Shown here piece by piece: positions 1-64,000 of a DNA stretch of 64,000 bases. The stretch spans positions 1,473,501 through 1,537,500 of the forward strand of contig NZ_CP041409.1 of assembly GCF_007065885.1 (NCBI RefSeq), in the 5' to 3' direction. The stretch's first letter is position 1. Every line of letters begins with the position of its first letter. Source of the DNA: Altererythrobacter sp. TH136. Its GTDB lineage: Bacteria > Pseudomonadota > Alphaproteobacteria > Sphingomonadales > Sphingomonadaceae. The notes beneath the pieces were generated by a model. The model worked only from the letters and a program-made list of their open reading frames with translations. It was not told the origin of the DNA and did no database searches. Position numbers and translations under genes: made by a program.

Positions 1-51
1 GACCGCCTGATCGGACCGATCTTCAGCCTGTCGGTGCGCGGCAACTTCTAG
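1..51 (+). CDS. C-terminal end of an outer-membrane protein (partial)
   Basis: Frame 1 is open from the window edge to a TAG at 49-51 and gives 16 residues ending SLSVRGNF. The alternating hydrophobic pattern and the terminal phenylalanine match the last beta strand of outer-membrane barrels, such as TonB-dependent receptors, where the final aromatic residue is the BAM recognition signal. The rest of the gene lies outside the window, so the exact family cannot be given. Confidence 0.5.
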   Translation, partial: DRLIGPIFSLSVRGNF

Positions 52-89
52 TCCTTCCCCCTCCCAACGCTGCACGATAGAGCGTGCGC

Positions 90-1079
90 ATGAAGAAGCG
101 CGCACTCGCCGGTCGCATGGTCCACCCCGTGGGCCTCGGCTGCATGAACCTGTCGTGGGCTTATGGAGATCCGCCGCCGCACGCCGACAAGATCCGCCTG
201 CTGGAGCGTGCGCTCGACCTGGGCTACGATCACTTCGACACGTCAAACATCTACGGCCTTGGCCGCAACGAGACGCTGCTGGGCGAAGCGATCATGCACC
301 GGCGCGGCGACTTCCTGCTCGCCAGCAAGACCGGCATCGTCGTGCAGGGTGCGGGGCGCGGGATCGACTGCCGCCCCGAAGCGATGCTCGCCTCGCTCGA
401 TGAGAGCCTGGCGCGGCTGAAGACTGACCATATCGACCTGTTCTACATGCACCGGCTGGACCGCAAGGTGCCGGTGGCGGACATGGTCGGGGCGCTGGCG
501 GGAGCCATCGCAGCGGGCAAGATCGGCGCTTATGGCGTCTCGGAATGGGGCGCCGATCACATCCGCGAAGCCCATGCCGTGCACCCGATGGCCGCCGTGC
601 AGACCGAATACTCGCTGTGGACCCGCAACCCCGAGATCGCAGTGCTAGAGACCACGCGTGAACTCGGCATCGCGTTCGTGGCGTTTTCGCCGGTGGCACG
701 CGGCGCGCTGGGCGGCGAATTGCGCGATCCCGGCACGCTTGGGGACAAGGACCTGCGGCGGACGATGCCTCGCTTCGACCCCGACAACTGGCCCAAGAAC
801 CGGGCGCTGATCGACCAGTTCGATGCGCTGGCAGCGGAAGCGGGCATCGCTCCCGCGCAACTCGCGCTCGCCTGGCTGCTGGCGCAGGGGCCTCACGTGC
901 ACGTGATCCCCGGCACCACCAGCAGCGCCCACCTGGAGGAGAACTTCGCCACCCTGTCGCTCGACGTGCCCGCGGGCCTGCTGGAGCAGGCGGGCGCGCT
1001 GATCAACCACGATAGCGTCAGCGGCCCGCGTTACTCACCCGCGGCGCAGGCTTCGGTCGATACCGAGGAGTTTGCCTAA
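90..1079 (+). CDS. Aldo/keto reductase
   Basis: A 329-residue NAD(P)H-dependent oxidoreductase of the aldo/keto reductase superfamily, acting in the cytoplasm on an unknown carbonyl substrate. The catalytic tetrad is visible: Asp50 and Tyr55 in DTSNIYG, Lys80 in ASKTG, and His121 in FYMHR. The sequence GVSEWG in the barrel and the C-terminal PGTTSSAHLEEN cofactor segment are also typical. The ATG at 90 is preferred over the in-frame GTG at 84, but neither has a good ribosome site. Its stop TAA (1077-1079) overlaps the stop of the convergent gene on the other strand within the tetranucleotide CTAA. Confidence 0.9.
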   Translation: MKKRALAGRMVHPVGLGCMNLSWAYGDPPPHADKIRLLERALDLGYDHFDTSNIYGLGRNETLLGEAIMHRRGDFLLASKTGIVVQGAGRGIDCRPEAMLASLDESLARLKTDHIDLFYMHRLDRKVPVADMVGALAGAIAAGKIGAYGVSEWGADHIREAHAVHPMAAVQTEYSLWTRNPEIAVLETTRELGIAFVAFSPVARGALGGELRDPGTLGDKDLRRTMPRFDPDNWPKNRALIDQFDALAAEAGIAPAQLALAWLLAQGPHVHVIPGTTSSAHLEENFATLSLDVPAGLLEQAGALINHDSVSGPRYSPAAQASVDTEEFA

Positions 1080-1933
1080 AGCTGGCGCGCGTATAGCGCC
1101 AGCAGCTGGCCCCAGGCGCGATCGGCCTGGACCGTATCGTAGGCCGGGCTATCGAGCACACACCAACCGTGGTCGGCAGGATACACCTCGACCTCTCCCG
1201 CCGCGCCGGAGGCGGTCAACGCCTGGCGCAGTTCGGTTTTCGCGGACGGCTGCTTGGCATCATCGTCGCGCGCGATCGCGATCAGGTAGCCGGCACCGGA
1301 CTGCAATATGCGATGCGGACTGGTCGGTTTGTCCGACACCAGACCGCCGCCGTGGAAACTCGCCGCCGCTTTGATCCGCTGGGGCGCCGCTGCCGCGCTG
1401 TAGATCGTGTAGCTGCCGGTCATGCAGTAGCCCTGGTTGCCGATTCCCCGCGTCCGGTCCACGGCCTTTTGCCCGTCGAGCCAGGCCGTGAGCGCGCGCG
1501 CGTCGCGGGTGATCGTTTCGAATGACACCTTGGCGCGCCACGGCGCCACTTTCTCAAACCCCTTTTTCGCCACGAAATCGGCGAAATCGGCGAATTGCAT
1601 CGCGGTCACGTCGCGGAAATAGGGGTTCGGCACGATCACCGCGTAGCCTTCGCTCGCAAGCCGGCGCGCCATGACCTTTTTCGCTTCGCGCACGCCGGCG
1701 ATGTCGGGCCACAGGATGACCGCAGGCGCTGCCTTGGCGGGGTGTACAAAGAACGCGTCCATGATCCCGTCGGCGGTGGGGATGGTGACCATGCTTTCGG
1801 TCAGGCCGCTCGCGCCGGCGCCGCTTTCCAGCGAGGTGCAGGCGGCCAGCCCGGCCAGCGCGCCGGTGGCCGCGAACCCGCGCCGGGTCATGCCCCGCTT
1901 GGCAAACTGTTCCAGATCGGTTTCGTCGCACAT
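1076..1933 (-). CDS. Exported dienelactone hydrolase family protein
   Basis: A 285-residue alpha/beta hydrolase. The N terminus carries a twin-arginine motif (TRRGFAA, residues 16-22) followed by a hydrophobic stretch with a possible lipobox ending at Cys32, so it is probably exported by Tat and may be lipid-anchored. The nucleophile is Cys170 in GYCMTG, with His255 in DHGWC and an acidic cluster near residue 223. These match the Cys-Asp-His triad of dienelactone hydrolases. The true substrate is unknown, because many family members act on other esters or lactones. It stands alone and is divergent from the aldehyde dehydrogenase gene. Confidence 0.85.
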   Translation of the reverse strand: MCDETDLEQFAKRGMTRRGFAATGALAGLAACTSLESGAGASGLTESMVTIPTADGIMDAFFVHPAKAAPAVILWPDIAGVREAKKVMARRLASEGYAVIVPNPYFRDVTAMQFADFADFVAKKGFEKVAPWRAKVSFETITRDARALTAWLDGQKAVDRTRGIGNQGYCMTGSYTIYSAAAAPQRIKAAASFHGGGLVSDKPTSPHRILQSGAGYLIAIARDDDAKQPSAKTELRQALTASGAAGEVEVYPADHGWCVLDSPAYDTVQADRAWGQLLALYARQL

Positions 1934-2119
1934 CGCCGGTCTCTCCTGTCTGTTTCGCCCAGCTTAGCAGCGCCCGGCGATGGGTCCACAACAAGACATC
2001 GCGGGGAAAGTCGATACCGGCTTTAGGCGGTATGGCCGCAGCCAATAAGCGCTTGGCGCTGTGCATCGGCATGGTAGGTTGCCGCGCGAAACCGATTCCA
2101 CTGACTAGCGGAGAGACCG

Positions 2120-3544
2120 ATGCCCGAGACTTATCCCTGCCTGATCGACGGCGAACTCATCACCACCGACGCGACGATGGAGGTGCTGAATCCCGCCAAC
2201 GAGCAGGTGATCGCGCTCGTACCCTCGTGCGGCAAGGAGGAACTTGACCGTGCGGTGGCCGCTGCCCGCCGGGCATTCAAGACGTGGAAGGCCACCCCGA
2301 TCGACGAGCGCCGCAAGGTGATCCAGGGCATCTCCGCCGCGATCAAGGACAACGCCGACGAACTGTTCCGCCTGCTTACGACCGAGCAGGGCAAGCCGCA
2401 CGCGCAGGCGCAGATGGAGGTGTTCGGTGCCGCCGGCATGGCCGCCGCGCAATCGACGCTCAACCTCGATGAAGTCATCAACCAGGACGACGAGCAGCGC
2501 CTTAGCCGCACCCGCCGCGTGCCGGTGGGCGTGGTCGGCGGGATCGTGCCGTGGAACTTTCCCGTGATGATGGCGATCCAGAAGATCGCGCCGGCCCTGC
2601 TGTCGGGCTGCACCATCGTGCTCAAGCCCAGTCCGTTCACGCCGCTGACCACGCTGCGCATCGCCGAATTGATCAAGGACGTGGTGCCCGCCGGGACGGT
2701 CAACATCATCACCGGCGAAGACACTCTTGGCCCGCTGATCACCGAGCACCCGGACATCGACAAGATCACCTTCACCGGCTCCACCGCAACGGGGAAGAAG
2801 ATCATGGAAGGCGCGTCCAAGGATCTGAAGCGCATCACGCTGGAACTGGGCGGCAATGACGCCTCGATCGTGCTGCCCGATGCCGATGTGTCCAAGGTCG
2901 CCGAACAGCTGTTCTGGTCGAGCTTTTCCAACGCGGGCCAGATCTGCGTCGCGGCGAAGCGCATCTACATCCACGAGGATATCTACGACGAACTGTCGCA
3001 GGCCATCGCGGATTACGCGAAGAACGTAACCGTCGGCGACGGGGCGCAGCAGGGCACCGGCGTCGGCCCGATCCAGAACAAGAAGCAGTTCGACCGCGTG
3101 TGTGAGCTGATCCAGGATGCCAAGGACAACGGCTACAAGTTCCTGACCGGCGGCGATGTCGACCCGTCGGGCACCGGCTACTACGTGCCAATCACCATCC
3201 TCGACAATCCGCCGGAGGATGCACGGATCGTGGCCGAGGAACAGTTCGGCCCGGTCATGCCGCTGATGAAGTTTGCAACGACCGAGGAAGCGATCGAGCG
3301 GGCCAACAACTCGGAATACGGCCTCGCCGGCGCGGTGTGGACCGCCGATCCGGCCAAGGGTGTCGAGGTCGCCGAACAGCTGGAAACCGGCACCGTCTGG
3401 GTCAACGAATACCTGCACCTGTCGCCGTTCGCACCGTTTGGCGGGCACAAGCAGTCAGGCTTTGGCGCCGAGTACGGCGTTGAGGGATTGAAGGAGTTCA
3501 CCTACGCGCAGGTGATCACCGTCAAGAAAGACGCGTTCGCCTGA
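2120..3544 (+). CDS. NAD(P)-dependent aldehyde dehydrogenase
   Basis: A 474-residue ALDH of normal family length that oxidises an aldehyde to the carboxylate. The active-site set is complete: Asn146 in PWNFP, Lys169 in VLKPSPFTP, the cofactor loop FTGSTATGK (218-226), general base Glu242 in LELGGN, and nucleophile Cys276 in NAGQICVA. A purine-rich GGAGAG lies just upstream of the ATG. Similarity looks closest to the succinate-semialdehyde/NAD-dependent group, but the substrate cannot be read from the sequence. It is followed by a 265-bp non-coding leader belonging to the next gene. Confidence 0.93.
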   Translation: MPETYPCLIDGELITTDATMEVLNPANEQVIALVPSCGKEELDRAVAAARRAFKTWKATPIDERRKVIQGISAAIKDNADELFRLLTTEQGKPHAQAQMEVFGAAGMAAAQSTLNLDEVINQDDEQRLSRTRRVPVGVVGGIVPWNFPVMMAIQKIAPALLSGCTIVLKPSPFTPLTTLRIAELIKDVVPAGTVNIITGEDTLGPLITEHPDIDKITFTGSTATGKKIMEGASKDLKRITLELGGNDASIVLPDADVSKVAEQLFWSSFSNAGQICVAAKRIYIHEDIYDELSQAIADYAKNVTVGDGAQQGTGVGPIQNKKQFDRVCELIQDAKDNGYKFLTGGDVDPSGTGYYVPITILDNPPEDARIVAEEQFGPVMPLMKFATTEEAIERANNSEYGLAGAVWTADPAKGVEVAEQLETGTVWVNEYLHLSPFAPFGGHKQSGFGAEYGVEGLKEFTYAQVITVKKDAFA

Positions 3545-3581
3545 TGCAAGCAAGACTCGACGGGAGGCGGGGGTTGCTCTA

Positions 3582-3690
3582 ATCGCGCCCCCGTCATCTG
3601 GGGAGTAGCCCGAAGGACATCGCCCGCGGTGTCCGCCCCGCCGTCAACATACTTGACCGAGAGGTCATGGCGGCAGGGGGATTGCGACGG
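3582..3690 (+). promoter_or_regulatory. yybP-ykoY manganese riboswitch
   Basis: The leader of the GDT1-family gene contains the hallmark GGGGAGTAGC at 3600-3609 and a second conserved block GTCAACATACTTG at 3643-3655. Both are signatures of the yybP-ykoY Mn2+ aptamer. A closing stem can be drawn between TCGC/CCCCC (3583-3592) and GGGGG/GCGA (3676-3687), with a small internal loop. An upstream CGGGGG (3568-3573) can pair instead with CCCCCG at 3588-3593, which could be a competing fold or a terminator of the preceding gene. This riboswitch class is known to control UPF0016/GDT1 manganese exporters, matching the gene downstream. Confidence 0.85.
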
Positions 3691-3809
3691 CGGCCACGGC
3701 CGCCCTTGCGCGATCCAGGCAAGACCAATGGCATTGCGCCCCCGCCAAGCCGGGCGGGTGGGCCGCGGTGCCGTTGCTTGTCTCACCCGCCCGGCACCGG
3801 AACACGACA

Positions 3810-4376
3810 GTGCTGGAACCCCTGCTCACCTCCACTGCTCTGGTCGCGCTCGCCGAGATCGGCGACAAGACCATGCTGCTAGCGATCGTGCTCGCCACCC
3901 GCTTCCGCCGCCCTTTGCCGATCATCGCCGGCATCTTCGTGGCGACCCTTCTCAACCATGCTCTCGCCGCCTGGGCCGGCAGCCTGGCGGCGGACTTCTT
4001 TGCGGGGCAGACGTTCCGCATCATCGTGGCGCTCAGCTTCGTCGCGATGGGCCTGTGGACCCTTGTGCCTGACAAGTTCGAAGAGGGCGATGCGCCGGCG
4101 GTCTCCGCGCGCGGTGCGTTCTTCACCACGCTGGTCGCCTTTTTCCTGGTCGAAATGGGGGACAAGACCCAGCTCGCCACGGTTGCCCTGGGCGCCCAAT
4201 ATCACGACGTGCTGGCAGTCGCGGCTGGAACCACGATCGGCATGATGATCGCCAACGTGCCGGCCGTGCTGCTCGGCAATGCGCTGATCAGGCGCGTGTC
4301 GCTGAATGCCGTGCGCATCGCGGCTGCCGCCCTGTTCGTGGGCGTCGGTATATGGATGCTGGTCGATGCGCTCTAG
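3810..4376 (+). CDS. GDT1/TMEM165 (UPF0016) family Mn2+ exporter
   Basis: An inner-membrane cation exporter of about 188 residues. It has the two family signatures, EIGDKT (residues 16-21) and EMGDKT (115-120), each in a hydrophobic segment, with about six membrane helices arranged as two homologous halves. Members such as Vibrio MneA export manganese. The GTG at 3810 is chosen because family proteins begin close to the first EIGDKT motif. The alternative GTG at 3768 would add 14 residues inside the riboswitch expression platform. The upstream Mn2+ riboswitch supports a role in manganese efflux. Confidence 0.85.
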   Translation: MLEPLLTSTALVALAEIGDKTMLLAIVLATRFRRPLPIIAGIFVATLLNHALAAWAGSLAADFFAGQTFRIIVALSFVAMGLWTLVPDKFEEGDAPAVSARGAFFTTLVAFFLVEMGDKTQLATVALGAQYHDVLAVAAGTTIGMMIANVPAVLLGNALIRRVSLNAVRIAAAALFVGVGIWMLVDAL

Positions 4377-4428
4377 CGGCTGTGCCGCAAGCGAGTAGGA
4401 TGGCCGCACTTTCAGGAGGGATCGGGTG

Positions 4429-4812
4429 ATGGCTCAGGTGATCGGGGTGGGCGGCATCTTCTTCAAGGCGAACGACCCCGCGGCGACGCGCGAGTGGTAT
4501 GGCCGCGTGCTGGGCATCCCCTTCGAAGATTGGGGCGGCGTGGTATTCCTTCCACAAACCGCGGCGGCGCATCCGGGCTCCGGCACCGTGTTCAGCCCGT
4601 TCAAGGCAGAGACAGAGTATTTCGCGCCGTCTGCAGAACGCTTCATGATCAACCTGATGGTCGATGACCTGGCGGCGATGCTGGAGCGATGCGCGCGAGA
4701 AGGGGTGCAACCGGTGATGCAAATCCTGGATGAACCGAACGGCCGGTTCGCGCACATCATGGACCCCGATGGGCGCAAGATCGAATTGTGGGAGCCCAGG
4801 CCGATGGCCTGA
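4429..4812 (+). CDS. VOC (glyoxalase/dioxygenase-fold) family protein
   Basis: A 127-residue single-module protein of the vicinal oxygen chelate superfamily. It opens with GVGGIFFKANDP, has the typical WYGRVLG strand-helix, and ends with FAHIMDPDGRKIELWEP, where Asp-Pro-Asp-Gly and Glu form the second half-site. Its catalytic activity, if any, is unknown. AGGAGG at 4413-4418 sets the start, with ATG 4429 favoured over the adjacent GTG 4426. It ends only 2 bp before the convergent nitronate monooxygenase gene. Confidence 0.85.
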   Translation: MAQVIGVGGIFFKANDPAATREWYGRVLGIPFEDWGGVVFLPQTAAAHPGSGTVFSPFKAETEYFAPSAERFMINLMVDDLAAMLERCAREGVQPVMQILDEPNGRFAHIMDPDGRKIELWEPRPMA

Positions 4813-4814
4813 GC

Positions 4815-5825
4815 TCAGCGGCGGGCGAGCGCGGCCTCGCACTGGCTCATCAGCTGGGCCATGATGCCGGCCACGGGCTCTTCCGCCTTGACCATGCCGA
4901 CCGACTGGCCCGCCATCAGGCTGCCGTTCTCGATATCCCCGTCGATCACCGCGCGGCGCAGGGCACCAGCCCAGTAATGCTCGATCTGCAGCTGCGCCTC
5001 GGCCATCTCCAGGCTTTCGCCATCCAGCGCCTGCGCCACTTCGCGCTGTTTGGCGGTGAACAGTTCGGTGCCCTTGTTCTTGAGCGCGCGGACCGGGATG
5101 ACCGGCAGGCGCGGATCGACCTGCACGCTGGCGACCGCCTCACGCGCGCTGGCGCGGAAGAAAGCCTTCTTGAAATCCGGGTGCGCAATGCTTTCAGTGG
5201 CACAGGCGAAGCGCGTGCCGAGCTGGACCCCAACCGCGCCCATCTCCAGGTATCCGGCGATCGCCTCGCCCCGCCCGATCCCGCCGGCGACGAACACCAG
5301 GTGATCCTCGGACAGTTCAGGCAGGAATTCCTGCGCCAGCACGCTGGTGGAGACCGGGCCGATGTGGCCGCCAGCCTCCATCCCCTCGATCACCAGCGCG
5401 TCACCGCCTGATCGCAGCAGCTTCTTGGCGAGCGCCAGCGTCGGCGCAAATACGATCACCTTGGCATCGAAAGCCTTGATCGCCTCCACGCTGCCCTTGG
5501 GCGGGATCCCGCCGGCCAGCACCACGTGCCCGACCCCATGCCTGCCGCACACCGCGATCAGGTCGGTCAGTTGCGGGTGCATGGTGATGAGGTTCACCCC
5601 GAACGGCTTATCGGTCAGCGTTTTCGTCGCGGCGATCTCCGCGTCGAGCAGTTCGGGCGTCATCGCCCCGCAGGCGATCACGCCAAACCCGCCGGCATTG
5701 CTGATCGCGGAGACAAGATTGCGCTCAGACACCCAGCTCATCGCGCCGCACAGGATGGCATGCTCGCTGCCAAGGAACGCGCGGCCGCGCGCCATCAGTG
5801 CGTGCGTTCTGGAATAGCTGTTCAT
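4815..5825 (-). CDS. Nitronate monooxygenase (2-nitropropane dioxygenase family)
   Basis: A 336-residue FMN-dependent TIM-barrel enzyme that oxidises alkyl nitronates and protects against nitro compounds such as propionate-3-nitronate. The FMN-binding features are EGMEAGGHIG, VAGGIGRGE and GAVGVQLGTRF, together with the early ILCGAMSWVS segment. The start is taken at the ATG ending at 5825 (MNSYSRTH) because the 12 extra upstream codons have no family counterpart. It lies in the same direction as purT and lysC but is separated from purT by 39 bp. Confidence 0.88.
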   Translation of the reverse strand: MNSYSRTHALMARGRAFLGSEHAILCGAMSWVSERNLVSAISNAGGFGVIACGAMTPELLDAEIAATKTLTDKPFGVNLITMHPQLTDLIAVCGRHGVGHVVLAGGIPPKGSVEAIKAFDAKVIVFAPTLALAKKLLRSGGDALVIEGMEAGGHIGPVSTSVLAQEFLPELSEDHLVFVAGGIGRGEAIAGYLEMGAVGVQLGTRFACATESIAHPDFKKAFFRASAREAVASVQVDPRLPVIPVRALKNKGTELFTAKQREVAQALDGESLEMAEAQLQIEHYWAGALRRAVIDGDIENGSLMAGQSVGMVKAEEPVAGIMAQLMSQCEAALARR

Positions 5826-5864
5826 GGCGAGGCGCTTAGGCGCGCGAAGACCGTGCGGCAACCA

Positions 5865-7028
5865 TCACGGGCCGTAGTGGATCGCGACCTTGGCAGCGGC
5901 ATCGCGCGCTTTGCGCCGCGCCTCGTCGATGCCGTTCGCCGTCGCGAGCGCCACGCCCATGCGCCGATGCGGGCGGCTGGTTGGCTTGGCGAATATCCGC
6001 AGGTCGGTGCCGTCCTCCGCCAAGGCTTCCGCCAGCCCGCTGTAAGACAGGGTCTCGCTGACGCGGTCAGCCAGAATCACCGCCGAGGCGGCAGGACGCG
6101 CGCGGATCGCCTGCGGGATCGGCAAGCCAAGGATCGCGCGGGCGTGGAGGTCGAATTCGGACAGGTTCTGGCTCGCCAGCGTGACCATGCCCGTGTCGTG
6201 CGGACGCGGGCTGAGCTCCGAAAAGATGACCTGCTCGCCGGAGACGAAGAACTCGACGCCAAACAAGCCGTGGCCACCGAGATTGTCGACCACCTTGCGG
6301 GCCATATCCTGCGCTTCCGCGAGCGCAGCGTCCGACATCGGGATTGGCTGCCAGCTCTCCATGTAATCGCCGCGCTCCTGCCGGTGGCCGATGGGCGGGC
6401 AGAAGCTGACCCCGCCGCGGTGGCGCACCGTGAGCAGGGTGATCTCGTAATCGAACGCGATGAACGCCTCGACGATCACCCGCGCACGGTCGCCGCGCAT
6501 GCCGGCCACGGCCGTGTCCCAGGCGGGCTGAAGCTCATCAGCCGAGCGGACCGTCGACTGGCCCTTGCCGCTCGACGACATGACCGGCTTGATCACGCAC
6601 GGAAAGCCGGTGAAGGCCGCCGCCTCGCGCACTTGTTCTAGGCTTTCGGCATAGCGATAACGCGAGGTGGCGAGGCCCAGCTCCTCCGCCGCCAGATCGC
6701 GGATCGCGTCCCGGTTCATGGTCAGCTGCGCCGCGCGGGCTGACGGCACGATGGTCAGCCCTTCCCGCTCCAGCTCGGCGAGAACTTCGGTGCGGATCGC
6801 CTCGATCTCGGGCACGATGAAGTCGGGCCGATGTCTCTCGGCCACGGCGCGCAGGGCCGCGCCGTCGAGCATCGAGAACACCTCGCGCGCATCGGCGAGC
6901 TGCATCGCCGGGGCGTTGTCGTAGGCATCGCAGGCGATCACGCGCGCACCAAGGCGCTTGGCGGAGATCACGAACTCGCGTCCCAGCTCGCCGGAACCGA
7001 GCAGCAGGATCGTGGCCGTATGGCTCAT
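5865..7028 (-). CDS. purT: Formate-dependent phosphoribosylglycinamide formyltransferase
   Basis: A 387-residue ATP-grasp enzyme that makes formyl-GAR from GAR, formate and ATP in purine biosynthesis, an alternative to the folate-dependent PurN. The N-terminal preATP-grasp domain starts [13 protein letters not shown]. The ATP-grasp domain has [14 protein letters not shown] near residue 150, and [10 protein letters not shown] holds metal and substrate residues. The start at 7028 follows a GAGGAA site and removes 14 poorly conserved codons. lysC ends 10 bp upstream on the same strand, so the two are probably cotranscribed. Confidence 0.95.
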
Positions 7029-7038
7029 TGCCGGTTCC

Positions 7039-8319
7039 TCAGGCTGCGTCGTCGCTCTCGTCGAGGCCATAGGCGGTGTGGAGGACGCGCACGGCGAGTT
7101 CGGTCTCGTCCTCGTCGATCATGACGCTGACCTTGATTTCGCTGGTGGAGATCGCCTGGATGTTGATCGCCCGCTCGGCCAGGCTCTTGAACATCGTCGC
7201 GGCAACGCCCGCGTGGCTCTTCATGCCGACGCCGACGACGCTGATCTTGGCGATCTTGCTGTCGGTGATGATCCGGTTGAATCCGATCTCGTCGCGCCGG
7301 TCCTCCAGCAGCGCCTGCGCCCGCGCAAGGTCGGTCATCGGGACGGTGAAGGTCACGTCGGTCTCGCCCTTGTCGCGGCCTACGTTCTGGATGATCATGT
7401 CGACGTTGATGCTCGCTGCGGCGAGCGGTTCGAAGATATGCGCCACCGCGCCGGGCTTGTCGGGCACGCGGGTGAGGATGATCTTGGCTTCGTTCTTGTC
7501 ATGCGCGATGCCGGTGACGTGCTGGCGTTCCATTTCGCCTCTCTCCAATATTTCGTCCATCTCGCTTTCCGAGACGATCATCGTGCCGGGAATCTCGTCG
7601 GCGGGCACCGCGTCGTCGCCGATGAAGCTCGAGAGGACCTGCACCCGCACGCCCTCCTTCATCGCGAGGCCGACGGAGCGGGTCTGCAGCACCTTGGCCC
7701 CCACGCTCGCGAGTTCGAGCATTTCCTCGTACGTCACCGCTTTCAGCTTGCGCGCCTTGGCGACGATGCGGGGATCGGTGGTATAGACCCCGTCGACATC
7801 GGTGTAGATGTCGCACCGGTCCGCCCCGATCGCCGCCGCCACCGCGACCGCGGAAGTATCGGAACCGCCGCGCCCGAGCGTGGTTACCCGACCATCGTGG
7901 CCGACGCCCTGAAACCCGGGGATGACCGCGATCTCGCCCGCGGCCATGCTGGCGAGCAATGCATCACTGTCGATATCCTCGATCCGTGCCTTGGCGTGCG
8001 CCTCGATCGTGCGGATCGGCACCTGCCAGCCCAGCCACGAGCGCGCCCGGCAGCCCAGCGCCTGCAGGGTCAGGGCGAGGAGGCCGCTGGTAACCTGTTC
8101 TCCGCTCGCGACCACCACGTCATACTCAGCTGGGTCGTAAAGCGGGTTGGCCTCGCGGCAGAAATTTACGAGCCGGTCGGTTTCGCCCGCCATTGCGGAG
8201 ACCACCACTGCGACCTCGTTGCCGCCCGCCGCCTGCTTGCGCACGATGTTGGCCACGCGGCGGATGCGCTCGGTCCCGGCCATCGACGTGCCGCCGAATT
8301 TCATCACGATCCGCGCCAA
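7039..8319 (-). CDS. lysC: Aspartate kinase
   Basis: A 426-residue enzyme phosphorylating aspartate, the first step towards Lys, Thr, Met and diaminopimelate. The kinase domain has KFGGTSMAG at the N terminus and [11 protein letters not shown] near residue 150. Two C-terminal ACT domains, roughly 270-410, should give feedback inhibition. The natural start is a TTG at 8319: the reading [12 protein letters not shown] is the invariant aspartokinase N terminus and no ATG or GTG gives it. It is divergent from ubiG across about 52 bp and lies 10 bp upstream of purT. Confidence 0.95.
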
Positions 8320-8371
8320 GCTGTGTTCGCCTCTGCTGGAAGTGCCTCGGCCGCGCTGTTACGCAGTGGGC

Positions 8372-9145
8372 ATGACCGATGCAACCGAGCCTGCCGATAT
8401 CAATTCTTTGCTCCGACCAAAGCAGGCGGGGCTGACGATCCGCGCCGAAGAGGCCGCACATTTCGGGCGGCTGGCGGCCGACTGGTGGGATCCCAGGGGT
8501 TCGTCCGCCATGCTCCACCGCTTGAACCCGGTGCGGCTGGGCTTCATCCGCGACGCGATCGACCGGCACTGGCAGGTCCCGCAGGACGCCGTGCGTCCGC
8601 TCGCTGGCCGGACCGCGCTCGATGTCGGGTGCGGGGCGGGATTGCTGTGCGAACCGCTTGCCCGGTTGGGCGCGGCGGTGACCGGGATCGACGCCGCGCC
8701 CGAGAACGCGGCGGTCGCGCAGGCGCATGCCGAGGGTGTCGGCCTCCCCATCCGTTATCTGGCGGGGGAGGTGGGGTTGGTCGACGGCGCCTTCGATCTC
8801 GTCACCGCGATGGAAGTGATCGAGCATGTCGCCGACAAGTCGGCGTTCGTCACCGATCTGGGCGCGCGGCTCGCGCCGGATGGCCTGATGGTCCTCTCCA
8901 CCCCCAACCGCACCCGGCGTTCGCAGCTGCTGCTGGTCGACGCGGCCGAGGCGGCTGGCATGATCCCGCGCGGCACGCACCGGTGGGACGATTTCATCAC
9001 GCCTGACGAACTGCGCGCGCTGCTAGCGGACGCCGGGCTGACGATGGGCGAGCCGCGGGGCATCGCCTTCTCGCCGGGGAAAGGCCTGCACCTCTCGCCC
9101 GACCTGTCACTGAACTACATCGTCACGGCCGTGCGGACCGCCTGA
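8372..9145 (+). CDS. ubiG: Ubiquinone O-methyltransferase (2-polyprenyl-6-hydroxyphenol and demethylubiquinol methylase)
   Basis: A 257-residue class I SAM methyltransferase that performs both O-methylations in ubiquinone synthesis. The diagnostic segment HFGRLAADWWDPRGSS leads into PVRLGFIRD, followed by SAM motif I, LDVGCGAGLLCEPLARLG, and then MEVIEHVADK. The ATG at 8372 gives the standard N terminus. The frame is open much further upstream but runs antisense to lysC and is not coding. Its last 23 bp overlap the 3' end of the convergent glycerophosphodiesterase gene. Confidence 0.94.
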   Translation: MTDATEPADINSLLRPKQAGLTIRAEEAAHFGRLAADWWDPRGSSAMLHRLNPVRLGFIRDAIDRHWQVPQDAVRPLAGRTALDVGCGAGLLCEPLARLGAAVTGIDAAPENAAVAQAHAEGVGLPIRYLAGEVGLVDGAFDLVTAMEVIEHVADKSAFVTDLGARLAPDGLMVLSTPNRTRRSQLLLVDAAEAAGMIPRGTHRWDDFITPDELRALLADAGLTMGEPRGIAFSPGKGLHLSPDLSLNYIVTAVRTA

Positions 9146-10145
9146 GCGGCGCCGCCAAAGCCGGATCATCGGTGAACACCCCGTCGACCCCGGCGGCGGC
9201 GAGCACGCCCCAGGCGGCCGCGTAATCGCCGGCTACGGCGGGATCGCTGCCCGTCCTGAGCGATGCGGGGAGAAAAGCGTTTTCCTTGCGCAACGTCCAG
9301 GCGTGGACTTTCAGGCCGGCGCCGTGCGCCTGTTCGACCAGACCGGTCGGCTTGCCATCGGCGCCCGCGATCAGCCGCATCTCCGCGCCGATCGCATCGG
9401 CGTACTTGGCGATCTCTCCGAGGCCTGTCGCCGTGAGCATGTCGGCATAGGTAGCCGCCGCCTCGTCCGCTGGCCCGCCTTCCGCCGACACCAGCTGCAC
9501 CAGCCGCGCGTCGGTGAGCTTGTCGAGCCGCTTCAGCGGGGCCACCTCGAAGCTCTGGATGAAGACCGGCGCATCGGCCGTATCCAGCCCTTCCTTGCGG
9601 AGAGCCGTGACCAACAGATCGACGCTGTCGATTCCCTGGGTAAGCAGAAATGTGGGATGCTTGAGTTCGGGATAGAGCCCGATGCGGTGCCCCCGCTCGG
9701 CCTCCTTGGCGCGGACCAGCGCGACGATCTCCGCCAGCGTCGGCACCTGATAGAGGCCATCGTACCGGGCATTCGCGCGGCGCAGGTCGGGCAGCCGTTC
9801 GCGGGCGCGCAGCGTCCGCAGCTCGGCCAGGGTAAAGTCCTCGGCAAACCAGCCGTTGACCAGCCGACCGTCGATCTCCTTGCTCCGGCGCCGATCGGTG
9901 AATTCATCGCGCGAGCCGACATCGGTGGTGTCCGACAGTTCGTTCTCGTGCCGGGCGACCAGCACGAGGTCCTTGGTCACCACCAGATCCGGCTCGATGA
10001 AGTCCGCCCCTGCATCGATCGCGCGCTCGTACGCCGCCAACGTGTGCTCCGGCCGCTCGCCGCTCGCGCCGCGATGCGCGATGATCAGCTGCGCCTGCGC
10101 CGGCATGGCGAGCGCCAGGGCGGCGAATGCAAGGAAGATGCGCAT
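9123..10145 (-). CDS. Periplasmic glycerophosphodiester phosphodiesterase
   Basis: A 340-residue GDPD-family hydrolase that splits glycerophosphodiesters into glycerol-3-phosphate and an alcohol. A signal peptide (residues 1 to about 19, ending MPAQAQ) points to the periplasm, so it is GlpQ-like rather than the cytoplasmic type. The catalytic TIM-barrel motif is complete: IIAHRGASGERPEHT, then IEPDLVVTKD and VARHE. The C-terminal DGVFTDDPA is also conserved. Its 3' end overlaps ubiG by 23 bp tail to tail. Confidence 0.9.
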   Translation of the reverse strand: MRIFLAFAALALAMPAQAQLIIAHRGASGERPEHTLAAYERAIDAGADFIEPDLVVTKDLVLVARHENELSDTTDVGSRDEFTDRRRSKEIDGRLVNGWFAEDFTLAELRTLRARERLPDLRRANARYDGLYQVPTLAEIVALVRAKEAERGHRIGLYPELKHPTFLLTQGIDSVDLLVTALRKEGLDTADAPVFIQSFEVAPLKRLDKLTDARLVQLVSAEGGPADEAAATYADMLTATGLGEIAKYADAIGAEMRLIAGADGKPTGLVEQAHGAGLKVHAWTLRKENAFLPASLRTGSDPAVAGDYAAAWGVLAAAGVDGVFTDDPALAAPLRRSARP

Positions 10146-10176
10146 GGGGCTTACCGTATCGTTGCCGCGACGAACC

Positions 10177-10524
10177 TCAGCCGAGCTTCGCGGACCATTC
10201 CGCCTCGTCGAAGCCGACCAGCAGGCCGTCTCCGCATTCGATCACCGGACGGCGAATCATCGACGGATGCGCGGCCATCAGGCGAATCGCCTTTTCGGCA
10301 TCGAGGTGCTCCTTCTGCGCCGGCTCCAGTTGGCGAAAGGTGGTGCCGCCGCGATTGAGCAGCTTTTCCCAGCCCACCGCCTGGACCCACGCCCGCAGGC
10401 GGTCCTGATGGGCGCCCTCCTTCTTGTAGTCGTGGAAGGTATACGCCGTGCCTTTGGCGTCGAGCCAGCTCCGCGCCTTTTTCACCGTGTCGCAGTTGGG
10501 AATGCCGTAGAAGTCGATGGTCAT
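10177..10524 (-). CDS. ArsC/Spx-like (YffB type) thioredoxin-fold protein
   Basis: A 115-residue protein starting MTIDFYGIPNCDTVKKAR, the signature of the YffB branch of the arsenate reductase-like family. It keeps one N-terminal cysteine in NCDTVKKA and lacks the CxxC of thioredoxins. PSMIRRPVI near residue 90 is the conserved cis-proline region. Whether it reduces arsenate is unknown; YffB members probably use glutathione. Its ATG overlaps the stop of the upstream monooxygenase gene by 4 bp, so translation is probably coupled. Confidence 0.88.
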   Translation of the reverse strand: MTIDFYGIPNCDTVKKARSWLDAKGTAYTFHDYKKEGAHQDRLRAWVQAVGWEKLLNRGGTTFRQLEPAQKEHLDAEKAIRLMAAHPSMIRRPVIECGDGLLVGFDEAEWSAKLG

Positions 10525-10832
10525 GATCCTGGTCCGGTAAAGTGGTGGATGCGCGGGTCGGCGCAGGCGAACAGCGTGTAACTGGCGTAGTAACTCGTCC
10601 GGCCCTTGTGCTGCACTGTGCGGTGCTCGGCAAGGCGGCCCCAGCTTCGCGCCGAAGCCTCGTCGTCCCACTCGCTGATCGCGACCACCTCGCCGTCGTC
10701 GGCGGTGTACGACTTGAAGCTGCGGTAGCCGGGCTGGGCGGCGGCCATGCGGGCCATCTCGTCGGCGTCTGCGGAGTAGGCGGCCGCATCCAGGTCGGCG
10801 CGCTTGCGGTTGCGGAAGACGACCAGGAACAT
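10521..10832 (-). CDS. Antibiotic biosynthesis monooxygenase-like (ABM) protein
   Basis: A 103-residue dimeric ferredoxin-fold protein of the ABM superfamily, with MFLVVFRNRKR at the N terminus, PGYRSFKSYTADDGEVVAISEW in the middle and AEHRTVQHKGR near the end. These families include heme-degrading and quinone monooxygenases, but the substrate is not visible. It is the first gene of a two-gene unit with the ArsC-like gene (4-bp overlap). A conspicuous palindrome and tandem repeat lies 30-50 bp upstream of its start. Confidence 0.82.
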   Translation of the reverse strand: MFLVVFRNRKRADLDAAAYSADADEMARMAAAQPGYRSFKSYTADDGEVVAISEWDDEASARSWGRLAEHRTVQHKGRTSYYASYTLFACADPRIHHFTGPGS

Positions 10833-10861
10833 CAGCCGCTGCCCCCTCCGCCAGTGGGAGA

Positions 10862-10881
10862 AGTGTCACACGTGTCACACT
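10862..10881. promoter_or_regulatory. Operator-like palindrome built of two tandem GTGTCACAC units
   Basis: GTGTCACAC occurs twice in immediate tandem at 10863-10871 and 10872-10880. With one flanking base on each side the block is also a 20-bp near-perfect palindrome, with ACACGTGT at the centre and one mismatched pair. It lies about 30-49 bp upstream of the ABM gene start, where a repressor or activator would act. The 9-bp period differs from the 11-bp period of PHO boxes. The binding protein is unknown. Confidence 0.45.
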
Positions 10882-10991
10882 GTTCTGGACCAGAAATCCC
10901 GAGCTCGCCCGTGCCTCTTATTCGAATGGCAGGAAGGGCAGCGGGGAAGCTCATGGAAACGGGCTTAGCAAAGCAGCGCCGAGTAGGAAAA

Positions 10992-11459
10992 TCATCCCCC
11001 CAAATGCGCATCGGCAATCGCCACTGCCAGCGCATCGGCGGCATCGGCCCCGGCGACTGCGACGCCAGGCAGCAGCACCTTGAGCATCGCCTGCACTTGC
11101 GCCTTTTCCGCAGCGCCGGTGCCGACCACCGCTTTCTTGACCAGCCGCGCTGCGTGCTCGCGCACCGGCACGCCCGCCCGCCCGCAGGCGGCGAGGACCG
11201 CGCCCCTCGCCTGCGCGAGCTTGAGCGTCGATTGCGGGTTCTTGTTCACGAACACCTCCTCGATCCCGACGCGGTCGGGGGCGTGGACCGAGATCAGCGC
11301 GGCGACCGCATCATGGAGGTGGTGCAGCCGCTCGGCCATCGGCGCCTTGGCATCGGTCGGCACCTGCCCGTTGGCGACATGCGTCAGCCGCGAACCCTCC
11401 GACCGCACCACGCCCCAGCCCGTGCAACTGAGCGAGGGATCGAGGCCGAGGATGATCAG
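10992..11459 (-). CDS. ruvC: Holliday junction endodeoxyribonuclease RuvC (CTG start)
   Basis: A 155-residue resolvase that cuts Holliday junctions with RuvAB. All four acidic catalytic residues are present at the expected places if translation starts at the CTG at 11459: Asp7 in GLDPSL, Glu67 in GIEEVF, and Asp139 and Asp142 in DAADALAVA, matching E. coli Asp7, Glu66, Asp138 and Asp141. No ATG, GTG or TTG lies in frame between this point and an ATG more than 200 bp upstream inside other coding sequence. The CTG overlaps the stop of the preceding gene as CTGA, suggesting coupled re-initiation. ruvA and ruvB are not in the window. Confidence 0.92.
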
Positions 11460-11806
11460 AGCCGCAGCCCGAGCCGCGGGCCGAAATGCATCATGGCGAG
11501 ATAGAGCACCACCGTGAGCAGGCAGCCCGCCAGAAGCGAACCCCAGAAGCCCGCGCCCGCCCGCAACAGCACCGGAATGATCAGGAACATCGGCAAGCTG
11601 GGCAGCACGTACCAGAAGGTCGCCGCGGAATGGATCGCCATGTTCTCCGCGTCGGGCCGTTGATGCCACAGGAAGATCATGCCCAGTACCGACACCAGCG
11701 GCAGCGAGGCGACGATCGCCGCAGTCGCGGGCAGCCGCCGGCCGATTTCAGAGATGGCGGCGATCATCGCCCCGGCGAGCAGCGCCCTGGCGACCAGCGC
11801 CCACAT
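11456..11806 (-). CDS. DUF3147-like small integral membrane protein
   Basis: A 116-residue, very hydrophobic protein with about four membrane helices (residues near 4-22, 30-48, 62-82 and 86-106). [14 protein letters not shown] and the His-rich [19 protein letters not shown] segment fit the DUF3147 family, whose function is unknown. The start codon directly follows the yebC stop, and the 3' end overlaps the ruvC CTG start as CTGA. The gene therefore sits inside a yebC-DUF3147-ruvC operon. Confidence 0.8.
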
Positions 11807-12550
11807 CTAGCCGAGCGTCTCGGCGATCTCGTCACTGACGGTGTAGTTGCCCCACACGGTCTGCACGTCGTCATCGTCCTCCAGCGCGTCGACCAGCTTG
11901 AACAGCGTCGGCGCGTCGCCTTCCGCGACGTCGACCGTCAGGTTCGGCTTCCACGCCAGCTTGACCGATTCCGGTTCGCCGAGCACCTTTTCCAGATTGC
12001 CGGCCACTTCGTGCAACGCTTCCATGTCGGTCCAGATTGTGTGACCGTCTTCGCCGCTCTCCACATCGTCCGCGCCCGCCTCGATCGCGGCTTCGAGGAC
12101 CTTTTCCTCATCGCCCGCGCTTTCCGGATACTCGATCATGCCCTTGCGCTCGAACCCGTGGCTCACCGCGCCGGTGGCGCCGAGATTGCCGCCGTTCTTG
12201 GCGAACGCGGTGCGCACGTTGGTCGCGGTCCGGTTGCGGTTGTCGGTCAGCGCCTCGACGATCAGGGCGACGCCGCCGGGGCCGTATCCTTCGTAGCGGA
12301 TTTCCTCGTAGTCATCGCCTTCGTTCGCGCTCGCCTTGTCGATCGCGCGCTGGATGTTGTCCTTGGGCATCGACAGCGACTTGGCATTGTTCACCGCCAG
12401 CCGCAGCCGGGGGTTCATGTCCGGATCGGGCGCCCCCATCTTGGCGGCCACCGTGATTTCGCGGCTGAGTTTCGAGAACATCGCGGAGCGCTTCTTGTCC
12501 TGCGCGCCCTTGCGGTGCATGATGTTTTTGAACTTGGAATGGCCTGCCAT
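11807..12550 (-). CDS. yebC: YebC/PmpR family regulator or translation factor
   Basis: A 247-residue protein starting [18 protein letters not shown], the invariant YebC N terminus. The three-domain body includes [35 protein letters not shown] and, near the end, [17 protein letters not shown]. The family has been described as a DNA-binding regulator and, more recently, as a ribosome-associated factor easing proline-rich translation. The frame extends upstream, but only the 12550 start gives the conserved N terminus. It leads the yebC-DUF3147-ruvC unit, and a yebC-ruvC neighbourhood is common in bacteria. Confidence 0.94.
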
Positions 12551-12598
12551 AAGTCCGTTCTTGACCAGTGTGAGATGGAACGGGGGCGCATTAGCCGC

Positions 12599-13384
12599 AT
12601 GAGCGGGCAACCCACAAGAGGCGCCCTGCCGCCAGCGACCAGCCAGCGTTCGGGCCGCGGCTGGGTGCCGGCGCAATGGCGCGCGTTCGCCGCTTTCCTG
12701 CGCCGCCCGCGGCTGCCCGATCGGGCCGAACTGTCGGTGGCCGGATCGCTGCGCGCGCTGGTGCCCCTGCTCGTGCTTGACCTGCTGCTGATGGCGCTGG
12801 TGCTGGCCGCGATCGGCGCGGCGACGGCGCTGGGTTTCAAGTTGCCCGAACACATGCTCGGCGGGCTGGAGCTGACCCCCGCGCTGCTCGCGTTCATGCT
12901 GGTGGGTGCCCCGGTGGGGGAAGAAATACTGTTCCGTGGCTGGTTATCGGGTCGGCCCGGCCACATCATCGGCAGCCTGCTGTGCGTGATTGGCGCGGCG
13001 CTGGTGGCGGGCGGCGCCGCGGCGGGAGCGGCCGGCAGCGGTGGCGTCGCCGTCTGGTCGATCGCCGCCGGCGGCGGGGTGCTGCTGCTTGCCGCGCTCA
13101 CGGTGTTCGCCCTGCGCAAGCGGGACGCTCTGCATTGGTTCCAGCGGCACTTCGCCTGGTTCTTTTATGCCAGCACGCTCGCGTTTGCCGCGATCCACCT
13201 GTCCAATTTCGCGGGCGCGGGCGCGGCATCGATGGCCGCCATGCTGCCGCTGGTCCTGCCCCAGTTGCTGCTGGGCCTGATCCTGGGGTTCGTGCGCGTG
13301 CAGCACGGCCTGCTGACCAACATCAGCCTGCACGCGCTGCACAACGCCCTGTTCGCATCCCTGATGCTGCTGGGACTGGAGTGA
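12599..13384 (+). CDS. CPBP family intramembrane metalloprotease
   Basis: A 261-residue polytopic membrane protein of the CAAX protease/bacteriocin-processing (Abi) family. The conserved motifs are GEEILFRGW (EExxxR), then FAAIHLSN (FxxxH), and HALHNALFA with the last metal ligand. There are about seven hydrophobic segments. Substrates of bacterial members are mostly unknown. The start at ATG 12599 is favoured; an in-frame ATG 24 bp upstream is possible. The gene is divergent from yebC across 48 bp and converges on the SDR gene with a 17-bp gap. Confidence 0.85.
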
Positions 13385-13401
13385 TCGTTATCCGTTGACG
13401 C

Positions 13402-14289
13402 CTACCCGTTTACAATCGTCCCGCCGTTGGGGTGCAGCACCTGCCCCGACATGTAGCTGGAATCCTCGCACGCCAGGAACAGGAACGCAGGGGCAACTTC
13501 GTTGGGCTGGCCGGGCCGGCCCATCGGCGTGTCCTCGCCGAAGGTCTTCATCTTTTCCGGCGAGGAACCGCCGAATGGATTGAGCGGGGTCCAGATCGGC
13601 CCCGGCGCCACTCCGTTGACCCGAATGCCGTCCTCGATCAGGTTGGCCGACAGCGACCGCGTGAACGCGGTGATCGCGCCCTTGGTGCTGGAATAATCGA
13701 GCAGTTCCTTCTCGCCCGCGTACATCGTGATGCTGGTGCAGTTGATGATGGATGCCCCTTCCTTGAGGTGCGGCCGCGCCGCCTGGACAAGGTAGAACAT
13801 CGAAAAGATGTTGGTCTGGAACGTGCGCTGGAGCTGTTCGACGGTGATGTCGCGGATGTCCTTGTCGGGATGCTGTTCGCCCGCGTTGTTGACCAGCACA
13901 TCGAGCCGGCCCCACTTCTCGATCACCTTGTCGACCAGCGCCTGCCCCACCGCCGGGTCACCCAGATCGCCGCGGTGGAGCAGCGCCTCGCTGCCTTCCT
14001 CCGCGATCCGGTCGGCGACGAACTGCGCGTCGTCGTCCTCTTCCAGATAGGCGATCGCGACCTTGGCGCCTTCGCGCGCAAACAGGATCGCGGTCGCGCG
14101 GCCGATGCCGCTGTCGCCGCCGGTGACGATCGCCACCTTGCCCTCCAGCCGCCCGGAGCCGGGGTAACGCGGCTGCCAGTCCGGCTTGTCGTCCATCTGG
14201 CTTTCATGCCCCGGCATCCGGGGTTCTTCGCTGGTTTCCTCGACGTGGGCGGCGTCGACGGTTTCGAGGTCCTGGGTATCTTGCGTCAT
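13402..14289 (-). CDS. Stress-type short-chain dehydrogenase/reductase
   Basis: A 295-residue classical SDR with a charged N-terminal tail of about 45 residues (MPGHESQMDDKPDWQPRYPG), typical of the YhxC/YgaA-like branch. The Rossmann motif TGGDSGIGRA is near residue 57, followed by NNAGEQ, the catalytic Ser in INCTSITMY, and YSSTK. The start at 14289 is chosen because a general-stress promoter (14317-14342) predicts transcription to begin near 14309, which would exclude the upstream ATG at 14313. AAAGGA lies upstream of this ATG. Confidence 0.88.
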   Translation of the reverse strand: MTQDTQDLETVDAAHVEETSEEPRMPGHESQMDDKPDWQPRYPGSGRLEGKVAIVTGGDSGIGRATAILFAREGAKVAIAYLEEDDDAQFVADRIAEEGSEALLHRGDLGDPAVGQALVDKVIEKWGRLDVLVNNAGEQHPDKDIRDITVEQLQRTFQTNIFSMFYLVQAARPHLKEGASIINCTSITMYAGEKELLDYSSTKGAITAFTRSLSANLIEDGIRVNGVAPGPIWTPLNPFGGSSPEKMKTFGEDTPMGRPGQPNEVAPAFLFLACEDSSYMSGQVLHPNGGTIVNG

Positions 14290-14316
14290 CGGGATGAGTG
14301 TCCTTTCACCCATCCC

Positions 14317-14342
14317 AACCGCCGCTCCCCCGCCCGCGTTCC
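14317..14342 (-). promoter_or_regulatory. EcfG-type general stress promoter candidate
   Basis: On the minus strand GGAAC (14342-14338) is followed 18 bases later by GTT (14319-14317), i.e. GGAAC-N17-GGTT. This fits the alphaproteobacterial EcfG/SigT consensus GGAAC-N16/17-NGTT. Transcription would begin about 20 bp upstream of the SDR start. Orthologous SDRs are often in the general stress regulon, which supports the call. Confidence 0.55.
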
Positions 14343-14364
14343 GCCGCTTCGTCGCGCGCAGGCC

Positions 14365-14601
14365 TCAGCCCAGGCCGAGCGCGTTCTTGTACACCTCCAG
14401 GATCGATTCCATCTCCGCCCGGTCGTCGGGCTTCATCTTCCTGAGTCGCACGACCTGGCGCATGATCTTGGCGTCATAGCCGACCGCCTTGGCCTCGGCG
14501 TAAACGTCGCGGATGTCGTCGGCGATGCCTTTCTTCTCTTCCTCGAGGCGTTCGATACGCTCGATCAGCAGGCGCAGGCGGTCGTCGGTGGCATCGGCCA
14601 T
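14365..14601 (-). CDS. gapR: GapR-like DUF2312 nucleoid-associated protein
   Basis: A 78-residue protein of the DUF2312 family. In Caulobacter the family member GapR is a coiled-coil protein that clamps overtwisted AT-rich DNA ahead of forks and polymerases and supports topoisomerase action. The first half (LLIERIERLEEEKKGIADDI) is a long amphipathic helix, followed by VYAEAKAVGYDAKIMRQVVRLRKMKPDDR, the family core. The ATG at 14601 gives the normal length. The gene is monocistronic or leads only the SDR gene, 75 bp further on. Confidence 0.88.
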   Translation of the reverse strand: MADATDDRLRLLIERIERLEEEKKGIADDIRDVYAEAKAVGYDAKIMRQVVRLRKMKPDDRAEMESILEVYKNALGLG

Positions 14602-14690
14602 TTCACTTAGGCTCCGGTAGAATGTGAGAATCGGTTGCCGGCTCGATAGCCAGCCCGCCCGGGGGTTTGAAGGTGCGGTGGAAAAGTTCT

Positions 14691-14999
14691 CTATCCGTCC
14701 CCGTTCAGCTTGAGGCTCGCCTCCATCCGCGCGAGCTGTTCGGGCGTGGCGGGTGACTGGTGGCGCGCTTTCCACTCATCGGCGGGCATCCCGTGGATCA
14801 ACGCGCGGGCGGCCGCCTTGTCGCCGGGGAACCCAGCCTCGCCGATCCAGTCCGCCAGGCAGTTACGGCAGAAGCCGGCAAGGCCCATCAGGTCGATGTT
14901 CTGCGCATCGGTCCGGTGGCGCAGGTGGCGCACCAGCCGGCGAAACGCCGCCGCGGCGTGGGCATCGTCAAGCTGATCGAGCGGGTCGGGCTGGGTCAT
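14691..14999 (-). CDS. DUF1244 domain protein
   Basis: A 102-residue conserved protein of the DUF1244 family, restricted largely to proteobacteria. The core is AAAFRRLVRHLRHRTDAQNIDLMGLAGFCRNCLADWI, with the two cysteines of FCRNCL, then a helix pair with GMPADEWKARHQ. The function is unknown. A 56-bp region separates it from the divergent pyruvate kinase gene. Confidence 0.85.
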   Translation of the reverse strand: MTQPDPLDQLDDAHAAAAFRRLVRHLRHRTDAQNIDLMGLAGFCRNCLADWIGEAGFPGDKAAARALIHGMPADEWKARHQSPATPEQLARMEASLKLNGDG

Positions 15000-15055
15000 C
15001 GCGATCCTGTCTTGGCGCTTGAACTGGTCGGGCCGCCTGCCCTAGGCGCACGCCT

Positions 15056-16522
15056 ATGCAGAAACTCCAGCCGCGCAACCGCAAGGTCAAGATTCTCGCC
15101 ACCGTCGGCCCGGCGAGCAGTGCGCCCGAAATGCTCCACAAGCTGCTGCGCGCGGGCGCCGATGCCTTTCGCGTCAACATGAGCCACGGCGAACATGCCG
15201 ATCACGCGGCGACGATCAAGGCGATCCGCGACCTGGAGAAGGCGACTGGCCGCCCGATCGCGATCCTCGCCGACCTACAGGGGCCCAAGCTTAGGGTCGG
15301 CAAGTTCAAGGGCGGACAGGCGGTGATCCGCCACTCGGGCCACTTCACCCTCGACCGCAATCCCGAACCGGGCGACGAAACCCGGGTCGAGCTGCCGCAC
15401 CCGGAGCTGTTCGCGGTCCTGCAAAAGGGTCAGCGCCTGCTGATCAACGATGGCAAGATCCGGCTCAAGGTGATCAAGGCGGAACCCGACAGCGTGCTGT
15501 GTTCGGCGGAGGTCGGCGGGGTGATTTCCGACCGCAAGGGCGTCAACGTGCCCGACGCGGAAATCCCGATTCCCGCGCTCACTGAAAAGGACCGGCGCGA
15601 TCTTGCCTTCGCCGTGTCGCACGGCTGCGACTGGATCGGCCTGTCGTTCGTCCAGCGGCCGGAGGACCTGGCAGAGGCGCGGCGGCTGATGGGCGGCTAC
15701 GGTTCGCTGTGCGCCAAGATCGAGAAACCCTCTGCCGTGCGCCGGCTGGACGAGATCATCGAGCTCAGCGACGGGATCATGGTCGCGCGCGGGGATCTGG
15801 GCGTGGAGCTCGATCCCGAGGAAGTCCCCCCGCTGCAGAAGCGGATCGTCAACGCCGCCCGCACCGCTGGCAAGCCGGTGATCGTCGCGACGCAGATGCT
15901 CGAATCGATGATCGAGAGCCCCACCCCGACGCGGGCCGAAGTGTCCGACGTTGCCAACGCGGTCTATGACGGGGCGGACGCGGTGATGCTGTCGGCCGAG
16001 ACGGCGGCGGGCGAATGGCCGGAAGAAGCGGTCGGGATCATGGACCGGATCGCCACCCAGGTGGAGCGGGACGATGCGTACCTGTCGCGGGTGCGGTTCC
16101 TCGATACGCCCCCCGACCGGACCACTGCCGACGCCTTGAGCCATGCCTGCATGACGATCGCCGACACCGTGTCAATCGCCGCGATCGTGGTGTTCACCGG
16201 TTCGGGCAGCACCGCGCGGCGGGTGGCGCGCGAACGGCCTAGCGTGCCGATGCTGGTGCTCACGCCGTCGGTCCGGACCGCCCGGCGCATGGCGCTGCTG
16301 TGGGGAGCGCAGGCGGTCTCGACCAAGGACATCGGCAGTTTCGAAGAGATGATCGCCAAGGGCAAGCGGATGGCGCTGCGCAGCGGCATCGGCCAGGCGG
16401 GCAGCAAGCTGATCGCGCTGGCCGGCGTCCCGTTCGGCACCCCGGGCAGCACCAACCTGCTGCACGTGGTGACGCTGTCGGGCGACGAGCTGTCGAAGCA
16501 CGCCCGCCGGTCCGTGGTCTAG
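15056..16522 (+). CDS. pyk: Pyruvate kinase
   Basis: A 488-residue glycolytic enzyme that converts phosphoenolpyruvate and ADP to pyruvate and ATP. N-terminal KILATVGPAS and FRVNMSHG contain phosphate and metal contacts. The active-site segment SLCAKIEKPSAVRRLDEIIELSDGIMV bears the key Lys, and MVARGDLGVE follows. The B domain lies at roughly 70-170. The C-terminal regulatory domain has FTGSGSTARRVARERP. It converges with gltX, sharing 4 bp at the stop codons (CTAG). Confidence 0.96.
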   Translation: MQKLQPRNRKVKILATVGPASSAPEMLHKLLRAGADAFRVNMSHGEHADHAATIKAIRDLEKATGRPIAILADLQGPKLRVGKFKGGQAVIRHSGHFTLDRNPEPGDETRVELPHPELFAVLQKGQRLLINDGKIRLKVIKAEPDSVLCSAEVGGVISDRKGVNVPDAEIPIPALTEKDRRDLAFAVSHGCDWIGLSFVQRPEDLAEARRLMGGYGSLCAKIEKPSAVRRLDEIIELSDGIMVARGDLGVELDPEEVPPLQKRIVNAARTAGKPVIVATQMLESMIESPTPTRAEVSDVANAVYDGADAVMLSAETAAGEWPEEAVGIMDRIATQVERDDAYLSRVRFLDTPPDRTTADALSHACMTIADTVSIAAIVVFTGSGSTARRVARERPSVPMLVLTPSVRTARRMALLWGAQAVSTKDIGSFEEMIAKGKRMALRSGIGQAGSKLIALAGVPFGTPGSTNLLHVVTLSGDELSKHARRSVV

Positions 16523-17847
16523 CCGGCAGCCGCGCGCTCCAGCCGCTGGCGCGCTTCCTTCTCGCCGATCAGCGGCAGCAGCGCGTGCATGTCGGGTCCG
16601 TGGTCGCGCCCGGTGAGCGCCTGGCGCAGCGGCATGAACAGCGCCTTGCCCTTGCGGCCGGTCGCCTGCTTGAGCGCGCCGGTGAGCGCGCCCCACGGGT
16701 CGTCGCTCCAGGTCAGGTGCGCGGCGGCCTCGGCGAGGAAGCCGCGATCGTCGGCTTCCAGCGCGGGCGCTGCGACGGGTCCGGCGATGACCTGCCACCA
16801 ATCGGATGCGTCTGCGACGGTCTCAAGGTTCGGGCGCACCGCCAGCCACGCCGCCTCGCTCATCCCGGCAGGCAGGCGGTCGGCCACCTGGGCAAAGCTT
16901 AGCTGGTGCACGATCGCGTGGTTGAGCCGCTCGAGTTCGGCCTCGTCAAACCGCGCGGGCGCGCGGCCGAATGTCGACAAGTCGAAGCTATCCGCCAGCA
17001 CCGCAATGTCGGCGATGGGCTCCACCGGCAGCGACGTGCCGAGCCGCGCCAGCAGCGCGGTCACCGCCTGCGGCTCGATCCCGCTGTCGCGCAGGGCGCC
17101 CACCGACAGCGAGCCCAGCCGCTTCGACAGCTTGCCCTCGCGCCCGACCAGCAGCGCCTCGTGCGCGAAGCGCGGCGGCTCGGCGCCAAGAGCGGTGAAC
17201 ATCTGGGTCTGCGCGGCGGTGTTGCTGACGTGATCCTCGCCCCGCAGCACGTCGGTCACGCCCATCTCGATATCGTCGATCGCGCTCGGCAGCATGTACA
17301 GCCACGATCCGTCGGCCCGCCGGACCACCGGGTCGGACAGCTGAGCGGGTTCGAAATGCTGGGGGCCGCGGATGCCGTCGAGCCACTCGATCGGCGCGCC
17401 GTGGTCCAGCTTGAAGCGCCAGTGCGGCGCCACGCCCTGATCGGCAAATCGCGCGTGATCAGCGTCGTCCAGCGCCAACCCCGCGCGGTCGTAGATCGGC
17501 GGCAGCCCGCGCCCGAGCTGGATCTTGCGCTTCAGCTCCAGCTCCTGCGCGGTTTCGTAGCAGCGATAAACGCGGCCCGCGGCGCGCAGCCGCTCGAAAG
17601 CGTCCTGGTAGATCGGCGCGCGAGCCGACTGGCGCTCTTCGCCGTCGATCGTCAGCCCCAGCCACGCGAGGTCGGCCCGGATCGCCTCGACATACTCCTC
17701 GCGGCTGCGCTCCGCGTCGGTGTCGTCGATCCGCAACAGGAACCTGCCGCCGGACTTGTGCGCCAGCAGCCAGTTGTGCAGCGCGGTGCGGATATTGCCG
17801 ACATGGAGGTGCCCGGTGGGCGACGGCGCGAAACGGGTGACGGTCAT
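16519..17847 (-). CDS. gltX: Glutamate--tRNA ligase
   Basis: A 442-residue class I aminoacyl-tRNA synthetase. The HIGH-type motif is PSPTGHLHVGNIRTAL near the start, and the KMSKS-type motif is present as KLSKRLGSL. The chosen start, ATG at 17847 (MTVTRFAPSP), gives the standard N terminus; a possible alternative lies four codons upstream. Alphaproteobacteria often carry two GltX paralogues, so discrimination between tRNA-Glu and tRNA-Gln cannot be judged from this copy. The upstream gene lies 20 bp away. Confidence 0.95.
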   Translation of the reverse strand: MTVTRFAPSPTGHLHVGNIRTALHNWLLAHKSGGRFLLRIDDTDAERSREEYVEAIRADLAWLGLTIDGEERQSARAPIYQDAFERLRAAGRVYRCYETAQELELKRKIQLGRGLPPIYDRAGLALDDADHARFADQGVAPHWRFKLDHGAPIEWLDGIRGPQHFEPAQLSDPVVRRADGSWLYMLPSAIDDIEMGVTDVLRGEDHVSNTAAQTQMFTALGAEPPRFAHEALLVGREGKLSKRLGSLSVGALRDSGIEPQAVTALLARLGTSLPVEPIADIAVLADSFDLSTFGRAPARFDEAELERLNHAIVHQLSFAQVADRLPAGMSEAAWLAVRPNLETVADASDWWQVIAGPVAAPALEADDRGFLAEAAAHLTWSDDPWGALTGALKQATGRKGKALFMPLRQALTGRDHGPDMHALLPLIGEKEARQRLERAAAG

Positions 17848-17867
17848 GGCGGGTGCCATAGCCGAAC

Positions 17868-18551
17868 CTACGCCTGGGTGAAGCGCGCGCGCACCTTTTC
17901 CAGATCGGCCAGCATCGTATCGATCGCGCGGTTGTCCTCCAGCGAGCCGTGATCGCGCACATAGGCAGCCAGTTCGGCAATCTCGATCCGCGCGCCTTCG
18001 ATCTGGCCGGGCAGTTCCCAACGGGCCTTGGCGATCGCGCGGTCGAACCGCTCCGCCGCCTCGTCCGCCAGCCCGGCAGGGCGCTTGCGGGCGACGAGCC
18101 GCCAGCAATCGCGTGCGCGGGCAAAGGTCTTTTCCAGATGCTTGCGCACCACGCGGACCGCCAGCGCCGGCTCGCCCGCCGCGACCATGCCATCGAGTGC
18201 GGTGAGATTGCGCACGGTCGCCCAGCCCGTGAAATGGAAGCTCGGCAGCGCCATCAACCACCGCGCCACCAGCTCGGTCTCGCACGCTTCGATGTAGCGG
18301 CGGACCAGCGGCAGCGAGAGGCTGTCACCGCGATCGAGGAACAGCTGCGCGCCGTCGTCGGGGGAGATTTCCCCCGCCCGGCCGGCCTTGGAGGCGGCGA
18401 CCTCGATCGCCTCCAGATCGACCCGGAAGTTGCGGAAGCGCGGCTTGGCGCGCGCGACGAAGCTTTCGCCGAGCGCGGCGAGATGCGGCGGCGGGGGCGG
18501 CGCGTCTTCGAACAGCAGGCGGTCGAACGGATTGGGTTCGTCTTCGGTCAT
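17868..18551 (-). CDS. Conserved hypothetical protein between metW and gltX
   Basis: A 227-residue cytoplasmic protein that I do not recognise. It has an acidic, proline-rich N terminus (residues 5-25) and is otherwise helical and rich in Arg, Ala and Glu. WLMALPSFHFTGWATVRNLTALDGMV in the middle looks like a conserved core. No signal peptide or membrane helix is seen. Its start overlaps the metW stop by 4 bp (ATGA), so it is the third gene of a metX-metW unit and gltX follows 20 bp later. Confidence 0.7.
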   Translation of the reverse strand: MTEDEPNPFDRLLFEDAPPPPPHLAALGESFVARAKPRFRNFRVDLEAIEVAASKAGRAGEISPDDGAQLFLDRGDSLSLPLVRRYIEACETELVARWLMALPSFHFTGWATVRNLTALDGMVAAGEPALAVRVVRKHLEKTFARARDCWRLVARKRPAGLADEAAERFDRAIAKARWELPGQIEGARIEIAELAAYVRDHGSLEDNRAIDTMLADLEKVRARFTQA

Positions 18552-19135
18552 CGGCTCAGTTCAAACAGGGCGTACTCTGCGCGCAGGTTGGCAGCGGCGG
18601 CGCCAATGGCCCGGTCGCCGGCGAAGTACCACGCGCGCTCGCAGCGGACGCCCTTGGCGGCGATCAGCTCGCGGAAGTCGGCCACGGTCACGTGGTGGAT
18701 GTTCTGCGTCTCGTACCAGCTGACCGGTAAATGGCGCGTCACCGGCATCCGCCCCTGGAAAGCCAGCGCCGCGCGCGTGCGCCAGTGGGCGAAGTTGGGA
18801 AAGCTGACGTACGCCTGCCGCCCGACCCTGAGCAGTTCGTCGAGCATCCGGTCGGGCCGCGCGGCGGTCTGCAAGGTCTGGCTTAGCACCGCGTAGTCGA
18901 ACGCCTTGTCCGGATAGTCGGCCAGATCGCGGTCGGCGTCTCCCTGGATGACGCTCAGCCCGCGCGCCACGCAGCGTTCGACCAGCGCGGGATCGACCTC
19001 CATCCCCCGCGCGTCGCAGCCCCGGTCCTGCAACGCCGCCATCAGCGCCCCGTCGCCGCACCCCACGTCGAGCACGCGCGTGCCCGGCTGCACATGGCTG
19101 GCGATCACCGCCAGGTCGGGCCGCAGCGCGCTCAT
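18548..19135 (-). CDS. metW: Methionine biosynthesis protein MetW
   Basis: A 195-residue SAM-methyltransferase-like protein with motif [21 protein letters not shown], then [28 protein letters not shown] and the diagnostic [14 protein letters not shown]-type segment and [18 protein letters not shown]. MetW accompanies MetX and is thought to be needed for its activity in homoserine acylation. Here it overlaps metX by 4 bp, as expected for coupled expression. Confidence 0.93.
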
Positions 19136-20229
19136 CCCAGGAACCCCGCCACCACCCGGTCGAGCGCCGGCACGTCGAGCAGGAAGCTGTCGTGACCAAA
19201 GGGCGCGTTGAGCTCGACGAAGCTGACCGCGGCGCCCGCTGCATTCAGCGCGTGGACCACGTGGCGGCTTTCGGCGGTGGGGTAGAGCCAGTCGGAATCG
19301 AAGCTGACCAGGCAGAACCGCGCCGGCGTCCCGGCAAACGCGCTGGCGAGCATCCCGCCGTGTTCTTCGGCGATGTCGAAATAGTCCATCGCGCGGGTGA
19401 TGTAGAGATAGCTGTTGGCGTCGAACCGCTGGGTGAACCCGGTTCCCTGATAGCGCAGGTAGCTTTCGATCTGGAAATCGGCGTCAAATCCGAACGTCTT
19501 CGCTTCACGGTCCTGCAGGTTGCGGCCGAATTTCTCGGTCAGTCCGGCTTCCGACAGGTAGGTGATGTGCGCCGCCATCCGCGCGACCGACAGCCCTTTG
19601 TCGGGGGCCCGGCCGGTGCCGTAGTAATCCCCGTCTTGCCAGTCGGGATCGGCCATCACCGCCTGGCGGCCGACCTCGTGGAAAGCGATGTTCTGTGCCG
19701 AATGGCGGGCGGTCGTGGCGATCGCCAGCACCCGTTCGGCGCGGTCGGGAAAATTGGCGGCGAGGCTCAGCGCCTGCATCCCGCCCATCGACCCGCCGAC
19801 GACCGCGTGGAGCCGCTCGATGCCGAGGCCATCAAGGAGGGCGATCTGCGCGCGGACCATGTCGCGGATGGTGATCACCGGAAAGCGCTTGGCCCACTGC
19901 CGGCCGTCGAGTGTCAGGCTGGCGGGGCCGGTCGAGCCCATGCAGCCGCCGATCACGTTGGCGCAGACCACATGGAAACGATTGGTGTCGATCGGCTTGC
20001 CCGGGCCCACCATTCGTTCCCACCAGCCCGGCTTGCCGGTGGTCGGATGCGCGCTGGCGACATACTGGTCGCCGGTCAGCGCGTGGCACAGGAGGATCGC
20101 GTTGCCGCGGTCCGGCGCCAGTTCGCCATAGGTCTGGTAAGCGACGGTGACGCCGTCCAGCGCCTGCCCGCCGTCAAGGGGCAACGGCTGGGGCAACGTG
20201 AAGCCTTGGGAAGCGGTCGTCGGGGCCAT
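19132..20229 (-). CDS. metX: Homoserine O-acyltransferase
   Basis: A 365-residue alpha/beta-hydrolase that acylates homoserine in methionine synthesis. Many alphaproteobacterial MetX proteins use acetyl-CoA, but succinyl-CoA use cannot be excluded from sequence. The nucleophile Ser lies in VGGSMGGMQ, the Asp in SFDSDWLYP, and the His in GHDSFLLD at the end. The family hallmark [12 protein letters not shown] is present. The start at 20229 gives the family length; the longer open frame reaches into the divergent leader. Confidence 0.93.
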
Positions 20230-20347
20230 CGCAGCGGGATCACCGGTTGGAGGGAGGGTCGTTGCCTCTAACCGCTTGCCTCCAGCTTGTCGAAGGGCCG
20301 CATTTTCTTTGATGCAGCCTTTCCCCGCCTGTCCTAGACGCGCCGGC
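20230..20347. other. Divergent metX/hisC leader with a degenerate REP-like half site
   Basis: This 118-bp region separates metX and hisC. On the minus strand CCCTTCGACAAGCT (about 20290-20303) resembles one arm of the short palindromic repeats common in sphingomonad intergenic DNA, but the second arm is degraded. A stem GCTGCAT/ATGCGGC and a GGAGG/CCTCC pairing can be drawn in the metX leader. I do not see a convincing SAM-II aptamer. Confidence 0.3.
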
Positions 20348-21448
20348 ATGAACAGCCGGCCCACCGCCAAGCCCTGGATTTCCGCGATCCACGCCTATGT
20401 CCCCGGCAAGGCAAGCGGCGCGGGCGGGCAGCCGCTGGTCAAGCTGTCGGCCAACGAGAATCCCCTCGGGACGCCGCCCGCCGCACTGGAGGCGATGGCC
20501 CGCGCGCCGTCCCCCAGCCGCTATCCCGATCCCGATTCCACCGCGCTCCGGCAGGCGCTGGGCGCTAGGCACGGGATCGATCCGGCGCGGATCGTCTGCG
20601 GGACCGGCTCCGACGAATTGCTCAACCTGGCGGTGCAGGCGTTCGCGGGTCCGGGGGACGAGGTGCTGTTCCCGCGCTACAGCTTCGCGGTGTACGAGAT
20701 CGCCGCCCGCCGCTGCGGGGCCTTGCCGGTCGAATCCGCCGATGCCGACTATGGCTGCGACGTCGACGCACTGCTTGCCGCGGTCACACCCCGAACCCGG
20801 GTGGTGCTGCTGGCCAATCCGAACAATCCCACCGGCACGTTCCTGCCGCGCGCCGAAGTGGCGCGGCTCCACGCCGGGCTGCCCGCTGACGTGCTGTTCG
20901 TGCTGGATCAGGCGTATGCCGAATACCTTGCGCCGCAGGACGACGACGGCGGGCTCGCGCTCGCGGCCGCGCACGAAAACGTGCTGGTGACGCGCACCTT
21001 TTCCAAGATCTACGGCCTTGCGGGTGAGCGGATCGGCTGGGCGACCGGCGCGGCCGAGTTGGTGGGCGAACTCAACCGCATCCGCGGGCCGTTCAATGTC
21101 ACGAACCAGGGGCAGGCGGCCGCACTGGCCGCGCTGGCGGATGACGAGTGGGTCAGCCGCTCGCGCACCGTCAACGCCGCCGAGCGGGCGCGGTTCGTTG
21201 CGGCGATCGAAGCGCTGGGCAACCATGGCGTTCGCGCGGTGCCGAGCCAGGGCAACTTCGTGCTGGTGACGTTTGGCGGAAACTTGCGCGCCGAAACCGC
21301 GCTGCAGGCAATCGCAGAGGCGGGCTTCGCGGTGCGGCACCTGCCGGGCCAGGGCTTGCCGAATGCGCTGCGCATCACGATCGGCCTTCCCGACCAGATG
21401 GACGCGGTGGTCGCCGCGATCGCCCAAGCCGCCGAGCGCGCGGGATGA
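20348..21448 (+). CDS. hisC: Histidinol-phosphate / aromatic aminotransferase
   Basis: A 366-residue fold-type I PLP aminotransferase. LSANENPLG near residue 35 and NPNNPTGT near 160 are typical, and Lys220 in [15 protein letters not shown] forms the Schiff base. The gene overlaps tyrA by ATGA and faces metX, an order seen in many alphaproteobacteria. That context suggests this copy also or mainly serves phenylalanine and tyrosine synthesis rather than histidine synthesis alone; this part is inference. Confidence 0.9.
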
Positions 21449-22350
21449 GCTTCTCGCGCGTTGCGGTGATCGGCCTCGGGCTGCTCGGCGGCTCGGTCGG
21501 GCTGGCGGTGCAGGAGAACTTGCCCGGCTGCGACACCACCGGGTTTGACGCCGATCCGGACGTGCGCCGCCGCGCCGCCGAACGCGGCCTGGTGGCGCGG
21601 GTGTGCGACACCGCCTCCGACGCGGTCGCTGGCGCCGAGCTGGTGATCTTCTGCGTGCCGGTCGGCGCGATGGAGCAGGCCGCCGCCGATCTTACCGGCG
21701 CTCTGATGCCCGATGCGATAGTCAGCGATGTCGGCTCATCGAAAGCGGCGGTCGCTGAGGCGCTGCGCCGCGCGCTGCCTGGCGTCTGCGTGATCCCCGC
21801 CCACCCGGTCGCGGGCACCGAGCGCAGCGGGCCCGATGCGGGCTTTGCGCACCTGTTCCGCCATCGCTGGTGCATCCTCACGCCTGCCGCCGACACCGAC
21901 CCCGCGGCGGTCGCGAAATTGTCGGCGTTCTGGGAGGCGCTGGGCGCGGATATCGAGATCATGGACGCCGCGCACCACGACCTCGTGCTCGCGGTCACCA
22001 GCCACATCCCGCACCTGATCGCCTACACTATCGTCGGCACCGCATCGGACCTCGAGGACGTGACCCGGGGCGAGGTGATCAAGTATTCCGCCGGTGGCTT
22101 CCGCGATTTCACCCGCATCGCGGCGAGCGATCCGACGATGTGGCGCGACGTGTTCCTCTCCAACCGCGAGGCGGTGCTGGAGATGCTCGGCCGCTTCACC
22201 GAGGATCTCACCGCGCTGCAGCGTGCGATCCGGCGGGGTGACGGCGAGGCGTTGTTCGACCTGTTCACTCGTACCCGGGACATCCGCCGCTCGATTGTCG
22301 AGCAGGGGCAGGACGATGCGCGGCCCGACTTCGGCCGCAGCGATCACTGA
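21445..22350 (+). CDS. tyrA: Prephenate/arogenate dehydrogenase
   Basis: A 301-residue NAD(P)-dependent dehydrogenase for tyrosine synthesis. The Rossmann motif is [16 protein letters not shown], followed by [10 protein letters not shown], the active-site [10 protein letters not shown], and [13 protein letters not shown]. There is no fused chorismate mutase or ACT domain. Translation is probably coupled to hisC by the ATGA overlap. Its last 7 bp overlap the convergent plsC gene. Confidence 0.92.
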
Positions 22351-23033
22351 CCTTCGCGGTTCAGCGCATTGATCGCCGCGTGGACCCGCGCTTCGGCCTC
22401 CTCCCGCGGCAGGCTGGCGGGTATCGCTTCGCCGAACCGGTAGGTGATCACGCCGCTGCGCTTCCACTTGCGGTGATACAACGGCCCGCTGTCCACCGCC
22501 ACCGGCACCACCGGCAGGCCGAGCAGCTTGTACAAGCCGGCAAAGCCCGATTGCAGCGGCGGCTCGGTCCCGTGCGGCACGCGGGTGCCTTCAGGAAACA
22601 GCACCAGCGGACGCCCTTCGGCCACCAGCGCCTTGGCGGCCGAGATCATCGCCCGCAGCGCCTTGGGACCCTGGTCGCGCGCCACCGGCACCAGTCCGAA
22701 CGCGCGGGCCGATGGTCCCCACAGGGGGATCGAGAACAGTTCTTCCTTGGCGAAGACCGAGGGGTTCACGAGCAGTGCGGGCTGGTCGATCGCTTCGAAA
22801 AAGCTCTCATGCTTGATGGCGTAGAACGCGGCCCCTTCCGGCGGCCTGCCCTCGACCCGGATGCGGATGCCGAGGAACACGCGGGCGCAGAAGCGGTGAT
22901 ACTGCGACCAGCCCCGCACCACCTTGCGGAACGCCTTCTGGCTGAACAGCAGCATCAGCAGCGAGCCCGAGGTGTAGCCGATCGAGCCGACGTAGAAGAA
23001 CAGGTAGAACAGGAGGCTGCGCAGCACGGCCAT
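22344..23033 (-). CDS. plsC: 1-acyl-sn-glycerol-3-phosphate acyltransferase family protein
   Basis: A 229-residue membrane-associated acyltransferase for phosphatidic acid formation. It has an N-terminal hydrophobic helix (residues 5-30), the catalytic motif KHESFFEAID as an HX4E variant of the usual HX4D, and FPEGTR as block III. The HX4E change is tolerated in some homologues. It is the last gene of the ftsE-ftsX-ydcF-like-plsC run, 2 bp after the preceding gene. Confidence 0.88.
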   Translation of the reverse strand: MAVLRSLLFYLFFYVGSIGYTSGSLLMLLFSQKAFRKVVRGWSQYHRFCARVFLGIRIRVEGRPPEGAAFYAIKHESFFEAIDQPALLVNPSVFAKEELFSIPLWGPSARAFGLVPVARDQGPKALRAMISAAKALVAEGRPLVLFPEGTRVPHGTEPPLQSGFAGLYKLLGLPVVPVAVDSGPLYHRKWKRSGVITYRFGEAIPASLPREEAEARVHAAINALNREGQ

Positions 23034-23035
23034 CG

Positions 23036-23572
23036 TCAGGTCCCTTGCGGCCAGAGGCGCGCCGCGGTGCTCGCCAGCAGCTTGTTGTATTCCAGGAACA
23101 GGATGCCGAGCCGCGGGCGCGAGGGCACGGCGTCGCGGATCACGCTGATGTTGGCGGGCAGCGCCGATTCCAGCTCACCCGCCGCCCGGCGCATGTGCCA
23201 GTCGGTGGTGACGAGCCGCAGGGAGCGGTAGTCGTGGTGGTCCATCCACGCAGCGGTTTCCGCCGCATTGCCGCGCGTGTCGACGGCGGCGAAGCCCAGG
23301 GTGACGCAGCATTCCATGGTCTGGGCGCGAACCTTGTACTCGGCGGCGAACTCGGCAGGGCGCACCTCGCGGTCGACCCCGGTGACCAGTATCGCGTTCG
23401 CCTGGCGCGCTGCCAGCAGTTCCAGCCCGCGGTCGATCCGACCCGGCCCGCCTGTCGGCACCACGATCGCGTCGGTGCGTCCGGCGTCGGCAGGCTGCGG
23501 CAACGCGGCGGCGAACCACAGGAAGCCGAATGCGTACAGTAGCAGGACAAAGGCCAGCGTGCGGCGGATCAC
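23036..23572 (-). CDS. YdcF/DUF218 family membrane-anchored protein
   Basis: A 178-residue protein with one N-terminal membrane helix (about 5-22) and a DUF218 domain: DAIVVPTGGPGRIDRGLEL, ANAILVTGVDREV, SRNAAET-like TRGNAAETAAW and RLVTTDWHMRRA. The family includes YdcF and envelope proteins such as ElyC. The start is the GTG at 23572, which has GAGGAG six bases upstream and overlaps the ftsX stop as GTGA. Coupling to ftsEX and plsC suggests an envelope role. Confidence 0.87.
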   Translation of the reverse strand: MIRRTLAFVLLLYAFGFLWFAAALPQPADAGRTDAIVVPTGGPGRIDRGLELLAARQANAILVTGVDREVRPAEFAAEYKVRAQTMECCVTLGFAAVDTRGNAAETAAWMDHHDYRSLRLVTTDWHMRRAAGELESALPANISVIRDAVPSRPRLGILFLEYNKLLASTAARLWPQGT

Positions 23573-24498
23573 AACATTCTCCTCAATGCACCCAGCACCG
23601 TCAGCCGCGCGGTGAGCATGGCGATCATCACGCCGATCACCGGGATGGCCGCGATCAGCAGCCAGTCGATCGTGCCGAGCCCGCCGCCCGCCACCATGCC
23701 GGACCCCAGCGCCGCGAACTGCCGGCCGAGAACCACCACCGCGACCAGCCCCAGTCCCAGCCCGACCGCCCCGCCCGCGGCGGCGTCGAAGGCGACCGAC
23801 CGTTGAAAGATGCGGGCGATCTGCGCGTCGGTGCCGCCCAGCAGGTGGACGATTTCGATAGTCCCGCGATTGCCGCCGAGCGCGCTGCGCGCCGCCAGCC
23901 ACACCGCCGCCGCGCTGGTCAGCGCCAGCAGCACGACCAGCGCGATCGCCAGCCACTGGAGCGAGGAGATGGCGGTGAACACCGGGCCCAGCCAAGCCGA
24001 TTGCGCGTCGACCCGCGCGGCGGGGGCGACCGCCGCCAGCGACCGGCGCAGCGCGCCCAGGCGCTGCGCGGTGGCGGGTCCGCGCAGTTCCACGTCGATC
24101 AGCGCCGGGACCGGCACCGCCTCGTCCCCCGCGCCGCCCAACCAGGGATCGAGCAGGGCGTCGAGCTCGGTTTGCGGCACCACCCGCACGGCGGCGACAT
24201 CGCGGGAGCCGGCCAGCGCGCGCGCGGCGGCGCGGGTCTGGCGGTCACGCTCGGCGGCGAGCGGCTCGACGATCTGCACCGTCGCGGCACCGGATAACTC
24301 GGTCCGCGCGCTGTCGGCCAGGTTGCTCAGTGCCAACCCGCCGGCGCCCGCGATCACTGTCAGCGCGACCATGATCGCGATCACCCACGGCATCGGCCCG
24401 GCGAGGCGCGCGTGCGGCACCAGCGCGGCGGCGCGTTCGCCGCCGAACGGCACGAGGCTGCGCGCCACCGCGCGGGCAAGCACCGGCGGCCGCTTCAC
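23569..24498 (-). CDS. ftsX: Cell division protein FtsX
   Basis: A 309-residue inner-membrane protein with the FtsX layout: a cytoplasmic tail, one helix near residues 38-58, a periplasmic domain of roughly 60-165, and three helices near 178-200, 228-250 and 278-300. FtsEX links ATP hydrolysis at the septum to periplasmic peptidoglycan hydrolase activation. The sequence is rather divergent, as is usual for FtsX. It overlaps ftsE by 4 bp and the ydcF-like gene by 4 bp. Confidence 0.88.
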   Translation of the reverse strand: MKRPPVLARAVARSLVPFGGERAAALVPHARLAGPMPWVIAIMVALTVIAGAGGLALSNLADSARTELSGAATVQIVEPLAAERDRQTRAAARALAGSRDVAAVRVVPQTELDALLDPWLGGAGDEAVPVPALIDVELRGPATAQRLGALRRSLAAVAPAARVDAQSAWLGPVFTAISSLQWLAIALVVLLALTSAAAVWLAARSALGGNRGTIEIVHLLGGTDAQIARIFQRSVAFDAAAGGAVGLGLGLVAVVVLGRQFAALGSGMVAGGGLGTIDWLLIAAIPVIGVMIAMLTARLTVLGALRRML

Positions 24499-25208
24499 GC
24501 CAGCGCCTGAACGCGCGGTTCGCGCCGGGGCGGGTAGCGCAGGGCCCCGGTGGGATCGGACAGCCGTCCCTTGTCGAGGCGCATGATCAGCGAATCCGGC
24601 ACCTTGCGCAGCAGGTGCACGTCGTGGGTGGCGACCACCACGGTGGTGCCGAGCCGATTGAGCGCTTCGAACAGGCGCAGCAGTTTCAGCGCCATTTCGG
24701 GATCGACGTTACCGGTCGGCTCGTCCGCCACCAGCATGTCGGGCCGGCCGATCACCGCGCGCGCGATGGCGACGCGCTGCTGCTCGCCGCCCGACAGGGT
24801 TGCGGGCCGCGCGTCGGCCCGGTGCGTCAGCCCGACCCAGTCGAGCATGTCGCTGACCGGCTTGCGAAGCTCCGCCTCGCGCACGCCCGACACGCGCAGC
24901 GGCAGCGCCACGTTGTCGAACGCCGACAGGTGGGGGATCAGCCGGAAGTCCTGGAACACCACGCCGAACCGGCGCCGGAACGCGGGCAGCCGCTCGCGCG
25001 GGACGGTGATGACATCGGTCCCGAACATGCGGATCGCCCCGCGCGAGGGACGCTGCGCCAGGTACAGCAGCTTGAGCATCGAGGTCTTGCCCGCGCCGCT
25101 CGCCCCGGTGAGGAAATAGAAGCCGCCGGGGTGCAGGGTGAACGACACATCGCTCAGGATTTCGCGGTCGGTGCCGTATCGCAGCCCCACGTTGTCGAAC
25201 GTGACCAC
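24495..25208 (-). CDS. ftsE: Cell division ATP-binding protein FtsE
   Basis: A 237-residue ABC ATPase with Walker A GASGAGKTS, the Q-loop VFQDFRLIPHLS, signature LSGGEQQRVAIARA, Walker B MLVADEPTGNVDP, and H-loop ATHD. VGLRYGTDREILSDVSF at the start and NVDPE after Walker B are typical of FtsE. The GTG at 25208 is preferred because a GGGGG site lies just upstream and it gives the usual N terminus; a GTG at 25229 would add seven residues. First gene of the ftsEX operon. Confidence 0.93.
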   Translation of the reverse strand: MVTFDNVGLRYGTDREILSDVSFTLHPGGFYFLTGASGAGKTSMLKLLYLAQRPSRGAIRMFGTDVITVPRERLPAFRRRFGVVFQDFRLIPHLSAFDNVALPLRVSGVREAELRKPVSDMLDWVGLTHRADARPATLSGGEQQRVAIARAVIGRPDMLVADEPTGNVDPEMALKLLRLFEALNRLGTTVVVATHDVHLLRKVPDSLIMRLDKGRLSDPTGALRYPPRREPRVQALA

Positions 25209-25381
25209 CTCGCCCCCATCGGCATTCACCGCGTGGCACCAAGTACAAAAGGGGAATATCGCGCGGTAATCATCGGCGAAAGCGCTATAGACCGGCTTCC
25301 ATGTGGAAAAAAGCCGTATGGCAGGGTGATGCACGGCGGCGCATCTTGTGCACGCGCCCCGCTTGCGTCAGATTCTTTACC

Positions 25382-26212
25382 ATGATCATCTCCTGCCCCG
25401 CCTGCACGACGCGCTACGTTGTGCCGGACAGCGCCATCGGCGCGGAAGGGCGGACGGTGCGATGCGCCAAATGCCGTCACAGCTGGTTTCAGGATGGCCC
25501 CGAGCTGGAGGGCGCGCCTCCCCCCGCAGCGTCGCCGGAACCCCCAGCCGCTGCTCCGGCGCCGTGCGCCTCGGCGGTGCCGCCGACAGCAGCCCGGTCC
25601 GGCATCGTCTCCGCGCCGGAAACCGGGTCTCAGCCAGAACAGGAGCCAGAGCCGCCGATCTACGACGATCCTGCCGAGGCGCCCGCGCCCACGGTGGTCG
25701 AAACCACGCCGGCACCCGAGCCCGCCGCGCAGGATTACGGCGAGGAAATCTCGCAGTTCGATTATGCCCCGCCGTTCCGTCCGCGCCGCAATCTGGCGAA
25801 GGTGTGGACCGCCGCCGCCGCGCTGTTCGCGGTGCTGGCGCTGGGCACGGTGGCGGCCGTCAATTACTGGGGCCTGCCCGACTGGGTGCCCGTCAGCCGG
25901 CCGACCTTCGCGCTGGGCCAGCCCGACCTGGTGCTCGATTTCCCCCGCCAGAAGCAGGAGCGGCGCACGCTACCGAACGGGACCGAATACTTCGGCGCCA
26001 GCGGCACGGTGAAGAACGTCGGGCGTGAAACCCGCACCGTGCCGTCGATCCTGGTGGTGCTGCGCGATGCGCGCGAACGGATTGTCTACAGCTGGGAGAT
26101 CGCCCCGCCCAAGTCGTCGCTCGCCCCGGGCGAGACGATGACCATCACGCAGGCAATGGCCGACGTCCCCCGCTCGGCCAAATTCGCCGAGATCGGATGG
26201 AAGCCGGCCTGA
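25382..26212 (+). CDS. MJ0042-type zinc-ribbon membrane protein with DUF3426-like C terminus
   Basis: A 276-residue protein. Its N-terminal zinc ribbon has Cys5, Cys8, Cys28 and Cys31 (CPAC and CAKC) and reads MIISCPACTTRY, typical of MJ0042 domains. A Pro/Ala/Glu-rich linker covers about 45-125, one membrane helix about 140-163, and the periplasmic part is DUF3426-like with NGTEYFGASGTVKNVGRETRTVPSI. The function is unknown. It is divergent from ftsE across 173 bp and ends 4 bp before the convergent ald gene. Confidence 0.85.
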   Translation: MIISCPACTTRYVVPDSAIGAEGRTVRCAKCRHSWFQDGPELEGAPPPAASPEPPAAAPAPCASAVPPTAARSGIVSAPETGSQPEQEPEPPIYDDPAEAPAPTVVETTPAPEPAAQDYGEEISQFDYAPPFRPRRNLAKVWTAAAALFAVLALGTVAAVNYWGLPDWVPVSRPTFALGQPDLVLDFPRQKQERRTLPNGTEYFGASGTVKNVGRETRTVPSILVVLRDARERIVYSWEIAPPKSSLAPGETMTITQAMADVPRSAKFAEIGWKPA

Positions 26213-26216
26213 CCGA

Positions 26217-27338
26217 TCAGGCGCCCGCGAGCACGTCCCCGACCGAGGCGTATTCGTACCCCAGTTCCTCGGCCACCGCTTGATACGTCACTTTGCCGGC
26301 GTGGACGTTGAGTCCCGCGCCAAGGTGCGGGTTGCGCCGCAGCGCCTCACGCCAGCCGAGTTCGGCGATCTTCAGCGCGTGCGGCAGGGTCACGTTGTTG
26401 AGCGCGTACGTGCTGGTTCGCGCCACGGCGCCCGGCATGTTGGCGACGCAGTAATGCACGATGCCATCGACCACGTACGTCGGGTCGGCGTGAGTCGTGG
26501 CATGGCTAGTTTCGAAACAGCCGCCCTGGTCGATCGCGACATCGACCAGCACCGCGCCCGGCTTCATGCACTTCAGCATGTCGCGGGTGACCAGCTTGGG
26601 CGCGGCCGCTCCGGGGATCAGCACCGCGCCGATGACGAGGTCCGCCTCGCACAGCATCTGTTCGATGTTCGCCTGGTTGGAGAAGCGCGTCTTGGCGCGG
26701 CTTTCGAAATGGGTGCCGAGCCGTTCGAGCACCTCGGGATCGCGGTCGAGGATGGTGGTGTCGGCGCCCAGGCCGACCGCCATCTGCGCGGCGTTGAACC
26801 CGACCACGCCGCCGCCGATCACCATCACCTTGCCCGGCAGCACGCCCGGCACGCCGCCCAGCAGCACACCGCGCCCGCCGTGCGCCTTTTCCAGTGCCGT
26901 CGCGCCCGCCTGGATGCTCATCCGGCCAGCGACCTGGCTCATCGGCTTGAGCAGCGGCAAGGTGTTGCCCGGCCCGGTCACCGTTTCATACGCGATGCCG
27001 GTCACGCCCGATTTCACCAGATCGGCGGTCTGCTCCGGATCGGGGGCCAGGTGCAGGTAGGTGTAGAGCACCTGGTCCGCGCGCAGCTTGGCGCGTTCGA
27101 CCGCCTGCGGTTCCTTGACCTTTACCACCATCTCGCACTGGGCGAAGATCGGATCGGGCCCGTCCTGGATCAGGGCGCCCGCCTGGCGGTACTGGCCGTC
27201 ATCCGCCCCGATGCCGAGCCCGGCGCCGGTTTCCACCCACACCTCGTGCCCGTGGGCCGTCAGTTCGCGGACGCTTTCGGGGGTCAGGCCGACGCGGTAT
27301 TCGTGATTCTTGATTTCCTTGGGGCAGCCGATGCGCAT
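26217..27338 (-). CDS. ald: Alanine dehydrogenase
   Basis: A 373-residue NAD-dependent enzyme interconverting L-alanine and pyruvate with ammonia. MRIGCPKEIKNHEYRVGLTP is the classic N terminus, KVKEPQ holds the substrate Lys, and the NAD-binding loop MVIGGGVVGFNAAQMAVGLG and VDVAIDQGGCFETSH are conserved. It stands alone, facing the porin gene across a 163-bp region that also carries the porin PHO box. Confidence 0.95.
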   Translation of the reverse strand: MRIGCPKEIKNHEYRVGLTPESVRELTAHGHEVWVETGAGLGIGADDGQYRQAGALIQDGPDPIFAQCEMVVKVKEPQAVERAKLRADQVLYTYLHLAPDPEQTADLVKSGVTGIAYETVTGPGNTLPLLKPMSQVAGRMSIQAGATALEKAHGGRGVLLGGVPGVLPGKVMVIGGGVVGFNAAQMAVGLGADTTILDRDPEVLERLGTHFESRAKTRFSNQANIEQMLCEADLVIGAVLIPGAAAPKLVTRDMLKCMKPGAVLVDVAIDQGGCFETSHATTHADPTYVVDGIVHYCVANMPGAVARTSTYALNNVTLPHALKIAELGWREALRRNPHLGAGLNVHAGKVTYQAVAEELGYEYASVGDVLAGA

Positions 27339-27423
27339 CGCCGTGCTCTCCTTTTGTGCGCGCGCTCGTTACAGTTGCAACCATCGGGCGGCAAGAGGCG
27401 CCGGCGCCGCCAATCCCGCACAT

Positions 27424-27441
27424 GCGTCATGCACTTGTCAC
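27424..27441 (+). promoter_or_regulatory. PHO box upstream of the porin gene
   Basis: GCGTCAT at 27424-27430, a 4-bp spacer GCAC, and TTGTCAC at 27435-27441 form the 7+4+7 layout of a PhoB binding site, with two mismatches from the canonical half-site in the first copy. A possible -10 (TAATGC) follows about 10 bp later, as in PhoB-activated promoters. It lies 60 bp upstream of the porin start. Confidence 0.6.
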
Positions 27442-27501
27442 ACTTACGCCGTAATGCGGTCGGGAAAGTTTCACAAAAGCTTCATCAGGGAGCCCGCTCA
27501 C

Positions 27502-28878
27502 GTGACGATCGCACGCCTCTCGCTGTCAGCCGCAGCGCTCGCCATCGCCTGTGGGTGGATCACTCCCGCCGCGGCTCAGGATGCGGCGGTGGCACGCGAG
27601 CTTGCCGCGATGCGCGCCCAGATGGCGGCGATGGCGGACCGCATCGATTCGCTGGAGGCTGAACTCGCCTCCGCCAAGGCCGCGCCGCCGGCCCCTGCTG
27701 ACGCCACCGCCGCTGCGACTGCACCGTCCCAACCGGCGGCCGCGACCGACGTCGCGTGGAAAGGCGCGCCGGAGGTCAGCACCGCCAGCGGGTGGAGCTT
27801 CAAACCGCGCGGCCGGATCCAGCTTGACGCGGGCACCGTCAGCAGCCCGGCGGGCGTCACCGATGCCAGCACCGGCTTCAGCAGCGAACTGCGCCGCGCG
27901 TACCTCGGCGTCGAGGGCAAAATGCCGGGCGGCTTCGGCTATCGGGCGGAAATCGATGTGGCCGCAAGCTCGGTCGAGGTGACCGATCTTTACCTGACGT
28001 ATCAGGCGTCCGAACAGGTTGGCCTCACCCTCGGCCATCAGAAGCCGTTCTGGGGTCTGGAGGAAATGACCAGCGACCTGTTCACCAGCTTCACGGAGCG
28101 GGCGGCGGTCAACACCGCGTTCGGCTTCGAACGCCGGCTGGGCCTCAGCGCTTCCTACAGCGCCGGCGACGTGCTGCTGCAGGGCGGCGTGTTCACCGAC
28201 AACGTGGCCGATCTCGAAGACGACGAAAACAACGCGCTTTCGGTCGATGGCCGGGCGGTATTCATGCCGAAACTGGGCGGGGCGCAGCTCCACCTTGGCG
28301 GATCGGTCCACTACCGCGAACTCAACGATGCGGCATCCAGCGTGCGCTATCGCGTGGGGCCGCTGATCCACAGCACCGACATCCGCTTCATCGACACCGG
28401 CAATCTCGCGGCCACCCGCGAGCTGGGCTACGGGCTGGAAGCGGCATACCTCAAAGGCCCGGTCCACATCGCGAGCGAGGCGCACTGGCAACGGGTCAAC
28501 CGGCCCGGCGCGCTGACCGACCCGACCTTTTTCGGCGGCTACGTGGAAGCCGGCGTGTTCCTGACCCGGGGCGACAGCCGCGGCTACAAGGGCGGCGTGT
28601 TCGATCGGGTGAAGCCCAAGCGCCCGGTGGACAAGGGCGGTTTAGGGGCGGTGCAGGTCAACCTGCGCTATGACTATCTCGATCTGGTCGACGCGGGCGT
28701 GATCGGCGGCAAGCAGGACGGGTACGAGCTGGGCCTGGTGTGGACACCGACCGATTATACCCGGTTCATGGCCAGCTATGGCCACCTGGTCTATTCGCGC
28801 GCCGCGCTGCCGGCCGCGGGCGGGAAGCGCAATTACGCGGTGGACGCGCTGGGGATGCGCGCGCAAATCGACTTCTGA
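27502..28878 (+). CDS. OprO/OprP-type (phosphate-selective) outer-membrane porin
   Basis: A 458-residue outer-membrane barrel protein. A signal peptide ends at TPAAAQ (about residue 25), followed by a short coiled coil (ELAAMRAQMAAMADRIDSLE) and an Ala/Pro-rich linker, then a porin domain from WSFKPRGRIQLDAGTV to the C-terminal MRAQIDF with terminal Phe. This layout matches the phosphate-selective porin O/P family. The GTG at 27502 follows AGGGAG and gives a normal signal peptide. The PHO box and adjacent pstS point to anion or phosphate uptake. Confidence 0.87.
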   Translation: MTIARLSLSAAALAIACGWITPAAAQDAAVARELAAMRAQMAAMADRIDSLEAELASAKAAPPAPADATAAATAPSQPAAATDVAWKGAPEVSTASGWSFKPRGRIQLDAGTVSSPAGVTDASTGFSSELRRAYLGVEGKMPGGFGYRAEIDVAASSVEVTDLYLTYQASEQVGLTLGHQKPFWGLEEMTSDLFTSFTERAAVNTAFGFERRLGLSASYSAGDVLLQGGVFTDNVADLEDDENNALSVDGRAVFMPKLGGAQLHLGGSVHYRELNDAASSVRYRVGPLIHSTDIRFIDTGNLAATRELGYGLEAAYLKGPVHIASEAHWQRVNRPGALTDPTFFGGYVEAGVFLTRGDSRGYKGGVFDRVKPKRPVDKGGLGAVQVNLRYDYLDLVDAGVIGGKQDGYELGLVWTPTDYTRFMASYGHLVYSRAALPAAGGKRNYAVDALGMRAQIDF

Positions 28879-28889
28879 TCATCACGCGG

Positions 28890-28907
28890 CTGTCATCCGC
28901 CTGTCAC
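28890..28907 (+). promoter_or_regulatory. PHO box upstream of pstS
   Basis: CTGTCAT (28890-28896), spacer CCGC, and CTGTCAC (28901-28907) make a near-perfect PhoB box, two 7-bp direct repeats with an 11-bp period. It lies directly after the porin stop and 48 bp before the pstS ATG, giving pstS its own phosphate-starvation promoter even if readthrough from the porin gene occurs. Confidence 0.85.
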
Positions 28908-28955
28908 ACGCCGCCCCCACAGGGGCGGTCGATCCATTGCCAAGGGGCCCAACAC

Positions 28956-29999
28956 ATGCACCTCAAGACTTTCGCCTTCGCCGCCGTATCGGCGCTCACC
29001 CTCGCCGCTTGCGGCAGCTCCGGCGGCGCGGGCGGCGCGCGTGACACGATCCGCGCGGTCGGCTCGTCCACCGTCTATCCCTTCGCCAAGAAGGTCGCCG
29101 AAGATTACGTGGCCGCCAACCAGGGGATGAAGAGCCCGCTGATCGAATCGACCGGTACCGGCGGGGGTATCAAGCTGTTCTGCGCCGGCCTTGGCCAGGC
29201 GACCCCCGACATGGTCAACGCCAGCCGGCGGATGAAGGCGAGCGAGTTCGCCGACTGCCAGAAGAACGGCGTGACCGACGTGGTCGAGGTGCAGGTCGGG
29301 CTTGACGGGATCGCGTTCGCATCCGCCAAGGGCGGCATCGTGCTGCCGCTGACGCCCGAGATCGTCTACAAGGCGCTCGCCGCCCGGCCGTACGGCAAGG
29401 AACAGACCGCCAAGACCTGGGCCGATGTCGACCCGTCGCTGCCCGCCAAGCCGATCCTGGTCTACGGCCCGCCCTCCACCTCCGGCACCCGCGACGCGCT
29501 GAAGGAACTGATCCTCACCAAGGGCTGCGAAAGCGACCCCGCGATGAAGGCGCTGAAGGACAGCGACAAGGACAAGTTCGAACAGGTCTGCACCGAAGTC
29601 CGGTCGGACGGCGCCTATGTCGACCAGGGCGAGCAGGACAACCTCATCGTCCAGAAGATCGAAGGCAATCCCAACGCGGTCGGCGTGTTCGGTTTCTCGT
29701 ATCTCGAGGAGAACGGTGAAAAGCTGCAGGATCAGCCGATGAACGGGGTCGAGGCGACGTACGACAACATCTCGACCTTCAAGTACCCCGGCGCGCGGCC
29801 GCTATATGTCTATTACAAGAAGCAGCACGTGGGCGTGATCCCCGGCCTGTCCGAATTCATCACCCAGTGGACCATGAGCTGGGGCAAGGATGGCCCGCTC
29901 GCCAAGGTCGGCTTCGTCGCCGCGCCCGACGATGTGCAGGCCACCGCGCGGCAGAACGCCACTCAGGGCACGGTGATGACGGCCGACGGGCTGAAGTAA
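28956..29999 (+). CDS. pstS: Phosphate ABC transporter substrate-binding lipoprotein
   Basis: A 347-residue periplasmic phosphate receptor. The signal ends in the lipobox LAAC with Cys19, so it is membrane-anchored. AVGSSTVYPFAKKVAEDY and STGTGGGIKLFCAGLG form the anion-binding site, and GPPSTSGTRDALKEL provides the Ser-Gly-Thr contact. It resembles the alphaproteobacterial PstS-like group. The pstCAB transporter genes do not follow; a strong terminator comes next, so they must be elsewhere. Confidence 0.93.
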   Translation: MHLKTFAFAAVSALTLAACGSSGGAGGARDTIRAVGSSTVYPFAKKVAEDYVAANQGMKSPLIESTGTGGGIKLFCAGLGQATPDMVNASRRMKASEFADCQKNGVTDVVEVQVGLDGIAFASAKGGIVLPLTPEIVYKALAARPYGKEQTAKTWADVDPSLPAKPILVYGPPSTSGTRDALKELILTKGCESDPAMKALKDSDKDKFEQVCTEVRSDGAYVDQGEQDNLIVQKIEGNPNAVGVFGFSYLEENGEKLQDQPMNGVEATYDNISTFKYPGARPLYVYYKKQHVGVIPGLSEFITQWTMSWGKDGPLAKVGFVAAPDDVQATARQNATQGTVMTADGLK

Positions 30000-30018
30000 G
30001 CGTCGCCCGCGCCTCACA

Positions 30019-30056
30019 AAAAAAGCCCCGCCGGCACGGACCGGCGGGGCTTTTTT
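30019..30056. terminator. Strong bidirectional intrinsic terminator
   Basis: A perfect 16-bp stem, A6GCCCCGCCGG (30019-30034) with CCGGCGGGGCT6 (30041-30056), around loop CACGGA. The poly-A and poly-T arms make it work for pstS on the plus strand and the TonB receptor on the minus strand. Confidence 0.95.
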
Positions 30057-30073
30057 GCTACTTGGCCTGCGGC

Positions 30074-32680
30074 CTAGAAATCGAGGCTGACGCGCCCGTA
30101 CACGAAGCGGCCGTTGAAGCCCGATGGCGAGAACTGGCTGAACGGGATGAAGTACCCGTTGAGGCCGTAGTTCTGCCCGCCGTCGAGACCGAAGCGGACC
30201 CGGTCGGGGTAGCTGTCGAACAGGTTGTTCGCGCCCACCGCCAGTTCCAGCCGGTCCATGACCTTGGCGCGCAGTTCGGCGTCGGTCACCCACTGCTTGG
30301 ACAGGACCTGGTCGCGCGCCGCATCCACGCCGGGGATCAGCACCTCGCCAAAGCGGTTGGCCCGCGCGGTGAAGCCGAAGATGCCCGAATCCCAGTCGAA
30401 CCCGACGTTGAGCTTGGTGCGTGGCTGGCCGCGCGTGAGCCGCAGCGATTCCTGCCGGCCGAACAGGGTCAGCCCCGGCAAGGTGGGCAGGACGGCCGCG
30501 TCGGTGATCTTCGTCTTGTTGTGGCTGAAGCCCGCGGTCAGCGACAGGTTGCCGAGGCCCATGTCGGGCACGCGGTAGGTGCCGACGATCTCGTAACCGC
30601 GGGTGCGGGTGTCGATGCCGTTGACGAAGAACCGCGCCGAGCTGACGTTGTTGAAGCCGTTCTGCTGCAGCAGCGAAACCACCGCCGCGCCTTGCAGGAT
30701 TTCGGTCACCACGATCCGGTCATCGATGTCGATGTTGTAGTAATCGGCCGTGATGTTGAGCCCGGGGATCAGCGAGAACGTCGCGCCTCCCGACCAGTTG
30801 AGCGACTTTTCCGGCTGGAGCGGCTGCGAACCCAGCACTACCGCGACGGGGTTGTTCACCGGCACTGTCAGAATGTCGACGAGCACGCCGTTGACGTTAT
30901 TAGTCGAGGTGGTGGCGTAGAACTGCTGCTGCAGCGAAGGAGCGCGGAAGCCGGTCGAGATCGACCCACGCAGAGCGATGCCGTCGATCGGTTCGAACCG
31001 GGCGGCGGCCTTGCCGTTGATGGTGTCACCGAAGTCGGAGAAATCCTCGTACCGTCCGGCCAGCTGGATGGTCAGCGCGTCCGACAGGTCGGTCTCCAAC
31101 TCAAGATACGCGGCCTTCGAATTGCGGCTGGCGTCCACCTCGTTGGCAGGGCGGAAGCCTGGGAACACCTGCGCGCCGGCCGGAGCGAACAGCGGAGCCG
31201 GGGCGAACGGACCGCCGGCGTAGCTCTGGAAATCGCCGGCCACGATGCGGAAGTTCTCGTCACGGTATTCGGCGCCGAACGCGACCGACACGCCGCTGCC
31301 GATGCCAAAATCGAACGTGCGTTGCAGATCGAGGTTCGCCGTCGTCTGGCCGAAGCGGAGCGATCCGGCATCGAACTTGCGCTGGCTCGCTTCGCCGAAG
31401 CTGACGTTGAAGCTGTTCTCGACCCCGAACTGGAAGCGGTTGGTGCCGTAGACCACGCTGGCATCGTAGTTCCATTCGTCACCGAATGTCCCCCGGATGC
31501 CGGCGGCGGCGGCGATATCCTCGATGTCGCCGGTGATCAGCGGGAGGAAGCCATCGGCGTAATACGGCACGAACGCGGTGGTGGAGGCCGAGAAATTGCG
31601 GTTCCGCGCATCGTTGGCGCGGCGATAGAAGCCGGCGCTTTCGGAATCGCGCCGGTTGTAGCTGGCAAAGGTGTAGAATTCGGCCGCCGGTGACAGTTCG
31701 TAGCCCGCGTTGATGAACGCCGTGAAGTCGGTCGTCTGCGGGTCACCGTACCGGTGCGTATAGCGGTCGATGGTCTGCTCGCGCGGATCGGCGAGTCCGC
31801 CGGCCAGGCTGGGGTACTGCTGGCGCGGATCGGCGCCCGAGCGGTTGGTCGGGTTCTTGTCCTGGTACTGGAGCGCGACGTTGAGATAGCCGCCGGGCCC
31901 GACCGGCAGGCCGAGCGCGGTGGCCAGCGTCAGCGTGCCGCCATCGCGCCGCTTCCGTTCGCGGCCGGTGTCGGTCAGCTGGTAGACGCCGCCCGCGCCG
32001 GCCGTGGTGTCGAGCACCGGCTGGCCGTTCGCACCCAGCACCGGTCCGCCCTGCTGCAGCACATCGTCCATCGTGGTGATGTACTTGCCATAGGTGACTT
32101 GCGCCCGGTTGCCTTCCCGCTTGCGCAGCTGGACGTTGATCACGCCGGCGATCGCATCGGACCCGTACTGCGACGAGGCACCGTCGCGCAGCACCTCGAT
32201 CCGCTCGATCGCGATCGGCGGGATGGTGTTGAGATCGACCGCCGCCGAACCGCGTCCGACCGAGCCGTTGAGATTGAGCAGCGCCGAGGTGTGCCGCCGC
32301 TTGCCGTTGACCAGCACCAGCGTCTGGTCCGGCGCCAGGCCGCGCAGCGTCGCCGGGCGTACCGCGTCGGTGCCGTCGGTGATGGCGGGCTGGGGGAAGT
32401 TGAAGCTGGGCACCAGCTGGTTGAGGATGCGGTTGGTGTCGGTGTAGCCGTTGTCGGTCAGCTGATCGCCGCCGATGACGTCGATCGGCACCGGGCTGTC
32501 GGCCACGGTGCGATCCGTCCGGCGGGTGCCCGTGACGATGATCTGTTCTTGCGGGGTTGCCTCGCCCGCCGCCGAAGCCGCCGTTTCGTTGGGCACATCC
32601 TGCGCCGCCACCGGCAGCGCGACCGATGCGACGATCAGCGCCGAGGCCGATGCGAGCAGACGTGAGGATTGACGTGACAT
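30074..32680 (-). CDS. TonB-dependent outer-membrane receptor
   Basis: An 868-residue receptor with a signal peptide ending LPVAAQ, a TonB-box-like region EQIIVTGTRR near residue 48, the plug domain (VLVNGKRRHTSALLNLNGS, and IERIEVLRDGASSQYGSDAIAGVINV) and a 22-strand barrel ending GRVSLDF. The tandem plug motifs are of the common sphingomonad type whose substrates include sugars, siderophores and peptides. The ligand is not predictable. AGGGAGG precedes the ATG. No PHO box is seen at its promoter, although the neighbours are phosphate genes. Confidence 0.93.
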   Translation of the reverse strand: MSRQSSRLLASASALIVASVALPVAAQDVPNETAASAAGEATPQEQIIVTGTRRTDRTVADSPVPIDVIGGDQLTDNGYTDTNRILNQLVPSFNFPQPAITDGTDAVRPATLRGLAPDQTLVLVNGKRRHTSALLNLNGSVGRGSAAVDLNTIPPIAIERIEVLRDGASSQYGSDAIAGVINVQLRKREGNRAQVTYGKYITTMDDVLQQGGPVLGANGQPVLDTTAGAGGVYQLTDTGRERKRRDGGTLTLATALGLPVGPGGYLNVALQYQDKNPTNRSGADPRQQYPSLAGGLADPREQTIDRYTHRYGDPQTTDFTAFINAGYELSPAAEFYTFASYNRRDSESAGFYRRANDARNRNFSASTTAFVPYYADGFLPLITGDIEDIAAAAGIRGTFGDEWNYDASVVYGTNRFQFGVENSFNVSFGEASQRKFDAGSLRFGQTTANLDLQRTFDFGIGSGVSVAFGAEYRDENFRIVAGDFQSYAGGPFAPAPLFAPAGAQVFPGFRPANEVDASRNSKAAYLELETDLSDALTIQLAGRYEDFSDFGDTINGKAAARFEPIDGIALRGSISTGFRAPSLQQQFYATTSTNNVNGVLVDILTVPVNNPVAVVLGSQPLQPEKSLNWSGGATFSLIPGLNITADYYNIDIDDRIVVTEILQGAAVVSLLQQNGFNNVSSARFFVNGIDTRTRGYEIVGTYRVPDMGLGNLSLTAGFSHNKTKITDAAVLPTLPGLTLFGRQESLRLTRGQPRTKLNVGFDWDSGIFGFTARANRFGEVLIPGVDAARDQVLSKQWVTDAELRAKVMDRLELAVGANNLFDSYPDRVRFGLDGGQNYGLNGYFIPFSQFSPSGFNGRFVYGRVSLDF

Positions 32681-32821
32681 AGATGACCTCCCTGGTTTGA
32701 CGGGAAATTACATTCATGCCGCGGGAACGCGTACTAAATTGCGCAAGTGTGTGATTTTTGCGCGAACTGTTGCTGTTGCGTTACAATTCTCGGCAGCCCC
32801 CCCGGCCGACGTAACGTCAGG

Positions 32822-35179
<2,358 letters not shown>

Positions 35180-35267
35180 TGCCGCTTTCCCCCTAACCCG
35201 TCTGGGGCGGTTATCGCAGGTCGGGGACTCGGGCGTCAAGAATCCATGACGTCAGCGGTGCGCGGCG

Positions 35268-35816
35268 TCAGGAATCCTGTTTGAGCGCAAGTCCGTCGAT
35301 CGCCGCCCAGCGGCCCCACCCCAGCTCGCGGGCACGTTCGAAGGTCATGCCGCCCAGCGCGATCACCGGCATTTCCGCCAGCGCCGCGAGCGCATGGAAC
35401 CGTTCGGGGCCAAGCGGGGTGATGTTGGGATGCGTGCGGGTGGCGAACACCGGCGACAGCATCACCGCATCGGCGCCGGAAGCGTTGGCGTGCGCGATCT
35501 CGTTCGCGTCGTGCACGGTCGCCACGCGGAGCAGTTCGGGCGCTTCGCCGACCGCTTCGGGCGGACCGTAGCTGCCGACCGCGCCCCACTCGCGCGCCTG
35601 ATCGTCGCTGCCGGACAGGAGCGCGAGCAACCCGCCTTCGCGCACCAGCGGCATCAGCTCGTCCCACCGGGCTCGGCGGCTTCGGGGATCGAGGTGATAG
35701 TGGCGGAAGATGAACGCGGAACCGCGCGGCAAGGCGCGCAGCGCGCGGGGCAGCAACTCGTCGTTGCGCGGATCCGACAGGAGCCACAGATCGGAGAGAG
35801 ACTGGCGCATGCCCAT
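35268..35816 (-). CDS. Thiamine-phosphate synthase-like TIM-barrel protein
   Basis: A 182-residue protein of the ThiE/TenI fold. SPVFATRTHPNITPLG is the diphosphate-binding segment of ThiE, and ALGGMTFERARELGWGRWAAIDGL is the C-terminal phosphate loop. The N-terminal half (DLWLLSDPRNDELLPRALRALPRGSAFIFRHYHL) differs from true ThiE, and key residues for pyrimidine binding are not obvious. It could be a TenI-like or other paralogue. It is divergent from yggS across 24 bp. Confidence 0.75.
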   Translation of the reverse strand: MGMRQSLSDLWLLSDPRNDELLPRALRALPRGSAFIFRHYHLDPRSRRARWDELMPLVREGGLLALLSGSDDQAREWGAVGSYGPPEAVGEAPELLRVATVHDANEIAHANASGADAVMLSPVFATRTHPNITPLGPERFHALAALAEMPVIALGGMTFERARELGWGRWAAIDGLALKQDS

Positions 35817-35840
35817 GCCGCCGTTATAGCGCATCGGACC

Positions 35841-36500
35841 ATGAATGCAGCGTTGCGCCTCAGCGAAATCCACGACCGTATCGCCCACGCCGCCACGCTG
35901 GCGCGGCGGGAGCCTGCCGAAGTCACGCTGGTCGCGGTGAGCAAGACTCACCCCGCCGAAGCGATCGCGCCGCTGCTGGAGGCGGGCCAGCGGGTGTTCG
36001 GTGAGAACCGGGTGCAGGAAGCAGCCGCGAAGTGGCCCGCCCTGCGTGAACGCTGGCCCGATGCTCAGCTGCACCTCGTCGGTCAGCTTCAGTCGAACAA
36101 GGCCGAGGACGCCGCGCACCTGTTCGACTGCATCCACTCGCTCGACCGGCCGAGCCTGCTGACCGCGCTCGCCAAGGCCTACGACAAGGTTGGGCGACAG
36201 GTGCCGTGCTTCGTCCAGGTCGATGTGGGGAACGAGCCGCAGAAGGGCGGCTGCCCGGTGCAGGACCTGCCCGCCCTGCTCGGTCAGGCGCGCGAGGCGG
36301 ACGTGCCCGTGATCGGCCTGATGTGCGTGCCGCCTGCCGATATCGAGCCGGCACCGTTCTTCGCCTTGCTCGACAAGCTGGCGCGCGACCACGGGTTGGA
36401 CGGGCGCTCCATGGGGATGAGCGGCGATTACGAGACCGCGATCATGCTCGGCGCCACGCACGTGCGCGTCGGCACCGCGCTGTTCGGGACGCGCGACTAG
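35841..36500 (+). CDS. YggS/PROSC family PLP homeostasis protein
   Basis: A 219-residue PLP-binding barrel protein that buffers pyridoxal phosphate and affects amino-acid pools. LVAVSKTHPAEAI carries the PLP Lys, followed by FGENRVQEA, HLVGQLQSNKAEDA, CFVQVDVGNEPQKGGC, GLMCVPP, and the final GMSGDYETAIMLGATHVRVGTALFG. The start at 35841 gives normal length. It ends 3 bp before the convergent transpeptidase gene. Confidence 0.93.
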   Translation: MNAALRLSEIHDRIAHAATLARREPAEVTLVAVSKTHPAEAIAPLLEAGQRVFGENRVQEAAAKWPALRERWPDAQLHLVGQLQSNKAEDAAHLFDCIHSLDRPSLLTALAKAYDKVGRQVPCFVQVDVGNEPQKGGCPVQDLPALLGQAREADVPVIGLMCVPPADIEPAPFFALLDKLARDHGLDGRSMGMSGDYETAIMLGATHVRVGTALFGTRD

Positions 36501-36503
36501 GCG

Positions 36504-37178
36504 CTACTTCCAGGCGAAGATCAGGCGGCCTGGCCCGAGCCGGTCCATGACATCGCCCAAGGCATCGGCCGTGAACGCGAAGCAGCCTTGGCTGCGGCCG
36601 ATCAGCCCCTGCGCCGCGGCCATGGCCTCGCTGACGTAGTCGGCGGCATGGATCACGATCGCGCGCGGCTCGGCCATGTTGTTGTCGCGATCGAGCCCGA
36701 TCAACCGACGCGACCGGCCGTGCTTGCCGACGTACTCCGCGCTGGTGAGGAAAGCGCCGCGCGACGAGGCGTTCGAATCTGGCTGGTTGGAAAACCGGTG
36801 CAGCCAGCCGCTGCGATCCGGATCGGACCCGCTGCCGTGCGCGACCAGATGACTGGTCACGTCCCCGTTAGCGAGGTCGACCAGATGGAACCGCGGCTCG
36901 CGCGACGCTTGCGCGAAGTCCACCACTCCGACGCGGTCGCGGTGCGAGATCCGGCCGCCGTGCGCATCCAGCGCCGCCAGCGCGCGCGGGAACAGGCGCG
37001 GCATGGCAAGGTCGGGTGCGGCGGGAACGGGCGTAGCAGCCACCGGCGGCAGCGGCTTGGGCGCGGCCCAGCGCGAGGCGCTCGACGCCAGCGGAATGGC
37101 AAGACCGGCTGCGGCGATGCCCGCGCCAGCGAGGAACTTCCGGCGATCCGGTTGAAGCGAATGAGTGGCTGCGAACAT
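36504..37178 (-). CDS. Murein L,D-transpeptidase catalytic-domain protein (exported)
   Basis: A 224-residue protein of the YkuD-related group annotated as murein L,D-transpeptidase catalytic domain. A Tat-like motif DRRKFLAGAG (11-20) and hydrophobic core suggest export. The catalytic pair is His177 in IVIHAADYV and Cys199 in GRSQGCFAF. Its target is probably peptidoglycan stem peptides, but that is inferred from family. The start at 37178 is chosen over 37193 on similarity to Tat leader length. Confidence 0.82.
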   Translation of the reverse strand: MFAATHSLQPDRRKFLAGAGIAAAGLAIPLASSASRWAAPKPLPPVAATPVPAAPDLAMPRLFPRALAALDAHGGRISHRDRVGVVDFAQASREPRFHLVDLANGDVTSHLVAHGSGSDPDRSGWLHRFSNQPDSNASSRGAFLTSAEYVGKHGRSRRLIGLDRDNNMAEPRAIVIHAADYVSEAMAAAQGLIGRSQGCFAFTADALGDVMDRLGPGRLIFAWK

Positions 37179-37232
37179 GGCGCTGCTTAGCAAACGCGCC
37201 CTTTCGCTAGCCTGTATCCCGCCCGGCTTGCC

Positions 37233-39985
37233 TCAGGCGCTCTCCAGCTCCGCCTGCCGTTCGTCGCTGGCCGCGTCCAGCAGCGCCGCCTCGATCGCTT
37301 TCAGGCGGGCGGGAGCGGTGATCTTCCCCCCGGTCAGGTCGGTGACGTAAAACGTATCCGCCGCGCGCTCGCCGTAGTTGGTGATGTGCGCGCTGAGCAC
37401 CAGCAGGCGGCTTTCGAACAGGGCGCGGGCGAGCCGGTTGAGCAGCGCCGCGCGGTCGCGGGCATTGACTTCGACCACCGTGAACCGGCCCGAAGCCTGG
37501 TTGTCGAACCGGACCACCGGGCGCACATCGAATGCCCGCGCGCGGCTATGCGGCAGCGGACGCTTGGCAAGCTGGGGCACCAGCGCGGTGCGGTTGGCCA
37601 GCGCATCGGCGATCGCCTGCTCGATCCGCACAATCTGCGCGGGCTCGCTGAACGGGCGTCCTTGCGGGTCCTGCACCAGGAAGTTGTCGACCGCCCAGCC
37701 GCTGCGGGTGGTATGGATGCGCGCGTCGATGATGTTCGCGCCCGCCAGGTGGATGCCGCCCGCGATGCGGTAGAACAGGCCCGGGTGATCGGCCGCGATC
37801 ACCGTCACCAGCGTGGCGCCCCGGGTGGGATAGACTTCGCACTGGATCGACAGGTGGCCCTGATCCTCGTGACTGACCCCGTACTGGATCAGGTTCAGCG
37901 CGGCGATGTCTTCCGGCTCGGCGATCCAGTAGCTGTCGTCGAACCGGTCGGCATAAAGCCGCAGCAGCCCGGCCTTGTCGCCCAGCAAGGCCTCGACGCG
38001 ATCCTTCTTCGCCGCCACCCGGTCCTTGCGCCCATGCTTCATGTGGCCCAGCCGCAGGCGCTCTTCGGCCGCGTCGTAGAGTTCGCCGAGCAGCTGCCCC
38101 TTCCAGCTGTTCCAGGTGCCCGGCCCCACCGCGCGGATGTCCACCGCGGTAAGGATCATCAGGTGCCGCAGCCGCTCGACGCTCTGCACTTCGGACACGA
38201 AATCCTCGATGGTCTTGGGATCGGTCAGGTCGCGCTTGAAGGCGGTGCGGCTCATCAGGAGATGCTGGCGCACCAGCCAGGCGACAAGATCCGTCTCGCC
38301 CGCGTCGAGGCCAAAGCGGGGACACAGCGCCTCGGCCACTTCGCCGCCGAGCACCGAATGGTCCCCGCCGCGCCCCTTGGCGATATCGTGCAGCAGCACC
38401 GCGACGTACGCGACGCGCCGGCTGGCGACTTCGTGGATCAGCCGGGTCGAGCGCGGATGATCCGCCTGCAGTTCCCCCTTTTCGATCCGGGAGAGCAGGC
38501 CGATCGCGCGGATGGTGTGCTCGTCGACCGTGTAGTGGTGGTACATGTCGAACTGCATCTGCGCGTTCACCCGCGCGAAATCGGGCACGAACCGGCCGAA
38601 CACCTCCGCCTCGTTCATCCACCGCAGCACGCCTTCGGGATCGTGGCGGCCGGCGAGCACATCGAGGAACAGCGCGTTGGCGCGCGGATCGTCGCGCACC
38701 TCGGGCTTGATCAACCCGGCATCGCGCGCCGCCTGGCGCATGGTTTCGGGATGGATATCAAGGCTGTTGGCCTCGGCCAGCTGGAACAGCTCGATCAGCC
38801 GGACCGGGTCCTTGCGGAACCAGTCGTCGGACGGCGCGGCGATCTTGCCGCCGAACACGCGGAATCCCTTGAGCAGGCGCGCCCGCGGGGTGAAGCTAGC
38901 AAGGAACCCCTTACGCGCACGGTTTTTGGCGAACTGCTCGTCGATGTGCGCCAGGAACACGCCGGTCAGGCTGCCGACCCGCTTCGCCTGCAGGAAATAG
39001 AACTGCATGAACCGCTCGACCGCGCTCTTGCCGGGCCGGTCGGCGAAATTCATCCGCGCCGCGACCGCGCGCTGCAGGTCGAAGGTCAGCCGGTCCTCGG
39101 CCCGCCCGGTGATGGTGTGCAGGTGGCAGCGCACCGCCAGCATGAATGCCTCGGCCCGGCGGAAATTGCGGTACTCGTCGCGCGTGAACAGCTCGACGTC
39201 GACCAGTTCGGCCGCGACCCGCACCTTGTGGATGTACTTGCCGATCCAGTACAGCGTCTGCAGATCGCGCAGGCCCCCCTTGCCGTCCTTGACGTTGGGT
39301 TCGACGACATAGCGGCTGTCGCCCATGCGCTTGTGCCGCGCGTTGCGTTCTTCCAGCTTCTCGGCGACGAACTGCTTCTCGGTGCCCTTCACCACCTCGT
39401 CGGCGAAGCGGCGCATCGCCTCGTCGTACAGGTCCTGATCGCCCCAGACGTAGCGGCCTTCGAGCAGCGCGGTGCGAATGGTGAGATCAGCCCGGGCCAG
39501 GCGGATCATCTCGTCGACCGACCGGCTCGAATGGCCGACCTTCAGCCCCAGATCCCACAGGTAATAGAGCATCGCCTCGATCACCTGCTCGCACCACGGC
39601 GCGTTGCGGGTGGGATGCAGGAAAGCGATGTCGACGTCCGAATGCGGCGCCATTTCCGACCGGCCATAGCCGCCGACCGCGATCAGGGTCAGCCGCTCCC
39701 CGGTGGAGCGGTTGCTGGCGGGATAGACGTCCGCGATCACGTGATCGTGGATCGTGCGCACCAGCTGGTCGATCAGGAACGCGTGACCACCGGTGATCTC
39801 GTGCCCTGCCGACGGCTTTTCGGTCAGGCGGCGGTCGAGTTCGGCGCGGCCGGCCTCCAGCGCCGCTTTCAGCACGGCGACGATCCGCGGACGCGCATCC
39901 TTGCCCCCGCTCGCCAGCTCGGCGATTGCGCCTGACAGCGCGCGGCGGTTCACCACCGCACGCTGGTTGGGGATGCGCAGCTGGC

Positions 39986-39989
<4 letters not shown>
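37233..39989 (-). CDS. glnD: [Protein-PII] uridylyltransferase / uridylyl-removing enzyme
   Basis: A 918-residue nitrogen sensor that adds UMP to PII under low glutamine and removes it under high glutamine. Domains in order: nucleotidyltransferase with GGYGRSEMAPHSDVD (106-120), a helical linker, an HD phosphohydrolase domain with HHYTVDEHTIRAI and LLHDIAKGRGGDHS, and two C-terminal ACT domains. The start is a TTG at 39989 overlapping the upstream ligase stop as TTGA; this gives SQLRIPNQRA as the N terminus and normal length. The frame is open far upstream only as a shadow of the ligase gene. Confidence 0.94.
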
Positions 39990-41683
<1,694 letters not shown>

Positions 41684-41800
41684 GGTGTTCCTCTTCCGCT
41701 GTTTTGGCGCCGGGCTTTCACCGCGCGCCGCGCTATGCCAAAGACCCGCGCGGACGGCCGAAGCCCCGCGTGGGGAAGCGGCCAGGGTTAAGGATCAAAC

Positions 41801-42703
41801 GTGCTGCTGTCACTACTGGCCGACGCCTCGCAGGCTATCCGGTTCGAGGATCTTGGCCTGAGGAAGGGCATCAGCCTCGGCTTCTTCGAGCTTCGGTTCT
41901 ACAGCCTCGCCTATCTCGCCGGCATCATGCTGGGCTACTGGCACCTTGGCCGGATGATCAAGGCGCCGGGCAGCCCGATGGCGCAGCGCCATGCCGACGA
42001 CCTGTTCTTCTATTGCACCCTTGGCATCATCATCGGCGGACGGCTGGGCTATGCCGCGTTCTATACGGGCGGCGATACCGGCATCCCGTCGATGTTCACC
42101 AACTTTACCCCGGGGCAGACGCCCAGCTGGGACCTGCTGCGGCTGTGGGACGGGGGGATGAGCTTCCACGGCGGCGTGCTCGGCGTGCTGGCGGCGATCG
42201 CGTGGGTCTGCTGGCGCGGGCAGATCAGCTTCCTGCGCACGGCGGACTACATCTCGGTCAACGTGGCGTTCGGGATGATGTTCGGGCGGCTGGCCAATTT
42301 CATCAATGGGGAGCTGTGGGGCCGCCCGACCGACGTGCCGTGGGCGATGATTTTCCCGACCGACCCCCTCGGCCTGCCGCGCCACCCCAGCCAGCTGTAC
42401 GAAGCGGCGCTGGAAGGGGCAGTGCTGATCGTCATCATGCTGCTGCTGTTCTGGAAAACCCGCGCCCGCTGGCGCCCGGGGCTGCTGGTGGGCGTGTTCA
42501 CCGCGGGCATCGCGCTGGGCCGCTTCACGGTTGAATTCTACCGCGAACCCGATGCCCAGCTGGCCGAGCTCGCACGGCAGACGGGGCTGTCGATGGGCCA
42601 GTGGCTGACCGTCCCGCTGATCGTGCTGGGCGTGGTGATCGCCGCGCGCGCGCTGATGCGGCCGCCGCTGGGGACGCAGGCGACCCGGCCCGCCGCCGCC
42701 TGA
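41801..42703 (+). CDS. lgt: Prolipoprotein diacylglyceryl transferase
   Basis: A 300-residue inner-membrane enzyme that transfers diacylglyceryl from phosphatidylglycerol to lipobox cysteines. About seven helices are visible. The Lgt signature is GRLANFINGELWGR, with FYSLAYLAGIMLGYW early, GGMSFHGGVLG, and a C-terminal FTAGIALGRFTVEFYREPD. The start is GTG at 41801 with AAGGA upstream. It begins a run with midA (9 bp gap) and the DUF2147 gene (4-bp overlap). Confidence 0.95.
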   Translation: MLLSLLADASQAIRFEDLGLRKGISLGFFELRFYSLAYLAGIMLGYWHLGRMIKAPGSPMAQRHADDLFFYCTLGIIIGGRLGYAAFYTGGDTGIPSMFTNFTPGQTPSWDLLRLWDGGMSFHGGVLGVLAAIAWVCWRGQISFLRTADYISVNVAFGMMFGRLANFINGELWGRPTDVPWAMIFPTDPLGLPRHPSQLYEAALEGAVLIVIMLLLFWKTRARWRPGLLVGVFTAGIALGRFTVEFYREPDAQLAELARQTGLSMGQWLTVPLIVLGVVIAARALMRPPLGTQATRPAAA

Positions 42704-42712
42704 ACCCACTGC

Positions 42713-43774
42713 ATGGCCGATGATTCCATGCCGCTGGCCGAGGTGTTCCGCCGGCTGATCCGCACGCACGGACCGATCAGCCTGGCGCACTACATGGCTG
42801 AATCCAACGCGCGCTATTATGCCGCCAAGGACCCGCTCGGCACCGACGGCGATTTCGTCACCGCGCCCGAGATCAGCCAGATGTTCGGCGAGCTGATCGG
42901 GCTGTGGCTCGCCGACCTGTGGATCCGCGCCGGCCGGGAAGAACCGGTCCATTACGTCGAACTCGGCCCCGGGCGCGGCACGCTGGCGAAGGACGCGCTG
43001 CGCACCATGAAGCGCTATGGTCTGGTGCCCGCCGTCCACTTCGTCGAAGGCTCGCCCGCGCTCAAGAAAGTGCAGCTGGAGGCAGTGCCGCACGCCCATT
43101 TCCACGACGATCTGACCACTGTGCCGATGACCGGCCCGGTGCTGGTGGTCGGCAACGAATTTCTCGACGCCCTCCCGGTGCGGCAGCTGGTTCGCGCGGC
43201 CGAGGGCTGGCGTGAACGGTCGGTCGGGCTGGATGGCGACAAGCTGGTCTACGTCGCCGGCAGCGTGCCGATGGACGCTGCGGTGCCCGCAGAATGGAGC
43301 GGTGCGCGTCAGGGCGCGATCATCGAGACATCGCCCGCGTCGGCCGCGATCGTCTATGAAATCGCCGGGCGTCTCGCTGCGCAGGGCGGGTGTGCGCTCC
43401 TGATCGATTACGGCCACGCCGACATGCGTGGTGGATCGACCCTGCAGGCGGTCGCGCGGCACCGCAAGGTCGACCCCCTCGCGATGCCGGGCGCAGCGGA
43501 TCTCACCGCACACGTCGATTTCGCGACCCTCGCCCGGGTGGCTGCCTCGCGGGGGGCCCAGTGGATGGGCACCGTCACGCAAGGGCACTGGCTGCGCGCG
43601 CTCGGCATCGAAACCCGCGCCGAGGCGCTCTGTGTGCGCGCCCCGCACTTGCGCGGCGAAGTGCTCGCGTCCCGGGATCGCTTGATCGCCGGCGATCAGA
43701 TGGGCACTCTGTTCAAGGTCATGGGCCTTGCCGCACCGGGCTGGCCGCGCGGCGCGGGCTTTGACGAGACATGA
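42713..43774 (+). CDS. MidA/NDUFAF7 family SAM-dependent methyltransferase
   Basis: A 353-residue methyltransferase of the family of human NDUFAF7, which dimethylates an arginine of complex I subunit NDUFS2. Evidence: GDFVTAPEISQMFGELIGLW, the SAM motif VELGPGRGTLAKDALR, VGNEFLDALPVRQ, and LIDYGHA. The bacterial target is likely NuoD, by analogy. It follows lgt by 9 bp. Confidence 0.9.
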   Translation: MADDSMPLAEVFRRLIRTHGPISLAHYMAESNARYYAAKDPLGTDGDFVTAPEISQMFGELIGLWLADLWIRAGREEPVHYVELGPGRGTLAKDALRTMKRYGLVPAVHFVEGSPALKKVQLEAVPHAHFHDDLTTVPMTGPVLVVGNEFLDALPVRQLVRAAEGWRERSVGLDGDKLVYVAGSVPMDAAVPAEWSGARQGAIIETSPASAAIVYEIAGRLAAQGGCALLIDYGHADMRGGSTLQAVARHRKVDPLAMPGAADLTAHVDFATLARVAASRGAQWMGTVTQGHWLRALGIETRAEALCVRAPHLRGEVLASRDRLIAGDQMGTLFKVMGLAAPGWPRGAGFDET

Positions 43775-43815
43775 AGGACACTGGCTTGAAAGACGCTGGC
43801 TTGAAAGACACCGGC
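43771..43815 (+). repeat. Three tandem 15-bp units at the start of the DUF2147 gene
   Basis: ATGAAGGACACTGGC (43771-43785), TTGAAAGACGCTGGC (43786-43800) and TTGAAAGACACCGGC (43801-43815) are in-frame copies encoding KDTG/KDAG, each opening with a potential start codon. They lie between the midA stop and the ATG of the signal peptide. Confidence 0.85.
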
Positions 43816-44226
43816 ATGCGCCTTGCCATCCTGGCCGCGGCGTTGCTGACGGCCACGCCCCTCGCGGCCGCCGAACCGATCGCGGGCACCTGGGTCACGG
43901 CCGCGAAGGACGGGGTCGTCCGGATCGCCCCGTGCGGCAAGTCCCTCTGCGGGCGGCTGGACCGGTTCCTGACCCCGCCGCCGCAGGGCCTGGACCAGCG
44001 CGATGTCAACAATCCGAACGCCGCGCTGCGCAGCCGCAAACTGCTCGGGCTGCCGATCCTGACCGGCTTCAGCGAGGACGGCGCGGTCTGGCGGGGCACG
44101 ATCTACGATCCCAAGGCGGGCAAATCGTACCGATCGGTTCTGCGCCGGCTCGATGCCAACCGGCTGGAGGTGAAAGGCTGCATCGGCCCGTTCTGCCAGA
44201 CCCAAGTGTGGCGCCGCGGAGGCTGA
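43771..44226 (+). CDS. DUF2147 secreted protein with a triplicated 15-bp 5' repeat
   Basis: A 151-residue protein as read from the ATG at 43771, which overlaps the midA stop as ATGA. The signal peptide proper begins at the ATG at 43816 (MRLAILAAALLTATPLAAA), so the first 15 residues precede a normal signal sequence. The mature part has IAGTWVTAAKDGVVRIAPCGKSLCGRL and a C-terminal RLEVKGCIGPFCQTQVW, the DUF2147 pattern with paired cysteines. The function is unknown. The true start could be 43816. Confidence 0.8.
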   Translation: MKDTGLKDAGLKDTGMRLAILAAALLTATPLAAAEPIAGTWVTAAKDGVVRIAPCGKSLCGRLDRFLTPPPQGLDQRDVNNPNAALRSRKLLGLPILTGFSEDGAVWRGTIYDPKAGKSYRSVLRRLDANRLEVKGCIGPFCQTQVWRRGG

Positions 44227-44236
44227 CCTGCGCGGT

Positions 44237-45754
44237 CTAGCGGTGCATCGACGCGAACGGCACCGACAGATCGACCTCGAGCCCGCCTGTTTCGAACCGT
44301 CGCTCCAGCTTCCCGCTGAGCTGCCCCTCGATCGCGCTTTTCATCAGGCGTGAACCGAACCCCTCGTCACCGGGATCAGTGGCCGAGGGGCCGTCTTTCT
44401 CGCGCCAGTGGATATGCGCCACGGTGCCGCCATCGGGGCAGTCGATCTCGATCCGCACCGATCCGCCTTCGACCGACAGCGCGCCGTACTTGGCCGAATT
44501 GGTCGCCAGTTCATGGAACGCCAGCGCCAGCGGCGTGGCCGCGCGCGGGCCGATCGAGCAGTCGTCGCCAACGATCGCCACCCGCCCGTTGCCGTCATCG
44601 TATGGCGCCATCAGCTCGGTCAGCAGCCCGCGCAGGTTGTCGCCCTTCACGCCTTCCATCGGGCGGACGTAATCGTGCGCCCGGCCCAGCGCGTGGATCG
44701 TGCCGACCAGGCCCTGCGCGAATTCGGCCGCTTCGGGCGCCTGGCGCGCGCGCAGCGACACCAGCCCGGCGATGACCGCGAAGATGTTCTTGATCCGGTG
44801 CGACAGCTCGCGCGCCAGCAGATCGCGATTTTCCGACTGGCGGTGGCCGTCATCGACATCGGTCAGCGTGCCGTACCAGCGGATCACCTCGCCCTGGCGG
44901 TCGTGCACCGGCAGGGCGCGCGCCAGTGTCCAGCGCCAGCTGCCATCCGCCTGCTTCAGCCGGTATTCGCTTTCGAACGGCTTGCCGCCGCCAAAGCTGG
45001 TCTGCCACGCCGCCAGCGTCCGCTCCGTATCGTCGGCGTGCACCGTGTGGCGCCAATCCGAGAGGTCGGTCGGCGGAGGCGCACCAGTGGTCACCTCCCA
45101 GCGCACGTTGAAATAATCGAACTTGCCAGCGCTGTCGGCCGACCAGACCACTCCGGGCACCAGATCGGCGATCTCGCGCATCGCCCGCGCGCTTTCGAAC
45201 GCGCGTGCCTGCGATTCGCGCTCGGCCCGCAAGGCGGAAAGGCGGCACATCACGGCCTGGGCCATGGTTTCCAGCCCCTGCCGCTGCAGTTCGGTCAAGC
45301 CGCCGGGCCGCGGCTCGCTATCGATGACAGCGAGTGCGCCGAGCGGAACGCCCTCGCCCGAAACCAGCGGCGCTCCGGCATAGAACCGGATGTGGGGAGG
45401 CCCCTTGACCAGCCCGTTATCGGCAAACCGCGGATCGCTGCGCGCATCGGCCACCACCATCGGCTCGCTGCCCAGCATCGCGTGGGCGCAGAAGCTGACC
45501 GCGCGCGGCGTTTCGCGTTCGTCGATGCCGGCCCGGGCGATGAAGCGTTGCCGCTCGCTCTCGACCATAGTGACCACGCCGGTGGGCGCGTTGCACAGCT
45601 GGGCGGCGAAATGGGCGATTGCCGACAACTCCGCGTCGTCTTGCAGCGCATCGAGGCCATAGGCAGCCAGCACGAAGGCGCGCTCGTCCTCGCCGCATGG
45701 CGCGACGACCGGGTTGGCGCCCGAGGCGCGAGTGGCGGTTGCGTCCAAGGTCAT
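44237..45754 (-). CDS. HWE-family sensor histidine kinase (GAF-PAS-HWE)
   Basis: A 505-residue soluble kinase. A GAF domain covers about 38-175, with SFCAHAMLGSEPMVVADARSDPRFADNGLV. A PAS domain covers about 190-300, with GVVWSADSAGKFDYFNVRWEVTTG and a PAC end WRWTLARALPVHDRQGEVIRWYGTLTDV. The HWE core has phospho-acceptor His319 in ELSHRIKN, FHELATNSAKYGALS as N box, and IHWRE. The GAF resembles red/far-red sensors in shape but has no chromophore Cys obvious to me. HWE kinases of alphaproteobacteria often feed the PhyR-EcfG stress cascade. Confidence 0.9.
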   Translation of the reverse strand: MTLDATATRASGANPVVAPCGEDERAFVLAAYGLDALQDDAELSAIAHFAAQLCNAPTGVVTMVESERQRFIARAGIDERETPRAVSFCAHAMLGSEPMVVADARSDPRFADNGLVKGPPHIRFYAGAPLVSGEGVPLGALAVIDSEPRPGGLTELQRQGLETMAQAVMCRLSALRAERESQARAFESARAMREIADLVPGVVWSADSAGKFDYFNVRWEVTTGAPPPTDLSDWRHTVHADDTERTLAAWQTSFGGGKPFESEYRLKQADGSWRWTLARALPVHDRQGEVIRWYGTLTDVDDGHRQSENRDLLARELSHRIKNIFAVIAGLVSLRARQAPEAAEFAQGLVGTIHALGRAHDYVRPMEGVKGDNLRGLLTELMAPYDDGNGRVAIVGDDCSIGPRAATPLALAFHELATNSAKYGALSVEGGSVRIEIDCPDGGTVAHIHWREKDGPSATDPGDEGFGSRLMKSAIEGQLSGKLERRFETGGLEVDLSVPFASMHR

Positions 45755-45915
45755 GTCTGAGCGGCGATCCAGAGCAGGTTCTAGCCTAAAAACGCCCGCA
45801 CCTCAAAGACTTTGCGCCGCGAACCTGATGAACGCACAAGTCGCGCCTTTTGAACAATTTGCGCCGGAGCCCGCGGCTCGTCTATGCGCGCGGCACCAGC
45901 TCCCGGAGACCTCAT

Positions 45916-47076
45916 TTGCGCGCGACCCCCGACTTCGATTTCCAGCTTGGCGACAGCGCCGAGATGATCCGCGAGGCAACCGCGCGCTTTGCCGATGAAC
46001 AGGTCGCGCCGCTGGCCGCAAAGGCTGACCGGGAGGACTGGTTTCCGCGCGAACTGTGGCCCACGATGGGCGCGCTCGGCCTGCACGGGATCACGGTGGA
46101 GGAGGAATGGGGCGGCCTCGGCCTCGGCTACCTCGAACATGTCATCGCGGTGGAGGAGATCAGCCGCGCGTCTGCCAGCGTGGGCCTCAGCTACGGCGCG
46201 CATTCGAATCTGTGCGTCAACCAGATCCGCCGCTGGGGCAATCCGGAGCAGAAGGCGAAGTACCTGCCCAAGCTGATCAGCGGCGAACACGTCGGCAGCC
46301 TGGCGATGAGTGAGGCGAGCGCCGGGTCGGACGTCGTCTCGATGAAGCTGAAGGCGGAGGCGGTACAGGGCGGATACGTCCTCAACGGCACCAAGTTCTG
46401 GATCACCAATGCGACTTATGCCGATACGCTGGTGGTCTATGCCAAGACCGGCGAAGGATCGAAGGGCATCACCGCGTTCCTGATCGAAAAGGACATGCCC
46501 GGCTTCTCCATCGGGCAGAAGATCGACAAGATGGGCATGCGCGGCTCGCCCACCGCCGAACTGGTGTTCGACGACTGCGAAGTGCCGGAAGAAAACATCA
46601 TGGGCCCGCTCCACGGTGGGGTCGGCGTACTGATGAGCGGGCTGGATTACGAGCGGGTGGTGCTCGCCGGGTTGCAGCTCGGCATCATGCAGGCGTGCCT
46701 CGACACGGTCATCCCGTACCTGCGCGAACGCAAACAGTTCGGAAAGCCGATCGGCGCGTTCCAGCTGATGCAGGCCAAGGTGGCCGACATGTACGTCGCG
46801 CTGCAATCGGCGCGCGCGTATACCTATGCGGTCGCCAAGAGCTGCGACGCCGGCCAGACCACCCGCTTCGATGCGGCGGGCGCGATCCTGCTCGCATCCG
46901 AGAACGCCTTCCGCGTGGCGGGCGAGGCGGTGCAGGCGCTGGGCGGCGCGGGCTATACCAAGGACTGGCCGGTCGAACGCTACCTGCGCGACGCCAAGCT
47001 GCTCGACATCGGCGCCGGCACAAACGAGATCCGCCGCATGCTGATCGGCCGCGAACTGATCGGCGCCGCCGGGTGA
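45916..47076 (+). CDS. ivd: Isovaleryl-CoA dehydrogenase
   Basis: A 386-residue FAD enzyme that oxidises isovaleryl-CoA to 3-methylcrotonyl-CoA in leucine breakdown. Segments: [13 protein letters not shown] (FAD), [15 protein letters not shown], and the catalytic Glu in [10 protein letters not shown], placed as in isovaleryl-CoA rather than straight-chain enzymes. The C terminus has [35 protein letters not shown]. The start is taken as TTG at 45916 because GGAG lies 8 bp upstream and the length then matches the family. Its stop overlaps the carboxylase gene. Confidence 0.9.
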
Positions 47077-48680
47077 CCGCGCCCGCCCTGACCACCAAGC
47101 TCGACCGCGAGAGTGCCGAGGCGAAGGCGCGTTTTGCGCATAACGAGAGCCTCGCGGACGAGCTGCGCGCTAAGGTTGCCGAGGCCGCGCTTGGCGGGCC
47201 GGAGAAGCACCGCGAGCGGCACACGTCGCGCGGCAAGCTGCTCCCCCGCGAGCGCGTCGAGCGGCTGCTCGATCCGGGTTCGCCGTTTCTCGAGATCGGA
47301 CAGCTCGCCGCCAACGGCATGTACGAAGGCGACGTGAACGGCGCCTCGATGATCGCCGGGATCGGCCGCGTGTCGGGGCGGCAGGTGATGATTGTCGCCA
47401 ACGATCCGACGGTGAAGGGTGGCAGCTATTACCCGATGACGGTCAAGAAGCACCTCCGCGCGCAGGAGATCGCGTTCGAGAACCGGCTGCCGTGCGTGTA
47501 CCTGGTGGACAGCGGCGGCGCGAACCTGCCCTACCAGGCCGAGGTGTTCCCCGATCGCGACCACTTCGGGCGGATATTCTTCAACCAGGCGCAGATGAGC
47601 GCGGCCGGCATCCCGCAGATCGCCTGCGTGATGGGCAGCTGCACTGCCGGCGGTGCCTATGTGCCCGCCATGTCCGATGAATCGGTGATCGTGCGTGAAC
47701 AGGGCACCATCTTCCTCGCCGGCCCGCCGCTGGTGAAGGCCGCCACGGGCGAGGAGATCAGCGCCGAGGACCTGGGGGGCGGAGACCTTCATGCGCGCAA
47801 ATCAGGCGTGGTTGATCACCTGGCCGAAAGCGACGAGCACGCGCTCACCATCGTGCGCGACATCGTCAGCCATCTGGGTGCCAACACCGGCGCCGCGCGG
47901 GATATCGCGCTGAAGGATCCGCGCCCGCCGAAGTTCGACGCCGAAGACCTCTATGCCCTGATCCCCGACGATGTCCGCGCTCCCTACGACGTGCACGAGG
48001 TGATCGCGCGGCTGGTCGACGGGTCGGAGTTCCACGAATTCAAGGCGCTGTACGGCAGCACCCTGGTCTGCGGCTTTGCCCACATCTGGGGGATGCCGGT
48101 CGCGATCCTCGCCAACAACGGGGTGCTGTTTTCGGAAAGCGCGGTCAAAGGCGCGCACTTCATCGAACTCGCCTGCCAGCGCCGCATCCCGTTGCTGTTC
48201 CTGCAGAACATCTCCGGCTTCATGGTCGGCGGCAAGTACGAGGCGGAAGGCATCGCCAAGCATGGCGCCAAGCTGGTGACCGCGGTCGCCACCGCCACCG
48301 TGCCCAAGATCACCGTGGTGATCGGCGGCAGCTTCGGCGCGGGCAATTACGGCATGGCGGGCCGCGCCTATTCCCCGCGCTTCCTGTTTACCTGGCCCAA
48401 CGCGCGCATTTCGGTGATGGGCGGCGAGCAGGCGGCTTCGGTGCTCGCCACCGTCCACCGTGACGCCGATACCTGGACGCCCGACCAGGCCGAAGCGTTC
48501 AAGGCGCCGATCCGCCAGAAATACGAGGACGAAGGCAATCCCTACTACGCCACCGCGCGCCTGTGGGATGACGGGGTGATCGATCCGGCGCAGACCCGCC
48601 ACGTCCTCGGCCTAGCCTTCGCCGCCACGCTGGAAGCACCTGTCGCGGAGAGGCCAGCGTTCGGCGTGTTCCGGATGTAA
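47073..48680 (+). CDS. mccB: 3-methylcrotonoyl-CoA carboxylase beta subunit
   Basis: A 535-residue carboxyltransferase subunit that moves CO2 from carboxybiotin to 3-methylcrotonyl-CoA. It starts at a GTG overlapping the ivd stop as GTGA. Segments: [83 protein letters not shown], and in the C-terminal half [38 protein letters not shown] and [18 protein letters not shown]. The biotin-carrying alpha subunit is not present in the window. Confidence 0.93.
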
Positions 48681-48762
48681 CCTTCGACCATTTGTTAAGC
48701 TCGCCTCTTCACCTCGCAAGGGTCCGCGCCTAGATGCACCGCAGAAGGCGGGAGCGTTTCAC

Positions 48763-49392
48763 ATGAACATCAGGGCCGATCACGCCGACGACGAGGCACG
48801 GCTCATCCGCGTGGCCGAGCGGATGATCGAGGAGCGCGGCGATGCGATCAGCATCGGGTCGCTGGCGACCCTTGCCGGGATGCCCCGCGCGCGGGTGGAG
48901 GCGATCTTCGCGGATGAAAGCGCGCTGTTCGATGCCATCGTCGAGCGCTGGTTCGTCGATCACACCGCGATCATGGAAGACGTGCTCGCCAGTGACCTGC
49001 CGCCCAACCGCAAGATGTACGAATTCTTCGCCCGCCGCTTTCGCCTCAACCGCGAACGCTACCGGGCCAATCCAGCCGCGTTCAAGGCCTATTGCGAGCT
49101 GGGCGCCGCGCAGTTCGAGCGTATCCGCGGCTATGTCGACCTGGCCGACCATTACCTGTGCGAACTGATCGCCCAGGCGCAGGTCGAAGGCGCGTTCGAC
49201 GGGCTGGCGATCGACCGCGCGTTGAGCCTGATCAACCAGATGGTGCTGCCCTACACCCTGGCCGAAGTGCTGATCTTCATGGATGAGCGGCTGAGCGAGG
49301 AGAAGCTGGGCCAGATCGTCGACACGCTGTTCGCGGGACTATCCGCAGCCGATGGCGGCGCGCGCGGCGTAAGCGGGCTGCGCGCCGCCTGA
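48763..49392 (+). CDS. TetR/AcrR family regulator
   Basis: A 209-residue all-helical regulator with a TetR-type helix-turn-helix near residues 15-55 (ERMIEERGDAISIGSLATLAGMPRARVEAIFADESALFDAI) and a C-terminal ligand domain. It lies 82 bp after mccB on the same strand and may control the leucine-degradation genes, but the ligand and operator are unknown. AGGCGGGAG upstream serves as ribosome site. Confidence 0.82.
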   Translation: MNIRADHADDEARLIRVAERMIEERGDAISIGSLATLAGMPRARVEAIFADESALFDAIVERWFVDHTAIMEDVLASDLPPNRKMYEFFARRFRLNRERYRANPAAFKAYCELGAAQFERIRGYVDLADHYLCELIAQAQVEGAFDGLAIDRALSLINQMVLPYTLAEVLIFMDERLSEEKLGQIVDTLFAGLSAADGGARGVSGLRAA

Positions 49393-49424
49393 GCTCTGGC
49401 GCGGCGGTCTGCCGCCGACCCCCG

Positions 49425-51146
49425 TTACTCGCCGACCACCGTCACTCGCCCGGGCGGGGGTACCTGGATCACGTCGCCGGCGCGCAGGTACTGCTCGATC
49501 GCATCGAGATCGAGCGGGCCGACCACCGGATCGGTGCCTTGCCTGAAGGCCGCAAACCCGTCCCCGCCCGCCGCGATGAAGTTGTTGAGCGTGATCCGGT
49601 AGGTGGCCGCCGGATCGATCGGCTGCCCGTTCAGCGCCGCCTGGACCACCCGTTGCCCTGCCGGCTTCGCCGGATCGAGCGTCATCGTGAACCCGTCGCT
49701 GACCGCCAGGATCTTGGGCTCGTTGGGATTGGCGAACTGCTGTTCGAGAATCTGGAGCAACTGCGCGCCGGTATAGCTCATCGTCACCAGCGTGTTGCCG
49801 AACGGCTGGACCGCGTAGATATCGCCGAAAGTCACCACCCCGCCCTCACGAGCGGTCAGATCGCTGCGGATGCCACCGGGATTCATGAACGCCACCTGCG
49901 CGCCCGCCCCCCGCGTCGCCGCCAATTGCGCATCGGCGACCAGGTTGCCCAGGCTGCTTCCCGCGCCGCCGCGCCGCGCCGGACCAGATATGCGCCCCAC
50001 CGGGCGGTCAGCGACTTGTGCCGCGGCGGCGACATACCGGGCGACATACGCCGCGACCTCGGCATCCGGTTCGAACGCTTCGAAGCCCGGATTGACCGGA
50101 CGGCCCTCTCCCGCGCTTTGCACCGGCACGTTGCGGGCGCTGATCGCGGTTACATCGTCGCGGCGCGGGTCGATGGTCACCGCGATGTCGGTCAGCAGCG
50201 TGCCCGCCGAACCGGCGCTGGTGACGGTGAACCGGCGAGCCGGATCGACTTGCGCGAAATCGCACACATACGCCTTGTGGGTATGGCCCGAGATGACGAG
50301 GTCGATCCGGGGATCGAGCTGCTCCAGGATGGCGCGCAAGTCGCCGGCCATCGCGCCGCAACCGGTGAAGCTGTCGCCCGTTTCCGGCACCAGCCCCTGG
50401 TGGATCGCCACCACCACCGCGTCCGCCCCGTCGGCCAGCACACGGGGCACCAGCGCGTTGATCGATTGCGCCTCGTCCTCGAAAGTCAGCCCTTCGATGC
50501 CCGCCGGCGCGACGATCTGCGCGGTGCCTTTCAGGGTCAGTCCGATCACCCCGACCGCGACCGCATCCGCGCCGGAGCCGAAGCGCTTGATGCCGTGGCC
50601 GGGGAACAGCGTGGAGCCGTCGGGCATCCGCACGTTGGCAGCCAAAATGGGATAGTCGGTGCCTTTATAGTCCGGCTCCACCGCGCACGGCTGGCGCAGG
50701 GTGAACTTCTCGCAGCCGCCTTCGCGCAGGCGCTTGAGTTCGCGCCACCCGCGATCGAATTCGTGATTGCCGACGCTGGTGAAATTGAGGCGGACGCGGT
50801 TCATCACGCCCACGGTCGGCTCGTCGAGGAACAGCGAGGACGCGAGCGGGCTGGCGCTGATCAGGTCGCCCGCGCCGATCGCCATGTTGAACGGGTTCTG
50901 CGCGCGGAGCCGGGCCACCGCACCGGCGAGCCATGCAGCCCCGCCTGCGTAAACCTCCTGCCGGCCGCCCTGCCCGTCTTCCAGGGTGATCGGCCGCTGA
51001 ACCGGCTCCAGCGCGCCGTGGAAGTCGTTCAGACCGATGATGCGGACGGTGACGGGTTCCGGCGCCCGCTCGGACACGGGGCGCGGAACGGTCGCACAGG
51101 CGGCGAGGCCAAGGGCGAGCGGAATGGCGAGAAACTGACGGATCAT
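49425..51146 (-). CDS. Lipoprotein 5'-nucleotidase / metallophosphatase
   Basis: A 573-residue bifunctional nucleotidase of the UshA type. The signal peptide has a lipobox at Cys17 (LGLAACA). Metal motifs: IIGLNDFHG, GAGDLISASP, TSVGNHEFDRG, and SGHTHKAYVC. The C-terminal substrate domain has NPGGIRSDL and YAVQPFGNTLV, with ITLNNFIAAGGDGFAAF near the end. It should release phosphate and nucleosides in the periplasm. The start is at 51146; the frame upstream is non-coding. Confidence 0.92.
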   Translation of the reverse strand: MIRQFLAIPLALGLAACATVPRPVSERAPEPVTVRIIGLNDFHGALEPVQRPITLEDGQGGRQEVYAGGAAWLAGAVARLRAQNPFNMAIGAGDLISASPLASSLFLDEPTVGVMNRVRLNFTSVGNHEFDRGWRELKRLREGGCEKFTLRQPCAVEPDYKGTDYPILAANVRMPDGSTLFPGHGIKRFGSGADAVAVGVIGLTLKGTAQIVAPAGIEGLTFEDEAQSINALVPRVLADGADAVVVAIHQGLVPETGDSFTGCGAMAGDLRAILEQLDPRIDLVISGHTHKAYVCDFAQVDPARRFTVTSAGSAGTLLTDIAVTIDPRRDDVTAISARNVPVQSAGEGRPVNPGFEAFEPDAEVAAYVARYVAAAAQVADRPVGRISGPARRGGAGSSLGNLVADAQLAATRGAGAQVAFMNPGGIRSDLTAREGGVVTFGDIYAVQPFGNTLVTMSYTGAQLLQILEQQFANPNEPKILAVSDGFTMTLDPAKPAGQRVVQAALNGQPIDPAATYRITLNNFIAAGGDGFAAFRQGTDPVVGPLDLDAIEQYLRAGDVIQVPPPGRVTVVGE

Positions 51147-51254
51147 GCGCCGGGACTGCACACTCAAGGTGACCCCTTCAAGACGCAATCGCCCGCCGCC
51201 ATTTCGTTCCGGGCAAATCGGTTTGTTTTTCACGAGTTTGCGGCCGACCGGAGC

Positions 51255-51279
51255 GGAACCCCGCGAGCGCCGGGCAGTT
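51255..51279 (+). promoter_or_regulatory. EcfG-type general stress promoter candidate
   Basis: GGAAC at 51255-51259, a 17-bp spacer, and GTT at 51277-51279 (GGAAC-N16-AGTT) fit the EcfG/SigT consensus. It lies 42 bp upstream of the ATG of the membrane protein gene, leaving a short leader with GAGGAG before the start. Confidence 0.55.
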
Positions 51280-51320
51280 AGATGATTCCGGGTCGGGAGG
51301 GCTGAACCGAGGAGCCGCCT

Positions 51321-51896
51321 ATGTCGCTCGACCCACTTGCTCTGGTTGCCATGCTGGCACTGGTGCTCGTCGCCGCGTTCGTTCTGTGGTGGCTGTACCG
51401 CTCGCGTCGCACATCGGCACTGCGCGATCGCTTCGGCAAGGACGAATACGACCGGACGCTGCACCAGCACGGCGCGCGCAGCAAGGCGGAAGCTGCACTC
51501 ATCGCGCGCGAGGAACGCGTCCACAAGCTGGAACTGCGCCCCATCGCAGATGCCGATCGCACCCTTTTCACCGCTGAATGGCACGCCGCCAAGTCACGCT
51601 TCGTCGACGATCCCGCCGCCGCCATCGGCGATGCGGACCGGGTGATCGGCCAGGTCATGGGCGCCCGCGGGTACCCGGTGGACGACTTCGATGCGCGCTA
51701 CGAAAGCCTGACGGTTGATCACGGCGAAGTCGCGCGTCACTACCGAGCGGGCCACGACATCGCCGACCGCGCCGTCACTGGCCAGGCCACCACCGAGGAC
51801 CTGCGCCAGGCGATGATCCACTACGAAGCGCTGTTCGGCGAACTTGTCAGCGAAAGCGAACCGGCCGGGCGCGAGCGGGAGCCGGTCCCAACCTGA
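51321..51896 (+). CDS. Conserved single-helix membrane protein of unknown function
   Basis: A 191-residue protein with one N-terminal helix (residues 5-27) followed by a soluble domain. Conserved-looking features include RDRFGKDEYDRTLHQHGARSKAEAAL, REERVHKLELRPI, and RVIGQVMGARGYPVDDFDARYESL. I recognise it as a conserved hypothetical type but cannot give a function. It has its own stress-type promoter and GAGGAG site. It ends immediately against the convergent gyrB gene (51896/51897) with no spacer. Confidence 0.85.
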   Translation: MSLDPLALVAMLALVLVAAFVLWWLYRSRRTSALRDRFGKDEYDRTLHQHGARSKAEAALIAREERVHKLELRPIADADRTLFTAEWHAAKSRFVDDPAAAIGDADRVIGQVMGARGYPVDDFDARYESLTVDHGEVARHYRAGHDIADRAVTGQATTEDLRQAMIHYEALFGELVSESEPAGREREPVPT

Positions 51897-54497
<2,601 letters not shown>

Positions 54498-54532
54498 CTA
54501 AAACACGGCCGAATCGGCAGGGGAGACGGGTG

Positions 54533-55957
54533 ATGAAACAGGCAGTTCTGACGGCGGTGGCGGTATCGCTGCTGGCAAGTCCGGCAGCGGCACAAGTCGC
54601 CACCGGCACGATGGGTCCGCTGCGCCCGGATCAGCAGAAGTTCTTCGAGCTTTACAAGGAACTGGTGGAGACCAACACCGTGGTCGGCGAAGGCAGCTGC
54701 ACCCAGGCTGCCGCACAGATCGCCACCCGCCTGAAAGCCGCCGGCTTCACCGACGATCAGCTAATCTCGTTTTCCGTGCCCGAGCACCCGCAGGACGGCG
54801 GGCTGGTGGCGATCCTGCCCGGCACGTCGGCGACCCTGAAGCCGATGCTGCTGCTCGCCCACATCGACGTGGTGGCGGCCAAGCGCGCCGACTGGGAACG
54901 CGACCCGTTCAAACTGGTGAAAGAGAACGGCTACTATTACGCCCGCGGCATCATCGACGACAAGTTTCAGTCCGCGGTATGGGCCGACACGCTGATCCGG
55001 ATGAAGGAGGCGGGCACCAGGCCGGCCCGCACGATCAAGCTCGCGCTGACCTGCGGCGAGGAGACCGACACCGCGTTCAACGGGGCGCAGTACCTTGCAA
55101 CTGAAAGGCGCGAACTGATCGATGCCGCCTTCGCCCTCAACGAAGCTGGCGGTGGGCGGACCGACGGCAAGGGCAAGGTATTGGTGCAGACCATCCAGGT
55201 CGGTGAGAAGGTGTACCAGGATTACAAGCTGACCGCGACCAACCCGGGCGGCCACAGCTCGGCTCCGCCCCCGGACAATGCGATCTACGATATGGCGCGG
55301 GCGCTCGACAAGATTTCAGCGCACGAGTTTCCGGCAGAGTTCAATGACACTACCCGGGTGTTCTTTGCCAAGGCAGGCGCGCTGCGCCAGGATGACATCG
55401 GCAAGGCGATGGTCGCGCTGACCAAGGACCTTAACGACGCGTCCGCCATGGGAATCGTCAACCGGGACAAGTCGCTTCATTCGATGCTGCGGACTACGTG
55501 CGTGGCCACCATGATCGACGGCGGACACGCGCTTAACGCCCTGCCCCAGCGGGTCGAAGCGAACGTCAACTGCCGTATCTTCCCCGGCCACACTCCGGCT
55601 GAGATCAAGGACAAACTGGCAGCGGTGATCGGCAATCCCGGCATTGCCATCGCGTACGGCCGAGATGACAAGCCGCTCGCCAAGAGCCCACCGCTCGACC
55701 CCGCGCTGATCGGGCCGATGGAGCAGCTCGCCGCCAAGCACTTCCCCGGCGTCCCGGTGATTCCCACGATGTCGACCGGCGCGACCGACGGGGTCTACAC
55801 CGGCGGAGCGGGCATCCCGACCTATGGCGTGCCCAGCATCTGGACCGATCCTGACGGCAATGGCACGCACGGCCTCAACGAACGGGTCGAGGTGAAGGCG
55901 GTCTACACCGCGCGCGATTATCTGTTCGACCTGGTGAAGGCGCTGGCAAGCAAGTGA
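54533..55957 (+). CDS. Exported M20 family peptidase
   Basis: A 474-residue zinc aminopeptidase-like hydrolase with a signal peptide ending SPAAAQ. Metal and catalytic segments: LLLAHIDVV (H and D), RGIIDDK, and TCGEETDTAFNG, with GGHSSAPPPDNAIY in the dimerisation lid region and GATDGVYTGGAGIPTYG near the C terminus. The substrate is unknown, probably peptides or acylated amino acids in the periplasm. AGGGGAG precedes ATG 54533; its stop overlaps the next gene as GTGA. Confidence 0.88.
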   Translation: MKQAVLTAVAVSLLASPAAAQVATGTMGPLRPDQQKFFELYKELVETNTVVGEGSCTQAAAQIATRLKAAGFTDDQLISFSVPEHPQDGGLVAILPGTSATLKPMLLLAHIDVVAAKRADWERDPFKLVKENGYYYARGIIDDKFQSAVWADTLIRMKEAGTRPARTIKLALTCGEETDTAFNGAQYLATERRELIDAAFALNEAGGGRTDGKGKVLVQTIQVGEKVYQDYKLTATNPGGHSSAPPPDNAIYDMARALDKISAHEFPAEFNDTTRVFFAKAGALRQDDIGKAMVALTKDLNDASAMGIVNRDKSLHSMLRTTCVATMIDGGHALNALPQRVEANVNCRIFPGHTPAEIKDKLAAVIGNPGIAIAYGRDDKPLAKSPPLDPALIGPMEQLAAKHFPGVPVIPTMSTGATDGVYTGGAGIPTYGVPSIWTDPDGNGTHGLNERVEVKAVYTARDYLFDLVKALASK

Positions 55958-57516
55958 CCGAGAATGACATCGCCGCCCGACTGAGCGAACCGTTCGGCTC
56001 GTTCCCGCAGGTCATCGCCGATTGGGCGGCGGTCCAACCGGACCAGATCGCCCTGCGCGACGAGCAGGGAGAGCTGACCTGGCACGCGCTTAACGAGAAA
56101 ATCGAACGGATTGCCACCAAGCTCCAGGCGAGTGGGCTGGAACGCGGCCAGTCGGTGGCGATCCTCGGCACCTCGACGATTCCCTACGCGCTGGCGTTCC
56201 TGGGCGCGGTGCGCGCGGGCGGCGTGGCGGCGCCGCTCACCACCAGCGCCAGCGCGGATCAGCTCAAGGGCATGGCGGCGGACAGCGGCGCACGGCACCT
56301 GTTCATCGACCGCGCCAAGCTGACCGAGCTGGGCGCCGTTTTCATGCCGGATCTCGAGCATATCGTGCTGGACGAGGAGCTGGATGCCTGGATGGCACCT
56401 GCCGGAACGCGGGCGGAGCCGTTCGCGCCGACTGAAAGCGACCCGTTCAACATCATCTATTCCAGCGGCACCACCGGCATCCCCAAGGGGATCGTCCATT
56501 CGCACCAGATGCGTTGGCGGCAATTCACCGGCACCGCACAGGCGTTCCGCTCCGGCGGGCAACAGGTCATCAGCCTTGCGTCGACCCCCCTCTATTCGAA
56601 CACCACGATGATCGCGTTCCTGCCCCCGCTGCTGGCGGGCGGCACGGTGCGGATCATGGGCAAGTTCGACACGAAGCGCTGGCTCGCCCACGCGCAGGCG
56701 GACCGGACCAACGTCACCATGCTGGTGCCGGTCCAGTACCAGCGGCTGATGGACGAGCCGAGCTTCGACACCTTCGACTTGTCCAGCCTGGTCGCGAAAT
56801 ACTGCACCTCTGCCCCGTTCTCGGCCGAATTGAAGCGCGAGGTGCTGCGGCGGATGCCGGGCAGCCTAATCGAAATCTATTCGATGACCGAAGGCGGCGT
56901 CGTCTGCCTGCTGCAGGCGCACGAATTTCCCGACAAGCTCCATACCGTGGGCCGCCCCGCTCCGGGAAGCGAGTTGAAGGTGCTGGACGACGAAGATCGG
57001 CCCGTGTTGCCGGGCACGCCGGGCAACCTCGTCGGGCGATCGGGAACGATGATGTCGGGCTACAAGAACCAGCCCGGCAAGACGCGGGAAGGCTACTGGA
57101 CCGATCCGGACACCGGCGAGACCTGGCAGCGGATGGGCGACATCGGCCGCATCGATCAGGATGGCTTCGTCGAACTGGTCGGGCGCGCCAAGGACATGAT
57201 CATCTCGGGCGGGTTCAATATCTTCCCCAGCGATCTGGAGGCGGCGCTCGAGACCGATCCGCGCGTGCAGGAGGCCGCGGTGGTGGGGATGGAGAGCCGC
57301 CGCTGGGGTGAAACGCCGGTGGGCTTTGTGCGACTGGTGCCGGGCACGCCGGCGGAAGCAGTGCAGTCGATCATGGCCGAAACCAACGGCAAGCTGGGCA
57401 AGACCCAGCGGCTCGCGGCCCTGCTACCGATCGACGAGATGCCCCGCAGCCACATCGGCAAGTTGCTGAAAACCGAACTACGGACGCGCGCGGCGGCGGA
57501 ACTGACGATCGACTGA
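55954..57516 (+). CDS. Class I adenylate-forming acyl-CoA ligase
   Basis: A 520-residue acid-CoA ligase. P-loop IIYSSGTTGIPKG near residue 168, YSMTEGG as A5 motif, MGDIGRIDQDGFVELVGRAKDMIISGGFNIFPSDLE (A7-A8), and a C-terminal PRSHIGKLLKTEL with the catalytic Lys. The substrate is not predictable. It starts at GTG 55954, overlapping the M20 peptidase stop, and is followed by a terminator 10 bp after its stop. Confidence 0.9.
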   Translation: MTENDIAARLSEPFGSFPQVIADWAAVQPDQIALRDEQGELTWHALNEKIERIATKLQASGLERGQSVAILGTSTIPYALAFLGAVRAGGVAAPLTTSASADQLKGMAADSGARHLFIDRAKLTELGAVFMPDLEHIVLDEELDAWMAPAGTRAEPFAPTESDPFNIIYSSGTTGIPKGIVHSHQMRWRQFTGTAQAFRSGGQQVISLASTPLYSNTTMIAFLPPLLAGGTVRIMGKFDTKRWLAHAQADRTNVTMLVPVQYQRLMDEPSFDTFDLSSLVAKYCTSAPFSAELKREVLRRMPGSLIEIYSMTEGGVVCLLQAHEFPDKLHTVGRPAPGSELKVLDDEDRPVLPGTPGNLVGRSGTMMSGYKNQPGKTREGYWTDPDTGETWQRMGDIGRIDQDGFVELVGRAKDMIISGGFNIFPSDLEAALETDPRVQEAAVVGMESRRWGETPVGFVRLVPGTPAEAVQSIMAETNGKLGKTQRLAALLPIDEMPRSHIGKLLKTELRTRAAAELTID

Positions 57517-57526
57517 CCGCCAACGC

Positions 57527-57555
57527 AAAAGGCCCGAGGATACCCCGGGCCTTTG
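57527..57555. terminator. Bidirectional intrinsic terminator
   Basis: Stem AAAGGCCCG (57528-57536) with CGGGCCTTT (57546-57554) around a 9-base loop. It closes the acyl-CoA ligase transcript on the plus strand and the 26-codon gene on the minus strand, where the U-tract follows the stem. Confidence 0.85.
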
Positions 57556-57576
57556 TCTTCAAACGAAGATGGGCGT

Positions 57577-57657
57577 TCAGACGATCGTGGCGGTAAGCGT
57601 CAGACCGCTGATGGTCGCCGCGGCGAAGAACGCCAGAATGTGCGATGCAAAGCGCAT
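57577..57657 (-). CDS. Small hydrophobic peptide, 26 residues
   Basis: A 26-codon open frame begins MRFASHILAFFAAA and ends TLTATIV. It is strongly hydrophobic and could form one membrane helix or a leader peptide. AGGGA sits 9 bases before its ATG, a promoter-like module (57736-57800) lies 80 bp upstream, and the terminator at 57527-57555 begins 20 bp after its stop, giving a complete transcription unit of about 200 bases. Homologues are not known to me; whether the peptide or the RNA matters is open. Confidence 0.5.
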   Translation of the reverse strand: MRFASHILAFFAAATISGLTLTATIV

Positions 57658-57735
57658 GGTTGCATGTCCCTGTTGAGTGTTTGATCGCCGGCGCACCGCA
57701 GCTCAAACCGCTGCCGATGCCCTGCGCTGCCGGCG

Positions 57736-57800
57736 AAATAATATTTCGCAGCGCTTTCCACAAATGAGAAGAACGCGGCAACTGTTGCGTTCCGCGCAAC
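57736..57800 (-). promoter_or_regulatory. Promoter/operator module A
   Basis: Read leftward: palindrome GTTGCG-N5-CGCAAC (57784-57800), then 20 bp, then TTGTGG (57763-57758) as -35 and TTATTT (57741-57736) as a weak -10 with a 16-bp spacer, leading to the 26-codon gene. The same layout with identical spacing occurs at 58060-58124, with 47 of 65 bases identical and no gaps. Confidence 0.5.
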
Positions 57801-57845
57801 TGGCTCGTGACCCGGGCGCAACGCACGCGCCACGCCGCCCAGGCT

Positions 57846-57875
57846 TTGCGTGAATGCGCACTGCGGCTGTATAAT
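57846..57875 (+). promoter_or_regulatory. Sigma-70 type promoter candidate, rightward
   Basis: TTGCGT (57846-57851), an 18-bp spacer, and a perfect TATAAT (57870-57875). Transcription would start near 57882 and run towards guaA through a long GC-rich leader of about 320 bases. Confidence 0.4.
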
Positions 57876-57880
57876 CGAAG

Positions 57881-57929
57881 CAGAAGAAAACGGAGCGGCG
57901 GCGACGGGGAGAGAGAGGCCGCCGCTCCG
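57881..57929 (-). terminator. Strong intrinsic terminator, leftward
   Basis: A perfect 12-bp GC stem CGGAGCGGCGGC (57891-57902) with GCCGCCGCTCCG (57918-57929), loop of 15 bases, followed on the minus strand by TTTTCTTCTG (57890-57881). It has no U-tract on the plus strand, so it terminates a leftward transcript. Confidence 0.75.
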
Positions 57930-58052
57930 TATCTAATCGCGGGCCGCCACTGGGTGGGCGGGGGCGAAGCGCGCCTCCAGGATCCGGGAGAGGAATCGTG
58001 GGACGCTGGCCGGGTGCGCCGCTAGGGGGAGAGGACTGGCGGACCCGGTTCG
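57881..58052 (-). ncRNA. Candidate small RNA with three CCUCUCCC-type motifs
   Basis: The interval from the predicted start below module B (near 58052) to the terminator gives a leftward RNA of about 170 bases with no convincing open frame. On that strand CCTCTCCCCC (58034-58025), CCTCTCCC (57993-57986) and CCTCTCTCTCCCC (57918-57906) are pyrimidine-rich motifs, one in the terminator loop. Such anti-Shine-Dalgarno loops are typical of several alphaproteobacterial regulatory RNAs. No expression evidence can be given from sequence alone. Confidence 0.35.
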
Positions 58053-58059
58053 CGGCCGG

Positions 58060-58124
58060 AAATAATGTTACGTTCGGCTTTTCACAAATGAGTAAACTGC
58101 GTGAGGTGTTGCGTCTTGCGCAAC
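58060..58124 (-). promoter_or_regulatory. Promoter/operator module B
   Basis: Read leftward: palindrome GTTGCG-N5-CGCAAC (58108-58124), 20 bp, TTGTGA (58087-58082) and TTATTT (58065-58060) with a 16-bp spacer, the same geometry as module A. It would drive the candidate RNA ending at 57881. The module is also in the leader of guaA, so a rightward role cannot be excluded. Confidence 0.5.
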
Positions 58125-58204
58125 CTCGCCGAAGTTCCAAGATCAGCGCGTTCTGGGACCCGGCGCGCTGGACAGTGCCCCCGCGAACCGAATATCGGCT
58201 CTCC

Positions 58205-59794
58205 ATGAAATCAGACCCCCGTCCCGATTCCGCCCTGCCCGATTCCATCCTGATCGTCGATTTCGGCAGTCAGGTGACCCAGCTTATCGCCCGGCGGGTT
58301 CGCGAAGCGGGAGTCTATTCGGAAATCGCTCCGTTCACGACAGCTGAGGAGGCTTTCCACCGGCTCCAACCCAAGGGGATCATCCTGTCCGGCTCTCCCG
58401 CCGGGGTGCCCGAAGAAGGCAGTCCGCGCGCGCCGCAGATCGTCTTCGACAGCGGCCTGCCGATCCTGGGCATCTGCTATGGCCAGCAGGTCATGACGCA
58501 CCAGCTTGGCGGCGAGGTACGGCCCGGGCACGAGACAGGTGAAGGCGGGGAGTTCGGCCGCGCGTTCCTCACCGTTACCAGGCCCTGCGCCCTGTTCGAC
58601 GGCCTCTGGAGCGAAGGCGAGCGCCATCAGGTGTGGATGAGCCACGGCGACAAGGTCACGCGCTTTGCCGAAGGGTTCGAGATCGTTGCCACCAGCGACG
58701 GTGCGCCCTTCGCCGTGATCGCCGATGAACTCCGCAAGTACTACGGCACCCAGTTCCATCCCGAAGTGGTCCACACGCCCGACGGCGGCAAGCTGATCGC
58801 CAATTTCGTGCGCCACGTCTGCGGCCTGGCCGGGGACTGGACGATGGCCGAGTTCCGCAAGACCAAGATCGCAGAAATTCGTGCCCAGGTCGGCAGCGGC
58901 AAGGTCATCTGCGGTCTGTCGGGCGGGGTCGACAGCGCAGTCGCGGCGGTGCTGATCCACGAGGCGATCGGTGAACAGCTCACCTGCGTGTTCGTCGATC
59001 ATGGACTGATGCGGCTGAACGAGGCGGAGCAGGTGGTCACCCTGTTCCGCGACCATTACAACATCCCGTTGGTCCACGTGAATGCCGAGGAGATGTTCCT
59101 TTCCGGCCTCGCCGGCGAAACCGACCCGGAGAAGAAGCGCAAGTTCATCGGCAAGGCGTTCATCGACCTGTTCGAGGCCGAGGCCAAGGCGATCGGCGGG
59201 GCCGATTTCCTTGCCCAAGGCACGCTCTATCCCGATGTCATCGAGAGCGTGAGCTTCACCGGCGGCCCTTCGGTCACCATCAAAAGCCATCACAACGTCG
59301 GCGGCCTGCCGGAACGGATGAACATGGCGCTGGTCGAGCCCTTGCGCGAACTGTTCAAGGACGAGGTGCGCGAACTGGGGCGGGAGCTCGGCCTGCCCGA
59401 GGTGTTCGTCGGCCGTCACCCGTTCCCGGGCCCCGGCCTCGCCATCCGCATCCCCGGAGAGGTCACGAAAGAGCGGTGCGACATCCTGCGCAAGGCCGAT
59501 GCCGTCTACCTCGAGGAAATCCGCGCCGCCGGTCTGTACGATGCGATCTGGCAGGCGTTCGCGGTGCTGCTGCCGGTGCGCACGGTCGGGGTCATGGGCG
59601 ATTATCGCACATACGATCACGTGCTGGCCCTGCGCGCGGTGACCAGCACCGACGGGATGACCGCCGACATCTATCCGTTCGATGCCGCGTTCCTCAGCCG
59701 CGTGGCGACGCGGATCGTCAACGAGGTGAAGGGCGTCAACCGGGTGGTGTACGATTACACCAGCAAGCCCCCCGGCACGATTGAGTGGGAATAA
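58205..59794 (+). CDS. guaA: GMP synthase (glutamine-hydrolysing)
   Basis: A 529-residue enzyme converting XMP to GMP. The class I glutamine amidotransferase domain has [20 protein letters not shown], nucleophile Cys91 in GICYGQQ, and FHPEV. The ATP pyrophosphatase domain has [12 protein letters not shown] near residue 237. The C terminus is [19 protein letters not shown]. The ATG at 58205 gives the normal length but lacks a clear ribosome site; the frame stays open upstream to a GTG at 57998. Confidence 0.97.
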
Positions 59795-59819
59795 ACCGCG
59801 CCCCGCGCGCGGCGGTTTT
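59793..59819 (+). terminator. Intrinsic terminator of guaA
   Basis: AAACCGC (59793-59799) pairs with GCGGTTT (59812-59818), with further GC pairing inside, followed by TTTC. It overlaps the guaA stop codon and touches the 3' end of the convergent SDR gene. Confidence 0.65.
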
Positions 59820-60781
59820 CACGGGCTGAAACGCACTCCGGTCAGCTCTTCTGACTTCGCCCACAGCTGCTCGGCCAGCGCCTCGTCGCGTACGTGCGGG
59901 TACACGCCGCCGCCTAGATTGTCCTTGCTCGCCGGTGCCGCCACCTCGCAGTTTTCGAGGTAGAGCCCGCCTTTGCCCTCCAGCAGCGGGGAGGTCGCGG
60001 CCCAGACGGTGGTCGATGCGCCCTGCTCTTCGGTCTTGAAGCGCTCGTTGACGTTACCCTCGGCATCGATCCAGCCCATCGCTACCTGCTCCTCGATCGA
60101 CAGGTGACGCTGCAGCGGGGTCATGATCCCCCCGGGATGGACCGCGAAGGCGCGCACGCCGAACGGCTCACCCAGCTTGTCGAGCTGCAACGCGAACAGG
60201 GCGTTGGCGCTCTTGGCTTGCCCGTACGCCAGCCACTTGTCGTAATCGCGCCGCTCGAAATTCGGATCGTCGAGGTCGAGGCCGTTCAGCCGGTGCCCGA
60301 TCGATGACAGCGCCACCACCCGCGCGCGGTCCGCCGCCTTGAGCAGCGGCCACAATTGCGCAGTGAGCTGGAAATGGCCCAGGTGATTGGTGGCGAACTG
60401 GCCTTCGTAGCCGCGCGTATCGCGGGTCAGCGGACTTGCCATGACCGCGGCATTGTTGATCAGGATGTCGACCCGCGGCCACCGTTCGGCGACGCTCGCG
60501 GCGAATGCGTCGATCGATCCGGGATCGGCGAGATCAAGCGGGAGGATGGTGATATCGCTGTCCATCTCTCGCAGCACGTCCTCGGCCTGCCCGCTGCGGC
60601 GCGCGCCGACGATCACCTCGGCCCCGGCAGCAGCCAGCGCCCGCACGGTTTCGGTCCCGATCCCCGAGTATCCGCCGGTGACCACCACGTGGCGGCCGGC
60701 AAGGTCGATCCCTTGGGCCACCTCCATCGCGGTCGACCGATATCCGAAAGGGGAGCCGACCGGCTCCTGCGCGCTCACCAT
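59819..60781 (-). CDS. SDR family oxidoreductase (retinol dehydrogenase-like)
   Basis: A 320-residue reductase with Rossmann motif VVVTGGYSGIGTETVRAL, NNAAVMASP, the catalytic Ser in VALSSIGHR, and YGQAKSANALFAL (YxxxK). The long C-terminal part and the substrate loop resemble atypical SDRs of the WWOX/retinol dehydrogenase type. The substrate is unknown. The ATG at 60781 has AGGG upstream and is favoured over 60814. Confidence 0.85.
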   Translation of the reverse strand: MVSAQEPVGSPFGYRSTAMEVAQGIDLAGRHVVVTGGYSGIGTETVRALAAAGAEVIVGARRSGQAEDVLREMDSDITILPLDLADPGSIDAFAASVAERWPRVDILINNAAVMASPLTRDTRGYEGQFATNHLGHFQLTAQLWPLLKAADRARVVALSSIGHRLNGLDLDDPNFERRDYDKWLAYGQAKSANALFALQLDKLGEPFGVRAFAVHPGGIMTPLQRHLSIEEQVAMGWIDAEGNVNERFKTEEQGASTTVWAATSPLLEGKGGLYLENCEVAAPASKDNLGGGVYPHVRDEALAEQLWAKSEELTGVRFSP

Positions 60782-60818
60782 GATCCCTGTCTCCCGCTGA
60801 TTTATCCGCCGCATGAAC

Positions 60819-60851
60819 GAAAACGGCCGCCCAGCAGAACTGGGCGGCCGT
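60819..60851 (-). terminator. Intrinsic terminator, leftward
   Basis: ACGGCCGCCCAG (60823-60834) pairs perfectly with CTGGGCGGCCGT (60840-60851) around loop CAGAA; on the minus strand the stem is followed by TTTTCGTT. It ends the transcript of the small secreted protein gene, 20 bp after its stop. Confidence 0.8.
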
Positions 60852-60871
60852 CTGGCAGATGTCCAGTGATG

Positions 60872-61267
60872 TCAGTCGACGCGGGTGTAGGGGACGAAAT
60901 CGCCCAAGAACACGTTACCGGTGTAGAACCCGCCGAACGGGTTGAAGGTCGTCACGATATCCTGCCGGCACAGTTGCGGACCAAATTGCCGGATCAGCAG
61001 CGCATCGTTGTCGTCGAGATCCTGCGCGTTCTCCGGCACATTGACCCAGATCGTCCGACCGCGGCCATAGACCACGGCGGTTCCGTCGATCACTTCGGAA
61101 TTCTGGTTGACCCGAGTGTTGATGCAGCTGCGCGGCTCACCGGCGACCCTACCTTCGAGCAGCTTGGCCAACTTGGCATCGCGGGAGAGGCGCTCACCAG
61201 CGGTCGAAGGCCCGGCGGCCAGCGCCATGGTGGCAGCCGCCGCGAGCGCGAGTGCGATCTTCTTCAT
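60872..61267 (-). CDS. Small secreted protein of unknown function
   Basis: A 131-residue exported protein with a clear signal peptide (MKKIALALAAAATMALAAGPSTAGE). The mature part has SCINTRVNQNSEVIDGTAVVYGRGRTIWVNVPENA and QFGPQLCRQDIV, with two cysteines likely to form a disulphide, and a Gly/Phe-rich tail. No known domain is recognised by me. The ribosome site AAGGAGG is ideal. It is monocistronic, with its own terminator. Confidence 0.8.
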   Translation of the reverse strand: MKKIALALAAAATMALAAGPSTAGERLSRDAKLAKLLEGRVAGEPRSCINTRVNQNSEVIDGTAVVYGRGRTIWVNVPENAQDLDDNDALLIRQFGPQLCRQDIVTTFNPFGGFYTGNVFLGDFVPYTRVD

Positions 61268-61331
61268 CCGAACAACCTCCTTGGTATGACGCGGCCAATA
61301 GCACGTGTCGACTGAACCGGGGCTGACTTGC

Positions 61332-62753
61332 TCAAGCCGTGCCGCCAACGGTCAGCCCTTCGACCAGCAGGGTCGGCTGGCCGACACCGGCGGGAAGGCT
61401 CTGGCCGCCCTTGCCGCACATCCCGACGCCTTCGTCCAGCGCCATGTCGTTGCCGATGCCGCGCACTTTGGTGAGCACGCTTGGGCCATCCCCAATCAGG
61501 GTCGCGCCCTTGATCGGAGCGCCCAGCTTGCCGTTTTCGATCTTGTACGCTTCGGTGCAGCTGAAGGTGAACTTGCCGCTGACGATGTCCACCTGCCCCC
61601 CGCCGAAGCTCTTGGCGAAAATGCCGTTTTTGACCCGGCTCAGAAGCTCGGCCGGATCGTCGTTGCCCCCGCGCATGAAGGTGTTGGTCATGCGCGGCAT
61701 CGGCGCGTGGGCATAGCTTTCGCGCCGCCCGTTGCCAGTTGCGGCCACGCCCATCAGGCGGGCGTTGAGGCGGTCCTGCATGTAGCCTTTCAGGATGCCA
61801 TCCTCGATCAGCACGGTTTCCTGTGTAGGGGTGCCTTCGTCATCGATCGAAAGCGAGCCGCGCCGGTCCACGATGCTGCCGTCGTCGACGATCGTCACGC
61901 CCGGAGCGGCCACGCGCGTGCCGATGCGTCCGGAAAAGGCGCTGGTGCCCTTGCGGTTGAAGTCGCCCTCTAGCCCGTGGCCGACCGCCTCGTGCAGCAG
62001 GACGCCGGGCCAGCCGGGGCCGAGCAGCACGGTCATCTCGCCGGCGGGCGCCGGCACGCTTTCCAAGTTGGTCAGCGCCTGCGCCACCGCTTCGTCGATC
62101 GCACGGGACCAGTTCGCCTCGTCGAACAACGCATCGTAGAGATAGCGCCCGCCCATGCCGAAGCTGCCGGTTTCACGCCGGCCGTTGGCCTCGGCCACGA
62201 CTGACACGTTGAGCCGCACCAGCGGGCGGATGTCGCGCGCGACGAAGCCGTCGGGCCGAACGATCTCGATCACGCTCCACGACGCAGCGAGGTTGGCGGT
62301 CGCCTGCACCACGCGCGGATCCCGCGCGCGGGCAGCGGCGTCGATCTTCTCCAGCAGCGCCACCTTGTCGGCGAACGGCACCGCGTCGAGCGGGCTGGCG
62401 TCGGTATAGAGATGCCGGTTGCTGCGCGCCGGCGGCGCGGGACGCGCAGCGTTCGCCGGATCGAGCAGCCGCAGCGTCTCGCCCGCGCGCCGGATCGCGG
62501 CGGCGGAAATCTCGTTGGCATGGGCAAAGCCGGTCATCTCGCCCGACACGCCGCGCAGGCCGAACCCGGCATCGCGCGAATAGTTGGCGGTCTTCAACCT
62601 GCCGTCATCGAACACAAACGCTTCGGTCGCGGCGAACTGAAGGTACAGTTCCCCGTCGTCGCAGATTCGCAAGGTCTCGGCGGCCAGCGCCTTCGCCTCA
62701 TCAGGGGTGAGCTTGCCATCGGCGTAGAGCAGCGCGTGCGGATCGGGTGTCAT
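61332..62753 (-). CDS. tldD: Metalloprotease TldD
   Basis: A 473-residue zinc metalloprotease subunit. The HExxxH motif is HEAVGHG (His254, Glu255, His259) and further sequence GVLLHEAVGHGLEGDFNRKGTSAFSGRIG is diagnostic. TldD acts with TldE/PmbA in processing of peptides such as microcin B17 and in CcdA turnover; the partner gene is not in the window. The start at 62753 gives the family length. The zinc-finger gene lies 32 bp upstream. Confidence 0.93.
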   Translation of the reverse strand: MTPDPHALLYADGKLTPDEAKALAAETLRICDDGELYLQFAATEAFVFDDGRLKTANYSRDAGFGLRGVSGEMTGFAHANEISAAAIRRAGETLRLLDPANAARPAPPARSNRHLYTDASPLDAVPFADKVALLEKIDAAARARDPRVVQATANLAASWSVIEIVRPDGFVARDIRPLVRLNVSVVAEANGRRETGSFGMGGRYLYDALFDEANWSRAIDEAVAQALTNLESVPAPAGEMTVLLGPGWPGVLLHEAVGHGLEGDFNRKGTSAFSGRIGTRVAAPGVTIVDDGSIVDRRGSLSIDDEGTPTQETVLIEDGILKGYMQDRLNARLMGVAATGNGRRESYAHAPMPRMTNTFMRGGNDDPAELLSRVKNGIFAKSFGGGQVDIVSGKFTFSCTEAYKIENGKLGAPIKGATLIGDGPSVLTKVRGIGNDMALDEGVGMCGKGGQSLPAGVGQPTLLVEGLTVGGTA

Positions 62754-62785
62754 GGCCCCGATATGGGCGCGTCGAACGGTTGGCG

Positions 62786-63037
62786 CTAGGGGGCAGCGCC
62801 CTCCGAGATGTCGTTGAGGGTCGCCTGATCCGCGCCATCCGCCGGACCGCCGCGCAGGACGAAACGGCGGTCGCAATACCCGCAATCGACATAGCCATGC
62901 TCGTCGATTTCCAGCCACACGCGCGGATGCCCCAGGGCAGTGGGCGTAAAGCCGGGCCCGCCGCGGATCGCATCGGCCCCGTCGCAGGCCACACGGCGGT
63001 CATCGACCAGGGTCAGTTCGGGCGGGGGAATGCTCAT
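62786..63037 (-). CDS. zf-CHCC zinc-finger protein (NDUFS6-like)
   Basis: An 83-residue protein with the CHCC zinc-binding motif: VACDG, then [12 protein letters not shown], and [10 protein letters not shown]. This is the PF10276-type fold related to the complex I accessory subunit NDUFS6. The start at 63037 is chosen because it opens directly before the conserved part, whereas the longer frame adds a low-complexity lead. It precedes tldD on the same strand. Confidence 0.88.
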
Positions 63038-63108
63038 GCCAAGTCCTCTTCGGGACGCGCCGATACCGCCATTGCGAGGGGCGGGCAACGGGCCTAGTGC
63101 CGCGCGTC

Positions 63109-64000
63109 ATGGCCACCGAACCTGCGATCCGCATCCGCGACCTCGTCAAGCGCTATGCCGGCGTTAACGGCGACGAAGGCAAACTCGCGCTGAAGGGCGT
63201 CAGCTTCGATGTGCCCGAAGGGCAGATTTTCGGCCTTCTCGGCCCCAACGGGGCGGGCAAATCGACGCTGATCAACATCCTCGCCGGATTGGTCATGAAG
63301 ACGTCGGGCACCGCAGACATCTGGGGTTTCGACATCGACCGGCACCCGCGCAACGCCAAGCGCTCCATCGGGATCGTCCCGCAGGAGATTGTGTTCGATC
63401 CGTTCTTCACTCCGTTCGAGGTGCTGGAGAACCAGGCGGGGTTCTATGGCGTGCCGCGCGCGCAGCGGCAGTCCGAAGCGCTGCTGGATGCGGTGCGTCT
63501 GGCGGACAAGCGCGATGCCTATGCCCGCACGCTGTCAGGCGGAATGAAGCGCCGCCTGCTGGTGGCCAAGGCGATGGTCCACGCGCCGCCGATCCTGGTG
63601 CTGGACGAACCGACCGCCGGCGTCGACGTGGAACTGCGCCGGCAGCTGTGGGAACTGGTCACCCGCCTGAACCGCGAAGGCGTGACGGTGGTGCTGACCA
63701 CCCACTATCTCGAGGAAGCCGAGCAGTTGTGCGACCGGATCGCGATCATCAACCATGGTGAACTGATCACCGACAAGCCGACCCGCGAACTGGTCGGCAT
63801 GATGGCGGAAAAAGTGGTCGAGATCACGGTCGATCGCGACATGGCCGCGCCGCCTGTCCACCCGGCCTTCAAGAAGTCCGAGAAGAAGGGCGACCGGACG
63901 GTCGAGATCACCTATGACAAGGACACCATCACCGCCGGGCAGGTGCTCGGCCTGGTGCAGACCCAGGGCTTCGTAATCGAAGACGTGACCACCCGCGAAG
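63109..64000 (+). CDS. ABC transporter ATP-binding protein (cut by window end)
   Basis: At least 297 residues of an ABC-2 type ATPase. Walker A LLGPNGAGKST, the Q-loop IVPQEIVFDPF, signature LSGGMKRRLLVAKA, Walker B ILVLDEPTAGVD, and H-loop LTTHYLEEAEQ. After about residue 225 it continues with a C-terminal region, VVEITVDRDMAAPPVHPAF, still open at 64000. The paired permease gene should follow outside the window. Resembles exporters of the YadG type; the substrate is unknown. Confidence 0.9.
   Translation, partial: MATEPAIRIRDLVKRYAGVNGDEGKLALKGVSFDVPEGQIFGLLGPNGAGKSTLINILAGLVMKTSGTADIWGFDIDRHPRNAKRSIGIVPQEIVFDPFFTPFEVLENQAGFYGVPRAQRQSEALLDAVRLADKRDAYARTLSGGMKRRLLVAKAMVHAPPILVLDEPTAGVDVELRRQLWELVTRLNREGVTVVLTTHYLEEAEQLCDRIAIINHGELITDKPTRELVGMMAEKVVEITVDRDMAAPPVHPAFKKSEKKGDRTVEITYDKDTITAGQVLGLVQTQGFVIEDVTTRE

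Follow-up and report, generated by a model that had tools for sequence, protein, structure and literature searches.

In Rhizobiales, the LysR-type regulator LsrB/VtlR activates AbcR1, NfeR1 and VrsA as well as small ORFs (PMC7486931; PMC8844928; PMC10746234; papers are cited here and below for the passages concerned), so that LysR control of anti-Shine-Dalgarno RNAs is already known from this system. LysR sites take the form T-N11-A (PMC8844928; PMC10746234), and LsrB itself is called unique to Rhizobiales in the text cited (PMC11975290). Another group, aR8/SuhB/MmgR (RF00519), includes SuhB, which is 61 nt long in Sphingopyxis granuli, has a role in catabolite repression and is present at a level that follows the growth rate; in the sections cited, the review of SuhB names no regulator of its promoter (PMC6563040). 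In Sinorhizobium, mmgR is repressed by PhaR/AniA (PMC12542648), and the promoters of the Caulobacter aR8 RNAs SisA-D are described in the passage cited as having no common motif (PMC12559287). A further likeness to the locus described here is found in ar14/NfeR1 and CcsR, which have several hairpins with C-rich anti-Shine-Dalgarno loops (for NfeR1, PMC10746234). In this study, we analysed a duplicated intergenic module from a sphingomonad, in which the operator and the RNAs differ from those of LsrB/VtlR and the candidate regulator appears to do so. Our literature search returned no paper with this operator, none describing this regulon and no description of the C-rich RNA or of the small-peptide family considered below.

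The window, that is, the whole stretch of 64 000 nucleotides analysed, contains two blocks (57736-57800 and 58060-58124) which a preliminary description had read as a duplicated promoter/operator module. The ungapped pair is identical at 47 of 65 positions, as stated there; against 60 mononucleotide shuffles of the 2.4 kb neighbourhood, the best ungapped match of the first block was 33/65 and the mean was 29. AAATAAT and CACAAATGAG are likewise shared by both blocks with identical spacing, and the palindrome GTTGCG-N5-CGCAAC is perfect at 57784-57800 and 58108-58124, with no other exact copy in the window. The 2.6-Mb genome holds three exact palindromes and no copy of the reversed control pattern. 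Read leftward, each block consists of GTTGCG-N5-CGCAAC, 15 nt, CTCATTTGTG and the AT-rich ATTATTTC. On the minus strand of the right-hand block, the putative operator is the palindrome GTTGCGCAAGACGCAAC, of the form T-N11-A (58108-58124; centre 58116, about -64 from the predicted start); it is followed by the -35 element TTGTGA (58082-58087), within the conserved CTCATTTGTG (58083-58092), and, with a 17-nt spacer to TATTTC, by the -10 region ATTATTTC (58059-58066), which places the start at about 58052 by homology. The left-hand block has, on the same strand, a putative operator in the form of the perfect palindrome GTTGCGCGGAACGCAAC (57784-57800; centre 57792), the -35 element TTGTGG (57758-57763), within CTCATTTGTG (57759-57768), and the -10 region ATTATTTC (57735-57742), with a predicted start at about 57728.

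These elements agree with the leftward TTGTGR-like -35 proposed in the preliminary description, and the starts that it gave (57730 and 58052) fall within 2 nt of those predicted from homology to SuhB (57728 and 58052). The downstream hairpins to which it referred are also real, at 57890-57930 and 57528-57554, each followed leftward by a short T-rich tract. A simple promoter and terminator scan of both blocks returned zero promoters and zero terminators; the loop of the first hairpin (57890-57930), at 15 nt, is larger than the scan allows. Both blocks lie outside plausible coding sequence, as had been claimed, when the start of GuaA is taken as 58205; the mechanical ORF extends upstream of this position, and the best matches of relatives begin at residues 2-13 of GuaA. 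The divergent neighbour at 58205-59794 (+) is presumably guaA (GMP synthase), and the convergent neighbour at 55954-57516 (+) is an AMP-binding, acyl-CoA synthetase-like gene (PF00501).

The right-hand promoter element probably drives a C-rich RNA of about 170 nt, termed RNA A, with a predicted extent of 57880-58052 (-). Its own fold (186 nt; -81.6 kcal/mol, z -2.9) comprises four hairpins, the loops of which contain CCUCUCCCCC, CUCUCCC and CUCUCUCCCC, and its terminator-like hairpin (57890-57930, -) has a perfect 13-bp stem followed by TTTTCTTCT. Folding of the RNA A sequences from all 11 genus genomes gave several hairpins with C-rich stretches in the loops in every case. In the consensus of the 11-sequence genus alignment, 94.8% of the cells are paired and nine pairs are changed on both sides, each value being reached by 0 of 500 shuffles, for a structure derived from the same alignment on which the covariation was counted; when the structure was slid by 1-3 columns, at most 58% were paired. 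The comparison establishes three helices, in which covariation was counted, among them helix 3, the terminator-like hairpin, with 99.3% of its cells paired; the alignment at the second hairpin was too poor for counting. Further pair types showed no excess over the shuffles (194/500 reach it). RNA A is not a member of aR8/SuhB/MmgR, with no match to RF00519 at the gathering score or at E values up to 10, and a permissive Rfam search of the window at this place gave sub-threshold matches only (CcsR1, 12.6 bits against 65.3; ar14, none among the matches listed). RNA A differs from ar14/NfeR1 and CcsR in its CUCUCCC-type loops and in the absence of the exact CCUCCUCCC.

Behind the left-hand promoter element, a tiny peptide gene is probably transcribed as a small mRNA of about 200 nt (transcript B; 57525-57728, -), which is predicted from the promoter, an ORF and a hairpin. 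The ORF (57577-57657, -) encodes 26 hydrophobic residues, MRFASHILAFFAAATISGLTLTATIV, and has AGGGA upstream; the terminator-like hairpin (57528-57554, -) is common to transcript B and the rightward acyl-CoA synthetase-like gene. The sequence of the ORF suggests a membrane peptide, and no match to it was found in Pfam or NCBIfam. A search with an amino-acid motif behind the set of 123 module sites described below yielded 15 ORFs; the majority are clearly related to the 26-residue ORF, and at least one (L042) appears to be a chance match. Among pairs that are at least 50% identical, the differences by codon position number 184/104/296, a pattern that suits a translated sequence, although selection by protein motif and identity itself favours third-position changes. 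In other genera, the C-rich hairpin sequence and a relative of the ORF stand behind one promoter (L036, L100, L117 and L144). A second promoter copy is present in six of the 11 genus genomes, for each of which about 3 kb was read, and has a decayed left arm in one; four of these six have an ORF that matches the motif. Because of the single-promoter arrangement elsewhere, the tandem blocks of the window look as though one ancestral transcript had been divided when its promoter was duplicated.

The third exact palindrome of the genome, at 1995875, stands 20 bp before TTGCAC, with a further 17 bp to CATATC, and faces an RNA that does belong to aR8/SuhB/MmgR (RF00519; score 47.6 bits, cut-off 41). 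Rfam score served to sample the SuhB genes of the family: matches were present in 103 of 119 genomes (among the matches listed), and the 30 best-scoring loci were kept. TTGC-N7-GCAA, with at least seven of its eight letters, occurs at an offset of 70-72 from the GCC of the RNA in 27 of these 30 loci (all but L215, L223 and L226) and with all eight letters in 18, compared with 14 matches altogether at 396 other offsets. At offsets 60-90 of 30 aR8 loci from the class outside the family, drawn from a search of 142 class genomes (among the matches listed) of which none belongs to the family, the count was 0/30. This contrast makes the module look like a promoter feature of the family rather than of aR8 as such, on a comparison of this family with aR8 loci from elsewhere in the class. 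If the start of SuhB is placed at its GCC, as its length of 61 nt suggests, the centre of the palindrome falls at about -64; the palindrome GTTGC-N7-GCAAC fits a T-N11-A dyad. Near -36, the SuhB promoters carry TTTTCGCAC-TTGCG, which is near-palindromic and overlaps the -35 element, at the place where the window blocks have CTCATTTGTG. The occurrence of one promoter motif before an aR8 RNA and another RNA differs from what is described for SisA-D in Caulobacter.

PhaR-like cores of the form YGCRNYGCR were seen at one place over the -10 region in eight of the 30 SuhB promoters, 19 nt before the SuhB core (L208, L211-L214, L221, L227 and L232), in agreement with the repression of Sinorhizobium mmgR by PhaR/AniA. 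Similar cores were noted by eye in some of the regions upstream of LysR genes (L312, L315 and L321). At L298 and L303, both from class genomes, aR8 promoters have TTCGCAATTGCGA or TTCGCAGTTGCG near -35 and no upstream palindrome at the usual place; the -35 element may have preceded the operator in evolution.

We infer the genus of the window's genome to be Tsuneonella, which NCBI places in Erythrobacteraceae; by 'family' in our counts we understand what we take to be Sphingomonadaceae in the wide GTDB sense. The module is present in 11/11 genus genomes, the present one included, and, at up to three mismatches, in 144 of 397 family genomes against 21 for the reversed control (among the matches listed). 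In an exact scan of the contig collection, 17 stretches were returned, and every one came from an organism bearing a sphingomonad name. From 119 genomes, 70 guaA neighbourhoods were picked blind to the motif, the most similar GuaA proteins first, which does not make an even sample; half of them (35/70) exceed a weight-matrix score of 10, against 0/70 when reversed, and 22 of 57 do so when the 13 neighbourhoods whose best window trained the matrix are left out. Since half of the 70 neighbourhoods are without the module, the guaA copy is not family-wide. The site set comprises 123 sites after the removal of L041, L047, L061 and L098 as chance matches, and 106 of these were used to build the matrix; a GuaA protein cluster is found at 44 of their loci and an acyl-CoA synthetase cluster at 31. 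The preliminary description had proposed two coregulated transcripts and a search of relatives for the palindrome and its spacing; the genus and family counts, together with the fixed position before SuhB, bear out this conservation, and the comparison supports the two blocks as leftward coregulated promoters.

Genes for small exported proteins follow some of the other module sites. One of these proteins may resemble UrcA but had no match in Pfam. At L132, L134, L139, L147 and L150 the module stands before small exported-looking ORFs, the -10 region being overlain by sequences similar to TGCAGTGCACAA, and joint control of these five loci by the module regulator and PhaR is possible. At L146 and L151 the ORF that it precedes is also tiny and hydrophobic but reads MTYMANRLISAVFAVSIS... 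and differs in sequence from the peptide linked to guaA.

LysR genes are often divergent from their target, with a T-N11-A site near -65. The present genome has four LysR-type genes (PF03466), one OxyR-like, two GcvA-like and one other, all below curated cut-offs; no exact site lies near any of the four, so that no autoregulatory site of this kind was found for them. The likely candidate for an activator of the module is one of the GcvA-like proteins (293 residues; G000:C1:721697-722575 = L063:1219-2100), for which the best NCBIfam model is GcvA (170 bits, below the cut-off of 288) and the best PDB chain is 8y6u_H, named glycine cleavage system transcriptional activator. Among 40 hand-chosen family genomes, most of which carry the site, orthologues with 48-88% identity are present in 38 of the 39 others (39/40 with the present one); among 68 genomes searched outside the family, the best identity was 35%. 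In at least nine of the 40 genomes, suhB is divergent from the candidate gene with the palindrome between them, at an offset of 71-72 and with 7-8 of its eight letters. Eight of these pairs were found by comparing coordinates and the ninth (G123) by reading its neighbourhood. In the other nine of the 18 neighbourhoods fetched, including that of the genus genome G002, suhB was not found beside the candidate; because the 18 were picked partly for known suhB adjacency, the fraction to quote is 9/40, adjacency in the remaining genomes of the 40 having been judged by comparing the listed gene places. Among deep orthologues, the DNA-binding domain is only modestly conserved (61-67%, versus 46-58% for the effector domain), which is not decisive.

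We propose the following mechanism. The 17-bp palindrome GTTGCR-N5-YGCAAC, which has its centre some 64 bp before the start, is probably the binding site of the GcvA-like LysR-type protein; from there the protein, responding to a presumed signal, would assist RNA polymerase at the weak -35 and -10 elements. Each block would then be a leftward, activator-dependent promoter, the right-hand one giving the multi-hairpin RNA A and the left-hand one the small mRNA for the 26-residue hydrophobic peptide, and the C-rich anti-Shine-Dalgarno loops of SuhB and RNA A may block ribosome-binding sites and so silence mRNAs. As the same LysR regulator would drive all three, SuhB, RNA A and transcript B would constitute one regulon. 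We regard this explanation, with LysR-activated promoters for RNA A, transcript B and SuhB, as probable on the sequence comparisons given. A wider reading, on which we are evenly divided, is that this family, the only one in which the LysR protein has so far been seen, uses it as the master activator of a regulon that extends through the whole family. The members would be anti-Shine-Dalgarno RNAs and tiny peptides, either exported or in the membrane (SuhB, the RNA and peptide linked to guaA, and small exported proteins), and the regulon would have arisen independently of LsrB/VtlR in Rhizobiales; in Tsuneonella, duplication of the promoter would have divided what was ancestrally a single transcript for RNA and peptide.

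The identity of the binding protein is where a competing account has most room. The promoters may be real and coregulated and yet be bound by another protein, whether OxyR, a different LysR-type regulator or an activator of another class, with the adjacency of the LysR gene and suhB otherwise caused; we hold this to be rather unlikely, although it draws on several observations. The genome has four LysR genes, and the candidate lies far from all three sites. Another LysR gene, L065, is as widespread as the candidate, so that co-occurrence does not single the latter out. One genome (G141) has the site and lacks both genes at an E value of 1e-20, for which an assembly gap is a possible reason, as at least 12 genomes have the two on a single contig, separated by about 30-80 kb. 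Given their PhaR-like cores, some SuhB promoters may also be under other regulators. The family-wide search covered two LysR genes, however, of which only the candidate is divergent from suhB with the site between (L065 is near no suhB among the matches listed), and the outside genomes searched contain no close relative of it. PhaR itself was ruled out as the binder of the palindrome, since its core YGCRNYGCR has one central base and not seven (PMC12542648). An NtrC site was excluded by the spacing TGC-N7-GCA, against TGC-N11-GCA (PMC10746234). The spacing likewise excludes an FNR-type site: the palindrome has N5 at its centre. FNR boxes have four central bases.

The palindrome lies 81-97 bp upstream of guaA in the window and between the LysR gene and suhB in nine genomes, and could in principle serve repression or autoregulation of the divergent gene instead of leftward activation. 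This is improbable, as the distance to SuhB is fixed (27/30 at an offset of 70-72) while the gene on the other side varies, and the left-hand block does not adjoin guaA. That the two similar blocks are only a chance or mobile duplication, an intergenic repeat with no regulatory role, is suggested by their tandem position but scarcely credible given the presence of the module in every genus genome, its one place before SuhB despite diverged spacers and the lack of reversed guaA loci scoring above 10; a mobile repeat in particular does not agree with the conserved position.

The proposed LysR-activated regulon resembles that of LsrB/VtlR in combining LysR-type activation of anti-Shine-Dalgarno small RNAs with small ORFs, and TGCR-N6-GCAA, found here at about -70 to -57, is similar to the site of NfeR1, TGCA-N6-GCAT, which lies at -72 to -60 (PMC10746234; PMC8844928; PMC7486931). 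It appears to differ in its LysR candidate, which is GcvA-like by best family model, and it differs in its RNAs and in an operator that is not identical: read by eye, the consensus TGCR-N6-GCAA does not agree with the LsrB operators GCAT-N3-TG-N3-T and TGCA-N6-GCAT. GcvA-type regulators are the nearest described proteins by best model, yet the candidate scores below their cut-off. For SuhB, these results supply a candidate regulator together with a putative operator and a predicted transcription start, and they connect it with the C-rich RNA and the family of small peptides. Within Alphaproteobacteria, anti-Shine-Dalgarno RNAs may have come under LysR control on more than one occasion, as the comparison with Rhizobiales suggests.

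Elsewhere in the window, a manganese riboswitch of the yybP-ykoY type was identified at 3587-3716 (+), with a score of 45.8 bits (cut-off 45); it directly precedes the ORF at 3768-4376, which resembles an Mn/Ca exporter of the UPF0016/TMEM165 type.
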